A stretch of DNA of 64,000 nt, taken from contig NZ_CP017754.1 in assembly GCF_001854325.1 (NCBI RefSeq), positions 1-64,000 on the forward strand, given 5' to 3'. The translations under genes were made by a program, and so were the position numbers. Source of the DNA: Cupriavidus malaysiensis. GTDB taxonomy: Bacteria > Pseudomonadota > Gammaproteobacteria > Burkholderiales > Burkholderiaceae. Numbering within the stretch: position 1 is the first letter of the stretch; each line of letters opens with the position of its first letter. The notes beneath the pieces are model-generated. The model saw only the letters and a list, made by a program, of their open reading frames with translations, made no database searches and was not told where the DNA came from. Shown in pieces: positions 1-64,000 of this stretch.

Positions 1-1
1 T

Positions 2-109
2 CTGGCGCTGCGCGAGCTGATCGGCACCGGCCAGCTGGTGCTGCGCGGCAATGCCGATTCCCTGCAGACCTGCGAACTGCGCCGCAACGTCGTGGCCAGC
101 CCGGAGTAA
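2..109 (+). CDS. C-terminal end of an unidentified protein (partial)
   Basis: The window opens inside a reading frame of 35 codons that ends in TAA just 17 bases before the TetR gene, on the same strand. The visible tail is leucine/arginine rich (LALRELIGTGQLVLRG near its start) and ends ASPE. I do not recognise a family from so short a fragment. The close spacing suggests it is co-transcribed with the TetR regulator, so the missing upstream gene may be related to that regulator's job. Confidence 0.6.
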   Translation: MALRELIGTGQLVLRGNADSLQTCELRRNVVASPE

Positions 110-126
110 TCGGAGCGACCCGCAAC

Positions 127-810
127 ATGGCACGTACCAAGGCGCCCGACTTCGAGGCGCAGCGCGAGCAGATCCTGGAACTGGCGGCCACCGCCTTCGC
201 CGCCAGCAGCTACCCCAGCACCTCGATGGCCGACCTGGCCGCCGCCTGCGGCACTTCCAAGGCGCGCCTGTACCACTACTACGAAAGCAAGGAAGCGATC
301 CTGTTCGACCTGCTCGACCGCTATACCCGGCGGCTGATGCTGATCGTCACCGAGGTCGACGCGGAGGCCGAACGCCGCCACCTCGACGACCGCGCGCGCT
401 TCGCCAACCTGATCCGCGCCTTCCTCGCCGAGTACGAGAATTCGCAGACGCGGCATATCGCCCTGATCAACGACGTCAAGTTCCTGGCCGAGGCACAGCG
501 CGACCTGATCCTCAAGCGCGAGCGCGACGTGGTCTCCGCGTTCTCCCGGCTGCTGCGGCTGGCCTACCCCGAGCGTGTCACCCGGGACAACCAGACGGCC
601 CTGACCATGACCGTGTTCGGCATGATCAACTGGACCTTCACCTGGCTCAAGCCCGGCGGCCGGCTGTCCTATGCGGACTTTGCCGAGATCGTCATCGAAC
701 TGCTGGCCGGCGGCCTGCCGGCCGCGGCAGCGGCCGCGGGCCAGCCGCTGACGGGCGGGGACGAAGTCCGCCTGGCGATCGGCGCCGGCAAGACGCAAGC
801 CGGCCGCTGA
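127..810 (+). CDS. TetR/AcrR family transcriptional regulator (PaaR-like)
   Basis: A 227-residue TetR-type repressor. The N-terminal helix-turn-helix domain covers about residues 12-60, with the recognition region around SKARLYHYYESKEAIL. The C-terminal part is all-helical ligand-binding and dimerisation sequence, ending in an Ala-rich tail (about 195-206). ATG is preceded by a weak GGAGCGACCC. In Burkholderiaceae similar proteins sit by phenylacetate-degradation genes, and a PaaG-like gene lies far away at 62.2 kb, but the true target cannot be seen here because the upstream gene is cut off. TetR assignment is firm; the PaaR link is inference from resemblance. Confidence 0.88.
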   Translation: MARTKAPDFEAQREQILELAATAFAASSYPSTSMADLAAACGTSKARLYHYYESKEAILFDLLDRYTRRLMLIVTEVDAEAERRHLDDRARFANLIRAFLAEYENSQTRHIALINDVKFLAEAQRDLILKRERDVVSAFSRLLRLAYPERVTRDNQTALTMTVFGMINWTFTWLKPGGRLSYADFAEIVIELLAGGLPAAAAAAGQPLTGGDEVRLAIGAGKTQAGR

Positions 811-837
811 CGGCACGCCGCCCCGCGGCGGCGCGCC

Positions 838-2635
838 TCAGTCCCACTGCGCCCGTTCGCGCTGCCGGCGCTGCTCCCGGTCCTGCCGGAACATCTCTTC
901 CAGCTCCTCGCGCGCCTGCCGCGCCAGCTTGGTCTGGTCGGTATAGTGCGGGTAGAAGCGGTCGATCGCATCGATATTGTGGCGGCGGAACTTGAGCGCC
1001 AGCTCGCGCGCCTCGGCACGGTCGTAGCCCAGCCCTTCCAGCACGCGGCGGCCCAGCGCCAGCGAACCCTCGAACAATTCACGCTCAAAGATTTCCACGC
1101 CACGGGCCTTGAGCTGGTAGACATGCGACACATGGCGCGCCCGGGCATAGATCTTCAGGTGGGGGAAGCGCTCGCGCACCCGGTCGATCAGCGCCAGGCC
1201 GTCCTCCATGCCGTCGATGGCGACCACCAGGATGCGCGCGTTGGCCGCCCCCGCCGACTCGAGCAGGTCGACGCGGGTGGCGTCGCCATAGAAGACCTTG
1301 AAGCCGAACTGGCGCAGGAACTCGATCTGGTCGGGATCATGATCCAGCACGGTCACACCCAGGCCCTGCGCATACAGCAAGCGCCCGACGATCTGGCCGA
1401 AGCGGCCGAACCCGGCGATCAGCACGGGGTTGTCCTGCGGTGGGATCACATCGTCCTCGCGCGCCGACAGCCGCGCCAGCCGGGGCGCCAGCAGCCGGTC
1501 GTAGGCCAGCAGCAGCAACGGCGTGCAGACCATCGAGAGCGCCACCACCAGTACCAGCAGGTCGGCACTGCCGGCCGGCAGCAGGCCGCCGCCCGCCGCC
1601 GCGCCGAACACCACGAAGGCGAACTCGCCACCCTGCGACATCACGCAGGCGAACAACAGGCGCTGGCCGCGCGCGATGGCGAAGCGCGGCGCCAGCAGCG
1701 CCAGCACGGCCACCTTGATCGCCACGAAAGCCGCCACCAGGCCTAGCACCTGCCACGGCGCCTGCGCCAGCACGCCGAAGTCGATGGACATGCCGACGGC
1801 CATGAAGAACAGGCCCAGCAGCAGTCCCTTGAAGGGCTCGATGTCGGCCTCCAGCGCATGGCGGTACTCGGAGTCGGCCAGCAGCACGCCGGCCAGGAAG
1901 GTGCCGAGTGCCATCGACAACCCGACCGCGTCCATCATCAGCGCGATGCCGACCACCAGCATCAGCGCGAAGGCGGTGAACATCTCGCGCATGTCCGTAC
2001 GCGCGATCATGCGCAGCGCCGGCCGCACCAGGTAGCGCCCGCCCACCACCACCGTGCCGATCACCGCGACCGCCTTGAGCGCGGCCAGCCAGGCCGCGCC
2101 CGGCGCGGCGGCACCGCCTGCGCCCCCGGCACCCAGCAAGGGCAGCAGCGCGATCATCGGAATCGCCGCGATGTCCTGGAACAGCAGGATGCCGAAGCTG
2201 GCCGAGCCGGCCGGCGTGGCCAGCAGGCCGCGCTCGGCGAGGGTCGCCAGCGCGATCGCGGTCGATGACAGCGCGAGACCCAGGCCGGCCACCAGCGCCA
2301 CCTGCCAACTGGCGCCGGCCAGCGCCGCGGCCCGCCCAGCGCCAGCGCGCAGGCCGCCATCTGCGCACGCCGAAGCCGAAGATGGATCGACGCAGGGCCC
2401 ACAGCTTCTTCGGCTGGAGCTCCAGGGATCACGACATCATCAGCACAACCGAACTCGGAAAAGTGCAGGATGGAATCCACGTTGGTCACCAGGCGCAAGG
2501 CCCAGGGCCCGATGGCGGCACGGCCAGCAGGTAGCCCAGCACCGCGCCGAGGCCGAAACGGCGCGCCCAGCGGCACCGCCACCACCGCGCTGCCAGGAAC
2601 ACCAGCAGGGCGATCAGGAAGTCATGCGGATTCAT
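838..2635 (-). pseudogene. KefB/KefC-type K+/H+ antiporter with N-terminal part broken by several frameshifts
   Basis: CPA2-family glutathione-gated-type K+/H+ antiporter fused to a C-terminal TrkA-N (RCK) NAD-binding domain. The open frame from 2301 to 838 (487 codons) holds the later membrane helices and the RCK domain (FGRFGQIVGRLL, then a DHDPDQIEFLR stretch). The family is near 600 residues, and the missing N-terminus is present upstream but in changing frames: MNPHDFLIALLVF starts at 2635, GPWALRLVTNVDSILHFSEFG follows in another frame around 2450-2510, and ALALGG in a third. I count about six indels between roughly 2330 and 2595, several of them loss of one G from a run. The start at 2635 overlaps the KefF-like gene by 14 bases. 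It is either a decayed gene or an intact gene with local sequence errors. Confidence 0.8.
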
Positions 2636-3191
2636 GCACGGCCTCCTTGCCCGGTACCCGGGCATGGCCGCCCAGGCAGGCCGAGACCCGGTCGATATGC
2701 CCCGCCAGGGTCGCGGCATCGGCCGCATTGGCGTCGAGCAGCAGCAGCGGCTCCAGCCAGTCCATGCCGCACAGCCGCGCGGTCTGCTCGAGCGGCAGCA
2801 GGAAGCGCTCGATCTCGTGGCCGTGGCTGCCCTGCGGGGAATAGGCATCGGCGCTGCCCCCGGCGCTGGCCACCACCAGCAGCGACTTGCCGCGCAGCGC
2901 GGTGCCGCCCGGACCATAGGCCCAGCCCATCTCCAGCACCTCGTCGATCCATAGCTTGAGCAAGGGCGGCACGCTGTACCAGCGCACCGGAAACTGGAAC
3001 ACCACGGTATTGGCCATGGCCAGGGCGCGCTGCTCCGCCACCACGTCGATGTCGTAGTCGGCATAACGGGCGTACAGATCGTGCATCGTCACGCCAGGCA
3101 GCCTGGCCAGCGCGGCGGCCAGCGGGCGGTTGATCCGCGAATGGCGCGGCAGGGGATGGGCGTAGATCACGAGGACAGGCGGCTCGATCAT
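2622..3191 (-). CDS. KefF-like NAD(P)H oxidoreductase (flavodoxin fold)
   Basis: A 189-residue flavodoxin-like quinone reductase of the KefF/MdaB family, the ancillary subunit that binds and activates KefC/KefB antiporters. Visible family motifs are VLVIYAHP at the N-terminus, FQFPVRWYSVPPLLK around residues 75-90, and the AYSPQGSHGHEIERFL segment near 130. I chose the start MIEPPVLVIYAHP at 3191 rather than the longer open frame to 3296, because the extra 35 residues are not family-like. Its end overlaps the start of the antiporter gene, so the two are translationally coupled. It is intact although its partner is broken. Confidence 0.88.
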   Translation of the reverse strand: MIEPPVLVIYAHPLPRHSRINRPLAAALARLPGVTMHDLYARYADYDIDVVAEQRALAMANTVVFQFPVRWYSVPPLLKLWIDEVLEMGWAYGPGGTALRGKSLLVVASAGGSADAYSPQGSHGHEIERFLLPLEQTARLCGMDWLEPLLLLDANAADAATLAGHIDRVSACLGGHARVPGKEAVHESA

Positions 3192-3559
3192 CGGGCTTGC
3201 GGATGGGTGATGTTGCGGATGGAAGATGCAGGGGGAATGGCAGGCGTCCAGGGCCGAGGATGGCTTGCTGCAAAGCAGCAAAACTTCCCCAACCACGCCT
3301 GTCGCGCCGACACCACAAGACAGACACCCTTGATTTTGTTGGATTTTTCCAAAATTTACAAAATCGAGCGCCTGTTGCGGCGCACGATTCTTACGTCAAA
3401 CTGACAAATCCACTACAATAGTTTTTGCGTTGCAGCAAGATGGTGTTTGCCCGTATCGAGCATGCTGGTCTGGCAGACGATACGACAAGTGCCTGGACAT
3501 CCACCTCCATCCTGCTATTTATATACTGACCGGAACAGCCGGAACCATAAGGAAAGACC
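3192..3559. other. Intergenic region between the kefF-like gene and the GNAT gene
   Basis: Divergent region of 368 bases, clearly more AT-rich than its surroundings between about 3310 and 3420 and again near 3510-3530. It must hold promoters for both neighbours. No convincing small gene is visible; the short open frames crossing it lack ribosome sites and family features. Confidence 0.5.
3494..3521 (+). promoter_or_regulatory. Possible sigma70 promoter for the GNAT gene
   Basis: TGGACA at 3494-3499 is followed after 16 bases by TATTTA at 3516-3521, 39 bases before the ATG. An alternative -10 is TATACT at 3522-3527, but its spacing from TGGACA is too long. Weak evidence based on hexamer resemblance only. 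Confidence 0.3.
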
Positions 3560-4258
3560 GTGAATCCGCTCGAACTGAGCAAGGCCGTCGGAGCCGTCAC
3601 CGACGAAGACATCCGCAAGGCAGCCGAGGCCGCACAGGCCGCGCAGCGCCCCACCATCCTGGTGCGGGAACTGGCAGCGCATCATCGCTCGCGACTGCTG
3701 AAGCATTTCCTCGCCCTCGGCGAGGAGGATCGCCTGCTCCGTTTCGGCCAGTCGGTGGGCGACCATGTGGTCGAGGCCTACGTGGACAGCATCGACTTCG
3801 ACCACGACTCGGTCTTCGGCGTCTATGACGAGCATCTGGAGCTGGTCGGCGTCGGGCACTTCGCCAACCTGCGCGACAACGCCCAGGGCCGCGTGGCGGA
3901 GTTCGGCGTGTCGGTCTCGCGCAGCGCGCGCGGACGCGGCATCGGCAGCGCGCTGTTCGAGCGTGCCGCCATGCACGGGCGCAACACCAGCGTGCGCACG
4001 CTCTACATGCACTGCCTGTCGCGCAACGCCGCCATGATGCACATCGCCAAGAAGGCGGGCATGAAGGTGCAGTACGCCTATGGCGAGGCCGACGCCTACC
4101 TGGAACTGCCGCCGGCCGACACCGTCAGCCGCCTGACCGAAGCGCTGGACGAGCAGGTCGCCGACCTCGACTATCTGGTGCGCCGCAACCTGCGCGATGC
4201 GCGCCGCTTCGGGCTGCGCTTCTGGCGCTCGATGGTGCCCCAGAAGCACACGGCCTGA
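3560..4258 (+). CDS. GNAT family N-acetyltransferase
   Basis: A 232-residue protein with a central GNAT acetyl-CoA-binding fold. The pyrophosphate-binding signature is SARGRGIGSALFERAA at about residues 122-137, followed by YMHCLSRNAAMMHIAKKAGM, typical of motif B. About 45 residues precede the domain and a charged helical tail of about 50 residues (EALDEQVADLDYLVRR) follows it. The substrate cannot be predicted. The start ATG (written GTGAATCC in its upstream context) sits a few bases after GGAAAGACC. It stands alone, with its own upstream AT-rich region and a strong downstream terminator. Confidence 0.85.
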   Translation: MNPLELSKAVGAVTDEDIRKAAEAAQAAQRPTILVRELAAHHRSRLLKHFLALGEEDRLLRFGQSVGDHVVEAYVDSIDFDHDSVFGVYDEHLELVGVGHFANLRDNAQGRVAEFGVSVSRSARGRGIGSALFERAAMHGRNTSVRTLYMHCLSRNAAMMHIAKKAGMKVQYAYGEADAYLELPPADTVSRLTEALDEQVADLDYLVRRNLRDARRFGLRFWRSMVPQKHTA

Positions 4259-4283
4259 GTTCCACCCTGACGCCTCCGGCGCG

Positions 4284-4323
4284 CAAACGGCCCGCCCATG
4301 CTCGCATGGCGGGCCGTTTTGCC
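4284..4323. terminator. Bidirectional rho-independent terminator
   Basis: AAACGGCCCGCCCATG pairs with CATGGCGGGCCGTTTT across a CTCG loop, with one bulged C. T-runs occur on both strands, so it can end both the rightward GNAT gene and the leftward Lrp gene. Confidence 0.85.
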
Positions 4324-4351
4324 TGGATGGGCGAGCCGCGCACGAGGTCGC

Positions 4352-4849
4352 TCAGGTGCTGCCGGTGCTGCCGACCGGCAAGGCCGTCGTGTCCTTGATG
4401 CTTTCCAGCGCAAAGCTGGAGCGCACGTCGATCACCGCCGGATGCGCCAGCAGCTGCTCGTTCATGAAGCGGGCGAAATGCTCCATATTCTCCACGTACA
4501 CCTTCAGCAGCAGATCCATCTCCCCCGTCATCGTGTGGCAGGCCACCACCTCGGGCCAGACCTCGATGGCGGCGCGAAACTGCTCCAGCGGCGCCTTGCC
4601 CTTGGGCGCGCCGCCATGCTTCTCGAGCCGCACGTTGATATAGGCCAGCAGGCCCAGGCCGATCTTGCCCGGCTCGAGCAGCGCCGCATACTGGCGGATC
4701 ACGCCGATCTCCTCCAGCCGGCGGATGCGCCGCAGGCATGGGCTGGGCGATAGGTTGACCCGTTCCGCCACTTCCAGGTTGGTCAGCCGGCCGTTGGTCT
4801 GGAGCACCTCCAGAATCTTCCGGTCGATCTTGTCAAGCTCCACCTTGCT
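4352..4849 (-). CDS. Lrp/AsnC family transcriptional regulator
   Basis: A 165-residue feast/famine regulator. The N-terminal winged helix-turn-helix has the classic LDKIDRKILEVLQTNGRLTN and NLSPSPCLRRIRRLEE segments, and the C-terminal RAM (effector-binding) domain includes HTMTGEMDLLLKVYV. I chose GTG at 4849, which gives the usual VSKVELDKID beginning and lies 10 bases after GGAG. An in-frame ATG at 4885 would add 12 AT-rich-encoded residues. It likely controls amino-acid metabolism; its targets are not evident from neighbours. The upstream sequence to about 4905 is unusually AT-rich, as expected for an autoregulated lrp-type promoter. Confidence 0.87.
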   Translation of the reverse strand, partial: SKVELDKIDRKILEVLQTNGRLTNLEVAERVNLSPSPCLRRIRRLEEIGVIRQYAALLEPGKIGLGLLAYINVRLEKHGGAPKGKAPLEQFRAAIEVWPEVVACHTMTGEMDLLLKVYVENMEHFARFMNEQLLAHPAVIDVRSSFALESIKDTTALPVGSTGST

Positions 4850-5182
4850 CACGATATTGTTGCTCCGCAATATATTTATCGGCAATTTTTTTGCGCAAAT
4901 TTAGCAAGTCGTGCATAAGTACGCAATTTCTTGTGCGGGCCAAGCCCGGGCGTGGGCAGCGTCGGCGTGAGCACGCGCCGACCGCACCGGCATGCGGCGG
5001 CCGCAGGAGCGCATCGGGCACTATCGCGGGGCTCGGTGCGTTCCGTTGCCGGCCGGCACGCACCGGGAACGGGCAACTGCGGCCGCGCGGCCCGGTCGAG
5101 GGTACCGACGAGCCCGGCCGTTGCGCTGCGCCCCTGGTCGCTGGCGCCTGAGGCAAGGACGGTGCCAGGCAAGCTGTGAGGA
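4850..5182. other. Intergenic region upstream of the Lrp gene
   Basis: The first 60 bases are AT-rich (CAATATATTTATCGGCAATTTTTTT) and probably hold the Lrp-gene promoter and operator. From about 4930 to 5182 the sequence is plain GC-rich. I see no gene, repeat or RNA fold in it. Confidence 0.5.
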
Positions 5183-5228
5183 GCCCCAAAGAAAAACGCG
5201 GCCCGCAGGCCGCGTTTTTCTTTGGGGC
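5183..5228. terminator. Long perfect-stem rho-independent terminator
   Basis: GCCCCAAAGAAAAACGCGGC starting at 5183 pairs without mismatch with the matching segment ending at 5228, leaving a 4-base loop region around CGCA. The stem of about 21 base pairs carries A/T runs on both sides, so it works in both directions. It most obviously ends the leftward EF-hand gene. Confidence 0.88.
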
Positions 5229-5249
5229 GGGCATGGTCCCGCCGTGGCA

Positions 5250-5846
5250 TCAGCCCCCCGACGGCGTGGTCGCGCCACCGGGCACCGGCTGCCCGCCGCC
5301 ATCCTGGCGATGCTGCCAGCGCTGCATGCGCGCCTCGTGCATCTTGCGCATGCCGGCGCGGATCTCGTCCAGCGTCAGCTTGCCATCGTGATTGGCATCG
5401 AGCTGGTCGAAATGAGGCGCCAGGCGCGGCAGTCCGGCTTGCACCTCTTCCCGTGTCAGGGCACCGTCGCCGTTCTTGTCGGCAGCCTTGAACCTGGCCT
5501 CGAAACGGGCTTCCATCTTGGCCCGCCGCTGCTCCCACATCGCCTTGCGGAAGGCCTGGGCCTCAGCCTTGTCGATCTTGCCGTCGTGATTGGTATCGAT
5601 GCGCCGGAACAAGGCATCGAACTCCGCCTTGGTGACGGCGCCATCGCCGTTGGCGTCGGCGGCATCGAGCCAGCCGAGGCCATCGCGATGGTGGCCCATA
5701 TCCATGCCCATCATCGGCTTGGCACCATCGGCCGCCGACGCGGCGGGGTCGACAGCGCTCTGGGCGAAAGCGGCCCCCGTCACCAGGAAAACAGCCGATG
5801 CCGCCAGAAATCGCTGAATGTTCTGCTTCATCTTCTTGCCTTGCAT
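5250..5846 (-). CDS. Secreted EF-hand calcium-binding protein
   Basis: A 198-residue protein with a Sec signal peptide (KKMKQNIQRFLAASAVFLV, then AFAQS) and four EF-hand loops: DANGDGAVTKAE, DTNHDGKIDKAE, DKNGDGALTREE and DANHDGKLTLDE. Each has Asp at positions 1, 3 and 5 and Glu at 12. Between the loops lie Arg/Lys/Ala/Met-rich helices, and a Gly/Pro-rich tail ends the protein. Start at 5846 follows AAAGGAGCACGGAC; a longer frame to 5867 and a shorter start at MKQN are possible. It probably binds Ca2+ in the periplasm or outside the cell. It lies beside the type II secretion genes, but no functional link is proven. Confidence 0.85.
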   Translation of the reverse strand: MQGKKMKQNIQRFLAASAVFLVTGAAFAQSAVDPAASAADGAKPMMGMDMGHHRDGLGWLDAADANGDGAVTKAEFDALFRRIDTNHDGKIDKAEAQAFRKAMWEQRRAKMEARFEARFKAADKNGDGALTREEVQAGLPRLAPHFDQLDANHDGKLTLDEIRAGMRKMHEARMQRWQHRQDGGGQPVPGGATTPSGG

Positions 5847-6006
5847 GTCCGTGCTCCTTTCATTCAAGTGGGCATATGGCGATTAGAACGCGGACGATAT
5901 CGACAAGTTGGCGGATTTAATAAGATGTTACGCCCCTCACAGAATAGCCTGAGGGGCGTAAGGAAGCGTAGGGCGCCGAAAGATACGGCGCGGGCGGGGC
6001 CGGCCC

Positions 6007-6612
6007 TCAGTCCTTGGCCGCCCCGGGCTCGCTACCGTGTTCGACCTGCGCAGGCGGCGGCACCGCCGGCGGATTGGCTGGCTGCGGCACGGCTGCCGGC
6101 AGGGTCTGGATCGGCGCCGCGGCCCCCGCCGGCGGAGCCGGCTGCGCCGCCGCGCCACGCGCGGGCACCGCGCCGGACTGCACCGGCAGCAGCACCTCCT
6201 GACGCACGCCGTTGCGCTCGATGACCACCGCACGGCCGCGGATCTCGACCAGGCGCAACTGAGGCGACAGCACGGCACCGGCGCGCACGGCCTTGGGCGG
6301 ACCGCCGTCCAGCGAGACGATCGCCGCGCCGGCGCCATTGTCGATGTCGGCCACCACGCCGATCAGTTGTACGTCTCGCACGCCGGATTGCGCAGAGCCG
6401 CCGAACAAGGTGCCCAACGCCCCGCTCTCGACCGCCTCGCTCTGGACCACGCGCGCACTCTGCGGCACCGGAATCGTGTTCAGCGCGGCCAGCCGCAGCA
6501 CCCACCAGGTGGCCAGGGCGCATAGCGCGACGAACAGGGCCACGCCTGCCAGGCGCGGCAGCCAGGCGCCGGGAGGTGCGATGCGCAGGGGGGGCCGGAT
6601 CGAGAGTTGCAC
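6007..6612 (-). CDS. gspC: Type II secretion system protein GspC (short form)
   Basis: Inner-membrane clamp protein linking the GspLM platform to the GspD secretin. After a short basic N-terminus there is one membrane span (about residues 19-41, AGVALFVALCALATWWVL). A homology-region domain follows (DVQLIGVVADIDNGAGAAIV, then RLVEIRGRAVVIERNG), and then a Pro/Ala-rich tail. The protein has only about 201 residues and no PDZ or coiled-coil C-terminus. I chose the GTG at 6612, giving a VQLSIRPPLRIAP beginning; the frame stays open to an alternative start at 6690. It is transcribed away from gspG, the usual arrangement in Ralstonia and Burkholderia. Confidence 0.85.
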   Translation of the reverse strand: MQLSIRPPLRIAPPGAWLPRLAGVALFVALCALATWWVLRLAALNTIPVPQSARVVQSEAVESGALGTLFGGSAQSGVRDVQLIGVVADIDNGAGAAIVSLDGGPPKAVRAGAVLSPQLRLVEIRGRAVVIERNGVRQEVLLPVQSGAVPARGAAAQPAPPAGAAAPIQTLPAAVPQPANPPAVPPPAQVEHGSEPGAAKD

Positions 6613-6719
6613 GGGAGCTTCGGCGAATGGTAAAGCGGCAAGGGTACCAGAGCCATGCGACAACTGTCTGACCCGCCGCCCCCCTCGCACGAAGCATCAA
6701 TCCGTCATACAGCCGCGGT

Positions 6720-6725
6720 TATACT
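6720..6725 (+). promoter_or_regulatory. Candidate -10 box for the gspG-F operon
   Basis: TATACT at 6720-6725 lies about 105 bases before the gspG ATG, in the 217-base divergent gspC-gspG interval. No good -35 hexamer is seen at the right spacing, so an activator may be needed. Weak call. Confidence 0.3.
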
Positions 6726-6829
6726 GAGCGGCTCGACCGGCCGCGGGCGGACGGTGCCGTCGCGTCCCGCCCCCTTCGCCGGTCCCTGCCAGCTCCCTGC
6801 CGGTCCGACCGGCTCCGTTCCAAAGACCC

Positions 6830-7300
6830 ATGTCCGCGATGCAACGATTCGCCTCTGCTTCCCTCGCCCGCCGCCCCGGCACGCGCCGCCAGCGTGGCTT
6901 TACCCTGATCGAGATCATGGTGGTGATCGTGATCCTCGGCGTGCTGGCCGCCCTGGTCGTGCCGAAAATCATGAGCCGCCCGGACGAGGCCCGCATCGTG
7001 GCCGCGCGCCAGGACATCTCGTCCATCATGCAGGCGCTGAAGCTCTACCGCCTGGACAACGGGCGCTACCCGACCACCGAGCAGGGGCTTGCTGCCCTGG
7101 TCAGCAAGCCCACCGTCGAGCCGGTGCCCAACAACTGGAAGGGCGGCGGCTACCTGGAGAAGCTGCCCAAGGATCCCTGGGGCCATCCCTACCAGTACCT
7201 GAATCCGGGCGTGCGCAGCGAGATCGACGTGTTCAGCTTCGGCGCCGACGGCCAGGCCGGCGGCAGCGGCAACGACGCCGATATCGGCAACTGGGAATAA
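6830..7300 (+). CDS. gspG: Type II secretion major pseudopilin GspG
   Basis: A 156-residue prepilin, the main subunit of the type II secretion pseudopilus. The prepilin-peptidase site is [19 protein letters not shown], with cleavage after Gly23 and the conserved Glu at +5. The C-terminal domain has the GspG-specific [15 protein letters not shown] and the calcium-loop region ([20 protein letters not shown], ending IGNWE). First gene of the rightward gsp run, 18 bases before gspH. The initial basic leader is longer than average; a second in-frame ATG at residue 4 is possible. Confidence 0.96.
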
Positions 7301-7318
7301 GCCCGTACGGCCCTCTCC

Positions 7319-7819
7319 ATGCGTCCGGTGCCCATGCGTCCCGCGGCGGCCCGGAACGGGCGCCGGCACGGCTTCACCCTGCTCGAGCTGCTGGTGGTGA
7401 TGGTGATCGCCGGCATCGTGATCTCGCTGGTGGCAGTCAATGCCTCGCCCAACGAGCGCGGCCGCCTGCTCGATGACGGGCAGCGCATCGCGCGCCTGTT
7501 CGAACTGGCGCAGGAAGAAGCGCAGCTGCGCGCGCGGGCGCTGGCCTGGGAAGGCGATGCCGGCGGCTGGCGCTTCCTGGTGGCCACGCCGAACGGCTGG
7601 CAGCCGCTGACGCAGGACTTGTTCGCCCCCGCCCGCTGGCGCCTGCCACCCGACCGCGTCAGCGTGCTCGAAGGCGGCACCATGGAGCGCGGCGTCGCAC
7701 GCCTGGTATTCGGCCGCGAGCCGCTCGGCGATCCGCAGCGGCTGGTGCTGGTACGCGGCAACCTGCGCGTCGACATCGTGGGCGACGGCAGCGGCCGCTT
7801 CAGCGCCACGGCGCCATGA
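7319..7819 (+). CDS. gspH: Type II secretion minor pseudopilin GspH
   Basis: A 166-residue minor pseudopilin. The prepilin signal is RRHG/FTLLELLVVMVIAG, with cleavage after Gly18, and the following GspH-type domain includes ARLFELAQEEAQLRARALAW and GWRFL. The start ATG at 7319 is followed by a second at residue 6. The final codons overlap the gspI start by four bases (ATGA), indicating translational coupling. Residues after the helix are weakly conserved, so position in the cluster supports the H assignment. Confidence 0.92.
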   Translation: MRPVPMRPAAARNGRRHGFTLLELLVVMVIAGIVISLVAVNASPNERGRLLDDGQRIARLFELAQEEAQLRARALAWEGDAGGWRFLVATPNGWQPLTQDLFAPARWRLPPDRVSVLEGGTMERGVARLVFGREPLGDPQRLVLVRGNLRVDIVGDGSGRFSATAP

Positions 7820-8226
7820 CCACCATGACGCACCGCCCTGCGCGCCAGGCCCGGCGCGGCTTCACCCTGATCGAAGTGCTGGTGGCGCTGACCATCCTGG
7901 CGGTGGCGCTGACCGCCGCGATGCGCGCGATGGGGTCGATGATCGAGGCCGGCTCCGCCCTGCAGAACCGCATGCTGGCCGAGTGGAGCGCCGAAAACCA
8001 TCTCGCCAACCTGCGCCTGACCAAGGCCTGGCCCGAACCGGGCACGCGCGGCTACGAATGCCCGCAGGGCGGCGTGGCGCTGTATTGCGAGGAAACGGTC
8101 TCGGGCACCCCCAATCCCTTCTTCCGCCGCGTCGAGATCGCGGTCTACCCGTCCGCCGCCGACCGTTCGGTGCGGCTGGCCTGGCTGGTCACCATCCTTC
8201 CCAATGAATCGCGCAATCTGCTCTGA
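7816..8226 (+). CDS. gspI: Type II secretion minor pseudopilin GspI
   Basis: A 136-residue minor pseudopilin that nucleates the pseudopilus tip with GspJ and GspK. The signal ARRG/FTLIEVLVALTILAVALTA is cleaved after Gly15. The I-type domain has SAENHLANLRL and CEETVSGTPNPFFRRVEIAV. It starts inside the end of gspH and its last 23 bases overlap gspJ, so the three are tightly coupled. Confidence 0.94.
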   Translation: MTTMTHRPARQARRGFTLIEVLVALTILAVALTAAMRAMGSMIEAGSALQNRMLAEWSAENHLANLRLTKAWPEPGTRGYECPQGGVALYCEETVSGTPNPFFRRVEIAVYPSAADRSVRLAWLVTILPNESRNLL

Positions 8227-8902
8227 GCGCGGGCCGCGCCGCGCCAGTCCGGGCTTCACCCTGCTCGAGATGCTGGTGGCCATCACCTTGCTGGCGGTGA
8301 TCGCCGTGATCGGCTGGCGCGGCCTCGATGCGATGACGCGCGGGCGCGAACGCCTCGTCGACCACGATGCCCGCCTCGATGCGCTCAAGGTGCTGTACGG
8401 CCAGTTCCAGTCCGACTGCGAACACCTGGCGAGCCCGGCCGCGCTGCAGGGCAGCCCGGTGGAGTTCGCTCCCGGCCTGCTGCTGATGGTGCGCGATCGC
8501 CGCAGCGAGAACAATCCGACCACCTGGCAGGTGGTCGCCTACCGGCTCGACGGCAATACCGTGGTACGCGCGGCCGCGCCGCCCGCCGACAACCGCGGTG
8601 CCGTGCAGGCCGCCCTGCAGGTGCTGCGGCGTCCGGACGGCGGCCCGGCGCGGGCGCTGGTGGCCAACGCCGACGCGCTGACGGTTCGCGCCTGGGTCGA
8701 ACCCGGCGGCTGGCAGACCGACAGCGCCGCGGTGCGCGGTGCGCTGCTGGCCGGCAGCGTGTCGGCGGTGCCGGCCTCCTCGGTCGTGGTCGCGGCCACC
8801 AGCGGCCCGGTGCTGCGCGGGCTGGAACTGACGCTGATGGCACGCATGGGCGACGGCGACACGCCCCGCCGCTTCCAGAAGACCTGCCTGACCGGCCTAT
8901 GA
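8204..8902 (+). CDS. gspJ: Type II secretion minor pseudopilin GspJ
   Basis: A 232-residue minor pseudopilin of the tip complex. The signal ASPG/FTLLEMLVAITLLAVIAVI is cleaved after Gly17. The J-type globular domain includes YGQFQSDCEHL and the GLELTLMARMGDG strand near the end. It begins 23 bases inside gspI and overlaps gspK by four bases. The C-terminal CLTGL is not a known motif. Confidence 0.94.
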   Translation: MNRAICSERGPRRASPGFTLLEMLVAITLLAVIAVIGWRGLDAMTRGRERLVDHDARLDALKVLYGQFQSDCEHLASPAALQGSPVEFAPGLLLMVRDRRSENNPTTWQVVAYRLDGNTVVRAAAPPADNRGAVQAALQVLRRPDGGPARALVANADALTVRAWVEPGGWQTDSAAVRGALLAGSVSAVPASSVVVAATSGPVLRGLELTLMARMGDGDTPRRFQKTCLTGL

Positions 8903-9936
8903 CGACGCGCCGCCTGCCTGCCGCCCTCGCCACACGCCGTGCCGGTGCCCGCCGGCGTGCGCGCGGCGCCGCCGTGGTGACCGCGCTGCTGATCGTGACG
9001 CTGGCCGTGGTGGTGGTCTCCGGCATGCTGTGGCGCCAGCAGGTACAGATCCGCTCGGTGGAAAACCAGCGCCTGGTTGCCCAGGCGGCCTGGATCGAGC
9101 GCGCCGCGGTCGACTGGGCGCGCCTGATCCTGCGCGACGACCAGCGCCGCACCAGCGTCGACCAGCTCGGCGAGCCGTGGGCCGTTCCAGTCGCCGAGAC
9201 GCGCCTGTCGGACTTCCTGGGCGCCGCGCTGCGCACCGACCAGGCCGGCGAGACCTCCTTCCTGTCCGGGCGCGTGATGGACGCCCAGGCGCGCTTCAAC
9301 CTCAACAACCTGGTGATCTGGACCACCGTCGAAGGCCAGGGCAGCGCGGCCACCATCGATACCATCGCGCTGGCCGCCTACCGTCGCCTGCTGCAGACGC
9401 TGGGCCAGAACGGCGCCCTGGCCGATGCCACCGCACGCTACCTGCTGGCCGCCCAGCGCGGCCGCCAGGGCGGCGCGCGGTCGCCGCGCCCGCCCGACAG
9501 TGCCGAGGACCTGCTGGCGGTGCCCGGCTACACGCCGCAGATCGTGGCCGCGCTCGCGCCTTTCGTCATCCTGCTGCCCGAGCGCACCGTGGTGAATGCG
9601 AACACCGCCGACCCGGAAGTGCTGGCCGCCGTCATCGAAAACCTGCCGCTGGATCGCGCGCGCGAACTGGTGCGCCAGCGCGACCGCGCCTATTTCAACA
9701 ATGTCGGCGACGTGCAGACCCAGTTGCGCACGCTGGCGCCGCAGGCCGATCCCAACAGCGTGGCCAACGCCGTCGACGTGCGCAGCCATTACTTCCTGAT
9801 CTACGGCCAGGTCCGCCACGAGCGGGCCCTGCGCATGCAGGTCTCGCTGGTCTACCGTGCCGATGCCCAGCCCAACGCCAACAGCACGCGGATACTGTGG
9901 GTCCACGATATCGACCGCATGCCTGAATCGCGCTGA
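8899..9936 (+). CDS. gspK: Type II secretion minor pseudopilin GspK
   Basis: A 345-residue tip pseudopilin, the largest of the set. The prepilin helix AAVVTALLIVTLAVVVVSG follows an Arg-rich leader (RRRARG) and, as in other GspK proteins, lacks the Glu at +5. The later helix-hairpin-helix-like region VVNANTADPEVLAAVIENLP and a preceding VMDAQARFNLNNL segment are typical of the family. It ends 252 bases before gspL, the only wide gap in the rightward run. Confidence 0.95.
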   Translation: MTTRRLPAALATRRAGARRRARGAAVVTALLIVTLAVVVVSGMLWRQQVQIRSVENQRLVAQAAWIERAAVDWARLILRDDQRRTSVDQLGEPWAVPVAETRLSDFLGAALRTDQAGETSFLSGRVMDAQARFNLNNLVIWTTVEGQGSAATIDTIALAAYRRLLQTLGQNGALADATARYLLAAQRGRQGGARSPRPPDSAEDLLAVPGYTPQIVAALAPFVILLPERTVVNANTADPEVLAAVIENLPLDRARELVRQRDRAYFNNVGDVQTQLRTLAPQADPNSVANAVDVRSHYFLIYGQVRHERALRMQVSLVYRADAQPNANSTRILWVHDIDRMPESR

Positions 9937-10188
9937 CGGGCAATCCCCCCTTGGTCGGCCGTCAAAGGCCTGAACAAGGGCCGGAAATGCCTCAGAATTC
10001 CGTATTGACGCCAATCAGTCACACAGGCAAGGTATGCTCCGGCCTGGCGCAGGCATGCACCCGTCAGGCCGGCGCCCCAGCCTTGCGCCGGCCTGAGCGG
10101 CGCGCCACCGTAAGGGGGAGGCGGCGTTGCTCCCGCCCGGCCCGCCCGCCAGTTTCCGACCCGTTCCAGCCAGCAAGACCGCAAGACC

Positions 10189-11604
10189 TTGAGCACCTCC
10201 CTGTACGTCCGCATTCCGCCGCGCCCGCATGACCAGCCACAACCGTGGCGGTTCGGCGCCCTGCCCTTCGCGCTGGTGCGGGACCCGGCCGCCGCCACGG
10301 GCCGGCGTGCCGCCGTCGCGCCGGCGTCCACGGTGTTGCGTGAAGGCAACGCTCGGGTCGAGGAACTGCCGGCGGCCGACCGCCTGGTGCTGATCCTGTC
10401 GGCCGGCGACGTGCTGCTGAGCGAGGCCGACGTCCCGCCGCTGGCACCGGCCCGCCTGAAGCTGGCGCTGCCCAACCTGGTCGAGGACATACTCGCGGGC
10501 GACGCCCAGCTCAGCCACATCGCGGTCGGCCCGGCGCTGGACGCCGCAGCGGCCGGTACGCCGCGCGCGGCGCGCCGCCGCCTGCTGATGGTGGTCGACC
10601 GCGCCTGGCTGCGCGCGGTGCTGGATGCCTTCGCCGAACACAGCCACCGCCGCCGCTGCGTGCTGCCGGCCCAGCTCTGCCTGCCGCTGGCCGAGCCGGC
10701 CGCGCCGGACAGCGCCGCCGACGGCGAGGCCGCCACCGAGCAGCCGCCAGCGGCGGCGGCCGCGCCGGCCACGCTGGCGATCGAGGATGCCACCCCGACA
10801 CTGGAGCAGGCCGACGGCCTGCTCGCCGACGACGCCATTGCCGCGCCCCGCCAGGCGCAGCGGCTATGGCAGTTGACCGTGCGCACCGGACCGCATGCCG
10901 GCTACGGCCTGCTGCTCGGCAGCGAGTCGCTGGCCGGCTGGCTCGCGCTGGCGCCGGCAGGCAACTGGATTGCGGACCGCGAAGCGGGCCGCCACGCCGG
11001 CCTGCCGGTGGCGCCGGCCGCGCTCGGCTGGCCGCAGTGGCTGGCCGGCGCCCAGGACTGCCTGCGCGACGCGGCGCTCGACCTGGCCCAGTTCGAGTTC
11101 GCCCAAGGCCGTGCCGAGCGCTGGAACCTGCGCGCCTGGCGCCTGCCGCTGGCGCTCGCCGCCGGCCTGCTGCTGGTGCAGCTGGCCGGCATGAACATCC
11201 TGTGGCTGAAACTGCACCAGGAGCAGCAACGGCTCGCGGCCGCGCAGCTGCAGGCCCTGCGCAGCGCCTTCCCGCAGCTCCCCGTGGTGGTGGACCCGCC
11301 GTTGCAGATGCGCCGCCAGGTCGAGCAGCTGCGCCTGGCCAGCGGCCGCAGCGTGCCGGACGATTTCCTGCCGCTGGCCGACCGCTTCGCCCAGGCCGCC
11401 CGCCAGTTGCCGCCCGACGGCCTGCTGGGGCTCGAATACCGCAGCCGCACGCTCTATGTGACGCTCAAGGCCGGCACCGACACCGCCACCCTGCGCAGCG
11501 CGGCGCGCCAGGCCGGGCTGGCGATGGACGAAGACAACAGCCCGCGGGAAGGCAGCCAGGCCCCGGCCGGCAGCTCGCGCTGGACGGTCAAGCCCGCCCT
11601 ATGA
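10189..11604 (+). CDS. gspL: Type II secretion inner-membrane platform protein GspL
   Basis: A 471-residue bitopic protein. A cytoplasmic actin-like domain that holds GspE (about 1-310) contains LVLILSAGDVLLSEADVP and LPNLVEDILAGDAQLSHIAV. One membrane span (about 320-342, ALAAGLLLVQLAGMNILW) and a small periplasmic ferredoxin-like domain follow. The best start is TTG at 10189 (STSLYVRIPPRP); no upstream ATG fits the frame. An Ala-rich insert (about 175-200) is specific to this protein. The 252-base gap before it and the weak start codon suggest separate control of gspL expression. Confidence 0.92.
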   Translation: MSTSLYVRIPPRPHDQPQPWRFGALPFALVRDPAAATGRRAAVAPASTVLREGNARVEELPAADRLVLILSAGDVLLSEADVPPLAPARLKLALPNLVEDILAGDAQLSHIAVGPALDAAAAGTPRAARRRLLMVVDRAWLRAVLDAFAEHSHRRRCVLPAQLCLPLAEPAAPDSAADGEAATEQPPAAAAAPATLAIEDATPTLEQADGLLADDAIAAPRQAQRLWQLTVRTGPHAGYGLLLGSESLAGWLALAPAGNWIADREAGRHAGLPVAPAALGWPQWLAGAQDCLRDAALDLAQFEFAQGRAERWNLRAWRLPLALAAGLLLVQLAGMNILWLKLHQEQQRLAAAQLQALRSAFPQLPVVVDPPLQMRRQVEQLRLASGRSVPDDFLPLADRFAQAARQLPPDGLLGLEYRSRTLYVTLKAGTDTATLRSAARQAGLAMDEDNSPREGSQAPAGSSRWTVKPAL

Positions 11605-11647
11605 GCCCGCGCCCCGTCTCGACCGCCACTGCGCCCAGGAACGCCCC

Positions 11648-12268
11648 GTGATACCGACCAAAGACTCCGCACCCGGCCGCGCGCCGGGCCCGGCCGCGAA
11701 CGGCGGCAAGCCGCGCAGCGCCCTGAACCGCCTGGCCGGCCTGGCGCGTCCGCGCCTGCCCGCGGCCTGGCGCGAGCGCTTCGACGCCTTCTGGTCGGCA
11801 CGCAATCCGCGCGAGCAATGGATCCTGGCAGGCGGGGCGGCCGTGCTGCTGGCGGTCGCCGGCTACAGCCTGCTGTGGGAACCGGCCGCCGACGCCAGCG
11901 CCCGTCTCGCGCGCAGCCTGCCGCAGCAGCGCGCCGACCTCGCCGAGATGGACACCCTGGCGCAGGAAGCGCGCAGCCTGAACGGCAGCCCGCCGCCGGC
12001 GCTGCAGGGCGATGCCCTCACCCAGGCCCTGCAGGCCGGCCTGGCCCAGCAGGGCCTGAAGGCCACCCGGCTGGCCACCAACGGCGACGGCAGTGTGCAG
12101 GTCCAGCTCGACAAGGTGCCGTTCGGCGCGCTCGCGGCGTGGCTGCAGGACGTGCGCCAGCAGCAGCGGCTCAAGGTGACCGATGCCAGGCTGAGTTACG
12201 TCGGCGCGACCGCGCTGGTCAATATGACGGCCACCTTGCAGGGCCCCACCGCAGGCGGCCAGCGCTGA
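11648..12268 (+). CDS. gspM: Type II secretion inner-membrane protein GspM
   Basis: A 206-residue partner of GspL. A basic cytoplasmic N-terminus of about 55 residues comes first, then one membrane span (about 57-78, WILAGGAAVLLAVAGYSLLW). A periplasmic ferredoxin-like domain ends with LQDVRQQQRLKVTDARLSYV. The start is GTG at 11648, 43 bases after the gspL stop. The last base of its TGA is the first of the gspN ATG, so the two overlap by one base. Confidence 0.93.
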   Translation: MIPTKDSAPGRAPGPAANGGKPRSALNRLAGLARPRLPAAWRERFDAFWSARNPREQWILAGGAAVLLAVAGYSLLWEPAADASARLARSLPQQRADLAEMDTLAQEARSLNGSPPPALQGDALTQALQAGLAQQGLKATRLATNGDGSVQVQLDKVPFGALAAWLQDVRQQQRLKVTDARLSYVGATALVNMTATLQGPTAGGQR

Positions 12269-13080
12269 TGGCACGGCTCGAAGCCCTGCGCCTGCGCCGG
12301 CCAGCCGCGCCCGCGCCACGCGGCTGGCGCCGCCTGGGCTGGCTGGCGCTCGGCGCGCTGGTGGTGGGCTTGACCACCCTGGCCGCCCTGCCGGCGGCCT
12401 GGATCGCAGACAGCGTGGCCGCGCAAAGCGGGCAGAAGCTGCTGCTGGCCGATGCGCAGGGCACGCTGTGGCAGGGCAGCGCCACGCTGGCCCTGTCGGC
12501 CGGCAGCGGCAGCGAGACCGCCACCGTGCTGCCCGGACGGCTGCAGTGGACGGTGGCCTTCTGGCCGCTGTTCACCGGCCGCCTGCGCGTGACGGTGCGC
12601 CATACCGAGGCCATGGACACGCCGGTGGCGCTGACCGTGGCGCCGGGTGGCTGGCAGGCCCAGGCCGGCGCGCTGCGCCTGCCGGCCACGCTGCTCGAAG
12701 GACTGGGCGCGCCATTCAACAGCCTGTGCCCCGACGGGCGCATGCAGCTCGACTGGACGGCGCTGAACGGCAGTTTCTCGGCATCCGGCGGCCAGCCGGC
12801 AGGACACCTGACGCTGCGCCTGGACAATCTGTCGTCCGCGGTCAGCCGCCTGCGCCCGCTGGGCAGCTACCGCGCCGAGATCGACTGGAGCGGCGGCGGC
12901 GGCAAGCTGCGGCTGCACACCGTCAATGGGCCGCTGCACCTGGAGGGCGACGGCACACTGGGACGGCAGGCGCGTTTCGAGGGCACGGCCTTTGCCGATC
13001 CCGACGCCGCCGCACAGCTGGTGGGCCTGCTGAGCCTGCTGGGAAGACGTGAGGACAATGTGACCACGCTGCGCTTCTGA
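12268..13080 (+). CDS. gspN: Type II secretion protein GspN
   Basis: A 270-residue accessory protein found in a subset of type II systems, mainly beta- and some gammaproteobacteria. It has a cytoplasmic basic start and one membrane span (about 22-46, LGWLALGALVVGLTTLAALP). The periplasmic domain carries the GspN hallmark GTLWQGSA and WTVAFWPLFTGRL. A conserved cysteine lies in NSLCPDGRMQLDW. It overlaps gspM by one base and precedes gspD by 44 bases. Confidence 0.93.
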   Translation: MARLEALRLRRPAAPAPRGWRRLGWLALGALVVGLTTLAALPAAWIADSVAAQSGQKLLLADAQGTLWQGSATLALSAGSGSETATVLPGRLQWTVAFWPLFTGRLRVTVRHTEAMDTPVALTVAPGGWQAQAGALRLPATLLEGLGAPFNSLCPDGRMQLDWTALNGSFSASGGQPAGHLTLRLDNLSSAVSRLRPLGSYRAEIDWSGGGGKLRLHTVNGPLHLEGDGTLGRQARFEGTAFADPDAAAQLVGLLSLLGRREDNVTTLRF

Positions 13081-13124
13081 CCTGGCAGCCGGTACCAGCC
13101 GGCCATGCCCGCAGCCGCTAAACG

Positions 13125-15506
13125 ATGATGAAAAAACAAGCTTTCCGCCCGTTCCTGCACACCGCCACCAAGCACGCCACCGTGCTGCTGTGCGGCCTTT
13201 CCCTGCTGGCGCCGGCGCCGCTGTGGGCCCAGCAGCCCGCCGGCGCGAACGGACGCGACCAGGTGGTGCTCAACTTCGTCAACGCCGATCTCGAATCGGT
13301 GGTCAAGGCGGTGGGCCAGGCCACCGGCAAGAACTTCGTGGTCGACCCGCGCGTCAAGGGCTCGGTCAACCTCGTCACCGAACAGCCGGTCTCGCGCGAA
13401 CAGGCGCTGTCCACGCTGGGCTCGGTGCTGCGCATGCAGGGCTACGCCATCGTGGAAAGCAACGGCTTCACCAAGGTGGTGCCGGAGGCCGATGCCAAGC
13501 TGCAGGGCTCGCCCACCGTGGTCGGCCCCGCGCCGGCGCGCGGCGGCAGCGGCGGCGAGCAGGTGGTGACCCAGGTGTTCCGGCTGAACTACGAGTCGGC
13601 CAACAACCTGGTGCCGGTGCTGCGTCCCATGATCGCGCCGAACAACACCATCACCGCCTACCCGGGCAACAACACGCTGGTCATCACCGACTACGCCGAC
13701 AACCTGCGCCGCCTTGCCCGCGTGATCGCGGCCATCGACGCGCCGGCCTCCGGCGAGGTGGAGCTGGTGCCGCTGCGCAATGCCATCGCCAGCGACGCCG
13801 CCGTGGTGCTGCAGAAGCTGCTCGATCCGGGTGCCGCCGGCGCCTCGGGCGGCGGCGGTGGCGGCCTGGACGCCAGCCTGCGCACCTCGGTGGTGGCCGA
13901 ACCGCGCAGCAACTCGCTGCTGATCCGCGCCTCCAGCCGTGCACGGCTGCAGCAGGCACGCCAGCTGATCGAACAGCTCGACCAGCCCTTCTCGCGCCCC
14001 GGCAACATCTGGGTGGTACCGCTGAAGAACGCCGACGCGGTCAAGCTGGCGCAGACGCTGCGGGCCATCGTCGCCGCCGACAGCAGCTTCAACAGTACGC
14101 AGTCCGGCGCCGGCGTCGGCGGCACCGGTGCCACCAATACGCTGCAGAACACCGTCGCCAACACGGCCAGCCAGTACGCCACCAACACCACCAGCAGCAC
14201 CGGGCGCAGCGGCACGGGCGGCGGCAGCGGCAATTCCGCCTTCAGCGCCTCGTTCGCCAGCCAGCAACTGCCCACCACCGGAGGCATCATCCAGGCCGAC
14301 CCGGCCACCAACTCGCTGATCATCACCGCCAGCGAGCCGGTCTACCGCAACCTGCGCTCGGTGATCGACGACCTCGACATGCGGCGGGCCCAGGTCTACA
14401 TCGAGTCGATGATCGTCGAGGTCTCGTCCACGCAGACCTCCAAGCTCGGCATCCAGTGGCAGGGCCTGCTCAACGCGAGCGGCAACACCATCGGCTTCGC
14501 CGGCACCAACTTCGGCACCGGCGGCGCCAACATCATCAACCTGGCCGGTGCCGTCGCCGCCGTGCGCGCCGACGGCGCCTCGGCCATCAACTCCGTCTCC
14601 GGCCTGGTGCCGGACCTGGCCGGCCTGAACCTCGGCGTGGTCAACAAGGCCGCCGGGCTGGGCGCGCTGCTGAGCGCGCTGAGCGCCGACGGCAGCACCA
14701 ACCTGCTGTCCACGCCGAACCTGATCACGCTGGAGAACGAGGAAGCCAAGATCCTGATCGGGCAGAACATCCCGGTCACCACCGGCTCCTACGCCCAGAC
14801 CGGCAGTTCCTCCACGGTCACGCCGTTCACCACCTACGACCGCAAGGACGTCGGCGTCACGCTGCGCGTCAAGCCGCAGATCACCGACGGCGGCCTGGTC
14901 AAGATGCAGATCTACCAGGAATCGTCTTCGGTGGTATCTGGCACCGCCACGCTGTCCCAGGGCCCGACCACCAACGTGCGCTCGATCGAGACCAATGTGC
15001 TGGTCAACGACGGCCAGATCATCGTGCTCGGCGGCCTGATCGAGGACACCTATGGCGACGGCGTGCAGAAGGTGCCGCTGCTGGGCGACATCCCCTGGAT
15101 CGGCAACCTGTTCCGCTACGAGAACAAGAACCGCGGCAAGACCAACCTGCTGGTATTCCTGCGCCCCTACGTGATGCGCACCGCCGGCGCCACCGACCGC
15201 CTGACGCAGGACCGCTACGACTACATGCGCGCCAAGCAGCAGGGCTTCGTCTCGCCCAACAATATGGTGCGCGACCAGGACACGCCGGTGCTGCCGCCGG
15301 CAGACGCGCCGGCGGCGCCCTTCGTCGACCCGCGCGACAAGGGCGTGGCGCCAGCCGGGCCGCTGCCGCTGCCGCAGTCCGTGCCGCTGACGCGGTCCGG
15401 GCCGTTGCTGATGCCGATGCCGATGCCGCAGTCCGGGCAGCCGACCTCGCAAGCGGCACCGCAAGCCTCCGCCCAGGCGCCGCAGGCCGCCGCCTCCGGC
15501 AACTGA
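13125..15506 (+). CDS. gspD: Type II secretion outer-membrane secretin GspD
   Basis: A 793-residue secretin forming the outer-membrane channel. The Sec signal peptide ends near LWAQQ (about 36). The N0 domain has LNFVNADLESVVKAVGQATG, and N1-N3 repeats follow with a Ser/Thr/Gly-rich loop near 325-375. The secretin core begins at about 423 (VYIESMIVEVSSTQTSKLG) and includes VGVTLRVKPQITDGG near 575 and GGLIEDTYGDGVQKVPLLGD. The C-terminus beyond about 695 is a Pro/Gln/Ala-rich tail; no pilotin-binding motif is obvious and no gspS is nearby. Two bases separate its stop from the gspE start. Confidence 0.97.
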   Translation: MMKKQAFRPFLHTATKHATVLLCGLSLLAPAPLWAQQPAGANGRDQVVLNFVNADLESVVKAVGQATGKNFVVDPRVKGSVNLVTEQPVSREQALSTLGSVLRMQGYAIVESNGFTKVVPEADAKLQGSPTVVGPAPARGGSGGEQVVTQVFRLNYESANNLVPVLRPMIAPNNTITAYPGNNTLVITDYADNLRRLARVIAAIDAPASGEVELVPLRNAIASDAAVVLQKLLDPGAAGASGGGGGGLDASLRTSVVAEPRSNSLLIRASSRARLQQARQLIEQLDQPFSRPGNIWVVPLKNADAVKLAQTLRAIVAADSSFNSTQSGAGVGGTGATNTLQNTVANTASQYATNTTSSTGRSGTGGGSGNSAFSASFASQQLPTTGGIIQADPATNSLIITASEPVYRNLRSVIDDLDMRRAQVYIESMIVEVSSTQTSKLGIQWQGLLNASGNTIGFAGTNFGTGGANIINLAGAVAAVRADGASAINSVSGLVPDLAGLNLGVVNKAAGLGALLSALSADGSTNLLSTPNLITLENEEAKILIGQNIPVTTGSYAQTGSSSTVTPFTTYDRKDVGVTLRVKPQITDGGLVKMQIYQESSSVVSGTATLSQGPTTNVRSIETNVLVNDGQIIVLGGLIEDTYGDGVQKVPLLGDIPWIGNLFRYENKNRGKTNLLVFLRPYVMRTAGATDRLTQDRYDYMRAKQQGFVSPNNMVRDQDTPVLPPADAPAAPFVDPRDKGVAPAGPLPLPQSVPLTRSGPLLMPMPMPQSGQPTSQAAPQASAQAPQAAASGN

Positions 15507-15508
15507 CG

Positions 15509-17050
15509 ATGACGACGACGGCAACCGCATCTCCCGCCGCGAACGCGGCCCCCGCGCTGGAACCGCCCTCGCCGATGGCGGCCCGGCTGCTGCCCTACGC
15601 CTTCGCGCGCGAGGGCCGGCTGCTGGTCGCGCACCAGCGCGCCGACGGGCTCGAGGTCTGGGTCAGCCGCGCCACCGCACCGGCCGCGCTGGCCGAAGTG
15701 GCGCGCGTGCACGGCCCGCTGCAGCTGCGGGTACTCGAGCCCGACGCGCTGGAACGCGCCATGTCCGATGCCTACAACCGCCAGGACGGCAGCGCCGCCC
15801 AGGTGGTCGGCGAGGTCGAGGGCGAGGTCGACCTGTCGCGGCTGATGCAGGACATTCCCGCGGTGGAAGACCTGCTCGAATCCGAGGACGACGCCCCCAT
15901 CATCCGCATGATCAACGCGCTGCTGACGCAGGCCGCGCGCGAAGGCGCCTCGGACATCCACATCGAGCCCTTCGAGTCGGCCTCGGTGGTGCGCTTCCGC
16001 GTGGACGGCACGCTGCGCGACGTGGTGCGCCCGAAGAAGGCGCTGCACGGCGCGCTGATCTCGCGCATCAAGATCATGGCCCAGCTCGATATCGCCGAGA
16101 AGCGCCTGCCGCAGGACGGCCGCATCACCCTGCGCGTGGGCGGCCGCCCGGTCGACGTGCGCGTCTCCACGCTGCCCACCGGCCACGGCGAGCGCGCGGT
16201 GCTGCGCCTGCTCGACAAGGAAGCCGGGCGCCTCGACCTGGCCAAGCTCGGCATGGCGCCGGGCACGCTGGCCGGTTTCGACGGCCTGATCCGCCAGCCG
16301 CACGGCATCGTGCTGGTGACCGGCCCGACCGGCTCGGGCAAGACCACCACGCTGTACGCGGCGCTCTCGCGGCTGGACGCGCAGAGCACCAACATCATGA
16401 CGGTGGAAGATCCGATCGAGTACGACCTCGACGGCATCGGCCAGACCCAGGTCAACGCCCGCATCGACATGACCTTCGCCAAGGCCCTGCGCGCCATCCT
16501 GCGCCAGGACCCGGACGTGGTGATGATCGGCGAGATCCGCGACCTGGAGACCGCGCAGATCGCCGTGCAGGCCTCCCTCACCGGCCACCTGGTGCTGGCG
16601 ACGCTGCACACCAACGACTCGGCCTCGGCAGTGACCCGCCTGGTCGACATGGGCATCGAGCCCTTCCTGCTGTCGTCGTCATTGCTTGGCGTGCTGGCGC
16701 AGCGCCTGGTACGCCGCCTGTGCCCGCACTGCAAGCGCGAGGAGGTCATCGAGGCCGCGCCGGACGAGGGCGGGGCCCTGCAGCCGCAGGGACGGCCGCT
16801 GCAGCGCGTGTGGCACGCGGCAGGCTGCGACAAGTGCGGCCATTCCGGTTATCAGGGCCGCATGGGCGTCTATGAGCTGCTGAGCGTGGACGACCAGATC
16901 CGCACCATGATCCACCGCCAGACGCCCGAGGCGGAGATCAAGCAGGCGGCGCTGGCTCGCGGCATGCACACCATGCGCGGCGACGCGCAGCGCTGGATCG
17001 ACAGCGGTGCCACCTCGCTCGAGGAAGTGCTGCGCGTGACGCGCGACTGA
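15509..17050 (+). CDS. gspE: Type II secretion ATPase GspE
   Basis: A 513-residue cytoplasmic hexameric ATPase that drives pseudopilus assembly. It has an N-terminal GspL-binding domain, Walker A GPTGSGKTTT at about 271-280, and Asp-box sequence DPIEYDLDGIGQTQVN. The Walker B region DVVMIGEIRD lies near 335, with the His box TGHLVLATLHTND after it. A four-cysteine zinc module follows, CPHC near 404 and CDKC near 440. The true start is the ATG at 15509 right after gspD; the frame stays open far upstream inside gspD, but that part is an out-of-frame shadow. Confidence 0.97.
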   Translation: MTTTATASPAANAAPALEPPSPMAARLLPYAFAREGRLLVAHQRADGLEVWVSRATAPAALAEVARVHGPLQLRVLEPDALERAMSDAYNRQDGSAAQVVGEVEGEVDLSRLMQDIPAVEDLLESEDDAPIIRMINALLTQAAREGASDIHIEPFESASVVRFRVDGTLRDVVRPKKALHGALISRIKIMAQLDIAEKRLPQDGRITLRVGGRPVDVRVSTLPTGHGERAVLRLLDKEAGRLDLAKLGMAPGTLAGFDGLIRQPHGIVLVTGPTGSGKTTTLYAALSRLDAQSTNIMTVEDPIEYDLDGIGQTQVNARIDMTFAKALRAILRQDPDVVMIGEIRDLETAQIAVQASLTGHLVLATLHTNDSASAVTRLVDMGIEPFLLSSSLLGVLAQRLVRRLCPHCKREEVIEAAPDEGGALQPQGRPLQRVWHAAGCDKCGHSGYQGRMGVYELLSVDDQIRTMIHRQTPEAEIKQAALARGMHTMRGDAQRWIDSGATSLEEVLRVTRD

Positions 17051-17066
17051 ACGGGAGGCCCACCAC

Positions 17067-18284
17067 ATGCCAGCCTTCCGCTATGAAGCCGTCGACGCGG
17101 CCGGCAAGACCGACCGCGGCGTGGTCGACGCCGACAGTCCCAAGCAGGCGCGCGCGCAGCTGCGCGCGCGCGGCCTGACCCCGCTCTCGGTCGACGTCCT
17201 CGGCGCCGGCAGCGACAGCGGACGCGGCAAGGCCGCCGGCCTGGTGCGGCGCCTGACCAAGCAGGAACAGGCGCTGTTCACGCGCCAGCTCGCCAGCCTG
17301 ATCGTGGCCGGCCTGCCGCTGGACGAAGCGCTGGGCGCGCTGGCCGACCAGGCAGAGCGCGCCTACGTGCACGAACTGCTGGCCGGCATCCGCGCCGACG
17401 TGATGGGCGGCAATTCGCTGTCGGCGGCGCTGTCGCAGCACCCGCGCGACTTTCCCGACATCTACCGCGCCCTGGTCTCGGCCGGCGAGCACTCCGGCCA
17501 CCTCGGCCTGGTGCTGGAGCGGCTGGCCGACTACGTGGAAGCGCGCAACGCGCTGACCGGCAAGATCCGCCTGGCCTTCACCTACCCCGCCATCGTCACC
17601 GTGGTGGCCTTCGCCATCGTCATCTTCCTGCTCTCCTACGTGGTGCCGCAGGTGGTGAGCGTGTTCGCCAACACCAAGCAGAAGCTGCCGACGCTGACCA
17701 TCATCATGCTGGCGCTGTCGGATTTCGTGCGCAATTGGTGGTGGGCCGCGCTCGCCGCGATCGCCGCGGTGACGTTGGGCATCCGCGCGCTGTTGCGCCA
17801 GCCCGGCGTGCGCCTGTCCTGGCACCGCTGGCTGCTGACCGCGCCGCTGGCCGGCAAGCTGATCCGCGGCTACGACTCCGCGCGCTTCGCCAGCACCCTG
17901 GCCATCCTGGTCTCGGCCGGGGTGCCGATCCTGCGCAGCCTACAGGCCGCCGGCGAAACCCTCACCAACGAGGCGCTCAAGGCCAACGTCGACGACGCCA
18001 CCACGCGCGTGCGCGAAGGCGCCTCGCTGGCGCGTGCGCTGGCGGCGCAGAACCAGTTCCCGCCGGTGCTGGTGCACCTGATCCGCTCCGGCGAAGCCAC
18101 CGGCAACCTGCCGACCATGCTGGAACGTGCGGCGCAGGGCGAGGCGCAGGAACTGGAGCGGCGCACGATGTTCCTCACCAGCTTGCTGGAGCCGCTGCTG
18201 ATCCTGACCATGGGGGTGGTGGTGCTGTTGATCGTGCTGGCGGTGTTGATGCCGATTATTGAGATCAATCAGTTGGTGAGGTGA
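17067..18284 (+). CDS. gspF: Type II secretion inner-membrane platform protein GspF
   Basis: A 405-residue polytopic protein at the centre of the inner-membrane platform. It has two cytoplasmic GspF domains (QEQALFTRQLASLIVAGLPL and ARFASTLAILVSAGVPILRS). The membrane spans are near 175, 220 and 375-398 (LILTMGVVVLLIVLAVLMP). It starts 16 bases after gspE behind GGGAGG and ends the gsp run. No gspO prepilin peptidase is present; pseudopilins are probably processed by a PilD elsewhere. Confidence 0.96.
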   Translation: MPAFRYEAVDAAGKTDRGVVDADSPKQARAQLRARGLTPLSVDVLGAGSDSGRGKAAGLVRRLTKQEQALFTRQLASLIVAGLPLDEALGALADQAERAYVHELLAGIRADVMGGNSLSAALSQHPRDFPDIYRALVSAGEHSGHLGLVLERLADYVEARNALTGKIRLAFTYPAIVTVVAFAIVIFLLSYVVPQVVSVFANTKQKLPTLTIIMLALSDFVRNWWWAALAAIAAVTLGIRALLRQPGVRLSWHRWLLTAPLAGKLIRGYDSARFASTLAILVSAGVPILRSLQAAGETLTNEALKANVDDATTRVREGASLARALAAQNQFPPVLVHLIRSGEATGNLPTMLERAAQGEAQELERRTMFLTSLLEPLLILTMGVVVLLIVLAVLMPIIEINQLVR

Positions 18285-18300
18285 GGGGTTGGTTCTTTAG

Positions 18301-18340
18301 CGTTTGGGCGTTTGGGCGTTTGGGCGTTTGGGCGTTTGGG
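18301..18340. repeat. Five tandem copies of the 8-mer CGTTTGGG
   Basis: CGTTTGGG is repeated five times without error directly after gspF. It borders the inverted-repeat mosaic that follows. Such perfect short tandem arrays change copy number readily by slippage. Confidence 0.95.
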
Positions 18341-18960
18341 CCGGCGGTGTTGGTTTGCGAGGCAACGGCTTGTTTCGACTCCCCCTGCGGGGGAGCCGAC
18401 CTACTTTCTTGGTCTTGCCCAAGAAAGTAGGCAAAGAAGGCGCGCCGGGTGCGGCTCAACCCCCCCTCGCGTGCTGGGGCAAAGAGCGGCCGGGCCCCAA
18501 CTCGGATCGCCTTAAGGCGATCCTCAGACAGGGGGCCCTCTTTTCCGCTCTTTGCCCCAGCACGCGAGGCGCCGCACACGGCAGGGAACAGATGCCACGC
18601 CTCGCTTCGCTTCGGGTGACGGGTGTTCGGCCAGCTCGTTGGCCGAACACGAAGGCTCAGCCAGCCAAGCCAGCATGCAAGAGCAAGCCCACTCGCATAC
18701 CAACGGTTTGGCCTTTCCCTCCCGTGTGCGGCGCCTCGCGAATTAGCCCCGGCCGCCGATGAAGCCCGTCCGCTGTCTGAGCGGCCGCAGGCCGCGAGTT
18801 CGGACGGGCGCGGCGGCCGGGGCTAATTCGCGAGGGGGGGTCGCCGCACCCGGGTCGCCTTCTTTGCCTACTTTCTTGGGCGAGACCAAGAAAGTAGGTC
18901 GGCTCCCCGCAGGGGAGTCGAAACAGGTCGTTGTCTCGCAGACCAACACCGCCCGAACCC
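18341..18960. repeat. Nested inverted-repeat mosaic (intergenic repetitive element)
   Basis: A gene-free block built of nested palindromes. The outer arms are about 18343-18471 and 18829-18953; each carries CCTACTTTCTTGG and CCAAGAAAGTAGG, so each arm is itself a hairpin. A perfect 22-base pair starts CGCGTGCTGGGG at 18469 and is mirrored at 18546-18567. Another pairs GAGGCGCCGCACACGG at 18566 with CCGTGTGCGGCGCCTC at 18722. A further pair is GCGAATTAGCCCCGGCCGCC at 18738 with its mirror ending at 18832, and GTGTTCGGCCA at 18623 pairs with TGGCCGAACAC at 18640. The CTACTTTCTTGG type of palindrome is a common scattered repeat in beta- and gammaproteobacterial genomes. No transposase or coding gene is present. 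Confidence 0.85.
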
Positions 18961-19051
18961 ACACGACAAGCGTCAAGTCACGAGAGCCAAAACAAGCCGT
19001 TGCCCCGCAGACCGACAGCCCCCGAATCCGGGCATCCAATCAACTGCCGAT

Positions 19052-20383
19052 CTACTCCGCAACCTTCTTCACCGCCCGCTTGCGCGGCGCAGCCGCCCGC
19101 TTCTTCTTCACCGGCGCAGCCTCGCCCACTACCTCCGTCTCAGCCGCAGCCTCTACGACAGGCGCCGCCACAATCAACTCTTCGCCAGGCACGCCAGCCG
19201 TCAGCACGGTCGCCCCGGGCGCGGCGAACACGGTGGCGTCGATCGGCCACGGCGTCTCGCTCAGCACCACATCGGGGCGCTTGGGCGCACGCTTCGGGCG
19301 CCCCGCCGCCTTGGCCTTGGCGGGAACGGCTTCGGCCGGGGGCTCGCCCGCGTCCGCCGGTGCCGCGATCCCTGCCTCGGGCTCTGCCGCGGCCTCGGCC
19401 GGCACGATGGGCGCAGCCTCGGGTACGACCGCCGGCAACGGAGCTTCCTCGGGTTCCTGCAGCGCCGGGACTACCGCAATGGCCGCTGCCTCGGGAGCGG
19501 GAGACGGAGCCTGTCGTTGTTGCGCCCCATGGCGGTCGGGCCCGCGCCCTTCGCCGCGCGCGTGGCCGCCATGCTGCGGAGCCGCCGGCTGGGCCGGTGC
19601 CTGTGCCTTGCCTTCGCTTTCGGGTGCGTTGCGCGAGCGCTTCTTCAGGCGCACCCAGATGGTCTTGTTGTTGCCGCCGTTGCGCGTCTCCACCTCGAAC
19701 AGGCCGGTGGCGACGACCAGTTCGGAGAGCTTGCCGTAGCCATAGTTGCGCGAGTCGAATTCCGGCGCCTGCTTGGCGATGTGGCTGCCGATGCCGCCCA
19801 GCGTGGCCCAGCCGTCTTCGTCCGACACGGCCTGCGAGGCGCTCTGCAGCAGGCGCACCAGGCGCGAGTCCTGGCGCAGTTCGCCGCCGCTGCGGCGCTT
19901 GGCGGGTGCCGCGGCTTCGTCGGTCTCGGCATCGGCACGCAACACGTCGGAGTAGATGAACTTGTCGCAGGCGGTGACGAAGGGCTTGGGCGTCTTGCGC
20001 TCGCCGAAGCCGTAGACGATCAGGCCCTGTTCACGGATGCGCGAGGCCAGGCGGGTGAAGTCGCTGTCGCTGGAGACGATGCAGAAGCCATCGAAGCGGC
20101 CGGTGTACAGCAGGTCCATCGCGTCGATGATCATCGCGCTGTCGGTGGCGTTCTTGCCGACCGTGTAGCGGAACTGCTGGATCGGCTGGATCGAGTGCGA
20201 CAGCAGGCGCTCCTTCCAGCCGGCGAGGTTGGGCTTGGTCCAGTCGCCGTAGATGCGCTTGACGGCGGCCACGCCGTACTTGGCCACCTCGGCCAGCAGG
20301 CCTTCGACGATGGCGGGCGCCGCATTGTCGGCGTCGATCAGCACGGCCAGGGTCGCGCTGCCCTGGCGGGGGGAATTGGTCAT
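19052..20383 (-). CDS. NYN-domain nuclease with LOTUS (OST-HTH) domain and long disordered tail
   Basis: A 443-residue protein. The NYN (PIN-like RNase) domain covers about residues 10-152, with acidic residues Asp17 and Asp19 (LIDADN), Asp81 (TDSAM) and Asp106/Asp108 (SSDSDF). The LOTUS/OST-HTH RNA-binding domain covers about 174-246 (WATLGGIGSHIAKQ, YGKLSELVVATGLFEV). The rest is a low-complexity Ala/Pro/Glu-rich region ending in a Lys/Arg-rich segment (KKKRAAAPRKRAVKK). Start is ATG at 20383 after CCAGGAAACG; the open frame reaches 20548. It probably binds and cuts RNA in the cytoplasm, by analogy with LabA/DUF88 proteins. Its target is unknown. Confidence 0.85.
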   Translation of the reverse strand: MTNSPRQGSATLAVLIDADNAAPAIVEGLLAEVAKYGVAAVKRIYGDWTKPNLAGWKERLLSHSIQPIQQFRYTVGKNATDSAMIIDAMDLLYTGRFDGFCIVSSDSDFTRLASRIREQGLIVYGFGERKTPKPFVTACDKFIYSDVLRADAETDEAAAPAKRRSGGELRQDSRLVRLLQSASQAVSDEDGWATLGGIGSHIAKQAPEFDSRNYGYGKLSELVVATGLFEVETRNGGNNKTIWVRLKKRSRNAPESEGKAQAPAQPAAPQHGGHARGEGRGPDRHGAQQRQAPSPAPEAAAIAVVPALQEPEEAPLPAVVPEAAPIVPAEAAAEPEAGIAAPADAGEPPAEAVPAKAKAAGRPKRAPKRPDVVLSETPWPIDATVFAAPGATVLTAGVPGEELIVAAPVVEAAAETEVVGEAAPVKKKRAAAPRKRAVKKVAE

Positions 20384-20700
20384 GTCGTTTCCTGGTGTGC
20401 CGGGTGCCCCGGATCGGGGCGGGTTGCACCTGGCGCGATGTGGCGCCGGCCCGGCTTGCGCCCCTTCCGGGCGCCTGCTTTGAACGCAACGCAGTGTACA
20501 CGCGAAGCCGCGTCCATACGGGAAATCACGGTCCCCCCGGGGGCGCATTTTGCTGCGCCGCAGGATATGCCGCGGCCGGGGGCGGTGCTACCATGCCGCG
20601 CAGAGACACAGCCGTGCCCCGCCTTCACAAGAGGCGCCAGCGGCTGCCCACAACCGAAGCGCCGGTGATCCCGGCAACACGCCAAGAGAGAGGAGCACGC
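20384..20700. other. Divergent intergenic region before the indolepyruvate oxidoreductase gene
   Basis: The 317 GC-rich bases separate two divergently transcribed genes and must contain both promoters. No strong -35/-10 pair stands out on either strand, and no small gene or RNA is evident. AGAGAGGAGCACGC at its right end is the ribosome site of the next gene. Confidence 0.45.
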
Positions 20701-23700
20701 ATGAATGCCCCCCTGACCCCGCCTGTGAGCGACGCCATCCGCGAGGCGCTCGCCAGAGTTTCCCTGGACGACAAGTACACGCTCGAGCGTGGCCGCATCT
20801 ATATCAGCGGCACGCAGGCGCTGGTACGGCTGCCGATGCTGCAGCAGGAGCGCGACCGCGCCGCCGGCCTCAATACGGCCGGCTTCATCTCGGGCTACCG
20901 CGGCTCGCCGCTGGGCGCGCTGGACCAGTCGCTATGGAAGGCCAAGAAGCACCTGGCCGCGCACAACATCGTCTTCCAGGCCGGCCTGAACGAAGACCTG
21001 GCCGCCACCTCGGTGTGGGGCTCGCAGCAGGTCAACATGTATCCGGACGCGCAGTTCGATGGCGTGTTCGGCATGTGGTATGGCAAGGGGCCCGGCGTGG
21101 ACCGCACCGGCGACGTCTTCAAGCACGCCAACTCGGCCGGCTCGTCGAAGCACGGCGGCGTGCTGGTGCTGGCGGGCGACGACCACGCCGCCAAGTCGTC
21201 GACGCTGGCGCACCAGTCCGAGCATATCTTCAAGGCCTGCGGCCTGCCGGTGCTCTATCCGTCCAACGTGCAGGAATACCTGGACTACGGCCTGCACGGC
21301 TGGGCCATGAGCCGCTACTCCGGCCTGTGGGTGGCAATGAAGTGCGTGACCGACGTGGTCGAGTCGTCGGCTTCGGTGGAACTGGACCCGCACCGCGTGC
21401 GCATCGTCCTGCCGGACGACTTCCAGCTGCCGCCGGGCGGCCTCAACATCCGCTGGCCAGATCCGCCACTGGTGCAGGAAGCGCGCCTGCTCGACTACAA
21501 GTGGTACGCCGGCCTGGCCTATGTGCGCGCCAACAAGATCGACCGTATCGAGATCGATTCGCCGCACGCGCGCTTCGGCATCATGACCGGCGGCAAGGCC
21601 TACCTCGATACCCGCCAGGCGCTGTCCGACCTCGGCCTCGACAACGAGACCTGCGCCCGCATCGGCATCCGCCTGTACAAGGTCGGCTGCGTGTGGCCGC
21701 TGGAAGCACAGGGTGCGCGGGCCTTCGCCGAAGGCCTGCAGGAGATCCTGGTGGTGGAGGAAAAGCGCCAGATCATGGAGTACGCGCTCAAGGAGGAGCT
21801 GTACAACTGGCGCGACGACGTGCGGCCCAAGGTCTACGGCAAGTTCGACGAGAAGGACAACGCCGGCGGCGAGTGGTCGATCCCGCAGAGCAACTGGCTG
21901 CTGCCGGCACACTACGAGCTGTCGCCGGCCATCATCGCCAAGGCGATCGCCACGCGGCTGGAGAAGTTCGAGCTGCCGTCCGACGTGCGCGCGCGCATCG
22001 AGGCGCGCCTGGCCATCATCCAGGCCAAGGAGAAGGCGCTGGCCACGCCGCGCGTGGCGGTGGAGCGCAAGCCCTGGTTCTGCTCGGGCTGCCCGCACAA
22101 CACCTCGACCAACGTGCCCGAGGGCTCGCGCGCGCTGGCCGGCATCGGCTGCCATTACATGACGGTGTGGATGGACCGCAACACCAGCACCTTCAGCCAG
22201 ATGGGCGGTGAAGGGGTGGCGTGGATCGGCCAGGCGCCGTTCGCCGGCGACAAGCACGTGTTCGCCAACCTGGGCGACGGCACCTACTTCCACTCCGGCC
22301 TGCTGGCGATCCGCGCCTCCATCGCCGCCAACGTCAACATCACCTACAAGATCCTCTACAACGATGCGGTGGCCATGACCGGCGGCCAGCCGGTGGACGG
22401 CCAGCTGTCGGTGCAGGACATCGCCTTCCAGGTGGCGGCGGAGGGCGCCAAGCGCATCGAGATCGTCACTGACCAGCCGGAGAAGTACCACGGCGCCATC
22501 AAGCTGCCGGCCGGCGTGACCGTGCATCACCGCGACGAGCTCGACCGCGTGCAGCGCGAGCTGCGCGAGGTGCCGGGCGCCACCATCCTGATCTACGACC
22601 AGACCTGCGCCACCGAGAAGCGCCGCCGCCGCAAGCGCGGCACCATGGCCGACCCGGCCCGGCGCGCCTTCATCAACGACGCGGTGTGCGAAGGCTGCGG
22701 CGATTGCTCGGTCAAGTCCAACTGCCTGTCGGTGGAGCCGCTGGAGACGGACCTGGGCACCAAGCGCCGCATCAACCAGTCCTCGTGCAACAAGGACTTC
22801 TCCTGCGTCAACGGTTTCTGCCCCAGCTTCGTCACCGCCGAGGGCGCGCAGGTGCGCAAGCCCGAGCAGCACGGCGTGTCGATGGAAGGCCTGCCGGCAC
22901 TGCCCGCGCCGGCGCTGCCCGGCCTGGCCCATCCCTATGGCGTGCTGGTGACCGGCGTGGGCGGTACCGGCGTGGTCACCATCGGCGGCCTGCTGGGCAT
23001 GGCAGCCCACCTGGAGAACAAGGGCGTGACCGTGCTCGACATGGCGGGCCTGGCGCAGAAGGGCGGCGCGGTGCTGTCGCACGTGCAGATCGCCGCGCGT
23101 CCCGATGACCTGCACGCCACCCGCATCGCCATGGGCGAGGCAGACCTGGTGATCGGCTGCGACGCCATCGTCTCGGCCAGCGACGAGGTCCTGGCCAAGA
23201 CCCAGTCGGGACGCACGCGCGCCGTGATCAACACCGCGCAAACCCCGACCGCCGACTTCATCAAGAATCCGAAGTGGCAGTTCCCCGGCCTGTCGGCCGA
23301 GCAGGACCTGCGCAACGCGGTGGGCGAGGCCTGCGAGTTCATCAATGCCTCCGGCCTGGCCGTCACGCTGCTGGGCGATACCATCTACACCAACCCGCTG
23401 GTACTCGGCTTCGCCTGGCAGAAGGGCTGGCTGCCCCTGTCGCTCGACGCCATGCTGCGCGCCATCGAGCTCAACGGCGTGGCGGTGGAGAAGAACCGCG
23501 CCGCCTTCGACTGGGGCCGCCACATGGCGCACGATCCCGAGCGCGTGCTGGCACTGGCCGGCAAGCTGCGCAACACGGCCGAAGGCGCCGAGGTGGTCAA
23601 GCTGCCGACCTCGTCCGGCGCCCTGCTCGACAAGCTGATCGCCGGCCGTGCCGAGCACCTGACCGCCTACCAGGACGCAGCCTATGCGCAGGCCTACCGC

Positions 23701-24294
23701 GATGCCATCGCCCAGGTGCGCACGGCCGAAAGCGCACTGGTCGGCGCCGGCAAGCCGCTGCCGCTGACCGAGGCGGCCGCGCGCGGACTGGCCAAGCTGA
23801 TGGCCTACAAGGATGAGTACGAAGTGGCGCGGCTCTACACCGACCCGGCCTTCCTCGACAAGCTGCGCGCCCAGTTCGAGGGCGAGCCCGGCCGCGACTA
23901 CCAGCTCAGCTTCTGGCTGGCGCCGCCGCTGCTGGCCAAGCGCGACGACAAGGGGCACCTGGTCAAGCGGCGCTTCGGGCCGTCGACGATGGCGCTGTTC
24001 AGGCTGCTGGCCCGCTTCAAGGGCCTGCGCGGCGGTGCGCTCGACATCTTCGGCAAGACCGAGGAACGCCGTACCGAGCGCGCGCTGATCGGCGAGTACC
24101 GCGCACTGCTCGACGAACTGCGCGGCGGCCTCAGCGCGGCCAACCACGCCACCGCGGTGACGCTGGCCGCGCTGCCGGACGACATCCGCGGCTTCGGCCA
24201 CGTCAAGGAGAACAACCTGCAGGCGGTGCGTGGGCGCTGGCAGGCGCTGCTGGCGCAGTTCCGCGACCCGAAGGCCGCGCAGCAGGCAGCATGA
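20701..24294 (+). CDS. Indolepyruvate ferredoxin oxidoreductase, fused single-chain (aerobic type)
   Basis: A 1197-residue thiamine-diphosphate enzyme that oxidatively decarboxylates aryl-2-oxoacids such as indolepyruvate and phenylpyruvate to aryl-acyl-CoA. The pyruvate-oxidoreductase domains I/II lie at about 30-430 (GYRGSPLGALDQ). The TPP-binding part carries CSGCPHN and GDGTYFHSG. A cysteine-rich ferredoxin-like segment (CEGCGDCSVKSNC, CNKDFSCVNGFCP) lies near 662-710. The gamma-type domain begins GVGGTGVVTIGGLLG near 755. Start ATG 20701 follows GAGAGGAGCACGC; the open frame extends further up but that part is not family-like. Archaea split it into iorA and iorB. It stands alone, followed by a terminator. 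Confidence 0.92.
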   Translation: MNAPLTPPVSDAIREALARVSLDDKYTLERGRIYISGTQALVRLPMLQQERDRAAGLNTAGFISGYRGSPLGALDQSLWKAKKHLAAHNIVFQAGLNEDLAATSVWGSQQVNMYPDAQFDGVFGMWYGKGPGVDRTGDVFKHANSAGSSKHGGVLVLAGDDHAAKSSTLAHQSEHIFKACGLPVLYPSNVQEYLDYGLHGWAMSRYSGLWVAMKCVTDVVESSASVELDPHRVRIVLPDDFQLPPGGLNIRWPDPPLVQEARLLDYKWYAGLAYVRANKIDRIEIDSPHARFGIMTGGKAYLDTRQALSDLGLDNETCARIGIRLYKVGCVWPLEAQGARAFAEGLQEILVVEEKRQIMEYALKEELYNWRDDVRPKVYGKFDEKDNAGGEWSIPQSNWLLPAHYELSPAIIAKAIATRLEKFELPSDVRARIEARLAIIQAKEKALATPRVAVERKPWFCSGCPHNTSTNVPEGSRALAGIGCHYMTVWMDRNTSTFSQMGGEGVAWIGQAPFAGDKHVFANLGDGTYFHSGLLAIRASIAANVNITYKILYNDAVAMTGGQPVDGQLSVQDIAFQVAAEGAKRIEIVTDQPEKYHGAIKLPAGVTVHHRDELDRVQRELREVPGATILIYDQTCATEKRRRRKRGTMADPARRAFINDAVCEGCGDCSVKSNCLSVEPLETDLGTKRRINQSSCNKDFSCVNGFCPSFVTAEGAQVRKPEQHGVSMEGLPALPAPALPGLAHPYGVLVTGVGGTGVVTIGGLLGMAAHLENKGVTVLDMAGLAQKGGAVLSHVQIAARPDDLHATRIAMGEADLVIGCDAIVSASDEVLAKTQSGRTRAVINTAQTPTADFIKNPKWQFPGLSAEQDLRNAVGEACEFINASGLAVTLLGDTIYTNPLVLGFAWQKGWLPLSLDAMLRAIELNGVAVEKNRAAFDWGRHMAHDPERVLALAGKLRNTAEGAEVVKLPTSSGALLDKLIAGRAEHLTAYQDAAYAQAYRDAIAQVRTAESALVGAGKPLPLTEAAARGLAKLMAYKDEYEVARLYTDPAFLDKLRAQFEGEPGRDYQLSFWLAPPLLAKRDDKGHLVKRRFGPSTMALFRLLARFKGLRGGALDIFGKTEERRTERALIGEYRALLDELRGGLSAANHATAVTLAALPDDIRGFGHVKENNLQAVRGRWQALLAQFRDPKAAQQAA

Positions 24295-24337
24295 GCCGGA
24301 GCCGGGACCGGACCGGCGGCCGCATGACGGCATGACC

Positions 24338-24366
24338 AAGGGGCGCGATTCGCGCCCCTTTTCTTA
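24338..24366 (+). terminator. Rho-independent terminator after the indolepyruvate oxidoreductase gene
   Basis: AAGGGGCGCGA and TTCGCGCCCCTT form a tight hairpin, followed by TTCTTATT. It lies 44 bases after the stop codon, and A-rich sequence on the left lets it also end the facing HD gene. Confidence 0.85.
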
Positions 24367-24402
24367 TTCCGGCGTGCGGTGGTGCCGCCGCACCGGCCCG
24401 GG

Positions 24403-25032
24403 TCAGGCCGCGCTGGCCAGCTTGTCCTCGCCCGGCTTCACGTACATCGAATTGCGCGGACGCGCGAGCACGCGCCGCACCATCGGCTCGAAGAAGGACA
24501 GCGGCAGCGTGTCGTAGTCGGTCATGAAGGCGGCCGCGTCGTACTTCTGGCAGAACTCGGCGGTGCGCGCGAACAGTTCGGGCTGGTCGCGGAACTGCTC
24601 GCGCAGGTTGCGGTCCAGGCCGAGGTGATGGAAGAAGTAGTAGCCCTGGAACACGCCGTGCTTCTCCACCATCCACAGGTTCTCCGGGCTGACGAAGGGC
24701 TTGAGGATGGCCGCCGCGATGTCAGGGTGGTTGTAGCTGCCCAGCGTGTCGCCGATATCGTGCAGCAGCGCGCAGACCACGTACTCCTCGTCGCGCCCGT
24801 CGCGGTGGGCCAGCGTGGCCGTCTGCAGCGAGTGCGTCAGGCGATCGACGGGGAAGCCGCCGAAGTCGCCGTCGAGCAGGCGCAGGTGGGCCAGCACGCG
24901 TTCGGGCAGGGCCTGGGCGTAGGGCATGAACTCGGCGGAGATGGCGGCCCAGTCCTCGCGGGTGCCCTGCTCCATGTGGTGGAAGGTGGCGCGCGCGGCG
25001 GCGGCGCCGTGGCCGGCTTCGTTGGTGCTCAT
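24403..25032 (-). CDS. HD-domain protein, PhnZ/MIOX-like fold possible
   Basis: A 209-residue single-domain protein of the HD superfamily. Candidate metal ligands are the His of LTHSLQTA, the HD pair in CALLHDIGD, the His in YNHPDI, and further His residues in VEKHGVFQ and FFHHLGLD. This spread of histidines resembles the di-iron oxygenase branch (PhnZ, myo-inositol oxygenase) as well as ordinary phosphohydrolases. Start ATG 25032 follows AACAGGAGACCCC; the open frame to 25095 is not needed. It is convergent with the indolepyruvate enzyme gene and divergent from a GNAT gene. The substrate is unknown. Confidence 0.82.
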   Translation of the reverse strand: MSTNEAGHGAAAARATFHHMEQGTREDWAAISAEFMPYAQALPERVLAHLRLLDGDFGGFPVDRLTHSLQTATLAHRDGRDEEYVVCALLHDIGDTLGSYNHPDIAAAILKPFVSPENLWMVEKHGVFQGYYFFHHLGLDRNLREQFRDQPELFARTAEFCQKYDAAAFMTDYDTLPLSFFEPMVRRVLARPRNSMYVKPGEDKLASAA

Positions 25033-25166
25033 GGGGTCTCCTGTTTCTTGTGACGGCCTGGCCGCCTTGTTGTCAGCCTGTCGGGCTTCGGGCATTGTGT
25101 CACCAAGCGCACCGCGACACTGTCAATATCCCGACTTTGGCGAGCCCCGACTCGCTGCACCGCACC

Positions 25167-25586
25167 ATGCTGATCCGCTCCTACCGGCCCGCCGACGAGG
25201 CCGACATCATCGCCCTGTGGCAGGCCTGCGGCCTGACCCGCCCCTGGAACGACCCGAAGAAGGACATCGCGCGCAAGCTGACCGAGCAGCCCGAGCTGTT
25301 CCTGGTCGGCGAGGACGGCGGCCGCCCGGTGGCCTCGGCCATGGTGGGTTTCGACGGACACCGCGGCTGGGTCTACTACCTGGCGGTCGACCCGGCCCAG
25401 CAGCGCCTGGGCTGGGGCCGCGCACTGATGGCGCGCGCCGAGCAATTGCTGGTCGAGCGCGGCTGCCCCAAGATCAACCTGCTGGTACGCAAGGGCAACG
25501 ACGCGGTGCTCGGCTTCTACGACAGCCTGGGCTATGCGCAGGACGAGGCGGTCAGCCTCGGCAAGCGGCTGATCCCGGACCTCTGA
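25167..25586 (+). CDS. GNAT acetyltransferase, YpeA family
   Basis: A 139-residue GNAT protein. The sequence MLIRSYRPADEADIIALWQACGLTRPWNDP at its start (quoted in part: LWQACGLTRPWNDP) and the WVYYLAVDPAQQRLGWGRAL acetyl-CoA motif match YpeA. The KINLLVRKGNDAVLGFYDSLGY segment is the usual C-terminal motif. I chose ATG 25167 because upstream codons in the open frame are not family-like; no clear ribosome site is visible. Its substrate is unknown. The HD-domain gene lies divergently upstream, separated by 134 bases. Confidence 0.87.
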   Translation: MLIRSYRPADEADIIALWQACGLTRPWNDPKKDIARKLTEQPELFLVGEDGGRPVASAMVGFDGHRGWVYYLAVDPAQQRLGWGRALMARAEQLLVERGCPKINLLVRKGNDAVLGFYDSLGYAQDEAVSLGKRLIPDL

Positions 25587-25675
25587 GGCGCCCCCGGGGG
25601 GCCTGCCGGGACGCTCGACGCCGGCTGCCGCGCCTCGTAGGCTGGTAGGATGACAGGGGCCACCGCGAGACCGCC

Positions 25676-26113
25676 ATGTTCCGCATCCTCGGCATCGACC
25701 ACCTGGTTCTGCGCAGCGCCGACGTGCCGGCGATGCTGCGTTTCTACGTCGGCGTGCTCGGCTGCACCGTCGAGCGCGAGCAGGCCGCGCTCGGCCTGAC
25801 CCAGCTGCGCGCCGGCCGCGCCCTGATCGACCTGGTCGCGCTGGACGGCCCCCTCGGGCGCGCCGGCGGCGCCGGACCCGGCGCGCAGGGCCGCAACCTG
25901 GATCACTTCTGCCTGCGCATCGACCCGTTCGACAGTGCCAGCCTGTCGGCGTGGCTGCGCGGGCTCGGTATCGAGCCGGGCCCCCCCGAGATGCGCTACG
26001 GCGCGGAAGGCCTCGGATTCTCCCTCTACGTGCGCGATCCCGACGGCAATGTGGTGGAACTCAAGGGTCCGGCGCAGCCGCCCGGGGCGAAGCCGGACGG
26101 CATGGGCGCCTGA
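25676..26113 (+). CDS. VOC (glyoxalase/bleomycin-resistance) family protein
   Basis: A 145-residue vicinal-oxygen-chelate protein with two beta-alpha-beta-beta-beta modules. Metal-ligand candidates are His9 (GIDHLVLRS), the His of NLDHFCLRI and the Glu of NVVELKG. YVRDPDGNVVELKG is the usual family end. The whole resembles the GLOD5-type VOC proteins. Start ATG 25676 follows GCGAGACCGCC, a weak ribosome site. Reaction unknown; candidates include glyoxalase-like or dioxygenase chemistry. Confidence 0.87.
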   Translation: MFRILGIDHLVLRSADVPAMLRFYVGVLGCTVEREQAALGLTQLRAGRALIDLVALDGPLGRAGGAGPGAQGRNLDHFCLRIDPFDSASLSAWLRGLGIEPGPPEMRYGAEGLGFSLYVRDPDGNVVELKGPAQPPGAKPDGMGA

Positions 26114-26323
26114 CACGCGCCACCGGAAGGCGGCGGCACCCCGTGCCGTGCACGCCACAATCGCCGCCAGCCAACGCGCACCGCCGCTACAATCGACGCT
26201 GGCAGGCCGCCGCAGCGGGTCCCCCGAGCCATCCCCGCGCGCGCCCGCTTCCCGACACCCGCACTCCAGCGAGGAAGCCCGCGCCGCCGGCCACCGGCCA
26301 GCGTCCGCGTGCCCGCGCGCACC

Positions 26324-27589
26324 ATGACACAACAAGAACACCACACACCTTCCGGCCGGCATGCCGCACCAGCCGACCATAGTGGCAGCGCCCTGCGCAA
26401 GCTGGTCTGGGCCCTCGGCATCACCGAGGTGATTTCCTGGGGCACGCTGTACTTCAGTTTCACCGTCTTCATCGGGCCGATGAGCCAGGCCCTGGGCTAT
26501 TCCAAGCCCTTCCTCGCCGGCGGCTTCTCGCTGGGCCTGCTGGTCTGGGCCCTGTGCTCCTTCGCCGTGGGGCGCCTGCTGGACCGCGTGCCGGCACGCC
26601 GCGTGATGTGCGCGGGCTCGCTGCTGGCCGGCGCCGGCATGCTGCTGTGGGCCTGGTCGCCGTCGCCGGCCGCCTTCCTGCTGACCTGGCTGCCGCTCGG
26701 CCTGGCGATGTCGAGCACGCTGTATGAGCCGGCCTTCCTGGTGCTGCGCCAGGCCTTCGGCGACGGCTACCAGAAACCCATCCTCAGCCTCACGCTGATC
26801 GCCGGCTTCTCCAGCACGATCTTCGTGCCGCTGGCGCAATGGCTGGTGCTGCATCTCGGCTGGCAGCCGACCCTGCTGGTCTTCGCCGCCCTCAACCTGC
26901 TGGTCTGCGCCCCGCTGCACGCGCGCCTGCGCTATGCCATCCACCCGAGCTATGCCGCCCCCGCCTCGCCGTTGCCGGAAGGCGCAGCGGGTGCCGGCAT
27001 CGCCCGCGCCACGCTGCGCCAGCCGGTATTCTGGGCCGTGGTGGCGGCCTTCACGGCGACCGCCGTGATCGCCTCCCTGCTGGGGGCCCACCTGATCCCG
27101 ATGCTGACCGAGAAGGGCATGCCGTTGCCGCAGCAGCTGATGGTGGCCGCGCTGATCGGGCCGGCCCAGGTGGTGGGCCGCACCGTGATGATGCGCCTGC
27201 CGGTCAGTCATCCGGTGCGCCTGTCGATGCCTGTCTACGCGGTGATGGCGCTCGGCCTGCTGGGCTTCGCCCTGGGCGCGGGCGGCTGGCTGATGCTGGC
27301 CGCCGTCATCTACGGCTGCGCCAACGGCGTCAACACCATGCTGCGCGCGATGGCCATGCCGGAACTGATCTCGCGCCATCACTACGCCACGCTCAACGGC
27401 CTGATGATGACGCCGGTGCTGCTGATGCAGGCCGCAGCGCCCTGGTTCGGCGCCCTGCTGTGGCGCGCCGCCGGTGGCTACTGGCTGATGCTGTGGCTGA
27501 TGGTGGCATTGGCGCTGGCGGCGCTGGCCGCCTTCGCCTTCGCGCTGCAGCAGCGCGGCCTGCTGCGCACCGGTGCGGCACCGGCCTGA
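26324..27589 (+). CDS. MFS transporter (12 spans)
   Basis: A 421-residue major-facilitator permease. The first span is around WALGITEVISWGTLYFSF. The loop 2-3 motif is degenerate (FAVGRLLDRVPARRVM), and a second half with six spans ends in an Ala/Leu-rich last helix. I chose ATG 26324 (MTQQEHH); GTG 26309 would add five residues. A His-rich N-terminus precedes the first span. The substrate cannot be predicted. It is followed 125 bases later by another MFS gene on the same strand; the two proteins are not close relatives. Confidence 0.87.
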   Translation: MTQQEHHTPSGRHAAPADHSGSALRKLVWALGITEVISWGTLYFSFTVFIGPMSQALGYSKPFLAGGFSLGLLVWALCSFAVGRLLDRVPARRVMCAGSLLAGAGMLLWAWSPSPAAFLLTWLPLGLAMSSTLYEPAFLVLRQAFGDGYQKPILSLTLIAGFSSTIFVPLAQWLVLHLGWQPTLLVFAALNLLVCAPLHARLRYAIHPSYAAPASPLPEGAAGAGIARATLRQPVFWAVVAAFTATAVIASLLGAHLIPMLTEKGMPLPQQLMVAALIGPAQVVGRTVMMRLPVSHPVRLSMPVYAVMALGLLGFALGAGGWLMLAAVIYGCANGVNTMLRAMAMPELISRHHYATLNGLMMTPVLLMQAAAPWFGALLWRAAGGYWLMLWLMVALALAALAAFAFALQQRGLLRTGAAPA

Positions 27590-27714
27590 GCCTGAGCCGC
27601 CAGCGGCCGCGGGCGCGGCGCACGCGCGTCACGCGGCTGTGCGACCATGCGGGTCTCGCGCAGGCGGCGCGCCGGAACGGTCCGGCGCGCCACGCATGCG
27701 CCGCCGCCATCCGC

Positions 27715-28947
27715 ATGTCCGATCCACATCACAGCCGGCCCTTGCCGGAACTTCCCGCGGGCCCGGTGCCCGCCGCCATGCCTGCCATGGCCGCCACCCG
27801 GCGGGTGGAACACGCCGCCTACGCCACCATGGCGCTGTTCTTCGTCAACGGCGCCACCTTCGCCACCTGGGGCGTCCATATCCCTACCATCAAGGCCCGC
27901 TTCGGCCTGTCCGATGCCGCGCTGTCGCTGGCCATGCTGGCGGTGGCCGGCGGCGCGATCGCGGCAATGGGGCCGGTCGGCCGCTGGGTGGCGCGCGTGG
28001 GCAGCGCGCGCGCCTCGCTGGCCAGCGGTGCGGCCTATGCCCTCGCCACCGCCCTGCTGCTGGCCATGCCGGATTTCCTGCTGCTGGTGCCGGCACTGCT
28101 GGCCTTCGGCATGGCCAATGCCGCCTTCGACGTCGCCATGAACGCGCAGGCGGCCACGGTGGAAGCCAGCCGCAGCCGTCCCATCATGTCGCGCCTGCAC
28201 GGCATGTTCAGCCTGGGCGGCATGGCGGGGGCGTCCTTCGGCGGGCTGATGCTGTCGCTGGGCGTGCCGCCGCTTGCGCACGCCGCCCTGATCGCGCTGA
28301 TGACCGCGGCCACCTCGCTGTGCGCCGCGCCGCGGCTGCTGGACGACCATCCGGTGGCGCCGGCGCAGGCCGGTCACCACCACACCGGCCGTGTGTTGTG
28401 GCTGCTGGGTCTGATGGCCTTCCTGGGCCTGATCGGCGAGGGCGCCATGTATGACTGGACCAGCGTCTACATGCGCGAGGTCGCGGCGGCGCCGGCCGAC
28501 TGGTCCGGCTTCGGCTACGCCGCCTTCTCGGCCGGCATGGCCTGCGGACGCTTCGGTGGCGACTGGCTGCGGGCGCGCTGGTCGGACCCGGCCACGCTGC
28601 GCGCCAGCGCCTGGCTGGCCTTCGGCGGCATCGGGCTGGCCCTGCTGCTGCCGTCACCGGCGTGCGCCCTGCTCGGCTTCACGCTGATGGGACTGGGCAC
28701 CGCGAACATGGTGCCGATCTTCTTCATGGCCGCCTCGCAGCTGCCGGGCGTGGCGCCCGCCGAGGCCATCGCACGGGTGGCGCGCTTCGCCTACACCGGC
28801 CTGCTGCTCGGGCCGGTCCTGATCGGCGGCGTGGCGCATCTCGCCAGCCTGCGCCACGGCCTGGCCGTGGTCGCGCTGACCATGGGCTGGATCGCCCTGG
28901 CCGGCGTGCGCGTCGCCCGCCCCTACCTGCTGCGAGGCGAACGCTAG
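27715..28947 (+). CDS. MFS transporter, YbjJ-like
   Basis: A 410-residue permease with 12 predicted spans. Family traits include FVNGATFATWGVHIPTIKAR at span 1 and AFDVAMNAQAATVE with SRLHGMFSLGGMAGASFG in the middle. The GEGAMYDWTSVYMREV loop then follows, all typical of the YbjJ/fucose-permease-like branch. Start ATG 27715 (MSDPHH) is followed by further in-frame ATGs at about residues 22 and 25. The frame is open far upstream within the preceding gene, which is a shadow. Substrate unknown. Confidence 0.87.
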   Translation: MSDPHHSRPLPELPAGPVPAAMPAMAATRRVEHAAYATMALFFVNGATFATWGVHIPTIKARFGLSDAALSLAMLAVAGGAIAAMGPVGRWVARVGSARASLASGAAYALATALLLAMPDFLLLVPALLAFGMANAAFDVAMNAQAATVEASRSRPIMSRLHGMFSLGGMAGASFGGLMLSLGVPPLAHAALIALMTAATSLCAAPRLLDDHPVAPAQAGHHHTGRVLWLLGLMAFLGLIGEGAMYDWTSVYMREVAAAPADWSGFGYAAFSAGMACGRFGGDWLRARWSDPATLRASAWLAFGGIGLALLLPSPACALLGFTLMGLGTANMVPIFFMAASQLPGVAPAEAIARVARFAYTGLLLGPVLIGGVAHLASLRHGLAVVALTMGWIALAGVRVARPYLLRGER

Positions 28948-28965
28948 GTAGCCAGCAGCCGGGAA

Positions 28966-29853
28966 TCAGGCTGCTGCGGGCTGCCGTTGCGGCGTGCCCA
29001 GGCCGTCGAAGACGAAGCTGTCCATGGCGAGCACGCCGTAGGTGACCTCGTCGGCCACGCGCGCAGCCTGGACGTGGGCGGATGCGCCCGCGGACGCATC
29101 GCGCGGGCCCAGCGCGGCGCCCAGCGCCACGTAGAAGGGCAGCAGGTGCTCGTCGGTCGGGTGGGCACGGCGCGCGTACGGCGCCTGCGCCCGGTAGTCG
29201 GCCAGCCGCGCGGTGTCGCCGGTGGCCAGCGTTTCATCGAGCGCCTCCAGCATCCAGCCGCGGAAGGCCTCGACATAGGGCTCCGGCGCCGGACCGTGCT
29301 GCGTGCGGTGGCCGCCGCTGCCGAACACATCCTGCAGGTTGTGGGTGAAGCTGCCCGAGCCGATCACCAGCACGCCCTCGTCGCGCAGCGGCGCCAGTGC
29401 GCGGCCGATCTCGATCTGCGTGGCGGGCGGCAGGTAGGGATTCAGCGCCAGTTGCACGACCGGCACGTCGGCAGCGGGAAACAGGTGGCGCAGCGGCAGC
29501 CAGGCACCGTGGTCGAGCGGACGGTCCTCGTCCTCGGCGACGAAAGCCGCGCCCGGAATCGCCGCCGCTTCCACCAGTTCCTTGACACGCGCGGCCAGTG
29601 CCGGCGCGCCGGGCGCATCGTAGCGCAGCGCGTAGAGCTCGCGCGGGAAGCCGCCGAAGTCGTGCCACGCTTCCTGGCGCTCGCGCGTGCTGACCGCCAG
29701 CGTGCTGTAGATCCAGTGCGCCGAGATGACCAGCACGGCGCACGGCGGCGAGCGGCGCAGCTGGTCGCCGAGGGCGTCGAATGCCGCGCCGGTCGGGCCG
29801 GGGTCGAGCGCCAGCATGGGAGAACCGTGCGAGAGGTAAAGCGAGGGAAGCAT
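28966..29853 (-). CDS. LigB/DODA-type extradiol ring-cleavage dioxygenase (YgiD-like)
   Basis: A 295-residue class III extradiol dioxygenase of the 4,5-DOPA dioxygenase/YgiD group, a non-heme metal enzyme opening catechol rings. Metal-site histidines are seen in YLSHGSPML, VISAHWIYS, SGSFTHNLQDV and HPTDEHLLPFYVALGA. Length fits the family (about 260-300). Start ATG 29853 (MLPSLYLSHGSP) follows CCAAGGACAGACGCC; the open frame to 29937 is not needed. It is convergent with the YbjJ-like gene, 18 bases apart. The natural substrate is unknown. Confidence 0.9.
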   Translation of the reverse strand: MLPSLYLSHGSPMLALDPGPTGAAFDALGDQLRRSPPCAVLVISAHWIYSTLAVSTRERQEAWHDFGGFPRELYALRYDAPGAPALAARVKELVEAAAIPGAAFVAEDEDRPLDHGAWLPLRHLFPAADVPVVQLALNPYLPPATQIEIGRALAPLRDEGVLVIGSGSFTHNLQDVFGSGGHRTQHGPAPEPYVEAFRGWMLEALDETLATGDTARLADYRAQAPYARRAHPTDEHLLPFYVALGAALGPRDASAGASAHVQAARVADEVTYGVLAMDSFVFDGLGTPQRQPAAA

Positions 29854-30180
29854 GGCGTCTGTCCTTGGAATCTTCTCTTCAAATGCTTTGTGTGGCTGCA
29901 TACAAGTTTGGCAAAGAAGAGCAGATCGCACGGTCAAGCGATACGGACACCTCGCTCAATAATTTTGAATCGATTGGCGCAAGCTGCCGCCAGCGCCCCT
30001 GCGCCGTCGCCGCGCGCACGGTGCGGTGGCGGCGGACGTGGCGCCTCCGCATCACGTCCGGTGCCGCACCAGGCCGCGGCCCGGCCCCGCTGCGCGGCTG
30101 GCGCAATCGGCCTATGATGCAGTCAGGGCCGCCTGCTGCGGCGGCCGATACGGCGCCCGGCGCGCCGGCAGGAGAACAAC
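29854..30180. other. Divergent intergenic region upstream of the dioxygenase
   Basis: Bases 29870-29975 are AT-rich for this genome and include TTCAAAATTATTGAG read on the minus strand, a weak inverted repeat. The dioxygenase promoter probably lies here. The rest, to 30180, is GC-rich with no visible gene. Confidence 0.45.
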
Positions 30181-30483
30181 GTGGCGAAGCGGACCCCACC
30201 CTGGCTCAAGTTGCCCCTGGCGCATTGGTGGCAGCCGGGACTGTTCGCCAGCCTGCCTGCGGTGGCGCTGTGGACCATCGCGCGGCTGCCGGCCGACCTG
30301 CTGGCTGCGCTCGGCGGCAGCACGCTGTCCGCGCTGCTCAACCATGCGGGCGACACGCTGTTCGTGGCGGGCTGGCTGCTTTCAGGCCTGCGCCTTTGGA
30401 CAAGCCGCCGGCGCCCCGCCGCCGAGGACGGGCGCCGGCGCGAAGTGCCGCCCGCGGCGCCGTCGCGCCACCGCGCCGGCTGA
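30181..30483 (+). CDS. Small putative membrane protein
   Basis: A 100-residue open frame starting with GTG 10 bases after GGAG. It has two likely membrane segments (about 21-47, GLFASLPAVALWTIARLPADLLAAL, and about 56-70, GDTLFVAGWLLSGLRLW) and a basic C-terminal tail rich in Arg and Pro. I do not recognise a family. Good ribosome-site spacing and the hydrophobic pattern support a real gene; composition alone does not. Confidence 0.5.
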   Translation: MAKRTPPWLKLPLAHWWQPGLFASLPAVALWTIARLPADLLAALGGSTLSALLNHAGDTLFVAGWLLSGLRLWTSRRRPAAEDGRRREVPPAAPSRHRAG

Positions 30484-30660
30484 GACGGCCCGGCTTCCCG
30501 ACCTCGCCCCTGGCCTCGCACCCCGCACCGCACCTGCCCGCCGGCCGAAGCCGTCCGCGCCGCTCCCGCCATGTGACGGCTGCGCCGGATCGCTTAATAT
30601 TCCAGGCAGGTGGCCGCGAGGCCCCTGGTTTTCTTCATCGCAGCACACCACAACAACATC

Positions 30661-31971
30661 ATGCAAGGCACTGCCTACCCAACCCAACAAGTCTCGCCCG
30701 CCCATCGGCGCAAGGCCATCCTGGCGGCCACCATCGGCAACGGCCTGGAGTGGTTCGATTTCACCGTCTACAGCTTCTTCGCCGTCATCATCGCCAAGCT
30801 GTTCTTTCCCACCGGCAATGACCTGACCTCCTTCCTGCTGACCGTGGCGACCTTCGGCGTGGGCTTCTTCATGCGGCCGGTCGGCGCCATCGTGCTGGGC
30901 GTCTACGCCGACCGCGTCGGCCGCAAGGCTGCGCTGACCCTGACCATCCTGCTGATGGCGCTGGGCACGGCCATCATCGGCCTGGCACCCACCTATGACC
31001 AGATCGGCATGTGGGCCCCGGCGCTGATCGTGCTGGCCCGCCTGATCCAGGGCTTCTCCGCCGGCGGCGAGGTCGGCGGCGCGACCGCCTTCCTGATCGA
31101 GAATTCGCCCGATGCCAAGCGCGGCCTCTACGCCAGCTGGCAGCAGGCCAGCCAGGGCATCTCCTTCATGCTGGGCGCGGCCATGGGCGCGCTGGTCATC
31201 AATGGCCTGGAGCCGGCACAGGTAGATGCCTGGGGCTGGCGTATCCCCTTCCTGTTCGGCCTGCTGATCGGTCCGGTCGGCATGTACATCCGCTCCCACC
31301 TGGAAGAGCCGCCCGCCTTCCAGCAGCAGCGCGCCGAGCGCCAGGCCGCCAAGGTCAAGTTCTCGCCGCTGTCGCAGGTGCTGCGCGACCATCCGCGCGA
31401 GGTCGTGGCCGGGCTGGGCGTGACCATCCTGTGGACGGTCTGCACCTATGTGCTGGTGTTCTACATGCCGTCCTACGCCAAGCAGCAGCTGGGCCTGCCG
31501 CTGGGCGCGACCTTCAACTCGACCGCCCTGTGCGGCGCCATCATCCTGGTGCTGTGCCCGGTGATGGGTACCCTGTCCGACCGCATCGGCCGCAAGCGCA
31601 TGCTGGGCGTGGTGGCGCTGGCGATCGGCGTGCTCGCCTACCCGCTGTTCCACTGGCTCAACCTGAGCCCGACCTCGCAGACCCTGCTGCAGGTACAGGT
31701 CGTGCTGGGCGTGCTGCTGGCAGCCTTCACCGGTCCCGCGCCGGCGGTGCTGGCCGAGCAGTTCCCGACCGAGGTGCGCTCCACCGGCCTGTCGCTGGCT
31801 TACAACTTCGCGGTCACCATCTTCGGCGGCTTCGCCCCGCTGATCGTGACGTGGCTGATCGAGTCCAGCGGCAACAAGCTGGCCCCCGCCTTCTACGTGA
31901 TCGCGGCCGCCATCGCCAGCTTCATCGCGCTGCTCTTCATGCACGACCGCACCGGCAAGCCGCTGGCCTGA
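30661..31971 (+). CDS. MFS transporter, metabolite:H+ symporter (ProP/KgtP-like)
   Basis: A 436-residue permease of the MHS branch of the major facilitators, which import organic acids, betaines or osmolytes with protons. Signatures are NGLEWFDFTVYSFFA in span 1, YADRVGRKAALTLTI in loop 2-3, RLIQGFSAGGEVGGATAFL in span 4 and a repeated SDRIGRKRML in the second half. Start ATG 30661 (MQGTAYPTQQ); a frame to 30610 is open but lacks family residues. The ribosome site is poor. Substrate unknown. A terminator follows at once. Confidence 0.9.
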   Translation: MQGTAYPTQQVSPAHRRKAILAATIGNGLEWFDFTVYSFFAVIIAKLFFPTGNDLTSFLLTVATFGVGFFMRPVGAIVLGVYADRVGRKAALTLTILLMALGTAIIGLAPTYDQIGMWAPALIVLARLIQGFSAGGEVGGATAFLIENSPDAKRGLYASWQQASQGISFMLGAAMGALVINGLEPAQVDAWGWRIPFLFGLLIGPVGMYIRSHLEEPPAFQQQRAERQAAKVKFSPLSQVLRDHPREVVAGLGVTILWTVCTYVLVFYMPSYAKQQLGLPLGATFNSTALCGAIILVLCPVMGTLSDRIGRKRMLGVVALAIGVLAYPLFHWLNLSPTSQTLLQVQVVLGVLLAAFTGPAPAVLAEQFPTEVRSTGLSLAYNFAVTIFGGFAPLIVTWLIESSGNKLAPAFYVIAAAIASFIALLFMHDRTGKPLA

Positions 31972-31994
31972 ACGCCCGCGCCCCGGCCTTTGCC

Positions 31995-32021
31995 CAAAGC
32001 CAGCCATGCGCTGGCTTTTTT
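31995..32021 (+). terminator. Rho-independent terminator after the MHS transporter gene
   Basis: AAAGCCAGC pairs with GCTGGCTTT across CATGC, followed by TTTTG. It lies 23 bases after the stop codon. Confidence 0.88.
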
Positions 32022-32128
32022 GTTGCCGCGATTCCTGGCGCGGTCCTTGGCATGATCGCGGCGCGGCCGGTGATGCCTGCGCCGCTGCCTGCGGCTACCA
32101 TGGAAGGCCTGCCAGGAGACGAGCGACC

Positions 32129-32752
32129 ATGAACCAGGACAAGACCCCACCGGCACCGCAACGCTGCGGCTGGTGCGGAACCCTAGAGGACTACTGCCAC
32201 TACCACGACCACGAATGGGGCTTCCCCGTGGACGACGACCGCCGGCTGTTCGAGAAGCTGTGCCTGGAAGGCTTCCAGGCCGGCCTGAGCTGGCTGACCA
32301 TCCTGCGCAAGCGCGAGGCCTTCCGCCGCGCCTTCGCCAATTTCGACATCGACAAGATGGCCCGCTTCGGCGAGCGCGACATCCAGCGCTTGCTGGGCGA
32401 CGCCGGCATCGTGCGCCACCGCGGCAAGATCGAGGCGGCCATCAACAATGCCCAGCGTGCGCGCGAGCTGCTGGAAAGCGAATCCTCGCTGGCTGCATAT
32501 TTCTGGCGTTTCGAGCCAGACCCGGCCAGCCGCCCGGACCGGCTCACTCCAGAGGTGCTGCGTGCCATGACCACCTCGCCCGAGGCCACCGCCCTGTCCA
32601 AGGACCTGAAGCGGCGCGGCTGGCGCTTCGTCGGGCCCACCACCATGTACGCGCTGATGCAAGCGATGGGGCTGGTCAACGATCACCAGGAGGGCTGTGC
32701 CGCCGGCGAGGCGGTTCGGCGGGCGCGCAAGGCCTTCAAGGTGCCGAAGTAA
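32129..32752 (+). CDS. tag: DNA-3-methyladenine glycosylase I
   Basis: A 207-residue constitutive alkylation-repair glycosylase that excises 3-methyladenine. It has CGWCG near the N-terminus followed by YHDHEWGFPV, then the KLCLEGFQAGLSWLTILRKR helix and the C-terminal NDHQEGC. The Cys/His pairs at both ends form the zinc snap typical of TAG. Start ATG 32129 follows CCAGGAGACGAGCGACC; the open frame upstream to 32006 overlaps the terminator and is not coding. Its last codons lie in the first GTAAAC of the hexamer cluster. Confidence 0.96.
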   Translation: MNQDKTPPAPQRCGWCGTLEDYCHYHDHEWGFPVDDDRRLFEKLCLEGFQAGLSWLTILRKREAFRRAFANFDIDKMARFGERDIQRLLGDAGIVRHRGKIEAAINNAQRARELLESESSLAAYFWRFEPDPASRPDRLTPEVLRAMTTSPEATALSKDLKRRGWRFVGPTTMYALMQAMGLVNDHQEGCAAGEAVRRARKAFKVPK

Positions 32753-33234
32753 ACCGGGGTAAACGTCCGGCAGCAGTACATCGCGTAAACCGGCGGCGAT
32801 GCGCGGGCCAGAACGAAGCCAGGACGCTGAACGTATACGCCGCCGCGCTCCCCGCGCGAGCGGGCCGCAGTAAGACAGATCCTGCCTGCGCCGGCGTATA
32901 CGGCAACGATCTCTCGTCTGGTTTCAATATTGTTTACGTATACAAAAATAGTAGTAGTAGGTAAACGGCACCCATTGCCGTGGATAAGCCACCTTTTTTG
33001 TTTCAATTCAATGACTTGAGTGATCGATAAGTGCTAGGAGCAAAGGCGGGTAAACGCTGATAAGTCTTGCGGATACGGAAGGGCGGCAGGTATACGTGGG
33101 GAGTTCTCCGTATACGCCCCACAAGGCGCCCCCAGGCGGGGCACAACTTGTCCAGCGGCTTATCCCCAGCCTGGCGGGGCATCTATCCACAGCCTGCCTG
33201 GATGCGGGGTGGCGGTGCGGCGGGCGGGGTATAC
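32749..33234. repeat. Cluster of twelve GTAWAC/GTTTAC hexamers with DnaA-box-like sites
   Basis: A gene-free stretch with GTAAAC at 32749, 32759, 32785, 32961 and 33050, GTTTAC at 32932, and GTATAC at 32833, 32896, 32938, 33090, 33110 and 33229. Many are followed by G or C-G, suggesting GTAWACG. At 32932-32943 two sites abut. GTATAC is expected about once per 12 kb at 67 percent GC, so six in 400 bases is a large excess. Three 8-of-9 matches to the DnaA box TTATCCACA lie inside it: 32979-32987 (minus), 33160-33168 and 33183-33191. An AT-rich patch sits at 32920-32960. No ORF is credible. The role is unknown: a regulator-binding array, or remains of a replication or mobile-element control region. 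Confidence 0.7.
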
Positions 33235-33277
33235 GGCGGTTGGGGGCATCGCGATGCAGCAGAATGCAGCGAGTGCT

Positions 33278-33316
33278 GCGCGACAAAGAGGCGCGACAAA
33301 GAGGCGCGACAAAGAA
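33278..33316. repeat. Three tandem copies of a 13-mer (GCGCGACAAAGAG)
   Basis: GCGCGACAAAGAG occurs twice in full and a third time with AA at its end, directly before the tRNA terminator. A slippage-prone array with no visible function. Confidence 0.9.
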
Positions 33317-33348
33317 AAAAGCCCGCCGATGTTGCCATCGGCGGGCTT
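33316..33348 (-). terminator. Terminator of the tRNA-Glu/tRNA-Asp transcript
   Basis: On the minus strand AAGCCCGCCGATG pairs with CATCGGCGGGCTT across GCAA, followed by TTTTCTTT. It lies just beyond the CCA end of tRNA-Asp. Confidence 0.88.
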
Positions 33349-33355
33349 CTGGTGC

Positions 33356-33432
33356 TGGCGGAGTGGACGGGGCTCGAACCCGCGACCCCCGGCGTGACAG
33401 GCCGGTATTCTAACCAACTGAACTACCACTCC
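33356..33432 (-). tRNA. tRNA-Asp (GTC)
   Basis: A 77-base cloverleaf starting GGAGTGGTAGTTCAGTTGG. The anticodon stem-loop is CCGGCCTGTCACGCCGGG, anticodon GTC. The T arm is CGGGTTCGAGCCCCG, the acceptor closes with CCACTCC, and CCA is encoded. It is the second gene of a two-tRNA transcript behind tRNA-Glu. Confidence 0.97.
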
Positions 33433-33496
33433 CTGGCGCGGTGGCTCTCGCCACCGCCGCCACGCGCAAACCGCCTGTTGGCGGCCCGCGCGGATT

Positions 33497-33572
33497 TGGC
33501 GTCCCCTAGGGGATTCGAACCCCTGTACTCACCGTGAAAGGGTGATGTCCTAGGCCTCTAGACGAAGGGGAC
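33497..33572 (-). tRNA. tRNA-Glu (TTC)
   Basis: A 76-base cloverleaf starting GTCCCCTTCGTCTAGAGGCC. The anticodon loop is CCTTTCACGG with anticodon TTC, and the T arm is CAGGGGTTCGAATCCCCT. The acceptor closes with GGGGAC and CCA is encoded. It is transcribed ahead of tRNA-Asp, 64 bases apart. Confidence 0.97.
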
Positions 33573-33631
33573 AGGAACCAGGTCATCGACGCGTTTCGCG
33601 CTGTGTTGCGTTTTGCGTCGCGAGGGGCGCG

Positions 33632-33660
33632 ATTGTAACGCGACCTTTTGCGATTGTGAA
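33632..33660 (-). promoter_or_regulatory. Sigma70 promoter of the tRNA-Glu/tRNA-Asp operon
   Basis: Read on the minus strand, TTCACA (33660-33655) and TACAAT (33637-33632) are separated by exactly 17 bases, each matching five of six consensus bases. A GC-rich discriminator (CGCGCCCC) follows, as expected for stringently controlled stable-RNA promoters. Confidence 0.8.
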
Positions 33661-33735
33661 GCCCCCATGCTCAGGTTTTTGCAGAGACCATGGAAATGCG
33701 CCGTACGAGCGGATGCAAACCGGGCCGGGCGCCGC

Positions 33736-33985
33736 TCAATTCCCTGCCGGCATGCTGTGCGGAAAGCGTCGTGCGCCGGCCTCCAGCGGCAAGCGCAGGG
33801 CATTGGTCAGGTAGCTGACGGTGCGATAGGAACCGGCCAGCATCAGCAACGCCAGCATGGCCTCCTCGCTGTAGCGGGTACGCAGGCGCGCCCACAGCGC
33901 GTCGTCCACATCGCAGTCGCGATGCAGCGCGTCACACAAGCGGATCAGGTCGGCTTCCTCGGGCAGCCAGCGGGCATCGCCGGGG
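33736..33985 (-). pseudogene. C-terminal remnant of a carboxymuconolactone-decarboxylase-like (AhpD-type) protein
   Basis: About 80 codons ending in TGA read GDARWLPEEADLIRL, then LWARLRTRYSEEAMLALLML and AGSYRTVSYLTNALRLPLE. This matches the C-terminal half of two-domain CMD proteins of the 4-carboxymuconolactone type. The N-terminal half with the CxxC centre is missing, and the frame loses similarity at about 33985. It meets the remnant of an HxlR-type gene transcribed the other way, so one deletion seems to have removed both 5' halves and the shared promoter. Confidence 0.6.
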
Positions 33986-33991
33986 CCGCCG

Positions 33992-34135
33992 CGCGCCGCG
34001 CAACGGCTCGACCACGATGGCTCGGTCTATGTGCTGACGGCGCGCTGCGTCGAACTGCTGGAGCTGATGCTGCCGCTCAATGCCTGGGCGCAGCGTTGGG
34101 CGAGCGATATCGAGGCGGGAGAGGATCGGCCATGA
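33992..34135 (+). pseudogene. C-terminal remnant of an HxlR-type transcriptional regulator
   Basis: The frame ending in TGA at 34135 reads QRLDHDGSVYVLTARCVELL followed by ELMLPLNAWAQRW. This is the last wing strand and C-terminal helix of HxlR winged-helix regulators (usual pattern YxLTxxGxxLLPVLxxLxxW). Here the conserved Gly is Cys. Nothing upstream in this frame continues the family. HxlR genes often sit divergently beside the gene they control, which fits the CMD remnant on its left. The identification rests on about 40 residues. Confidence 0.5.
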
Positions 34136-34274
34136 GGCGGTCACGGGTCTTGCCGGGCCTTCGCCGTCGCGGCGGTGGGAGAGCGTGCGTGGGGATGGTC
34201 GCGCGCGCGGCCATCTGCGCTGCGCAGCGGGCGCATGCCGCCCGAATGCCGCCGGGCCTGCCGGCAGAAACGAC

Positions 34275-34307
34275 AACGCCCCGGAACACAGCGTGTTCCG
34301 GGGCGTT
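34275..34307 (-). terminator. Terminator of the tRNA-Ala transcript
   Basis: AACGCCCCGGAACAC pairs perfectly with GTGTTCCGGGGCGTT across AGC, just 3' of the tRNA-Ala gene on the minus strand. The T-run is short and interrupted (TTGTCGTTT). Confidence 0.8.
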
Positions 34308-34318
34308 GAAGGAAATCC

Positions 34319-34394
34319 TGGTGGACCGAAGGAGGATCGAACTCCCGACCTCTGCATTGCGAACGCAGCGCTCTCCCAGCTGAGCTATCGGCCC
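34319..34394 (-). tRNA. tRNA-Ala (CGC)
   Basis: A 76-base cloverleaf starting GGGCCGATAGCTCAGCTGGG. The anticodon stem-loop CTGCGTTCGCAATGCAG has anticodon CGC, reading GCG, the commonest type of alanine codon in a GC-rich genome. T arm is GGGAGTTCGATCCTCC and CCA is encoded. It has its own promoter and terminator. Confidence 0.96.
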
Positions 34395-34404
34395 GTAGCG
34401 AAGG

Positions 34405-34434
34405 ATTGTAGCGCAAGTTTCCGACAGCATTCAA
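34405..34434 (-). promoter_or_regulatory. Sigma70 promoter of tRNA-Ala
   Basis: On the minus strand TTGAAT (34434-34429) and TACAAT (34410-34405) are 18 bases apart. The -10 ends only 10 bases before the mature tRNA, so transcription would start a few bases from, or at, its 5' end. Confidence 0.65.
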
Positions 34435-34466
34435 GCCGGCCGCCGCCGGCATGCGACGGCACGCGC

Positions 34467-36188
34467 TCAGGCCGCCATGCCGGGGTTGCCGTCCATGCCG
34501 AGCACGCGCGGCACGTTGAGCGGGCGGGCATCGACCTCGCGCTGGCCGCGCAGCCAGTCGGCCATCACGTCCCAGACCGGGCGGCCGCCGGCCTGGCGCG
34601 CTTCCTCGGCCACCGGCGCCCAGCCCGCCACCTTGTAGGTCTTGCCGGCCTCGAGCGGCCGGCCATCGAGGCGCATGTCGCGGATGCGCTTGCCCATCGG
34701 CGCATTGGGCTCGATGGCGTACTGCAGGCCGCCCACGCGCACCATGTCGCCGCCTTGCTGGTAGTAGGGGTCGGGGTTGAACAGGTTGTCGGCCACGTCT
34801 TCCAGGATGGTCTTGATGGTCTCCCCGCTCATCGGTGTCACCGTGGTGTAGGGGTAGGTGATGGCGGTCTGGTCCATCAGGTGTTCCATCGTGATGGCCT
34901 CGCCGGGCAGCAGGCTGGTGCCCCAGCGGAAGCCCGGCGAGAAGGCGATCTGGGCATCCTGCATCTGCATCAGGCCGTCCAGGATCAGCTGGTCGAAGGT
35001 GCCGTTGAAATTGCCGCGCCGGTACAGCAGGCCGCGGTTGATCGCCAGCACTTCGCCCAGCTTCGCTTCGTAGGGCGCGCGCAGCTTGCCGATCAGGGCT
35101 TCCATGGCGGGATCGGCCGGCAGCGCATCGGAGAAGACCGGCAGCAGGCGGTAGCGGAAATCCCGTACGCGCTTGCCCTGCACGTCGAAGTCGAGCACGC
35201 CCAGGAACTTGCCGTTGGAGCCGGCATTGGTGACCAGGGTGACGCCGCCCGGGTTCTTGACCTGCACCGGCGCCGGCACGCCGTCGTGCGTATGGCCGCC
35301 GAGGATGGCGTCGAGGCCGCGTACGCGCGAGGCCAGCTTCAGGTCGACGTCCATGCCGTTGTGCGACAGCAGCACCACGGCGGCGGCGCCCTTGGCGCGC
35401 GCTTCGTCGATGACCTGCTGCAGGTTCTCTTCCTGGATGCCGAAGGTCCAGTCGGGCACCAGGTAGCGCGGGTTGGCGATCGGCGTATAGGGGAAGGCCT
35501 GGCCGATGATGGCGACCGGCACGCCGTTGATCTCGCGCATCACGTAGGCATCGAAGACCGGGTCGCCGAAGTCGTTGGTCTTGATGTTCTGCGCGAGGAA
35601 CGACACCTTGCCCTTGAAGTCGCCTTCGACGATCTCCTTGACGCGCTCGGCGCCGAGCGTCATTTCCCAGTGCGGCGTCATCACGTCGACGCCCAGCGCC
35701 AGCGCCGCCTCGACCATGTCCTGCCCGCGCGTCCACAGGGCCGTGGCCGAGCCCTGCCAGGTATCGCCGCCGTCGAGCAGCAGCGCGCCGGGACGCCCGG
35801 CCTTGAGTTGCTTGACCAGCGTGGCCAGGTGGGCGAAGCCGCCGACCTTGCCGTAGCGCCGCGCGGCCTGCGCGAAGTCGAGACAGGTGAAGGCGTAGGC
35901 CTGCGCGCTGCCGGGCGCGATGCCGTAGTGGCGCAGCATGGCCGCGCCGACCAGGTGCGGCGGCTTGCCGGCGTAGTCGCCGATACCGAGATTGACGTCC
36001 GGCTCGCGGAAATGGACCGGGCGCAGCTGGGCGTGGCAGTCGGTGAAGTGCAGCAGGTGGACGTTGCCGAAGCGCGGCAGCGCGTAGAGATCGCGCAGTT
36101 GCTGCGCGGCCTCGGCCTCGCGCGCGGGAAAGGTCATGCCGGCGGCGCCGGCCACGGCCAGCACCTGCAGGAACTCGCGTCGGTTCAT
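34467..36188 (-). CDS. soxB: Thiosulfohydrolase SoxB
   Basis: A 573-residue periplasmic di-manganese hydrolase of the 5'-nucleotidase family. It releases sulfate from the SoxY-cysteine-S-sulfonate. The N-terminus is a Tat signal with the twin Arg in NRREFLQVLAVAG. Metal-site motifs are LLHFTDCHAQ (Asp50, His52), LLLDGGDTWQGS, VVLLSHNGMDVD and LGGHTHDG. Start ATG 36188 follows CAGGAAGAGACG; the frame to 36458 is not part of the gene. It is the last gene of the sox run and lies 184 bases beyond the thioredoxin gene, so it may also have its own promoter. Confidence 0.96.
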   Translation of the reverse strand: MNRREFLQVLAVAGAAGMTFPAREAEAAQQLRDLYALPRFGNVHLLHFTDCHAQLRPVHFREPDVNLGIGDYAGKPPHLVGAAMLRHYGIAPGSAQAYAFTCLDFAQAARRYGKVGGFAHLATLVKQLKAGRPGALLLDGGDTWQGSATALWTRGQDMVEAALALGVDVMTPHWEMTLGAERVKEIVEGDFKGKVSFLAQNIKTNDFGDPVFDAYVMREINGVPVAIIGQAFPYTPIANPRYLVPDWTFGIQEENLQQVIDEARAKGAAAVVLLSHNGMDVDLKLASRVRGLDAILGGHTHDGVPAPVQVKNPGGVTLVTNAGSNGKFLGVLDFDVQGKRVRDFRYRLLPVFSDALPADPAMEALIGKLRAPYEAKLGEVLAINRGLLYRRGNFNGTFDQLILDGLMQMQDAQIAFSPGFRWGTSLLPGEAITMEHLMDQTAITYPYTTVTPMSGETIKTILEDVADNLFNPDPYYQQGGDMVRVGGLQYAIEPNAPMGKRIRDMRLDGRPLEAGKTYKVAGWAPVAEEARQAGGRPVWDVMADWLRGQREVDARPLNVPRVLGMDGNPGMAA

Positions 36189-36372
36189 CGTCTCTTCCTG
36201 TACCAGGGCCGCCGCGTCCGGACCAAGCCGGGCGCGGCAGCGCATGTCGTGCCGCTGCGCAGTGCGCACGCGGTCCTGTCGTGTCGTTGTGTTGTCGTGT
36301 TGCCGTCTTCTTGTGCCGCCGGGCCGGCCCGCCGTGCCCAGCGCGCGGCAGGCCACCGGAAGGGGAGCGGCC

Positions 36373-36915
36373 TCAGGGCCGCGCGTACCTGGCCAGCGCC
36401 GCCACGTCGTCGTCCAGCATTTCGCCCACCTCCTTCTGCACCACGCGCCCGTGCGCATCGAGCACGTAGAGCTCGGGCAGGCCCTTGCGCGGCCCGACGA
36501 CGGCGCGCAGCGCCGGCGTCTCGAGTGCCGCGGGGAAGGTGTAGCCGTGCTTCTTCAGGTAGGCGGCCGCTTCGGCCGGCGTCTTGTCGATGCTGATCGC
36601 CAGTACCTGCAGCGGCGTGCCGCGGGTCGCGTCGTAGAGCTTCTGCAGGCGGGGATTCTGCAGCGCGCAGAACGGGCACCAGGAGGCCCACACCTCGATC
36701 ACCACGGGCTTGCCGGCCCACTGCGAGGCGGGCACGGTGCGGCCGTCCAGCAACTGCAGCGCCGGCAGGCGCACGGTGTCGCCGACCTCGAGCGCCAGTG
36801 CCGCGCCGGCCTGCAGCAGCGCCAGCGCCGCGGCGCCGCCGGCGAGCGCGCGGCGCAAACCCGCCGCGCGCGGCGACGGCGGGCGCTTGGCGACGGGGGT
36901 GGGCATGGCCGTCAT
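36373..36915 (-). CDS. Periplasmic TlpA/SoxW-like thioredoxin
   Basis: A 180-residue membrane-anchored or exported thioredoxin-fold protein. The N-terminal hydrophobic segment is about 23-42. The redox-active site is WCPFC (Cys80, Cys83) in IEVWASWCPFCALQ. The cis-Pro region is GLPELYVLDAHGRVV. Within the sox run it probably reduces SoxY or Sox-linked disulfides, receiving electrons across the membrane from a CcdA/SoxV-type protein; no such gene is in this window. The start ATG 36915 is only 4 bases after the soxX stop; a second in-frame ATG follows at residue 4. Confidence 0.88.
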   Translation of the reverse strand: MTAMPTPVAKRPPSPRAAGLRRALAGGAAALALLQAGAALALEVGDTVRLPALQLLDGRTVPASQWAGKPVVIEVWASWCPFCALQNPRLQKLYDATRGTPLQVLAISIDKTPAEAAAYLKKHGYTFPAALETPALRAVVGPRKGLPELYVLDAHGRVVQKEVGEMLDDDVAALARYARP

Positions 36916-36919
36916 CGCC

Positions 36920-37582
36920 TTATTGGTTGACCGGCGAGGCCGGGTCCAGCAGCAACGCCATCACGTCGCGGATCTGCTGCTCGGTCAGGATGCCATGGTG
37001 GCCGAAGCGCGGCATGTTGGAGCAGGCGGCGTAGGCGCTGGAATCCCAGATCTTGCCCCAGGTGTACTTGAGCACCGCCTCCGAATTGCCGCGCAGCTTG
37101 CCATACTGGTACAGCGAGGGCCCGATGTTGCCGAAGGAGATCTCGGCCCTGGTCAGCTGGTGGCAGGCGTAGCAGTTGCCGCCATTGGTGCCGCCGACCG
37201 GGTCGCTGAACTGCATGCCGCGGCCGTTCTGCGCGACCTTTTCGCCTTCCTTCCAGTCACCCAGCCAGGTCTTGTCGGCCGGGTACTTGACCTGCTTCAG
37301 CTCGGCGGCCTCGATTTTCCTGGCCACCTTTTCCGGCACCTTGCTGCGGTCCGGATACTGGCTGCAGGCCTGCTGCATGGTGTCCTGCTCCAGCACGCCG
37401 GCCACCGTGGCCGGTCCCTTGGAGCTGAACGACTGTTCTATCAGGTGCCGCATGTCGGCGTCGCTGACGGCGGGCGCGCGTGCGGCCTTGCCGCTGTCCT
37501 GCGCGTGCGCGGCCGTGCCCAGGCAGGCGGCGGCCACGATGGCGGCGGCGAATGCCGCGCGGTGGGTCTGATATGGCTTCAT
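36920..37582 (-). CDS. soxX: Sulfur-oxidation cytochrome SoxX
   Basis: A 220-residue periplasmic cytochrome c, the partner of SoxA in the complex that attaches thiosulfate to SoxY. It has a Sec signal peptide to about residue 27 (AAHAQ), one heme site CYACH (Cys137, Cys140, His141) and a likely distal Met in CSNMPRFGHHG. The family signature GNIGPSLYQYGKLRG is present. The segment before the heme domain (about 30-115) is longer than in short SoxX forms. It lies 17 bases after soxA and 4 bases before the thioredoxin gene. Confidence 0.95.
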   Translation of the reverse strand: MKPYQTHRAAFAAAIVAAACLGTAAHAQDSGKAARAPAVSDADMRHLIEQSFSSKGPATVAGVLEQDTMQQACSQYPDRSKVPEKVARKIEAAELKQVKYPADKTWLGDWKEGEKVAQNGRGMQFSDPVGGTNGGNCYACHQLTRAEISFGNIGPSLYQYGKLRGNSEAVLKYTWGKIWDSSAYAACSNMPRFGHHGILTEQQIRDVMALLLDPASPVNQ

Positions 37583-37599
37583 CTCGCGTCTCCCCTGCC

Positions 37600-38427
37600 T
37601 CAGCGTTTCATCGACGGGCCGTCGTAGGCGCCGCCGTTGGCGTTGCGCGCCAGGAACAGCGACAGCGCGGTGATCACATCAGAGCCGTAGGCGGGCTCGG
37701 GGAAGCGCTGCTGGCGCAGGCAGTCGTAGAGACGGTGCTGCATGGTGCGTACCTCGCCCTGCGATACCCGGTAGGCCGGCCACGTGGTGTAGGCGGCCTG
37801 GGCGCCCTTCTGCGTCAGCAGGTTGGGCAGGTCCTGCAGCCGGATGCGCTGGCCGTCGACGGCATGGCAGGTGGCACAGGCGAAGTCATAGGCGCCGCCG
37901 CGGTAGAAGAACATCTTCTGCCCGAGTGCGTAGACCCGCTTCTCTTCCGGGTGCTTGAGCTGCACGTTCATCGGCAGGCCGCGCGATTCGGAGGTGATAT
38001 AGGCCACCAGCCGCTCGATGTCGGACGACTTGCCCGGCGCCGAGAAGGGATTGCGCATGGCCTCGTCGCGTGTCAGGCCCTGCAGCGTCACGCGGCAGTA
38101 GGCCAGGCGCTGCTCCAGGTCCATCACCTTGCCGGTGTCGGGGAAGAAGCGCGGCAGCTCCGCATAGGCACCCTTGACCACACCCGGCCCCTTGCCCAGG
38201 TCGCACTGTTCCAGCGAGACGTTCCTGGGGCCGGCGGGCTTCTTCCACAGTTCCTCGCCGGCGGCCTCCCACAGTTCGGCGGGGTTGCCCTCGGCCAGCA
38301 TCTGGCGGTACTTGGCGATTTCCGCGGCGGTGTTGTCCTGCGCACGCGCGGCGCCGGCCGCCAGCACGGCCGCCGCCGCGGCGGCGAGCGCTGCCGCCGG
38401 CAGCAGCGAGGCTCGGATGTGTTTCAT
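37600..38427 (-). CDS. soxA: Sulfur-oxidation cytochrome SoxA (single-heme type)
   Basis: A 275-residue periplasmic cytochrome, catalytic subunit of the SoxAX thiosulfate-conjugating enzyme. The Sec signal ends near ARAQ (residue 30). One heme motif, CATCH (Cys184, Cys187, His188), is seen with the axial cysteine Cys236 in LYDCLRQQR. Cys75 and Cys111 are in the region where two-heme SoxA proteins carry their first heme, and here probably form a disulfide. Start ATG 38427 follows GAGGAGAAGCCCC; the frame extends to 38460. Confidence 0.95.
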   Translation of the reverse strand: MKHIRASLLPAAALAAAAAAVLAAGAARAQDNTAAEIAKYRQMLAEGNPAELWEAAGEELWKKPAGPRNVSLEQCDLGKGPGVVKGAYAELPRFFPDTGKVMDLEQRLAYCRVTLQGLTRDEAMRNPFSAPGKSSDIERLVAYITSESRGLPMNVQLKHPEEKRVYALGQKMFFYRGGAYDFACATCHAVDGQRIRLQDLPNLLTQKGAQAAYTTWPAYRVSQGEVRTMQHRLYDCLRQQRFPEPAYGSDVITALSLFLARNANGGAYDGPSMKR

Positions 38428-38506
38428 GGGGCTTCTCCTCGCGGTCGCGCCGGCTGGCACGCCGCTGCGTTCTTGTCCGTTCTTCCCTGCCGCCAGGCTC
38501 GATGGC

Positions 38507-38959
38507 TCAGGGCTTGATATAAGCGTAGCCTTCGTCGAACTGCAGGCGCGCCACTTCCACCACGCCGGCCGGCACCACCTTGGCCTCCATCAGCAGGCTC
38601 GTTTCCGAGATCCTGCGCGCCGCCAGCGTGTTGTGGCAGACGCGGAACTCGACGCCGTCCGAGGCCAGCGCGCTCACCGGCGCCTCGAAGGTATTGCCGC
38701 GCGCGTCGCGCGCGCCTTCGACGAGGAAGTCCACCCCGTAGCCGAAGGCCACCACCACGATCTTGGTGCCGGGCGCGCCGTTCAGGTGGTTGCGCAGGTT
38801 GGCCATGGCGCGCACCGCCTGGTCGATGCCTTCCGACAACTGGTAGACCACCTTGACCCGCCCGCCCTTGCGTCCTTCCGGGCCGGCCTGGGCCGAGGCC
38901 TTGGCCGCCAGGCCGATGGCGGCCAGGGCCGCCGTTGCTCGCATGAATGCTCGCCGCAT
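38507..38959 (-). CDS. Exported DsrE/DsrF-like protein of the sox cluster
   Basis: A 150-residue protein with an export signal (RAFMRATAALAAIGLAAKASA) and a DsrE-type fold. Recognisable parts are VVYQLSEGIDQAVRAMANLRNHLN, VVVAFGYGVDFLVEG and VEFRVCHNTLAAR, the last with the single cysteine at the place where sulfur-carrying DsrE relatives have theirs. Start ATG 38959 follows AAAGGAACAGC; the open frame continues upstream as a shadow across soxZ. Such genes recur inside betaproteobacterial sox loci; a sulfur-carrier role is inference. Confidence 0.82.
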   Translation of the reverse strand: MRRAFMRATAALAAIGLAAKASAQAGPEGRKGGRVKVVYQLSEGIDQAVRAMANLRNHLNGAPGTKIVVVAFGYGVDFLVEGARDARGNTFEAPVSALASDGVEFRVCHNTLAARRISETSLLMEAKVVPAGVVEVARLQFDEGYAYIKP

Positions 38960-39075
38960 GCTGTTCCTTTCACACCGACTCCCCCGCGCGACGGCGCGGG
39001 ACCGGATGGCCGGCAGGAACTGAACCTTAGCAGACGGCGCCGAATCCCGCCGGCATGCCGCCGGGCCCGGCCGGA

Positions 39076-39387
39076 TCAGGAAATGGTGGCCGAGTCGGTA
39101 CGGCTGTCGTTGTGGTTGTCGACCCAGGTCACGGTGACCTTGTCGCCCTTGTTGCCGCCCTTGAACTTGAAGTTCAGGAACGGGTCCTTCGACACCGCCG
39201 GCCCGAACTGGGCGCGGAACACTTCCTTGCCATTGCACTGCGCCACCACGGTCTGGATATGCCAGGCCGGGATGGTCTTGCCGGACGCGTCCTTGCGCTG
39301 GCCGGTCTCCATGTCGTGCTTCATCAGGATCTTGACGTCGACGACGCCACCGTTCTCGGTGGCGCGTACGCGCATCGGGTCTGCCAT
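39076..39387 (-). CDS. soxZ: Sulfur carrier complex subunit SoxZ
   Basis: A 103-residue partner of SoxY without a signal peptide; it is normally exported in complex with SoxY. Family sequence includes IKILMKHDMETGQRKD (read here VKILMKHDMETGQRKD), GKTIPAWHIQ and FLNFKFKGGNKGDKVTVTW. It follows soxY by 69 bases and has a good GGAG ribosome site. Confidence 0.96.
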   Translation of the reverse strand: MADPMRVRATENGGVVDVKILMKHDMETGQRKDASGKTIPAWHIQTVVAQCNGKEVFRAQFGPAVSKDPFLNFKFKGGNKGDKVTVTWVDNHNDSRTDSATIS

Positions 39388-39456
39388 GCTGCTCTCCTGT
39401 TACGGCTGAATCCAGGCGGCTCCGCCTGCCTGGGATGACGGTCGCGGGCGCCGGCG

Positions 39457-39912
39457 TCAGCCGCCGCAGCCGCCCAGCGTCACCTTGATTTCCTTGGACG
39501 CCACATACCACTTGCCGCCCGCCTTGACTGCCGCGACCACCACCGAGGTCTGGCCCATCTTCACGCGCGTGGAGACGAAGGGCTCGGTGCCGGCGGGGAT
39601 GGCGAAGTCGGCCGCCAGCGTGTTCGGGTTCTTTTCCACCAGGATGGCGATCTGCTCGGTGCCGGGGATATTGCTGGTCACCGCCACCGGCACCACGGCG
39701 CCGTTCTCGGCGATGTCGGGCGCGGTGAACACGATGGCCGTGCTCTTCTCGGTGCCGCTGCCGCCCAGGGCCTTGATCACGTCGGCGACGCTCTTGCCGT
39801 CGAAGGCGACCTTGTTCCACTCGGCGGCCTGCGCTTCGCTGATCAGGCCGGTGGCCGCCATCAGCGACAGCACCGCCGTCATGCGCAGCATGTCTCGTCG
39901 TTTCACATTCAT
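39457..39912 (-). CDS. soxY: Sulfur carrier protein SoxY
   Basis: A 151-residue periplasmic protein carrying sulfur intermediates on the swinging-arm cysteine. The C-terminal GGCGG with Cys149 is exact. The N-terminus is a Tat-like signal (VKRRDMLRMTAVLSLMAATG), used to export the SoxYZ pair folded. Start ATG 39912 follows AGGAGAAAACCTCA; the open frame upstream is not family-like. All sox enzymes act on this protein in turn. Confidence 0.96.
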   Translation of the reverse strand: MNVKRRDMLRMTAVLSLMAATGLISEAQAAEWNKVAFDGKSVADVIKALGGSGTEKSTAIVFTAPDIAENGAVVPVAVTSNIPGTEQIAILVEKNPNTLAADFAIPAGTEPFVSTRVKMGQTSVVVAAVKAGGKWYVASKEIKVTLGGCGG

Positions 39913-40148
39913 TGAGGTTTTCTCCTGCGTCTCCGCTCCCGCCCGTTCCGGGCTCCGCCGCCGCCCGGGATGGCTGCGCGGCCTGTTCATGCTCGATTGT
40001 CGTGCCGCGTTATCCCATGGACTTGTGGCGCGGACTTGCCACGTAGGCTTGTTACGCGGTCTCGTCGCATCGTCTGGTCGCGCGGGAACCGGCATGGCGC
40101 CGGATCCCGCGCCGGCGGCGCCCCGCACGGGCCGCCGCCGGACTTGCC

Positions 40149-40475
40149 TTACTTGGCCGGGGCGCCCGCCAGCACCCACTCCACCACGGTCTTCACGTCG
40201 GCATCGCTGACGCCGGCGTTGGCCGGCATCGGGATCGGGCCCCAGACGCCGGAGCCGCCGCCCTTGACCTTCTTGATCAGCGCGGCCTCGGCATTCTTGT
40301 CGCCCTTGTACTTGGCGGCAACATCCTTGAAGGCGGGGCCGACCAGCTTCTTGTCGACCTGGTGGCAGCCCATGCAGGCGTTCTTATTGGCGATCTCCTG
40401 CGCCTTGGCGGCATCGACGGCGTGCGCCGACGCGGCGGCTGCCAGCATCAGCGTGGCGATGACAAACTGCTTCAT
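40149..40475 (-). CDS. Small periplasmic cytochrome c (c551/552 class)
   Basis: A 108-residue class I cytochrome with a Sec signal (VIATLMLAAAASAHA). The heme site is CMGCH (Cys34, Cys37, His38) and the distal Met lies in GPIPMPANA. It is clearly related to the C-terminal heme domain of the adjacent SoxD: both share KLVGP, KVxxGGxGxWG and PMP at matching places. It likely passes electrons from SoxAX or SoxCD to the terminal oxidase. It lies between soxD and soxY, with gaps of 123 and 236 bases. Confidence 0.9.
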   Translation of the reverse strand: MKQFVIATLMLAAAASAHAVDAAKAQEIANKNACMGCHQVDKKLVGPAFKDVAAKYKGDKNAEAALIKKVKGGGSGVWGPIPMPANAGVSDADVKTVVEWVLAGAPAK

Positions 40476-40598
40476 TCTCTTGTGCTCCGAGATTTTCTAA
40501 TGGCCGTGGGAACGGCGGGTGGGGCCGCGCGGATCCTGCCTTGCCCCTTGCGGCGCGGCAGCACCGGCCGCCGCGGGGGCGCAATGGCGGCCAGTGCG

Positions 40599-41660
40599 CT
40601 ATTTTGCCTGAAGAATCCACCCCACCAGCGCCTGCAGGTCGGCTTCGGGCACCTGCGCCTGCGGCGGCATGGGCAGGCTGCCCCAGGCGCCCTGTCCTCC
40701 ATCCCTCACCTTGCGCGCCAGCGTGGCCGCCGCGTCCTGGCCGTGGTAGCGGCGCGCGATGTCGGCGAACGACGGTCCGACCAGCTTGTGTCCGGCGGCG
40801 TGGCAGGCCACGCACTGGTAGCGGCTCGCCAGGGCATCGACTGGTGAAGCCGGCGCGGCAGGCGCGGTGCCATCGACAGCACCGGCCATCGCCGCGCTGG
40901 CGCCGGCCGGTGCCGTATGCAGGCCGCGCGTCGGGCCGAACCCGCGCTGCTGGCGCGCCAGGTCTCCGTGGGCATCGCGCGCGTAGTCGGGCAGCGACGA
41001 CAGCAGCGTCACCGAGGCCTGGCAGTCGCGCATGCAGGCCGTGTTGTGCGTGTCCGGGCGCCCGCGTCCCGGCCACATGCCGTGGGCCGTGGTCATGCCG
41101 TTGCGATTCGGCATGCGTTGCTGCGCCTCGGCGATGCTGGTGTCGCTCAGCACGAAGTCGGCCGGCACGATGTCGCCCAGGTTGAGCAGGTAGGCGGTCA
41201 CCGCGTAGACCTCGTCGGTCGACAGGCTCTTCGGCGCGTTCCACGGCATGGCGCGGCGGATGTAGTCCCACAGCGTGCTGACGGTGCTGACCTTCATCAG
41301 CGTGGTGCGGTAGGGCTGGTTGCCGGTCAACGCTGCCACGCGGCCGCTGCGGATATCGTCCGCACTGGTGCCGCCTACCAGCGGCGAGAAGACGTCGTTG
41401 GATTCGCCGAATTCGCCGTGGCAGGCAGCGCACTTGCCGTCCCATACCTGCTGGCCCTGCGCCACGCTGCCCTGCCCGCGCGGCAGGCCCTGGAAATCGC
41501 CGCGCACGTCGATATCCCAGGCGCGCACCTCGGCGGGGGTGGCGGCGCGGCCCAGCGCTGTGCGGGCCCCCGCCGTTGCATCCGTGGCTGCCGCCGCGAG
41601 CGCCGGCCCGGTTGCGGCCATGGCAACGAGCGAGACGAGCGCGATGCGCACGAGAGGCAT
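40599..41660 (-). CDS. soxD: Sulfur dehydrogenase cytochrome subunit SoxD
   Basis: A 353-residue diheme cytochrome c that takes the six electrons removed by SoxC. The Sec signal is MPLVRIALVSLVAMAATG. The first heme CAACH (Cys77, Cys80, His81) is in a domain with NQPYRTTLMKVSTVSTLWDY, and the second heme CVACH (near 285) is in the C-terminal domain. An Ala/Gly/Pro linker joins them. Start ATG 41660 is chosen for the signal peptide. An in-frame ATG at 41717 with GAGGTGTCCA before it would overlap soxC by 17 bases and add 19 residues. Confidence 0.92.
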   Translation of the reverse strand: MPLVRIALVSLVAMAATGPALAAAATDATAGARTALGRAATPAEVRAWDIDVRGDFQGLPRGQGSVAQGQQVWDGKCAACHGEFGESNDVFSPLVGGTSADDIRSGRVAALTGNQPYRTTLMKVSTVSTLWDYIRRAMPWNAPKSLSTDEVYAVTAYLLNLGDIVPADFVLSDTSIAEAQQRMPNRNGMTTAHGMWPGRGRPDTHNTACMRDCQASVTLLSSLPDYARDAHGDLARQQRGFGPTRGLHTAPAGASAAMAGAVDGTAPAAPASPVDALASRYQCVACHAAGHKLVGPSFADIARRYHGQDAAATLARKVRDGGQGAWGSLPMPPQAQVPEADLQALVGWILQAK

Positions 41661-41700
41661 CCCCGGCACGGCCAGGGCCGGCGCATGCCGTGCGCCGCGC

Positions 41701-43101
41701 TCAATCCACCTGGACATTGGACACCTCGCCGCCGGGCGCCACCTGCCAGCTCTGGATGGCGTTGTTGTGGTAGATCGAACGCTTGCCGCGCACCGCGCGC
41801 AGTTGCGCCATCTTCGGCTGCACATAGCCGGTCTCGTCGATGGCGCGGCTCTGCAGGATGGCGGGCCCGCCGTCCCAGACCCAGTCCAGGTTGAAGCGTG
41901 TCAGGCATTTCGACAGCACGGGCGTCTCCAGCCGCGCCGTGCGCCAGTTGCGGCCGCCATCGGTGGAGACGTCCACGCGGCGGATGCGCCCGCGCCCCGA
42001 CCAGGCCAGTCCGCTGACGTTGTAGAAGCCCCGCCCGACCAGCACCTGGCCACCCGATGGCGTGGTGATCACCGACTTGCATTCCTGGATCGAGGTGTAC
42101 TGGCGCTGCATGCCGTCGGGCATCATGTCGACGTAGTGCACCGTCTCGTCCTTGGTATTCCAGGGCTGGTCGCCCAGCTTGAGCCGGCGCAGCCACTTGA
42201 CCCAGGACACGCCCTGCACGCCCGGCACCACCAGGCGCAGCGGATAGCCGTTCTCGGGGCGCAGCATCTCGCCGTTCATGCCCCAGGCCACCAGGATCTC
42301 GTCGGCCAGTTCCATCGGGATGGTGCGCGTCATCGACGAGCCGTCGCCACCCTCGGCCAGCAGGTAGCGCCCGCGGCGCAGGTCCGCGCCTGCGTCCTCG
42401 AGCAGCACCTTGAGCGGCACGCCGGTGAACTCGCAGCAGGACAGCATGCCGTGCGTGTACTGCACCGTGGGCACGGCCACATTGCCCCATTCCATGCCGG
42501 TATTGGCGCCGCACTCGATGAAGTGGATGCGCGATACCGCGGGCAGGCGCATCAGGTCGTCCATGGTGTAGACGCGCGCTTCGCGCACCAGCCCGTTGAC
42601 CATCAGGCGGTGGCGCGCCGGATCGATGTCCTGCCAGCCCTGGTGGTGCCGCTCGAAGTGCAGACCGTTGGGGGTGATGATGCCGAACAGGCCCTGCAGC
42701 GGTGCGAAGGCGACCGAGGCGGCCGCGACGCGGGTCAGCCCGGGAGATTCGCGCCGGACCAGGTTCTGCTCGTACTGCGAAGGCTGGCCATAGGGACGCG
42801 CCGCGACCGGCTGGCCGAGCGAGGTGGCCCAGGGTTGCGGGGTCAGGATGGCGGGGTCGCCCTCGCCGGGGGTGGCGGCCGCCTCGGTGTTCCCGGCGGC
42901 GTGCGCGCCGCGCGCCAGCCCCGCCGCGGCGACCGCCGCGGCGGTGGCGCCGGCGAAGCTGCGGCGCAGGAAGGCACGCCGCGCGTCGTCGAGGCCGTGA
43001 CGCGTGATCTGCTGCTGCAGGGATGCGGGAATGAAGCCTTCCGGCGCGCGCAACACGCGCCCGGGCCTGGCATGGTCCGGCACGGCGGTCTCCTCCGGCA
43101 C
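41701..43101 (-). CDS. soxC: Sulfane dehydrogenase molybdenum subunit SoxC
   Basis: A 466-residue molybdopterin enzyme of the sulfite-oxidase family that oxidises the SoxY-bound sulfane sulfur. A twin-Arg signal lies at RRAFLRRSFAGATAAAVAAAG (about 41-61), set back behind a 40-residue lead. The Mo-ligand Cys197 is in HFIECGANTGMEWG. The dimerisation domain has VDVSTDGGRNWRTARLE, ending KRSIYHNNAIQSWQVA. It is followed by soxD, giving the standard soxCD pair, so thiosulfate can be fully oxidised to sulfate. Confidence 0.96.
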   Translation of the reverse strand: MPEETAVPDHARPGRVLRAPEGFIPASLQQQITRHGLDDARRAFLRRSFAGATAAAVAAAGLARGAHAAGNTEAAATPGEGDPAILTPQPWATSLGQPVAARPYGQPSQYEQNLVRRESPGLTRVAAASVAFAPLQGLFGIITPNGLHFERHHQGWQDIDPARHRLMVNGLVREARVYTMDDLMRLPAVSRIHFIECGANTGMEWGNVAVPTVQYTHGMLSCCEFTGVPLKVLLEDAGADLRRGRYLLAEGGDGSSMTRTIPMELADEILVAWGMNGEMLRPENGYPLRLVVPGVQGVSWVKWLRRLKLGDQPWNTKDETVHYVDMMPDGMQRQYTSIQECKSVITTPSGGQVLVGRGFYNVSGLAWSGRGRIRRVDVSTDGGRNWRTARLETPVLSKCLTRFNLDWVWDGGPAILQSRAIDETGYVQPKMAQLRAVRGKRSIYHNNAIQSWQVAPGGEVSNVQVD

Positions 43102-43155
43102 GCTCTGGCGGCGTGCCTTGTCATGCGTGATCGGTGCCGGCCTGCCCGGGGCCGC

Positions 43156-43542
43156 TCAGCGCCGCGCGGCGCGCTTGCGCGCAGGCGCGGAAGGCGCAGG
43201 CTGGCCGGGCATGAAGCGGTCCACCACGGTCGGCGTCAGGGCCTCGTCTTCGAGCTGGCTCGCCACCTGCACACACACCGAGCGGCACAGCGCCACCACG
43301 CTCTCGTCGGCGATCGCGTAGTAGACCAGGTTGGCCTCCTTGCGGCGCGCCAGCACGCCGGCGCGATACATCGCGTTCAGGTGGCGCGACACATTGGTCT
43401 GCGACGAACCCACCGTCTCGACCACGGTGCCGACCGGTTTTTCGCCGTCGCACAGCGCGTGCAGGATCTTCAGCCGGGTCGGCTCCGCCAGCAGGCTGAA
43501 GTAGCCCGATACCTTCTCGAACACGCGGTCCAGTTCTTCCAT
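43156..43542 (-). CDS. ArsR-family regulator, SoxR-like
   Basis: A 128-residue winged-helix repressor. The HTH is LAEPTRLKILHALCDGEKPV to SSQTNVSRHLNAMYRAGVLARRKEANLVYY. Single cysteines occur in HALCDGE and ALCRSVCVQV and could sense sulfur compounds as in SoxR/SqrR-type proteins. I chose ATG 43542 because the alternative ATG at 43578 lies within the palindromic operator. It is encoded between soxF and soxC and probably represses the sox run, including itself. Its C-terminus is basic and Pro-rich. Confidence 0.88.
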   Translation of the reverse strand: MEELDRVFEKVSGYFSLLAEPTRLKILHALCDGEKPVGTVVETVGSSQTNVSRHLNAMYRAGVLARRKEANLVYYAIADESVVALCRSVCVQVASQLEDEALTPTVVDRFMPGQPAPSAPARKRAARR

Positions 43543-43550
43543 GGCGTCCA

Positions 43551-43582
43551 ATATATGCCTATATGCGTGTATGCGCATATAT
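43551..43582. promoter_or_regulatory. Palindromic AT-rich operator before the SoxR-like gene
   Basis: ATATATGC at 43551 is mirrored by GCATATAT ending at 43582, with internal copies of TATATGC and GTATGC between them. It lies 9 bases upstream of the chosen start, at the position of a typical ArsR-family operator. A GC hairpin without T-run (43590-43612) follows toward soxF. Confidence 0.65.
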
Positions 43583-43693
43583 CGTTAACCCCCTGCTGCG
43601 CGGCAGCAGGGGCGGCGGCATGCCGGGCGGCTAATCCATTGCGTCAGAGAAGGCGCGCCCCTGGCGGCGATGCCTTTCGAATGACGCCGTGGA

Positions 43694-44956
43694 CTAACCC
43701 AGCATCTCGCTCCAGATGCCGCGCGCCCAGGCCTGCGCGTAGATGCCCTCCTGCACATTCGGCGCGGCCGACAGGCCGCCGGCGCCGGGCACGGTCAGCA
43801 TGGTCCGTTGCGCTGCGTCGTAGCGGTGCACGCTGGCCACGTGCACGGCTTCGGTCGCACTGGTGAAGCTGTAGCAGGTGTTGTTGTAGAGCGGCTCCGG
43901 ATCCGGAGCCTGTCCCGACAGCAGGGCGACGATGGCGGCCGCCGCGGTCTTGCCGTGCTGGTTGGCCATGTGGCCGGATTTCGGCATCAGCGGTGCGATC
44001 TGGATGGCGTCGCCGAGCACGTGGATGCCCGCTGCGGCGCGCGACTCGAAGGTGAGGAAGTCCACCTCGCACCAGCGCCCGTTGGCGGTGGCCAGCCCCG
44101 CCGCGACCGCGATGGCGCCGGCACGCTGCGGCGGCAGCAGGTTGAGCACGTCGGCGCGCTCGTCTTCCTGTACCTCGAACTTGAGCGTGCGCGTGGCGGC
44201 ATCGACCTCGACCGCCGCGTATTGCGGCCGGTATTCGACCATGCCGGCGTACTGTGTGGCCCACACACGCTTGAACAGCTCGCCCTTGGAGGTCACGTCG
44301 GGATTGGCGTCGAGGATCAGCACCTTGCTGCGCGGCTTGTGCTGCTTCAGGTAGTGCGCGACCAGGCAGGCGCGCTCGTAGGGTCCGGGCGGGCAGCGGT
44401 AGGGCGCCAGCGGGATGGCGATGACGAAGGTGCCGCCATCGCGCATGGCCTCGAGCTGCGCGCGCAGCGCCGCCGTCTGCGGTCCGGCCTTCCAGGCATG
44501 CAGGATGTGCTCGCCGCCGGGGCCGGCCAGGCCGGGCAGTTCGGCCGAGAGAAAGTCGACACCGGGCGACAGCACCAGCCGGTCATAGGGCAGCAGCGCG
44601 CCGCCGGCCAGGCGGACCTGGCGCCGCTGCGCGTCGATGGCCACCGCGCGGTCGCGTGCCAGGCGCACGCCGTGGCGCGCGGCCAGCGCATCGTAGGGCA
44701 CGGTGATGTCGGCCATGGTGCGGGCCCCGCCGATCACCAGGTTGGAGAGCGGGCAGGAAACGAAGCTGGTGTCGGGCTCGACCAGGGTCACGTCGATGGC
44801 ACCCCCGCTCCAGGCGCGCAGGTAGCGCGCCGCGGTGGCGCCGCCGTAGCCGCCGCCCACCACCACCACCTTGGCGTGCGCGGCCGATCGTGCGCGCGCG
44901 GCCGGCATGCCGGCGGCGAGGGCCGCGGCGGCGGCAAGGAATCGGCGTCTGCGCAT
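43694..44956 (-). CDS. soxF: Flavocytochrome c sulfide dehydrogenase flavoprotein (SoxF/FccB)
   Basis: A 420-residue periplasmic FAD protein that oxidises sulfide and hands electrons to a cytochrome partner. It has a Tat-type signal (RRRRFLAAAAALAAGMPAA). The FAD dinucleotide site is VVVVGGGYGGATAARYLRAW (GGGYGG at 34-39). Cys68 lies in SFVSCPLSNLVIGG, and a Cys-rich RCPPGPYERACLVA segment and GDAIQIAPLMPKSGHMANQH follow. The cytochrome gene precedes it by one base, completing a soxEF pair. Confidence 0.92.
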   Translation of the reverse strand: MRRRRFLAAAAALAAGMPAARARSAAHAKVVVVGGGYGGATAARYLRAWSGGAIDVTLVEPDTSFVSCPLSNLVIGGARTMADITVPYDALAARHGVRLARDRAVAIDAQRRQVRLAGGALLPYDRLVLSPGVDFLSAELPGLAGPGGEHILHAWKAGPQTAALRAQLEAMRDGGTFVIAIPLAPYRCPPGPYERACLVAHYLKQHKPRSKVLILDANPDVTSKGELFKRVWATQYAGMVEYRPQYAAVEVDAATRTLKFEVQEDERADVLNLLPPQRAGAIAVAAGLATANGRWCEVDFLTFESRAAAGIHVLGDAIQIAPLMPKSGHMANQHGKTAAAAIVALLSGQAPDPEPLYNNTCYSFTSATEAVHVASVHRYDAAQRTMLTVPGAGGLSAAPNVQEGIYAQAWARGIWSEMLG

Positions 44957-44957
44957 C

Positions 44958-45308
44958 TCAGTCTCCTTGCGGCCGTGCCGCGGCGAACCAGGCGGCGATG
45001 GCCGCGATCTGCGCTTCGCTGTAGCCCTTGGCGATCTGCGGCATCACGGTGCCGTCGCGCCGGCCCGCCTTGAAGTCCGCCATCAGCGACGCGATCCGCG
45101 CGGCCGGACGCCCGGCCAGCGGCGGGATCGGGCTGCCCGCGGGCGGCTGTCCGCCGAAGCCGTGGCAACTGGCGCAGGCCGCGGCCCAGGCGCGCGCCTG
45201 CAGCGGCCGGTCGTCATCGGCGGCCGCGCGGCCGGGCATGGCAAGCGCTGCGCTGGCCGCGCACACTGCCAGCAACGCCGGCACGGCCGGCAGGTGGGTC
45301 TTGCGCAT
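44958..45308 (-). CDS. soxE: Cytochrome c partner of the flavoprotein (SoxE/FccA-like)
   Basis: A 116-residue class I cytochrome c. The Sec signal runs to about residue 29 (AMPGRAAA), the heme motif is CASCH (Cys45, Cys48, His49), and the distal Met is in GTVMPQIAKGYS. Only one heme is present, whereas some SoxE proteins have two. It is the first gene of the sox run and lies one base before soxF, so both should be made together as the sulfide dehydrogenase. The symbol is by position and family, not certain. Confidence 0.85.
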   Translation of the reverse strand: MRKTHLPAVPALLAVCAASAALAMPGRAAADDDRPLQARAWAAACASCHGFGGQPPAGSPIPPLAGRPAARIASLMADFKAGRRDGTVMPQIAKGYSEAQIAAIAAWFAAARPQGD

Positions 45309-45447
45309 GGTGTCGCTCCGGGGGCGGATGGGTGATGCGGTCGCGCGTGCCGCCGCGCGTGGCGTGGCAATCCTGGCACATCGCCCCGCGTGCGTGGCGG
45401 GGTGTCCGTGCCGCCGCCGGCATGCGCGCCGGCGGTGGCAGGAAACG

Positions 45448-46335
45448 TCAGGGCAGGTTGCGGCCCGGCGGCAGCGGCACCGGCGAGGTGACCGGGCTGG
45501 TGACGGGGCTCGTCACGGCGCCGCCGGGGGCGGCGCTGGCCGGCGAGCCCGTTGCCGCCGGGGCGGCGCCCGCTGCGGGGGCGTTGTCGAGGCCGTTGCG
45601 CACGCCGTCGTCGGGCTGCTGGCCCGGCGTCGTCTGGTTCTGCGCGTTGGCGGCCTTGTCGAGTCGGTCGCGTTCGGCCTCGCTGATGTAGTCGAAGGTC
45701 TTGACCACCTTGCTGACACCGCCCGCATTGCGCGCCACGTCGGTGGCGCGGTCGCCTTCGGCATTGGTGACGATGCCGAGCAGGTAGACCACGCCCTTTT
45801 CCGTCACCACCTTGATGGAGTTGGACGGCACCCCCTCGGCGGTCATCAGCTGGGTCTTGACCTTGCTGGTGATGAAGGCGTCCTCGCTGCGCGTCATGAA
45901 GGACGGGGAGGAGACCACCTCGATCTCGTTGATCACTTCGCGCGCATTGGGCAGGCTGCGCACGTACTGGTCGACCTGCTGCTTGACGTCGTTGTTCTGG
46001 GCCTCGCCGGTCAACAGCACCTTGCGGTTGAAGACCGTCACGTTGACGCGGGCGCGGTCGCCGAAGCGCGAGTTGATCGTGCTTTCGGACTCGATCTGCA
46101 GGCCGCGGTCGACGGTCTGCACGGCGGTGGGCCGCCGGTCGGTGGCGACCAGCACGCCGCCGGCCATGGCGCCGGCCAGCACGGGGAAGCAGCCGGTCAG
46201 CTGGGTGGCCGCCGCGGCGAGCGCCGCCACGGTGACCAGGGTGCGGGCCAGGCGCGGCAGGCCCGCGGGCACGGCGTGGCGCGCTGCCTGCCGGCTGGCC
46301 AGGGAGTCTTGCTGGGGATGCGGGTTCGTCGTCAT
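45448..46335 (-). CDS. dolP: BON-domain outer-membrane lipoprotein (DolP/YraP-like)
   Basis: A 295-residue lipoprotein. The signal is followed by the lipobox LTGC in AAATQLTGCFPVLAG. Two BON domains follow (RARVNVTVFNRKVLLTGEA and the SNSIKVVTEKGVVYLLGIV segment). The C-terminal extension of about 60 residues is rich in Pro, Ala and Gly with the repeat SPVTSPVTSPV, absent in E. coli DolP. Start ATG 46335; an open frame reaches 46488. Like E. coli it lies behind diaA. It likely binds anionic phospholipids and supports envelope integrity. Confidence 0.9.
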   Translation of the reverse strand: MTTNPHPQQDSLASRQAARHAVPAGLPRLARTLVTVAALAAAATQLTGCFPVLAGAMAGGVLVATDRRPTAVQTVDRGLQIESESTINSRFGDRARVNVTVFNRKVLLTGEAQNNDVKQQVDQYVRSLPNAREVINEIEVVSSPSFMTRSEDAFITSKVKTQLMTAEGVPSNSIKVVTEKGVVYLLGIVTNAEGDRATDVARNAGGVSKVVKTFDYISEAERDRLDKAANAQNQTTPGQQPDDGVRNGLDNAPAAGAAPAATGSPASAAPGGAVTSPVTSPVTSPVPLPPGRNLP

Positions 46336-46385
46336 GCGGTCCTTGCTGTGGCTGTGATGCGGATCGGGGGGCGGGTGCGGCACGC

Positions 46386-47033
<648 letters not shown>

Positions 47034-47127
47034 CTATCCTATGGTCCGCGCTGCCTGCGCCACCCGGGGCCACCTGCGTGGCCCGCGGCAAGGCGCATTA
47101 TGACGCAGCGGCCGGCCGCCGGCGGCC

Positions 47128-47511
47128 TCAGTCGCCGCTCTCCAGGGCTTCCTGCCCGAAGGCACCCTGCAGCCACTCCAGCCTCGCGCCATCGATGGCC
47201 ACCACGTCGAAGCGGCAGCCCGGCACGGCGGGCCATGCCGCCAGGAAATGGCTGGCGGCGAGCAGCACGCGGCGCTGCTTGGCTGGCGTCACGCTGGCCG
47301 CCGCGCCGCCGAAGGCGCGGCTGCTGCGCTGGCGCACCTCCACGAATACCAGCCCGCCATCCGCCTCCTGCATCACCAAGTCGATCTCGCCGCCATTGCA
47401 GCGATAATTGCGGGCGGCGAGCACGAGACCGTGCCGCTGCAGGTGCGCCAGCGCCCGGGCCTCGGCCTGGGCGCCGCGCGTCCTTGCGATGGTATTGGAT
47501 GAGCGATGCAA
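47128..47511 (-). CDS. yraN: UPF0102 (YraN) endonuclease-fold protein
   Basis: A 127-residue protein of the YraN family with a restriction-endonuclease-like core. GGEIDLVMQEADGGLVFVEV and RQRSSRAFGGAAASVTPAKQ (usual form EVRxR..., with Asp, Glu and Gln of the fold) are visible, and the N-terminus has GAQAEARALAHLQRHGL. The function is not established in the family. It is divergent from rsmI with only 14 bases between start codons, so both promoters must lie inside the neighbouring coding sequence. Confidence 0.9.
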   Translation of the reverse strand: MHRSSNTIARTRGAQAEARALAHLQRHGLVLAARNYRCNGGEIDLVMQEADGGLVFVEVRQRSSRAFGGAAASVTPAKQRRVLLAASHFLAAWPAVPGCRFDVVAIDGARLEWLQGAFGQEALESGD

Positions 47512-47525
47512 AGGAAGTTCCCAAG

Positions 47526-48431
47526 ATGAGTGACTGGATCTCGCTGGCGGCCGGCCAGTCCTACCCTGCCGGCACGCTGTACGTGGTGGCGACGCCGATC
47601 GGCAACGTGGCGGACCTGTCGCTGCGGGCGCTGCACGTGCTGGGCCTGGTCGATGCCATTGCCTGCGAAGACACCCGCAACACCGGGCAGCTGCTCGCCC
47701 GCCTGGGCCTGCAACGCCCGCTGGTGGCGGTGCACGAGCACAACGAGCGCGAGGCGGCCGGGCGCATCGTCGCGCGGCTCGCGGCGGGCGAGCGCATCGC
47801 CTACGTGTCCGATGCCGGCACGCCGGGCATTTCCGACCCCGGCGCGCGCCTGGTCGAGGCGGCGCGCGCGGGTGGCCACGCCGTGGTGCCGCTGCCGGGC
47901 CCGAGCGCCGCGGTGGCGGCGCTGTCGGTGGCCGGCGGCCTGCTGGATACCGGTGCGGGCCGCTTCACCTTCGTCGGCTTCCTGCCGTCCAAGGCGCGCG
48001 CGCGGGCCGAGGCCATCGCCGGACTGGCCGGGCTCGACCATGCCTGGGTCCTCTACGAGGCGCCCCACCGCATCGCCGAGACGCTGGCGGCGCTGGCCGA
48101 GGGCCTGCCCGGCACGCGCCGCCTGCTGATCGGGCGCGAGCTGACCAAGCTGTTCGAGGAAACGCCGGTGCTGAGCGTGGCCGAGGCGCCGGGCTGGCTG
48201 GCGGCCGATGCGGCGCGCGCCAAGGGCGAGTTCGTGCTGGTGGTCGAAGGGGCGGCCGCGGTGGCGGCGGACGGCGCGCCGGATGCGCAGGCGCAGCGGG
48301 TGCTCGATCTGCTGCTGGCCGAGCTGCCGGCCAAGCGCGCGGCCAAGCTGGCGGCCGCCATCACCGGTGCGCAGACCGATGCGCTGTACCGGCTGGCGCT
48401 GGCGCGGCGTGGCGATGACGGCGCGGCATAG
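47526..48431 (+). CDS. rsmI: 16S rRNA (cytidine-1402-2'-O)-methyltransferase RsmI
   Basis: A 301-residue tetrapyrrole-methylase-fold enzyme that methylates the ribose of C1402 in 16S rRNA with S-adenosylmethionine. Signatures are LYVVATPIGNVADLSLRAL, ACEDTRNTGQLL, VSDAGTPGISDPGARLV and the FVGFLPSKA stretch. Start ATG 47526 follows AAAGGAAGTTCCCAAG; a second in-frame ATG at 47499 would overlap yraN. Divergent rsmI and yraN-diaA-dolP is a conserved arrangement. Confidence 0.95.
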   Translation: MSDWISLAAGQSYPAGTLYVVATPIGNVADLSLRALHVLGLVDAIACEDTRNTGQLLARLGLQRPLVAVHEHNEREAAGRIVARLAAGERIAYVSDAGTPGISDPGARLVEAARAGGHAVVPLPGPSAAVAALSVAGGLLDTGAGRFTFVGFLPSKARARAEAIAGLAGLDHAWVLYEAPHRIAETLAALAEGLPGTRRLLIGRELTKLFEETPVLSVAEAPGWLAADAARAKGEFVLVVEGAAAVAADGAPDAQAQRVLDLLLAELPAKRAAKLAAAITGAQTDALYRLALARRGDDGAA

Positions 48432-48582
48432 CGGGTGACATAGGGCGCGGCCGCCGTACCGGTGCCGGCGGCGTCGCGGCGCACGCGCGTACGGCAACGG
48501 CGTGGGGATGTGCCCGGCCGGGGCCGGAAGGGATGCAGCGCTGGAAGTTATCCACAGGCCGGCAAGCTCCCGCCTGCTGCGC

Positions 48583-49401
48583 TCAGCGGGCCTTGTGCCT
48601 GGGCGCGGCCTTGCGCGTCTTGCTGGTCTTGCGTGCGGCGCGCGAGTGCTTGGTCCTGGTGGTGGTGTCGGCATCGGCATCGTCGGCATCGCCGCCGGCC
48701 TCGTCCGCCACGCTGTTGTCCACGCCGGCCTGCGGGCCCAGCGCTGCCACTTCGGTGCGCGACAGGCGGCGGATCTCCACCTGGGTGGCGCCGTGGTCGA
48801 CGAAGCCGAGGCGCTTGGCCGCCGCGTAGGAGACGTCGAGGATGCGGTTGCCATGATAGGGGCCGCGGTCGTTGATGCGCAGCACGGCCACCTTGTCGTT
48901 GCGCAGGTTGCGCACCAACACCCAGCTGTCGAGCGGTAGCGAGGGGTGGGCGGCAGTCATGGCGCGCATGTCGAAACGCTCGCCGGTGGCGGTGCGGCGG
49001 CCGTGCAGGCCGCGCCCGTACCAGGAGGCAGAGCCGCGCTCCTCGAAAGTGCCGAGGTCCGCGCGCAGGCCGTCGAGCGAGCCCTGGCGGCCGAGGCCGG
49101 CGTCCCCGCCATTGCCGCCGTTGGCAGCGCTGTCGTCGTTGCCCCAGGAGAACAGGTTCCAGCCGCTGCCGCGCTCGTCGCTGGCGCCGGCCTGGGCATG
49201 CGCGGAGAGGCCGGACCTGGCCGTCGCGGGACGGTTGGCAGCCGGCGTGCGCTTCGCCGCCAGCGGCTGCGGCGAATCGGCATCGCCCGGGCCGGCGGTA
49301 GGCGGCAGCGCGCAGGCGCTCAGCGCGAGCGCGCAGACGCCGTGCGCGCCGAAGCGGGCAAGGCGTCGCAGGTCGGAGGGGAAGCGGAGCAGCGTGCGCA
49401 T
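48583..49401 (-). CDS. rlpA: RlpA-like lipoprotein, septal-ring lytic transglycosylase family
   Basis: A 272-residue lipoprotein with lipobox LSAC at about residue 29. A Gly/Asn/Ala-rich spacer precedes the double-psi beta-barrel at about 118-215 (ASWYGRGLHGRRTATGERFD, VLVRNLRNDKVAVLRINDRG, NRILDVSYAAAKRLGF), with the catalytic Asp of INDRGPY. The C-terminus is a Lys/Arg-rich tail (KHSRAARKTSKTRKAAPRHK) and not the SPOR domain found in E. coli RlpA. It would cut denuded peptidoglycan glycan strands at the division site. Confidence 0.88.
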   Translation of the reverse strand: MRTLLRFPSDLRRLARFGAHGVCALALSACALPPTAGPGDADSPQPLAAKRTPAANRPATARSGLSAHAQAGASDERGSGWNLFSWGNDDSAANGGNGGDAGLGRQGSLDGLRADLGTFEERGSASWYGRGLHGRRTATGERFDMRAMTAAHPSLPLDSWVLVRNLRNDKVAVLRINDRGPYHGNRILDVSYAAAKRLGFVDHGATQVEIRRLSRTEVAALGPQAGVDNSVADEAGGDADDADADTTTRTKHSRAARKTSKTRKAAPRHKAR

Positions 49402-49649
49402 CGGGCGGAGTCTAGCATCATGCGAATGCCGCTACTGCACCGATTTTGTTACGAAATGTCCGGATCGCCAGGGCAATTCCGCGCAATCCACCAGCTGGCG
49501 CGGGATTGCGGGGAATCATCCCCCTTTGTCTTGACATGCATCATACGGCACCCGGACGGCCCGCATCCGGCGCGAAACGGGGCCGGAGGCTACAATGCGG
49601 CCACAGTTTCCGCGCGTCCGGCGCGGCGCCGACACCCCAGACGTCCACC

Positions 49650-50300
49650 ATGAAAGTCCTGCTGATCCCGGTTACGCCCTTCCAGCAAAACTGCTCGCTG
49701 CTGATCGACGAGAGCAGCGGCCGTGCCGCGGTCTGCGACCCGGGCGGCGATCTCGACCGCATCCTGGCCGCGGTCAAGGAACAGGGTGTGACGCTCGAGA
49801 AGATCTTTCTGACGCATGGCCACGTCGACCACTGCGCCGGCGCGGCCGCGCTGTCGCGCGAACTGGGGATTCCCATCGAGGGGCCGCAGCGCGACGAGCG
49901 TTTCTGGATCGAGCAATTGCCGGAGCAGACGCGGCGTTTCGGCTTCGGCCATGCCGAGGTGTTCGAGCCGGAGCGCTGGCTGGAGAACGGCGACACGGTC
50001 CAGTTCGGCAATGAGACGCTCGAGGTCTATCACTGCCCGGGACATACCCCGGGCCACGTGGTGTTCTTCTCGCGGCCGCACCGGCTGGCGATCGTCGGTG
50101 ACGTGCTGTTCGCCGGCTCGATCGGCCGCACCGACTTCCCGCGCGGCAACCACGCCGACCTGATCCGCGCGATCCGCACGCGCCTGTGGCCGCTGGGCGA
50201 CGACGTGACCTTCGTGCCCGGGCACGGCCCGGTCTCGACCTTCGGCGAGGAGCGCAAGCACAACCCCTACGTCGCCGACCACCTGATCGACGCCGCCTGA
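49650..50300 (+). CDS. MBL-fold metallo-hydrolase (YcbL/glyoxalase II-like)
   Basis: A 216-residue single-domain metallo-beta-lactamase-fold hydrolase. The zinc motif THGHVDHCAG is at 55-64 (His56, His58, Asp60, His61), followed by HCPGHTPGHVVFF, AIVGDVLFAGSIGRTDFPRG and FVPGHGPVSTFGEER. It lacks the C-terminal helical domain of true glyoxalase II and resembles E. coli YcbL. Start ATG 49650; the frame reaches 49446 but is not family-like there. It may hydrolyse S-lactoylglutathione or a related thioester. Confidence 0.9.
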   Translation: MKVLLIPVTPFQQNCSLLIDESSGRAAVCDPGGDLDRILAAVKEQGVTLEKIFLTHGHVDHCAGAAALSRELGIPIEGPQRDERFWIEQLPEQTRRFGFGHAEVFEPERWLENGDTVQFGNETLEVYHCPGHTPGHVVFFSRPHRLAIVGDVLFAGSIGRTDFPRGNHADLIRAIRTRLWPLGDDVTFVPGHGPVSTFGEERKHNPYVADHLIDAA

Positions 50301-50324
50301 GCCCGGCGGCCAGGCGCATACCCC

Positions 50325-50978
50325 ATGGCCAAGCACCAGGCTCCCGATACGCGGCCCGAGATCTACGTCAGCACCGACATCGAGGCCGACGGCCCGATCC
50401 CCGGGCCGCACTCCATGCTCTCCTTCGCCTCGGCGGCCATGCTGGCCGACAAGACCGTGGTGGGGACTTTCTCGGCCAACCTGCACACGCTGCCGGGCGC
50501 CAGCGGCCATCCGGTGCAGATGCGCTGGTGGGAGACGCAGCCGGAAGCCTGGGCGGCCTGCCGGCGCGACCTGCAGGCGCCCGAGGAAGCACTGCCGCGC
50601 TACGTCGAATGGGTCGAGAGCCTGCCCGGCAAGCCGGTCTTCGTGGCCTTCCCGGCCGGCTTCGACTTCACCTGGATGTTCTGGTACATGATGCGCTTCG
50701 CCGGCCGCTCGCCGTTCGGCTGGGCCGCGCTCGACATCAAGACGCTCGGCTTCGCGCTGACGGGGCTGCCCTACCGCCGTACCGTCAAGCCGGCCCTGCC
50801 CGCCGAGTGGAAGGATCCGTTGCCGCATACCCACGTGGCGCTTGATGATGCGCTGGAACAGGGCGCTCTCTTCTGCAATATGCTGGCCGCGCTGCGCACA
50901 CGGCAGGCCGCCGCGGCGGCCGATGGCGCGGGCGCTGCCGGTGCCACTCCGCTGGCGGCCGATAGCGGCCCGGCGTGA
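50325..50978 (+). CDS. 3'-5' exonuclease-like protein (RNase H/DEDD fold)
   Basis: A 217-residue protein with a DnaQ-like start: [20 protein letters not shown] (Asp and Glu of motif I), then [20 protein letters not shown] (motif II region) and [16 protein letters not shown] (motif III Asp). The WWETQPEAW segment is typical of the small exoribonuclease family related to mycobacterial Rv2179c. The C-terminal 25 residues are Ala/Gly-rich. It begins 24 bases after the MBL gene and is probably co-transcribed with it. Confidence 0.82.
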
Positions 50979-51153
50979 GCCGCCGCCGGGTGGGCCAGCG
51001 CCCGCTCCGCCCTTGTGCGCCCTGGGCGAGCGAGCGGATGGCCGCCTATAGTGATAGGGAGAGGCGACGGGCCGGGCGCGGCAGGGTGCCACTGCCGGCC
51101 GTTGCGTGCCGCGGCTACGCCTGCGGGCGACCCGGGCGGAGGAGGTGTCCATC

Positions 51154-51375
51154 ATGCGTTTCCACCCCGATCTGCACTGGCGGCAGCTTGCCGAACGGCT
51201 GCACCGGGGCCGTCCGAGCCACCCCGCGCCGCACCTGATGCACTCACTGGACGACGATGCGGAAGCCGCCAAGGCCACGCTCTATGTCGCCACCATCGCC
51301 CTGCTGGTATTGCTGTTCGTGTTCGCTGGCATCGCTTTCGGTCAGGAGGCCATGCACTGGCTGGGTGTCGGCTAG
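51154..51375 (+). CDS. Small single-span membrane protein, unknown
   Basis: A 73-residue protein: a soluble N-terminal part rich in His and Arg (MRFHPDLHWRQLAERLHRG), an acidic stretch (SLDDDAEAAK) and one C-terminal membrane span (LYVATIALLVLLFVFAGIAF). Start ATG 51154 is preceded by GGAGGAGGTGTCCATC, an almost perfect ribosome site, so I prefer it to the longer frame from 51106. No family recognised. A strong terminator follows. Confidence 0.7.
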   Translation: MRFHPDLHWRQLAERLHRGRPSHPAPHLMHSLDDDAEAAKATLYVATIALLVLLFVFAGIAFGQEAMHWLGVG

Positions 51376-51408
51376 ACGACCCGCCTGAAGCAGACTGTCT
51401 GTCTGACC

Positions 51409-51446
51409 GGGCCGGCCCCCATGAGAATGGGGGCCGGCCTCTTTCT
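51409..51446. terminator. Rho-independent terminator between the small membrane gene and arsC
   Basis: GGCCGGCCCCCAT pairs perfectly with ATGGGGGCCGGCC across GAGA and is followed by TCTTTCT. It can end the rightward gene and probably damps leftward transcription too. Confidence 0.88.
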
Positions 51447-51511
51447 GGGGCAGTGGAAGGGGCAGTGGAAGTGGACCGCAGGGGGCGGCGCATGGCGTGC
51501 GCCGCCGGGGT

Positions 51512-51871
51512 TCAGTCCAGCAGTGCCGCGACGTTCTCGGGCGGGCGGCCGATCGCGGCACGGCCCTTGCGTACCACCAGCGGGCGCTGCAACAGGATCG
51601 GGTGGTCGGCGACCGCGGCCAGCACCTCGGCATCGGTCAGCCCCGCATCGGCGAGGTCGAGTTCCTGGTAGATGGCCTCGTTGTCGCGCACCATCTGCCG
51701 GACCGGCACTCCCAGCATGGCGTGGAGTTGCTTGAGCGTGGCCAGGCTGGGCGGGGTCTTCAGGTATTCGACCACTTCCACCGGCTCGCCGAGGCGGGTG
51801 GCCGCGGCCTCGACCAGGGCTAGGGTCTCACGCGACTTGGAGCAGCGCGGGTTGTGGTAGATGGTGATCAT
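51512..51871 (-). CDS. arsC: ArsC-family glutaredoxin-dependent arsenate reductase
   Basis: A 119-residue thioredoxin-fold reductase. The catalytic Cys10 is in IYHNPRCSKSRETLALV, and the arginines of the anion site appear in VRDNEAIYQE and QRPLVVRKGRAAIGRPPE. No arsR, arsB or other arsenic gene is near, so it could be a stand-alone ArsC or the related YfgD type; the symbol is provisional. Start ATG 51871. Confidence 0.85.
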   Translation of the reverse strand: MITIYHNPRCSKSRETLALVEAAATRLGEPVEVVEYLKTPPSLATLKQLHAMLGVPVRQMVRDNEAIYQELDLADAGLTDAEVLAAVADHPILLQRPLVVRKGRAAIGRPPENVAALLD

Positions 51872-51983
51872 GGCCAGGTTCTCCGGATGCGAATACCGGC
51901 ACTATAACCAAGAGCGGCGTCCCGGGCACCAGGGTGGTGCACCTCGGGGCGGCCGCTTCCAGGCGGCAGCTCAGGGGCCGCGC

Positions 51984-52892
51984 TCAGGCATCGCGGCGGG
52001 AGGCCGGCGCCAGTGCGGACAGTGCCTCCACGGTGGCGCGCAGCCCGGCCTGCAGCGGCTTGTCACGGCGCAGCACCACGGCCAGCGTGCGTCCCAGCGG
52101 GGGGGCCAGCCCGCGCACGGCGATGGCCGCGCCGCGCCGGCCGGGCGGCAGCGCCATCGAGGGCAGTACCGAATAGCCCAGGCCGGCACCCACCAGCTCC
52201 TTGATCGCCTCCACGCTGTCCAGCTCCATGACCGGATGGGCTGCCACGCCACCGCGTGCCAGCCAGGCGTCCACCAGGCTGCGCGTATTGCCGCTCGGCG
52301 AGAACAGCACCAGCGGGCGGCCGGCCAGGTCGGCGGGCGAGACCTCGGGCGGCAGCGGCTCGCCGTCGGCCGGGCCGATCGCGACAAAGGGATCGTCGAC
52401 CACCGGGATGACTTCCAGCATGCGCCCGGAAGCCGGCAGCGTGACCAGGGCCAGGTCCAGGCTGTTGTCCTCGACCGCGCGCACCGCCTCGGCCGCATGG
52501 CAGGTGCGCACCACGATCTCCAGTCCCGGCAGGCGCCGCCGCAGTTCGCGCAGGACTGCCGGCAGTAGGTAGATGCAGGCCGTGGCGCCGGACCCCAGCC
52601 GCACCTGGCCGATCACCTCGGTGCCGTGGCGGGCCATGCCGGCTTCGGTGGCGGCCAGGGCCGCGGCCACGCTCCGTGCGTGGCGCAGCAGTTCTTCGCC
52701 CGCGGCGGTGGGACGTGCGCGCCGGCCGACCCGCTCCAGCAGCCGCAGGCCGTAGCGCTGCTCGAGCTGGCGCACTTGCTGGCTCACCGCGGGCTGGCTC
52801 AGGCCGAGACGGTCGGCCGCGGCCGAAAAGCTGCCGAGTTCGCAGACCAGCGCGAAGCTGCGCAGGTGATCGGGATGCAGCAGAGGACGCAT
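51984..52892 (-). CDS. LysR-family transcriptional regulator
   Basis: A 302-residue LTTR. The winged HTH is at about 6-65 (LRSFALVCELGSFSAAADRL, LSQPAVSQQVRQLEQRYGLR). The substrate-binding domain includes IGQVRLGSGATACIYLLPAV, LALVTLPASGRMLEVIPVV and GAGLGYSVLPSMAL, resembling the CysB/CbbR-like branch. It is divergent from a GNAT gene with 160 bases between, holding TTATAGCATGGCGCTGCG near 52936. The neighbouring GNAT gene is the obvious candidate target. Confidence 0.9.
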   Translation of the reverse strand: MRPLLHPDHLRSFALVCELGSFSAAADRLGLSQPAVSQQVRQLEQRYGLRLLERVGRRARPTAAGEELLRHARSVAAALAATEAGMARHGTEVIGQVRLGSGATACIYLLPAVLRELRRRLPGLEIVVRTCHAAEAVRAVEDNSLDLALVTLPASGRMLEVIPVVDDPFVAIGPADGEPLPPEVSPADLAGRPLVLFSPSGNTRSLVDAWLARGGVAAHPVMELDSVEAIKELVGAGLGYSVLPSMALPPGRRGAAIAVRGLAPPLGRTLAVVLRRDKPLQAGLRATVEALSALAPASRRDA

Positions 52893-53052
52893 ACCAAAGT
52901 TCTGCTAATGCAGTGGATAAGCCGCCAAAGCTTCCCTTATAGCATGGCGCTGCGCTAAGGTTGGACCATGGCCCCGCCTTCCTGCCCGCCAGGTGCGCCA
53001 GGGCCGTGCCGGCCACGCGCCGGCTCCATCCTGCCGTCGTCACCACCCGATC

Positions 53053-53640
53053 ATGAACGCCCCGCTGCCCGTCCACGCGCCGGCCTCCGCCGCGCCCAGC
53101 ACCGCTCCTAGCATCCGCACCGCCGAAGCCGGCGATGTCCCGGCCATCCTGGCCATCTACGCCCACCACGTGCAATTCGGGCGCGCCTCCTTCGAGGAAC
53201 AGGTGCCGACCCTGGCGGAGATGGAGCGCCGTTTCGCCGACGTGGGCCGCCAGGGCCTGCCCTACCTGGTGGCGCAGCGCGACGGCGTGGTGCTGGGCTA
53301 CGCCTACGCTTCCGCCTATCGCACACGCAGCGGCTATCGCTTCACCATCGAGGACTCCATCTACATCGACCACCGCCATGCCGGCGCGGGGCTCGGACGG
53401 GCGCTGCTGCAGGAACTGCTGGTGCGCTGCGAGCGCGGCCCCTGGCGCCAGATGGTGGCGGTGGTGGCCAGTACCGCCAGCGGCGAAGGCGCCGGCTCGA
53501 TCGCGCTGCACGAGAAGATGGGCTTCCGCGTGATCGGCCGGCTGGAGGCCGTGGGCTTCAAGCATGGGCAGTGGATCGACACCCTGCTCATGCAGCGCCC
53601 GCTCGGTGCCGGCAACGTCGGCTTGCCGGGCGCGGGCTGA
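53053..53640 (+). CDS. GNAT acetyltransferase, phosphinothricin-acetyltransferase-like
   Basis: A 195-residue GNAT enzyme. AEAGDVPAILAIYAHHVQFG, the SFEEQVPTLAEMERR segment, YAYASAYRTRSGYRFTIEDS and IDHRHAGAGLGRALLQELL match the PAT/MddA group, which acetylates phosphinothricin, methionine sulfone and sulfoximine. GSIALHEKMGFRVIGRLEAV is the usual end. A 20-residue Ala/Pro-rich lead precedes the domain. Start ATG 53053. It is divergent from the LysR gene. Confidence 0.88.
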   Translation: MNAPLPVHAPASAAPSTAPSIRTAEAGDVPAILAIYAHHVQFGRASFEEQVPTLAEMERRFADVGRQGLPYLVAQRDGVVLGYAYASAYRTRSGYRFTIEDSIYIDHRHAGAGLGRALLQELLVRCERGPWRQMVAVVASTASGEGAGSIALHEKMGFRVIGRLEAVGFKHGQWIDTLLMQRPLGAGNVGLPGAG

Positions 53641-53653
53641 AGGCGGCCCCGAC

Positions 53654-54325
53654 TCAATCCCGGCCGGCGGCACCTGCCGCCAGCCGCGCGGCGACTGCTG
53701 CGCTCCAGTCGTCGAGCCTGGCGCGGGCGGCCTCGATGGCGGCCGGCTCGCGCCGCAGGTTCTCCAGCCGCAGCACCTCCACCTGCGTCAAGCCCATGCA
53801 GCCGAACACGGCGCGCAGGTAGGGCGAGAGGAAATCGACCTGGCTTCCCGGCCCGGCCTCGAAGGCCCCGCCGGCGGCGGCCACCACCAGGACCGGCCGG
53901 TCGGCCAGCAGGCCGACCTTGCCTGCCGGCGTGCTGAGGAAGGTGCGGCCAGGCCGCACCACGTGGTCGATCCAGGCCTTCAGCGCCGACGGCACCGTGA
54001 AGTTATGCACAGGCGTGCTCAACAGCACCAGGTCGGCCGCTTCGAGCTGCCCGATCCATTGCTCGGAGGCGGCCAGCGCGGCCTCCGCCGCAGGGCTGCG
54101 CGCCTGCGCCGGCGTCAGGCTGGCCTCGACCATGCGCGCGTCGGGATGCGGTGGAGGCATGGCGCCGAGGTCGCAGTCGAGCACGCGCAGCGGCCCCAGC
54201 GCCTGCTGCAGGCGCGCCAGCACGTGATGCCCGGCGGCGCGGCTGTGCGAGGCTCCGCCGCGGCTGCTGGCCGCGACGTGCAGCAAGGTGCGGGACGCTT
54301 CCCGCGAAGCAGCCCGCGCGCTCAT
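53654..54325 (-). CDS. FMN-dependent NAD(P)H oxidoreductase (AzoR-like)
   Basis: A 223-residue flavodoxin-fold quinone/azo reductase. Visible motifs are LHVAASSRGGASHS at the N-terminus, STPVHNFTVPSALKAWIDHV in the middle and VVAAAGGAFEAGPGSQVDFL near the FMN site. Start ATG 54325 overlaps the stop of the GNAT gene by four bases (ATGA), making it the third gene of the coupled operon. It may detoxify quinones or nitro/azo compounds. Confidence 0.87.
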   Translation of the reverse strand: MSARAASREASRTLLHVAASSRGGASHSRAAGHHVLARLQQALGPLRVLDCDLGAMPPPHPDARMVEASLTPAQARSPAAEAALAASEQWIGQLEAADLVLLSTPVHNFTVPSALKAWIDHVVRPGRTFLSTPAGKVGLLADRPVLVVAAAGGAFEAGPGSQVDFLSPYLRAVFGCMGLTQVEVLRLENLRREPAAIEAARARLDDWSAAVAARLAAGAAGRD

Positions 54326-54789
54326 GCCAGCGCCGTGTAAAAGCGCAGCGCCGAGGCCAGCAGGCCGTTGCGGTAGTAGAAGCGGTGGCCCAGCACATTG
54401 GTGAGCGGCGTATCCAGCACGAGCTTGGCGCAGCCGAGCGCAGCGGCCTCCTGCTTGAGGCGGGCCATCATGCGCTCGCCGTACCCGCCGCTGCGCAGCG
54501 CCCCGTCGGTGACCAGGTCGTCCACATAGAAATGCACCCCATGCACCAGGTTGTCCTGCAGCCGGAAGCCCGCCAGCGCCACCGGCCGGCCATCCTGCCA
54601 CAGGGCCAGCAGCCGGTAGCCGGCCGCGCGCTGGCGCTGCCAGCGCGACACCAGCTCGTCGGCCGATTCGAGGTGCGGGCGCAGTTGCTGCATCAGGGCG
54701 AAGCAGGCACGCACGCCGGCCTCGTCGTCGACATAGCGGATCCCGTCCGCTTCCGGCAGGTCGCGTACCGGTTGCGCGGCGGCGTTCAT
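54322..54789 (-). CDS. GNAT acetyltransferase
   Basis: A 155-residue GNAT protein with DDEAGVRACFALMQQLRPHL near the N-terminus, the acetyl-CoA motif around LRSGGYGERMMARLKQEA and a C-terminal KLVLDTPLTNVLGHRFYYRN. The usual Q/RxxGxG/A is here RSGGYG. Substrate unknown. It overlaps the genes on both sides by four bases (ATGA), so the three proteins are made together. Confidence 0.85.
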   Translation of the reverse strand: MNAAAQPVRDLPEADGIRYVDDEAGVRACFALMQQLRPHLESADELVSRWQRQRAAGYRLLALWQDGRPVALAGFRLQDNLVHGVHFYVDDLVTDGALRSGGYGERMMARLKQEAAALGCAKLVLDTPLTNVLGHRFYYRNGLLASALRFYTALA

Positions 54790-55271
54790 GCGGCGCTCCC
54801 GCGCACCGCCGGCGGCGGCGCGAAGCGGAAGCCCGCGGCGATGCGGTTCCAGGCGTTGATATTGGCCACCGCCGCGCTCAGGTGGGCGAGCTCGGCCGGC
54901 GCGAAGGCGGCGCTGGCCTGGGCGTAGACAGCGTCGTCCACCTCGTGCACGGCCACGCGCGTGAGTGCCTCGGCCCAGGCCAGCGCCGCCTGCTCGCGTT
55001 CGCTGTAGAGGCCGGCGTCGCGCCAGGCGGCGAGCAGGTCGAGCTTGCGCGGATCGAGGTCCAGCCCGAGCTGGCGCACGATATTGAGGTGGTACTGCAG
55101 GCAGAAGGCGCAGCCGTTGATCTGCGACACGCGCAGCTTGACCAGCTCGGTCAGGGCCTTGTCCAGGCCGGAGTCGTCGACCGCCTTGCCGAGGGCAGCG
55201 AGTGCGGCATGGACGGCGGGGGCGGCCTGGGCGAACTCCTGGTAGGCAAGGCGGACAGAATGTTGCGGCAT
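54786..55271 (-). CDS. AhpD-like carboxymuconolactone-decarboxylase-family protein
   Basis: A 161-residue alkylhydroperoxidase of the CMD family. The redox centre CAFCLQYH (Cys54, Cys57, His61) is intact, with LTELVKLRVSQINGCAFC before it and EREQAALAWAEALTRVAV and NINAWNRIAAGFRF after it. It would reduce peroxides through its cysteine pair. Start ATG 55271 follows ACAGGAGAACGTC; the frame reaches 55430. First gene of the coupled three-gene operon and preceded by a large palindrome. Confidence 0.9.
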   Translation of the reverse strand: MPQHSVRLAYQEFAQAAPAVHAALAALGKAVDDSGLDKALTELVKLRVSQINGCAFCLQYHLNIVRQLGLDLDPRKLDLLAAWRDAGLYSEREQAALAWAEALTRVAVHEVDDAVYAQASAAFAPAELAHLSAAVANINAWNRIAAGFRFAPPPAVRGSAA

Positions 55272-55341
55272 GGACGTTCTCCTGTTGGCGAGCAAGGGAA
55301 GGGGCATCCGGCAGTCACACCGGAATGCGTTGCACCGGAAT

Positions 55342-55380
55342 AGTATCAGAGCACGAATACTATATTCGTACTCTGATACT
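55342..55380. promoter_or_regulatory. Large palindromic operator before the AhpD-like operon
   Basis: AGTATCAGAGCACGAATA (55342-55359) is mirrored by TATTCGTACTCTGATACT (55363-55380) around CTA, with a single mismatch over 18 base pairs. It lies 71-109 bases upstream of the ATG, among sequence far richer in A and T than the genes. The length suggests a dimer-of-dimers site for a TetR- or MarR-type repressor; no regulator gene is adjacent. Confidence 0.75.
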
Positions 55381-55547
55381 TTAGGCAAGTCACGGGGGTG
55401 TTCGATGCGGGCCATGGCGGCGGGAATCACACCCAGATCATTCTTGGTATGGATGCTGAAGGGTAGTCGCTTCCTTGTGTATTCGATGCGACGAATAGTC
55501 AGGATAGTGCCGTGCGTATTGCGGCACGAATCGCCAGCGCAAAGCAG

Positions 55548-55569
55548 GACGCCCGCTGGCGCGGGCGTC
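55548..55569 (-). terminator. Weak terminator after the M20 peptidase gene
   Basis: GACGCCCGC and GCGGGCGTC form a 9-base-pair stem with TGGC loop. On the minus strand it is followed by CTGCTTTG, a poor T-run. Confidence 0.5.
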
Positions 55570-55628
55570 TCGATGGCCGCCGCTGCTGCGGCGGCCTTGG
55601 CAAGGCGGGGGCCGGCGCCCCCGCGGGC

Positions 55629-56897
55629 TCAGCCCAGCAGGTCCGACAGCGCCAGCGCGACCACCTTGGTGGCGCGGTTCAGGTCGTTGAGGCGCAGGTT
55701 CTCGTCCGAGTTGTGGCCGCGCGCTTCCATCAGCGTGCGCGGGCCGGCGCCGTACAGCACGGTGGGGATGCCGCGTGCGGTGTAGTGGCGGGCATCGGTG
55801 TAGAGCGGCACGCCCTGCACCGGGATCTCCACGCCGAACACGGCTTCCGCGCGGCTCTTGAGCGCGCCGATCAGCTTTTCCACGCCGGGCAGCTCGGACA
55901 GCGGTTCGGCCAGGATGATGCGCTCCACCTTGACCTCGATGCCCGGGCGGTCCTTGGCGGCCTGCTCGACCACCGCGCGGATCTCGCCTTCCGCGTCGAA
56001 GCCGAGCTCTTCGGGGATCATGCGGCGGTCGATGCGGAAGGTCACCAGGTCCGGCACCACGTTGGTGTTGATGCCGCCCTTGATCAGGCCCACGTTGAGC
56101 GTGGCGGTGTCGATGCCCGGCACCTTGGACTTGCGCTTGGCCAGTTCGGCGCGCAGGCCGTAGATGGCCTGCAGGATATGGGTGGCGGCCTCGATGGCGT
56201 CGACGCCGGTGTGCGGCATGGCGGCGTGGCCCTGCTTGCCCTTGACCGTCACTTCGACGTGCAGGCAGCCGTTGTGGGCCGAGGTGATGCCGTAGGAAAA
56301 GCCGGCCGAGATGGCGTAGTCGGGCTTGGTCAGGCCTTCGTCGAGCAGGAACTTGGGACCGATGTCGCCGCCGGTCTCCTCGTCATAGGTGAACTGCAGC
56401 TCGACCGTGCCGTTGAGCGGGACGCCCTGTTTCTCGGCCTCCATCAGCGCCAGCACCGCATAGGTGTAGGTGGCGAAATCGGACTTGGACACCGCCACGC
56501 CACGGCCGTACATCACCGGGCCGTGCTCGCTGTCGGCGATCTCGCCGCCGTAGGGGTCCTTGGTCCAGCCCAGGCCCGGCGGCACCACGTCGCCGTGGGC
56601 ATTCATCGCGATGGTGGGGCCGCCCTGGCCGAAGGTCTTGCGCACGACCAGGTTGGTGGCGCTGATCATGCCGGCCGCCTTGACCTTGTCGTCCGGCACC
56701 TTGTGCGCCTCGACCCGGAAGCCCAGGCCTTCGAGCAGTGCCTTGGCACGCTTGCCGTGGGCGTCGCAGTCGCCCGGCGGGTTGTCCGAGGGCACCTTGA
56801 CCAGTTCGGCCAGGAAGGCCTCCTGCTGCGGGCGGTGCTGGTCGATGAACTGGCTCAGGGTGGCGTCTTTGGCACTCATATTGTCTCGGGCGGTCAT
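55629..56897 (-). CDS. M20-family metallopeptidase/deacylase (ArgE/DapE type)
   Basis: A 422-residue co-catalytic zinc hydrolase that removes acyl groups from N-acyl amino acids or cuts dipeptides. Zinc motifs are AMNAHGDVVPPG and FTYDEETGGDIGP, plus the MYGRGVAVSKSDFAT stretch, GKQGHAAMPHTG of the lid domain and EARGHNSDENLRL near the end. I chose ATG 56897; ATG 56879 (MSAKD) is equally plausible. It follows the carbamoylase-like gene by 71 bases, so the two are probably one transcript. Confidence 0.9.
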   Translation of the reverse strand: MTARDNMSAKDATLSQFIDQHRPQQEAFLAELVKVPSDNPPGDCDAHGKRAKALLEGLGFRVEAHKVPDDKVKAAGMISATNLVVRKTFGQGGPTIAMNAHGDVVPPGLGWTKDPYGGEIADSEHGPVMYGRGVAVSKSDFATYTYAVLALMEAEKQGVPLNGTVELQFTYDEETGGDIGPKFLLDEGLTKPDYAISAGFSYGITSAHNGCLHVEVTVKGKQGHAAMPHTGVDAIEAATHILQAIYGLRAELAKRKSKVPGIDTATLNVGLIKGGINTNVVPDLVTFRIDRRMIPEELGFDAEGEIRAVVEQAAKDRPGIEVKVERIILAEPLSELPGVEKLIGALKSRAEAVFGVEIPVQGVPLYTDARHYTARGIPTVLYGAGPRTLMEARGHNSDENLRLNDLNRATKVVALALSDLLG

Positions 56898-56968
56898 GAT
56901 TTGGCTCGTTCTGTTCTGGGGATGGTAGGACACTTCGCGGCAAGGCGGCCGGGTGCGTTTGGTGCGGC

Positions 56969-58222
56969 TCAGTGCGGCCGCGCGAAATGCTCGACGAAGT
57001 CCGAGAAGACGCGGGCCGCCAGTTCGGCATCGTCGGCGCTCATGGTCTCGGTGGGATGGTGGCTGATGCCGCCGTTGCCGCAGCGCACGAACAGCATGGC
57101 GACATCGGCGATGGCGGCGATGGCCATGGCATCGTGGCCGGCACCCGACGGCAGGTGGCGCACCGGCAGGCCCTGGCGGGCGATGGCGTCGGCCCACTGC
57201 TGCTGCAGCCACGGGGCGCAGGGCACGCTGGCGGCCTCGTGGGTCTTGCGCACCTGCGCGCGCACCTGGCGCCGCGCGCAGACGCGCTCGATCTCGGCCA
57301 GCACATCGGCCACGGCGGCCTGGCGCACGGCATCGTCGCCGGCGCGGATGTCGATGGAGAACTGGGCGCGTCCCGGCACCACGTTGGTGGCGCCGTTGGG
57401 CACGTTGAACTGGCCGACCGTGCCGACCAGGCCCGGCGTGCCGCCGCAGCGGCGCTCGATGTAGAGGCCGATCTCGGCGGCCGCCATGGCGGCGTCGCGG
57501 CGCATGTCCATCGGCACCGTGCCGGCGTGGCCGGCCAGCCCTTCCAGGTCCACCAGGAAGCGGCTGGCGCCGGAGATGGCGGTGACCACGCCCAGCGGCA
57601 GCCCTTCGTTGAGCAGCACCGGGCCCTGTTCGATATGCACCTCGATGAAGCCCAGCACCTGGGCGCGCGGGTGCGCGGCGGCCGGCAGCCGGTCGGGCTC
57701 GAAGCCGGCGGCGCGCATCACGTCGCGCATGCTGCGGCCTTCGTCGTCCAGGTTGTCGAGCACCTTGCTGTCGAAGGTGCCGGCGATGGCGCGGCTGCCC
57801 AGCAGCGTGGCCTTGAAGCGCACGCCCTCTTCCTCGGCGAAGCCGACCACTTCGACAGCGAAGGGAAAGCGCTTGCCCTGGCGGTGCCAGGCGCCCACGC
57901 AGGCGATCGGCAGCAGCACGCCGAGGTTGCCGTCATAGCGGCCGGCGTCGCGCACGGTGTCGAAGTGCGAGCCGGTCAGCAGCGCGGGGGCGCCGGGCTC
58001 CAGTCCTTCGTAGCGGCCGATCACGTTGCCCGCGGCATCGCGGCGCACCTGCATGCCGGCTTCCTCCATCCAGCGTGCGAGCTGGGCCGCGGCGCCGTGG
58101 TGGGCTTCGGTCAGGTAGGTGCGGGTGAGCATGCCGGGCTGCTCGGTATGCGCGGCCAGGGTGTCGGCCCAGGCCATGATGCACGTGCCGGTCTCGCCGG
58201 CCGGCGAAGGGGATGCTGCCAT
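56969..58222 (-). CDS. Zn-dependent hydantoinase/carbamoylase-family amidase (AllC/HyuC type)
   Basis: A 417-residue M20-clan amidase. Members hydrolyse N-carbamoyl amino acids, allantoate or ureidoglycolate. Metal ligands appear in LTGSHFDTVRDAGRYDGNLG, GFAEEEGVRF, FIEVHIEQGPVL and SGAGHDAMAIA. The dimerisation domain has SGASRFLVDLEGLAGHAGTV. Start ATG 58222 (a second at residue 16). It is divergent from the DctA-type transporter gene and paired with the M20 deacylase. Confidence 0.92.
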   Translation of the reverse strand: MAASPSPAGETGTCIMAWADTLAAHTEQPGMLTRTYLTEAHHGAAAQLARWMEEAGMQVRRDAAGNVIGRYEGLEPGAPALLTGSHFDTVRDAGRYDGNLGVLLPIACVGAWHRQGKRFPFAVEVVGFAEEEGVRFKATLLGSRAIAGTFDSKVLDNLDDEGRSMRDVMRAAGFEPDRLPAAAHPRAQVLGFIEVHIEQGPVLLNEGLPLGVVTAISGASRFLVDLEGLAGHAGTVPMDMRRDAAMAAAEIGLYIERRCGGTPGLVGTVGQFNVPNGATNVVPGRAQFSIDIRAGDDAVRQAAVADVLAEIERVCARRQVRAQVRKTHEAASVPCAPWLQQQWADAIARQGLPVRHLPSGAGHDAMAIAAIADVAMLFVRCGNGGISHHPTETMSADDAELAARVFSDFVEHFARPH

Positions 58223-58655
58223 GCGTGTCTCCTGCTGGAAGTGCGTGAAAGCGACGGCGTGCCGGACGCAAGCACCGTGCCGGGCCCGGCCTTGCCGCCC
58301 GGCAATGCACCGCGCGCGGCGCGCCGGATGGTGGCACCGCGGCGGTCGCGCGCGGGCCCTGGCTCTCTATTCTGTGCGATCCATGGTAGCACAGTGAATT
58401 CAAAAATTGCATACAAAAATGATATGCACTATATTGGCCTCCACGCGTCGACAATCCGCCGCGGACAATCCGGTCCGGCGAGCGTATTGCGCGGGTTCCG
58501 CCCGTACCCGGGCGGCGCTCGGCGGGGTGGGCCTTCCGGCACCGGGGCCTGGCCCGGCGCCACCCGACCGGCCCCGACGGCCGGCATCACCGACAGAAAA
58601 GACGGCAAGCCAGGTGGCGCACCCGCCCCCGTGGACTGGCCGGATGGAGACAACC
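58223..58655. other. Divergent control region between the amidase and transporter genes
   Basis: Holds an AT-rich core (58380-58436) with a promoter and palindrome. The 220 bases from there to the transporter ATG are GC-rich and form a long leader for which I see no gene; the open frame through it lacks a ribosome site and family features. Confidence 0.6.
58407..58435 (+). promoter_or_regulatory. Promoter with embedded GntR-type palindrome
   Basis: TTGCAT (58407-58412) and TATATT (58430-58435) are exactly 17 bases apart, a good sigma70 promoter directed at the dctA-like gene. TGCATA at 58408 and TATGCA ending at 58428 form an inverted repeat with 9-base spacer lying between and over the two hexamers, where a repressor would block RNA polymerase. 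The GntR regulator encoded at 60.1 kb is the natural candidate. Confidence 0.65.
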
Positions 58656-60068
58656 ATGCAGCACGCGAACCTTTCGCGCCCTGGTACCGGCCTGCCCGGC
58701 AAAGGACCGGGCGTCCCTTTCCACATCCGCTTCACCCGTTCCCTGTTCGGCCAGGTGCTGATCGCGCTGGCGCTCGGCGCCGTGCTCGGCCTGCTCGCAC
58801 CCGAGTTCGCCGCCAAGCTCAAGCCGCTCGGAGACGCCTTCATCAAGCTGATCAAGATGCTGATCGGCCCCATCGTGTTCTGCGTGGTGGTGGCCGGCAT
58901 CTGCGGCGCCGGCGAGCTGAAGAAGGTGGGCCGGGTCGGCATCAAGGCCGTGGTCTACTTCGAGGTGGTCACCACCATCGCGCTGGCGCTCGGCGTGGCG
59001 CTGGCCTACCTGTTCGAGCCGGGCACCGGCATGAACGTCAACCCGCACTCGCTCGATGCGTCGGCCATGGCCGCCTACGTGGAGAACGCCGAGAAGATCA
59101 AGAGCGCGGGCATGGTCGACTTCCTGCTCAAGCTGATTCCCAACACGGTGATGGGCGCTTTCGCCAGCGGTGACGTGCTGCAGGTGCTGCTGGTCTCGGT
59201 GCTGTTCGGCTGCGCGCTGTCGCTGGTGGGCGAGCGCGGCCGCCCGCTGGTGGCGCTGATCGACACCTTCTCGCACACGCTGTTCAAGATGATGGGCTTC
59301 ATCATCAAGCTGGCGCCGCTCGGCGTGCTCGGCGCGGTGGCCTTCACCGTGGGCAAGTACGGCATCGGCTCGCTCAAGCAGCTTGGCTTCCTGGTGATGC
59401 TGTTCTATGGCGCGGTGGCTCTCTTCGTGCTGGTGGTGCTGGGTACCGTGATGCGCCTGTGCGGCTTCTCCGTGCTCAAGCTGATCCGCTACCTGCGCGC
59501 CGAGCTGCTGGTGGTGCTGGGCACCGCCTCCTCCGACAGCGTGCTGCCGCAGGTGATGAAGAAGCTGGAGTTCATGGGCATCAAGAAGTCGGTGGTGGGC
59601 CTGGTGATACCGACCGGCTATTCCTTCAACCTGGATGCCTTCTCGATTTACCTGACGCTGGCGGCGGTCTTCATCGCGCAGGCCACCAACACCCCGCTGG
59701 CCTTCGGCGACCTGCTCGGCATCCTTGCCGTGGCGCTGGTCACCTCCAAGGGCGCGCACGGCGTGCCCGGCTCGGCCATCGTGATCCTCGCCGCCACGCT
59801 GTCGGCCCATCCCGCCATTCCCGCCATCGGACTGGTGCTGGTGCTGTCGGTCGACTGGTTCATCGGCATCGCGCGCGCGCTCGGCAACCTGGTCGGCAAC
59901 TGCGTGGCCACCGTGGTGGTGGCCGCCTGGGAGAAGGATATCGACCGCGAGCGCGCCCATGCCGTGCTCGACGGCCGCGTGCCCGCCGGCGAACTCGACG
60001 AAGGCCTGTCGCCGCCGGTGCCCGCCGGGCCCGCGCCGGCGCTGCCCGATACCGTGGGCGGGCGCTAG
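58656..60068 (+). CDS. dctA: DctA-type C4-dicarboxylate/cation symporter
   Basis: A 470-residue sodium- or proton-coupled transporter of the dicarboxylate/amino acid:cation symporter family. It has eight helices plus two hairpins. Core motifs are TASSDSVLPQVMKKLEFMGI (serine-rich hairpin), GYSFNLDAFSIYLTL and SKGAHGVPGSAIVILAATLS. Start ATG 58656 (MQHANL) follows GGAGACAACC; ATG 58644 is an alternative. The acidic/Pro-rich C-terminus is longer than usual. Next to two amidohydrolases it may import their product or an acidic substrate. Confidence 0.92.
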   Translation: MQHANLSRPGTGLPGKGPGVPFHIRFTRSLFGQVLIALALGAVLGLLAPEFAAKLKPLGDAFIKLIKMLIGPIVFCVVVAGICGAGELKKVGRVGIKAVVYFEVVTTIALALGVALAYLFEPGTGMNVNPHSLDASAMAAYVENAEKIKSAGMVDFLLKLIPNTVMGAFASGDVLQVLLVSVLFGCALSLVGERGRPLVALIDTFSHTLFKMMGFIIKLAPLGVLGAVAFTVGKYGIGSLKQLGFLVMLFYGAVALFVLVVLGTVMRLCGFSVLKLIRYLRAELLVVLGTASSDSVLPQVMKKLEFMGIKKSVVGLVIPTGYSFNLDAFSIYLTLAAVFIAQATNTPLAFGDLLGILAVALVTSKGAHGVPGSAIVILAATLSAHPAIPAIGLVLVLSVDWFIGIARALGNLVGNCVATVVVAAWEKDIDRERAHAVLDGRVPAGELDEGLSPPVPAGPAPALPDTVGGR

Positions 60069-60123
60069 CGCTAGAATCTCGGCATTCCCCCAACGCGCGC
60101 AGCCCCTGCGCCAGCGCATCGCC

Positions 60124-60813
60124 ATGCCCGAGCACATCGATCCCGACATGACCGCCGAAGCGATCGCCGAAGACATCGTCGCGGCGATCGTCTCGCACCG
60201 CCTGCCGCCCGGCACCAAGCTGCGCGAGGAGGCCCTGGCCAGCGTCTACCGCGTCAGCCGCACCAAGGTGCGCGCGGCGCTGCTGATGCTGTCCAAGGAC
60301 AAGGTGATCCAGATCGTGCCGGACAAGGGGGCCTTCGTCGCCAAGCCGAGCGCCGAGGAGGCGCGCGAGGTCTTCGCCGTGCGCCGCATCCTGGAGGCGG
60401 CGCTGGCGCGCGAGTTCGTGGCGCGCGCGGGCGCCGCCGACTACAAGCGCATCGACCGCCATCTCGCCGCCGAGAAGAAGGCGCTGGCGGGCAACGATGC
60501 CCAGCTGCGCACGCGCTTGCTGGGTGACTTCCACATCCTGCTGGCCGACGTGGTCGGCAACGGCGTGCTGACCGAGATGTTGCGCGAGCTGTCGACGCGC
60601 AGCGCGGTCATCACCATGCTCTACCAGTCGCGCCGCGACGCCGCCTGCTCGTCGGAAGAGCACCGCGAGTTCATCGAAGCCGCCCGCGCCGGCGATACCG
60701 AGCGCGCCGTGGCGCTGATGGTCGAGCACCTCGGCCACGTGGAAGGCGCGCTGCATTTCGAGGAGCTGCCGGCGGCCAAGGGCAAGGACCTGGTCGCCGC
60801 GCTGCTGGCCTGA
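60124..60813 (+). CDS. GntR-family regulator with FCD domain
   Basis: A 229-residue regulator of the FadR/VanR branch. The winged HTH is at about 8-75 (IVSHRLPPGTKLREEALASV, YRVSRTKVRAALLMLSKDKV). The FCD domain is all-helical, with metal-binding residues expected in FAVRRILEAALAREF, LLGDFHILLADVVGNG and EEHREFIEAARAGD. It follows the transporter gene by 55 bases on the same strand and probably controls it and the divergent amidohydrolases. Confidence 0.9.
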   Translation: MPEHIDPDMTAEAIAEDIVAAIVSHRLPPGTKLREEALASVYRVSRTKVRAALLMLSKDKVIQIVPDKGAFVAKPSAEEAREVFAVRRILEAALAREFVARAGAADYKRIDRHLAAEKKALAGNDAQLRTRLLGDFHILLADVVGNGVLTEMLRELSTRSAVITMLYQSRRDAACSSEEHREFIEAARAGDTERAVALMVEHLGHVEGALHFEELPAAKGKDLVAALLA

Positions 60814-61347
60814 GCGCGCAGCGCCGGCCGGCGCTGCCGCCCCGTTATACGTAGCGCTTGACCTGCGTCAAGGCGGCCCCGGCCGCCATCGGCGATGATG
60901 GCATCGCCATGTAGCTGCGGGGGCGCGCTTCATGGCAGTCATGCCCCTCTGGGGCGGCCCGCACACCGCAATGGGTGCGGGCCTTTTTCTTTTCTGCGGC
61001 CATGCGCGGCCTTTGTCCTCCCGCCCCGCGCCCCAGCCTGGCTGGCGCCCGGTCGCCCACCGCTTGCGCCCGATCATTTCCCCGCCCGCAACAGCGCATG
61101 GTGCACTGCAGCCATGATGGAAGCCGGGCTTCGGGTTACGATGTGGCGGGCCCGCCCCCGCGGCGCCGTCGACAAGACAACGACAAGCAGAAAAAACGGA
61201 GACAAGCATGCCGATTCCTCGCGCGCGGCGCCGCCCGGCCGCGCCTGCGCCTGCCCCTGCCCCTGCCTCGTCGGATCCGACGAATCGCCGCCCGCGGTTT
61301 GCATGTCCAATGCCATCCATCCAGGACAGGCAGAGGAGGGGAATCGT
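60814..61347. other. Intergenic region upstream of the acyl-CoA catabolic genes
   Basis: 534 bases. The first 180 hold a terminator; the rest is GC-rich with AGACAACGACAAGCAGAAAA near 61174 and GGCAGAGGAGGGGAATCGT as the ribosome site of the SDR gene. The TTCGGGTTACGATGTGG at about 61129 gives a faint -10-like TACGAT. No gene seen. Confidence 0.5.
60956..60989 (+). terminator. Rho-independent terminator after the GntR gene
   Basis: GGCCCGCAC pairs with GTGCGGGCC, followed by TTTTTCTTTT. It lies about 140 bases after the stop codon. Confidence 0.88.
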
Positions 61348-62157
61348 ATGACCAGTGCTTTCAAGGACCAGATGCTCGCCGGCAAGACGGCGTTCGTCGC
61401 CGGCGGCTCGTCCGGCATCAATCTCGGCATCGCTCAGGCGCTGGCGCGCGCGGGCGCCCGGGTCGGGCTGATCAGCCGCGACGCGGGTCGCATCGAGGCG
61501 GCTGCCGGCACCATCCGCGCGGCCGGCGGCAGCGCGCTGGGGCTGGCGGCCGACGTGCGCGACTTCGATGCGGTCGAGGCCGCGCTGGCGCGCACCCGCG
61601 CCGAGCTGGGCGCGATCGACATCGTCGTTTCCGGCGCCGCCGGCAACTTCCTGGCGCCGGCACTGGGCATGTCGGCCAACGGCTTCAAGACCGTGGTCGA
61701 CATCGACCTGATCGGCACCTTCAATGTGTTCCGCGCCAGCTTCGCCCACCTGAACAAGCCGGGCGCCTCGCTGATCGCCATCACCGCGCCCCAGGCACAC
61801 AACGCCATGATGTTCCAGGTCCACGCCTGCGCGGCCAAGGCCGGCATCAACATGATGGTCAAGTGCCTGGCGATGGAGTGGGGCCCGGCCGGCGTGCGCG
61901 TCAACGGCATCTCGCCCGGGCCGATCGCCGACACCGAGGGCATGGCCCGCCTGGCGCCCACGGCCGAGATGGAACAGCGCTACAAGGCACGCCTGGCGCT
62001 GCGCGACTACGGCGACAAGAGCGATATCGCCGACACCGCGCTGTTCCTGTGCAGCGACAACTCCCGCTATATCACCGGCACCATCATCGACTGCGACGGC
62101 GGCAGCAAGCTGGGCGACGCCTCCGCCGACGCGCTCCAGCCGCCGCCGCGCGCCTGA
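61348..62157 (+). CDS. SDR-family reductase, 2,4-dienoyl-CoA-reductase-like
   Basis: A 269-residue short-chain dehydrogenase. The NADP-binding motif is AGGSSGINLG near 18-27, and DVRDFDAVEAALA and SGAAGNFLAPA follow. The usual catalytic YxxxK is replaced by HACAAK in MFQVHACAAKAGINMMVK. Exactly this change, with WGPAGVRVNGISPGPIADTEG after it, is typical of eukaryotic peroxisomal dienoyl-CoA reductase (DECR2). So it probably reduces 2,4-dienoyl-CoA in degradation of unsaturated acyl chains. Start ATG 61348 after GGAGGGGAATCGT. It precedes an enoyl-CoA hydratase gene by 43 bases. Confidence 0.88.
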   Translation: MTSAFKDQMLAGKTAFVAGGSSGINLGIAQALARAGARVGLISRDAGRIEAAAGTIRAAGGSALGLAADVRDFDAVEAALARTRAELGAIDIVVSGAAGNFLAPALGMSANGFKTVVDIDLIGTFNVFRASFAHLNKPGASLIAITAPQAHNAMMFQVHACAAKAGINMMVKCLAMEWGPAGVRVNGISPGPIADTEGMARLAPTAEMEQRYKARLALRDYGDKSDIADTALFLCSDNSRYITGTIIDCDGGSKLGDASADALQPPPRA

Positions 62158-62200
62158 ACCGATCCGACAGACCATCCGCTACCAGAGGAGACCCCGACCC

Positions 62201-62989
62201 ATGACCTCCCCCGTGCTCTACCACGTCGCCGACGGCGTGGCCACCATCACGCTGAACCGCCCCGACGTGCTCAACGCCCTCAACGCCGACCTGATGCGCG
62301 CGCTGCGCGAGGCCGTCGAGCAGGCCGCCGCCGATGAGGCAGTGCGTGCCGTGCTGCTGACCGGCAACGGCCGCGGCTTCTGCGCCGGGGCCGACCTCGC
62401 CGACCGCGCCGCCGGCAGCGGCGGCGCGCTGGCCGACTCGGGCACGCTGCTGCGCGAGCGCTACCACCCGATCATCCTGGCGCTGCGCGGCATGGCCAAG
62501 CCGGTGGTGAGCGCCGTCAACGGTGTCGCCGCGGGCGCGGGCATGAGCCTGGCGCTGGCTGCCGACGTGGTGCTGGCCGCGCGCGGCGCCAGCTTCCTGC
62601 AGGCCTTCTCCAAGATCGGCCTGGTGCCGGATGCCGGCAGCACCTACTTCCTGCCGCGCTATGCCGGCGAGATGCGCGCGCGCGCCCTGGCCATCCTGGC
62701 CGACAAGATCAGCGCCGACGAGGCGCACCGCATCGGCCTGGTGTGGCAGGTGCACGAGGACGCCGCCCTGCACGAGGAAGCCGGCAAGCTGGCGCGCAGG
62801 CTTGCCCAGTCGCCCACTTTCGCCTACGGCCTGATCAAGCAGGCACTCAACGAAAGCCTGGACAACGACCTGCCGGCCCAGCTCGAGCTGGAAGCCACGC
62901 TGCAATCGCGCGCCAGCCGCAGCGAGGATTTCCGCGAGGGCGTGGCGGCCTTCCTGGAGAAGCGTCCGCCGGCTTTCAAGGGCCGTTGA
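62201..62989 (+). CDS. Enoyl-CoA hydratase/isomerase, PaaG-like
   Basis: A 262-residue crotonase-fold enzyme. The oxyanion-hole segment is GNGRGFCAGADLADRA (about 55-70) and GVAAGAGMSLALAADVV. The active-site acid region is SKIGLVPDAGSTYFLPR, with Asp in place of the two Glu of ordinary hydratases, as in PaaG (1,2-epoxyphenylacetyl-CoA isomerase) and related isomerases. Start ATG 62201 follows CCAGAGGAGACCCCGACCC. Between the SDR and ligase genes its substrate is more likely a fatty or aryl-acyl-CoA than known phenylacetate intermediates; uncertain. Confidence 0.88.
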   Translation: MTSPVLYHVADGVATITLNRPDVLNALNADLMRALREAVEQAAADEAVRAVLLTGNGRGFCAGADLADRAAGSGGALADSGTLLRERYHPIILALRGMAKPVVSAVNGVAAGAGMSLALAADVVLAARGASFLQAFSKIGLVPDAGSTYFLPRYAGEMRARALAILADKISADEAHRIGLVWQVHEDAALHEEAGKLARRLAQSPTFAYGLIKQALNESLDNDLPAQLELEATLQSRASRSEDFREGVAAFLEKRPPAFKGR

Positions 62990-63065
62990 TCCAGGGCCGC
63001 TGAGCCACGCACCGCGCCGGCCGCCCCGGGGCACGGCGCCATGACACGATAAGGAGACACGCATC

Positions 63066-64000
63066 ATGCTGGGCCTCATGCAAGACCACCCGCTGTTGAT
63101 TTCTTCGCTGATCGAGTACGCCGCCGCCTACCACCCGGAGCAGGAGATCGTGTCGCGCACGGTCGAGGGCGACACGGTGCGCACCAACTACGCACAGGTC
63201 GAACGCCGCGCGCGGCGCGTGGCCAACGCGCTCGCCGGCCTCGGCGTGCGCGAGGGCGACCGCGTCGGCACGCTGGCCTGGAACACGCACCGCCACCTGG
63301 AGCTGTACTTCGGCGTATCAGGCTCGGGCGCGGTGCTGCACACGGTCAACCCGCGCCTGTTCCCGGAGCAGATCGACTACATCGTCAACCACGCCGAGGA
63401 CAGCGTGCTGTTCTTCGACACCACCTTCGCCGAGCTGGTGGCGAAGCTGGCGCCGAAGCTGACCACGGTGCGGCACTTCGTCGCGCTGTGCGACCGTGCC
63501 CACATGCCCGCGCTCGACCTGCCCAACCTGCTGTGCTACGAGGACCTGCTCGCCGCCAGCAGCGAGGACTACCAGTGGCCGCAGTTCGACGAGCGCACCG
63601 CCTCCTCGCTGTGCTACACCTCGGGCACCACCGGCAATCCGAAGGGCGTGCTCTATTCGCACCGCTCCACGGTGCTGCACAGCCTGAAGGCGTGTGCCGC
63701 CGATACCTTCTCGGTGGGGGCCGACAGCAGCGTGCTGCTGGTGGTGCCGCTGTTCCACGCCAACGCCTGGGGCATGCCCTACGCGTGCGCGATGACCGGT
63801 GCCAAGATGGTGCTGCCCGCACAGCATCTCGACGGCGAGAACGTCTACAAGCTGCTGCGCGACGAGCGCGTGACCTTCTCCACCGCGGTGCCCACGGTGT
63901 GGCTGATGCTGTTCCAGTACCTGGATGCCCATCCCGACATCGACCCGCGCGCGCTCGGCCTGAAGATCGCCGGCGTGGGCGGTTCGGCCGCGCCGGCGGC
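63066..64000 (+). CDS. Medium/long-chain fatty-acid-CoA ligase (partial, cut by window end)
   Basis: The first 311 residues of an ANL-superfamily acyl-CoA synthetase. It begins MLGLMQDHPLLISSLIEYAA; the ATP-binding P-loop is SSLCYTSGTTGNPKGVLYSH at about residues 178-197, followed by LLVVPLFHANAWGMPYA and VTFSTAVPTVWLML. The frame has no stop up to the window edge; the C-terminal domain lies beyond. Start ATG 63066 follows AAGGAGACACGCATC. It activates a fatty or branched acid with ATP and CoA to feed the upstream-encoded reductase and hydratase. Confidence 0.92.
   Translation, partial: MLGLMQDHPLLISSLIEYAAAYHPEQEIVSRTVEGDTVRTNYAQVERRARRVANALAGLGVREGDRVGTLAWNTHRHLELYFGVSGSGAVLHTVNPRLFPEQIDYIVNHAEDSVLFFDTTFAELVAKLAPKLTTVRHFVALCDRAHMPALDLPNLLCYEDLLAASSEDYQWPQFDERTASSLCYTSGTTGNPKGVLYSHRSTVLHSLKACAADTFSVGADSSVLLVVPLFHANAWGMPYACAMTGAKMVLPAQHLDGENVYKLLRDERVTFSTAVPTVWLMLFQYLDAHPDIDPRALGLKIAGVGGSAAPA

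Follow-up and report, generated by a model that had tools for sequence, protein, structure and literature searches.

Bacterial chromosomes are, as a rule, replicated from one origin. According to the accessible part of a 2015 review, there was no evidence that two functional origins are ever used on one chromosome. A double origin has been predicted in Ralstonia pickettii 12D, at hemE and dnaA, from box counts and disparity curves, and the accessible account of it uses neither trios nor methylation sites (PMC4403523). Like the locus described here, that prediction involves two DnaA-box clusters on one chromosome, in that case hundreds of kb apart.

The exact strand layout of the DnaA box and DnaA-trio system is known from B. 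subtilis. In the basal unwinding system of oriC, as described for B. subtilis and H. pylori, a DnaA box is followed by a spacer, a run of TAG/CTA trios and AT-rich DNA, and the accessible part of a DnaA-trio survey gives a spacer peak of 10-13 nt, with a preset limit of 16 nt (PMC8287927). A second line of work concerns the methylation motif GTWWAC. This is the m6A target of an orphan methylase in Ralstonia solanacearum and is stated to be conserved across the Burkholderiaceae (accessible text of PMC5390034); it also appears in the motif list for Cupriavidus necator H16 (PMC12645576, in part). The methylase of Burkholderia cenocepacia is BCAM0992, encoded between trpB and trpA, and GTWWAC lies near all origins of that organism, with at least two sites between CACAG-methylated DnaA boxes; the accessible text describes neither a second origin-like module nor a trio run flanked by such sites (PMC7364216).

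The locus analysed here lies in a 64-kb stretch of the Cupriavidus malaysiensis genome (contig NZ_CP017754.1, positions 1 to 64,000), which we refer to as the window and which is 70.3% GC. Its features, in the numbering of the window, are as follows.

32129..32752, plus strand: tag, 3-methyladenine DNA glycosylase (Pfam PF03352, E 2.9e-71), the left neighbour, reading towards the module
32749..33234: origin-like module holding all 12 GTAWAC sites (of the m6A type GTWWAC)
32911..33020: AT-rich stretch, from 80-mers
32926-33005, plus strand: match to the R1 model of the core
32932..32943, plus strand: GTTTAC and GTATAC side by side, immediately upstream of the trio run
32949..32960, plus strand: DnaA-trio-like run TAGTAGTAGTAG (complement strand 3'-ATC...)
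32961..32978, plus strand: 18-nt spacer from the trio run to DnaA box 1, starting with the methylation-type site GTAAAC
32979..32987, minus strand: DnaA box 1, CGTGGATAA, one mismatch
33110..33115: GTATAC, conserved at its alignment position in 25 of 28 modules
33160..33168, plus strand: DnaA box 2, TTATCCCCA, one mismatch
33183..33191, plus strand: DnaA box 3, CTATCCACA, one mismatch
33356..33432, minus strand: tRNA-Asp, the right neighbour in this genome only, reading towards the module

The cluster of hexamers that drew attention to this stretch is confirmed. All 12 GTAWAC of the window, comprising six GTATAC, five GTAAAC and one GTTTAC, are confined to 32749-33234, as the original prediction had it, and the sole other GTWWAC is a GTTAAC at 43584. 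At the rate outside clusters, 0.031 GTWWAC would be expected per 486 bp (P ~1.6e-27). The 603-bp intergenic region holds 11, where 1000 dinucleotide shuffles averaged 0.51 and never exceeded 4, and the whole window holds 13, against 6.25 expected (mean of 20 shuffles). The first GTAAAC of the cluster shares bases with the tag stop codon. A following G, proposed as common to most of the sites, is present in 9 of 12 (C in 2, A in 1). GTATAC is indeed rare, and rarer than had been estimated from an assumed GC content of 67 percent: the 7.95-Mb genome contains 111, against 351 for the reversed control. The cluster is not the only one of its kind. In an 864-kb sample of the same contig (the last 400 kb joined to the first 464 kb), 31 of 86 GTWWAC fall into three clusters, namely the window cluster (12), C1:185448-186084 (11) and C1:337467-337870 (8, upstream of dnaA).

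Beyond the hexamers, the module resembles the basal unwinding system of oriC. On the other strand the order is box, spacer, CTA repeats and AT-rich DNA, the opening order of a DnaA box with DnaA-trios, and the trio run stands beside its box in the correct polarity, TAGTAGTAGTAG corresponding on the opposite strand to CTACTACTACTA downstream of DnaA box TTATCCAC. Polarity was compared with the B. subtilis layout as generally known and with the accessible part of the published survey (PMC8287927). The AT-rich patch beside the two abutting hexamers, both of which had been noticed earlier, is 62.5% AT in the 80-mers that begin at 32921 and 32931; the window is 70% GC overall, and its most AT-rich 80-mer reaches 63.75%. 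The GTTTAC column is kept in all 28 aligned modules of the window type and the abutting GTATAC column in 16 of the 28. The three DnaA boxes predicted at eight of nine matches are present at 32979, 33160 and 33183, within 213 nt; they are three of the six boxes in the window with at most one mismatch to TTATCCACA. Box 1 differs from TGTGGATAA in 28/28 aligned window-type modules, and its non-consensus letter is identical in 24 of them. The module departs from the described system in its spacer, which is 18 nt and thus beyond both the usual 10-13 nt and the limit of 16 nt, and which contains a GTWWAC site. The 18-nt length recurs in 22 of 28 window-type modules and in 28 of 29 modules of a second type, described below. 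A further difference is that here there are two copies per chromosome, neither of them beside dnaA in the Cupriavidus genomes measured.

The second copy was located with a 20-nt core pattern that, at up to three mismatches, has two matches in the 7.95-Mb genome, both exact, and none for the reversed control. The other match (C1:185797-185816, minus strand) lies between a SET-domain gene and a HU-family gene, 153 kb from the window module, and BLAST with this SET/HU region as query matched the window module at E 5.1e-5. The two modules have the same site order and nearly equal box spacing: boxes 1 and 2 are 182 nt apart in the SET/HU copy and 181 nt in the window copy, and boxes 2 and 3 are 22 and 23 nt apart. 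Across genomes, SET/HU-type modules have spacings of 181-182 and 22 nt in 29 of 29. The box 1-2 distance of window-type modules is 180-181 nt in 17 of 28 and 192-217 nt in others, and one case (G020) was measured at a mis-picked place. Compared with the window module, the SET/HU module has stronger boxes, is better conserved (mean column identity 78%, against 63% for the window type) and is closer to the skew minimum in two of three profiled genomes.

Two elements of this picture have been reported before: GTWWAC near origins, and the DnaA boxes of the SET/HU module. The accessible account of C. metallidurans CH34 places the skew transition ~90 kb from dnaA and describes, ahead of it, a group of three perfect DnaA boxes spanning 213 nt (PMC2864759). 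This length equals 182 + 22 + 9, and G031, which we infer to be CH34, has three perfect boxes at such spacing. The cluster of four boxes that has been described for C. metallidurans at 3,707,588 was considered and rejected as the window-type module, which sits at 3,683,270 in G031. The openly accessible literature that was searched did not yield any account of paired trio modules in Cupriavidus.

The paired arrangement is nearly universal in the genus. Genomes were searched with R1, a sequence-only model of the core built from 35 modules, whose E-values are rough. R1 took the place of a strict gapped pattern that matched Cupriavidus only (10 of 150 genomes) and was too strict for other genera; three-mismatch patterns performed at chance level (2 matches in the own genome, 3 for the reversed control), and a tally of 41/60 was thus left unused. 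At least two strong matches to R1 are present in 33 of 36 Cupriavidus genomes. One module only was found in G001 (99% complete) and G016 (94%), and none in G012 (54% complete); G001 and G016 showed no GTWWAC cluster over the 20 kb that follow tag. Since these two genomes carry a single module, the window module appears to be dispensable in some species. In all 21 genomes with the pair on a single contig, the two modules have opposite orientations and are separated by 134.6-219.8 kb (median 145.1); dnaA lies 80-153 kb away from the SET/HU module in 20 genomes. In G030, for example, the window-type module is at 3,650,388 of contig C3 and the SET/HU-type module at 3,793,331, with dnaA near 0.8 kb.

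Related modules extend through the family. A core match at E 0.01 occurs in 128 of 150 genomes family-wide, and any match at all in 3 of 24 genomes of other families. All 13 genomes of genus label g48, taken as Ralstonia because of their genome shape and the SET neighbour, have three matches; six of them have the first two at a distance of 127-152 kb, in the same inverted geometry as in Cupriavidus. Among the matches listed for labels g37, g44 and g49, at least seven genomes have two opposite-strand matches ~3 kb apart, and one such pair flanks two genes. An exact 18-nt pattern searched in named genomes returned 56 stretches, 47 in Cupriavidus, 2 in Burkholderiaceae bacterium 16 and 7 in scattered taxa; the last look like chance.

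Several individual cases deserve mention in their own right. In one g49 genome (G152, L303), two inverted modules 3 kb apart, with their AT-rich sides facing, enclose two genes ~72 kb from dnaA and resemble a bipartite origin. One g48 genome (G124) has three complete-looking modules on one chromosome (L304, L305 and L306), all with trio runs and DnaA boxes and one of them at a SET-domain gene; the 2.5 kb fetched around the first contains no GTWWAC. Two core matches on the same strand, 0.4 kb apart, were found in a genome of another family (G042:C1:5138120-5138575).

Judged by its conservation against diverged flanks, the module is under selection across the genus. Over their first 100 nt, the 28 window-type modules have a mean pairwise identity of 0.70, followed by 0.46 and 0.57 in the two stretches after that, compared with 0.26-0.41 in five flanking stretches. 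Spacing and sites are thus kept in relatives, which the original prediction had named as the mark of a meaningful array, and the alternative it had allowed, a decayed remnant or chance repeat, does not fit a module that is conserved where its flanks are not. The alignment of these modules (A1) includes four added by hand (G025, G003, G030 and G002). Five genomes of the genus (G004, G005, G009, G011 and G018) stand outside it, their tag loci not having been retrieved, and R1 finds two modules in each. Another alignment, A3, comprises 35 of the 57 modules from A1 and A2. In a module tree of 46 of 47 rows (the second match of L250 was dropped), which has too few columns, one well-supported branch splits the window type from the SET/HU type together with the g48 rows.

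The hexamers had been tentatively attributed to an undescribed DNA-binding protein. Because GTWWAC is a published target of an orphan methylase, no such protein is needed. The C. malaysiensis genome contains an N6_N4_Mtase ORF beside trpA (C1:3488673-3489797, E 4.3e-54), which falls under every NCBIfam cut-off that it touched, and by our reading of the ORF a trpB fragment lies on its other side. This is probably the gene of the GTWWAC methylase, equated with RSc1982/BCAM0992 by gene place only, and its product would methylate GTWWAC in C. malaysiensis. The sites themselves vary as the motif allows. In the spacer of window-type modules the site is GTAAAC in 21 of 28 and GTTAAC, one column earlier, in 6 of 28, and two columns of the SET/HU-type modules alternate between GTAAAC (14 and 13) and GTATAC (11 and 10). 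Such A/T variation exactly at the W positions fits methylase specificity better than one fixed binding sequence. GTWWAC totals are 148 in the window-type and 199 in the SET/HU-type alignment, against shuffle means of 5.95 and 7.48, and are biased upward, some modules having been located by GTATAC, trio or box features; in the same alignments seven other WW palindromes give 0-11, and GTSSAC 22 and 11.

A mobile element inserted beside tRNA genes had also been suggested as the source of the cluster. The tRNAs proved incidental, following the module in 1 of 27 loci scanned, that of the window itself, and the paired module is present in 33 of 36 genomes; its genus-wide fixed position argues against a mobile-element source. 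In G017 the module lies ~7.5 kb from tag. The tRNA block does not switch strand within itself, as had been claimed, since all three tRNAs are on the minus strand; the switch is between tag (plus) and the tRNAs (minus). An RNA gene within the stretch was considered and rejected, Rfam reporting tRNAs alone. By eye, a short tandem repeat (gcgacaaagag-like) at 33281-33317 precedes a terminator-like hairpin of the tRNA-Asp gene. Elsewhere in the window, at 1548-1643 on the minus strand, ARAGORN called a tRNA whose type is undefined and whose anticodon has four bases; the call is probably false, Rfam giving none at the gathering threshold.

Which of the two modules is the main oriC can be approached from strand skew. 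In the stretches sampled, the cumulative GC skew of G000 reaches its minimum at 186-197 kb and that of G015 at 193-199 kb, both within ~15 kb of the SET/HU module. The minimum of G035, at 4,491-4,504 kb, is 74-87 kb away from that module and nearer dnaA. The SET/HU module is the better candidate for the main oriC because of the minima in G000 and G015 and the match of boxes and skew in CH34. The window module as sole oriC was rejected: there is a local skew minimum inside the window, but the wider sampled minimum is near the SET/HU module in G000 and G015, and the window module shows no consistent corrected switch. An oriC adjacent to dnaA was rejected too. Upstream of dnaA there are GTWWAC sites and DnaA boxes, but this region yielded no trio run, and its GTWWAC cluster is absent in two of four genomes (8 sites in G000, at C1:337467-337870, 7 in G007, and 0 in G015 and G035). 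For C. necator NH9, the putative origin is described in the accessible text as surrounded by a dnaA homolog and three boxes (PMC6379261). The dnaA-upstream cluster (L048) is possibly a lineage-specific methylation control of dnaA.

Taking these results together, we consider it probable that the window stretch is a second, paralogous copy of a DnaA-dependent origin opening core with GTWWAC marks, most likely a helper or regulatory site for DnaA loading and possibly a weak or conditional origin, with the SET/HU module probably serving as the main oriC. The layout, the pairing, the selection and the methylase gene on which this reading builds are demonstrable in the sequences, and the earlier view of a real, functional-looking array bearing on replication control is supported; the interpretation attached to it is thus partly supported. 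What leads us to prefer a helper or regulatory function to an active second origin is the skew result, together with boxes that are weak yet conserved and with the two single-module genomes.

We postulate that DnaA would bind box 1, polymerise on the trios and open, or try to open, the AT-rich DNA. The GTWWAC sites that flank the trio run on either side or lie in the spacer would turn hemimethylated after passage of the fork, and hemimethylation might alter the ease of DnaA assembly, a role comparable to that of GATC at the E. coli oriC. The window copy would then act as a DnaA-loading helper or regulator 135-220 kb from the SET/HU copy. In E. coli, GATC sites are clustered at oriC and at dnaA. 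The likeness to the Dam/SeqA system is one of working only, a palindromic adenine-methylation motif concentrated at the origin and, in some genomes, upstream of dnaA; motif and enzyme are different here, the dnaA-upstream cluster is missing from two of the four genomes, and we know of no SeqA-like reader for GTWWAC here. B. cenocepacia offers a further parallel, with the same motif, the same neighbourhood of the methylase gene and sites near replication origins (PMC7364216, accessible part).

It is quite possible, if short of an even chance, that the window module is a purely regulatory DnaA site that opens no DNA, titrating DnaA or changing its nucleotide state in the manner of datA or DARS. 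Sites of those kinds are recognized as DnaA boxes with IHF-dependent nucleotide hydrolysis or exchange. Boxes that are weak, non-consensus and nonetheless conserved would suit such a site, as would a distance of 135-220 kb from the partner and the lack of a consistent skew switch. A site that only binds DnaA could, however, do without the trio run and the AT-rich DNA that the module has kept.

That the window module is an active second origin, with forks also starting there in at least some cells, seems unlikely to us. The complete opening-core layout, its selection and the same inverted geometry in Cupriavidus and six g48 genomes speak for it, as does the cumulative skew of G000, which dips locally at 31-41 kb and peaks locally near 111 kb, between the modules. 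Direction-corrected third-position skew, calculated with simple ORF calling, speaks against it. In the 50 kb to the right of the window-type module it is negative in three of four genomes and positive only in G000 (left/right values +0.004/-0.013 in G015, -0.004/-0.012 in G035, -0.025/-0.014 in G007 and -0.030/+0.014 in G000), and no consistent switch at the module was found in the four. According to the accessible marker-frequency data, B. cenocepacia chromosome 1 replicates bidirectionally from the predicted origin region, which also argues against two origins, although those data are in 10-kb bins and the modules there are maybe only 3 kb apart. The position of that origin is described, in accessible text, as uncertain, with a second DnaA-box cluster (PMC4948915). 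For C. necator N-1, marker-frequency reads and Hi-C data are public under BioProject PRJNA1440041 (PMC13342612). The broadest version of the idea, in which the primary chromosomes of Cupriavidus and much of the Burkholderiaceae carry two or three methylation-gated DnaA opening modules, each able to start replication, and GTWWAC methylation shares or switches initiation between them, we regard as less likely still.

A promoter or transcription-factor cluster is very improbable. In Ralstonia, GTWWAC marks favour upstream regions, and the accessible methylome paper interprets the SET/HU sites as a promoter pair (PMC5390034). At the window module, however, a promoter role for tag or tRNA-Asp is unlikely because both genes read towards it; the module is kept where the right neighbour differs, and the interchange of A and T in the GTWWAC columns suits a methylase more than a single factor. 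Least probable of all is that the module is the decaying remnant of a former origin, retained by chance; this would account for the loss or non-recognition of the module in G001 and G016 and for boxes weaker than those of the SET/HU copy, but hardly for a core identity well above that of the flanks in 28 genomes, with one GTTTAC column invariant.

The SET/HU copy as main oriC and the window copy as its helper or regulator would have consequences for how these genomes are described, since origin annotation would shift away from dnaA, where some genome papers put it. GTWWAC methylation, for which a role in replication was suspected earlier and left unexplained, would gain a candidate function from sites placed around and between the DnaA box and the trios. 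A fixed and selected second opening module in nearly the whole genus and in relatives within the family would be either a testable exception to the one-origin rule or a new control of initiation.
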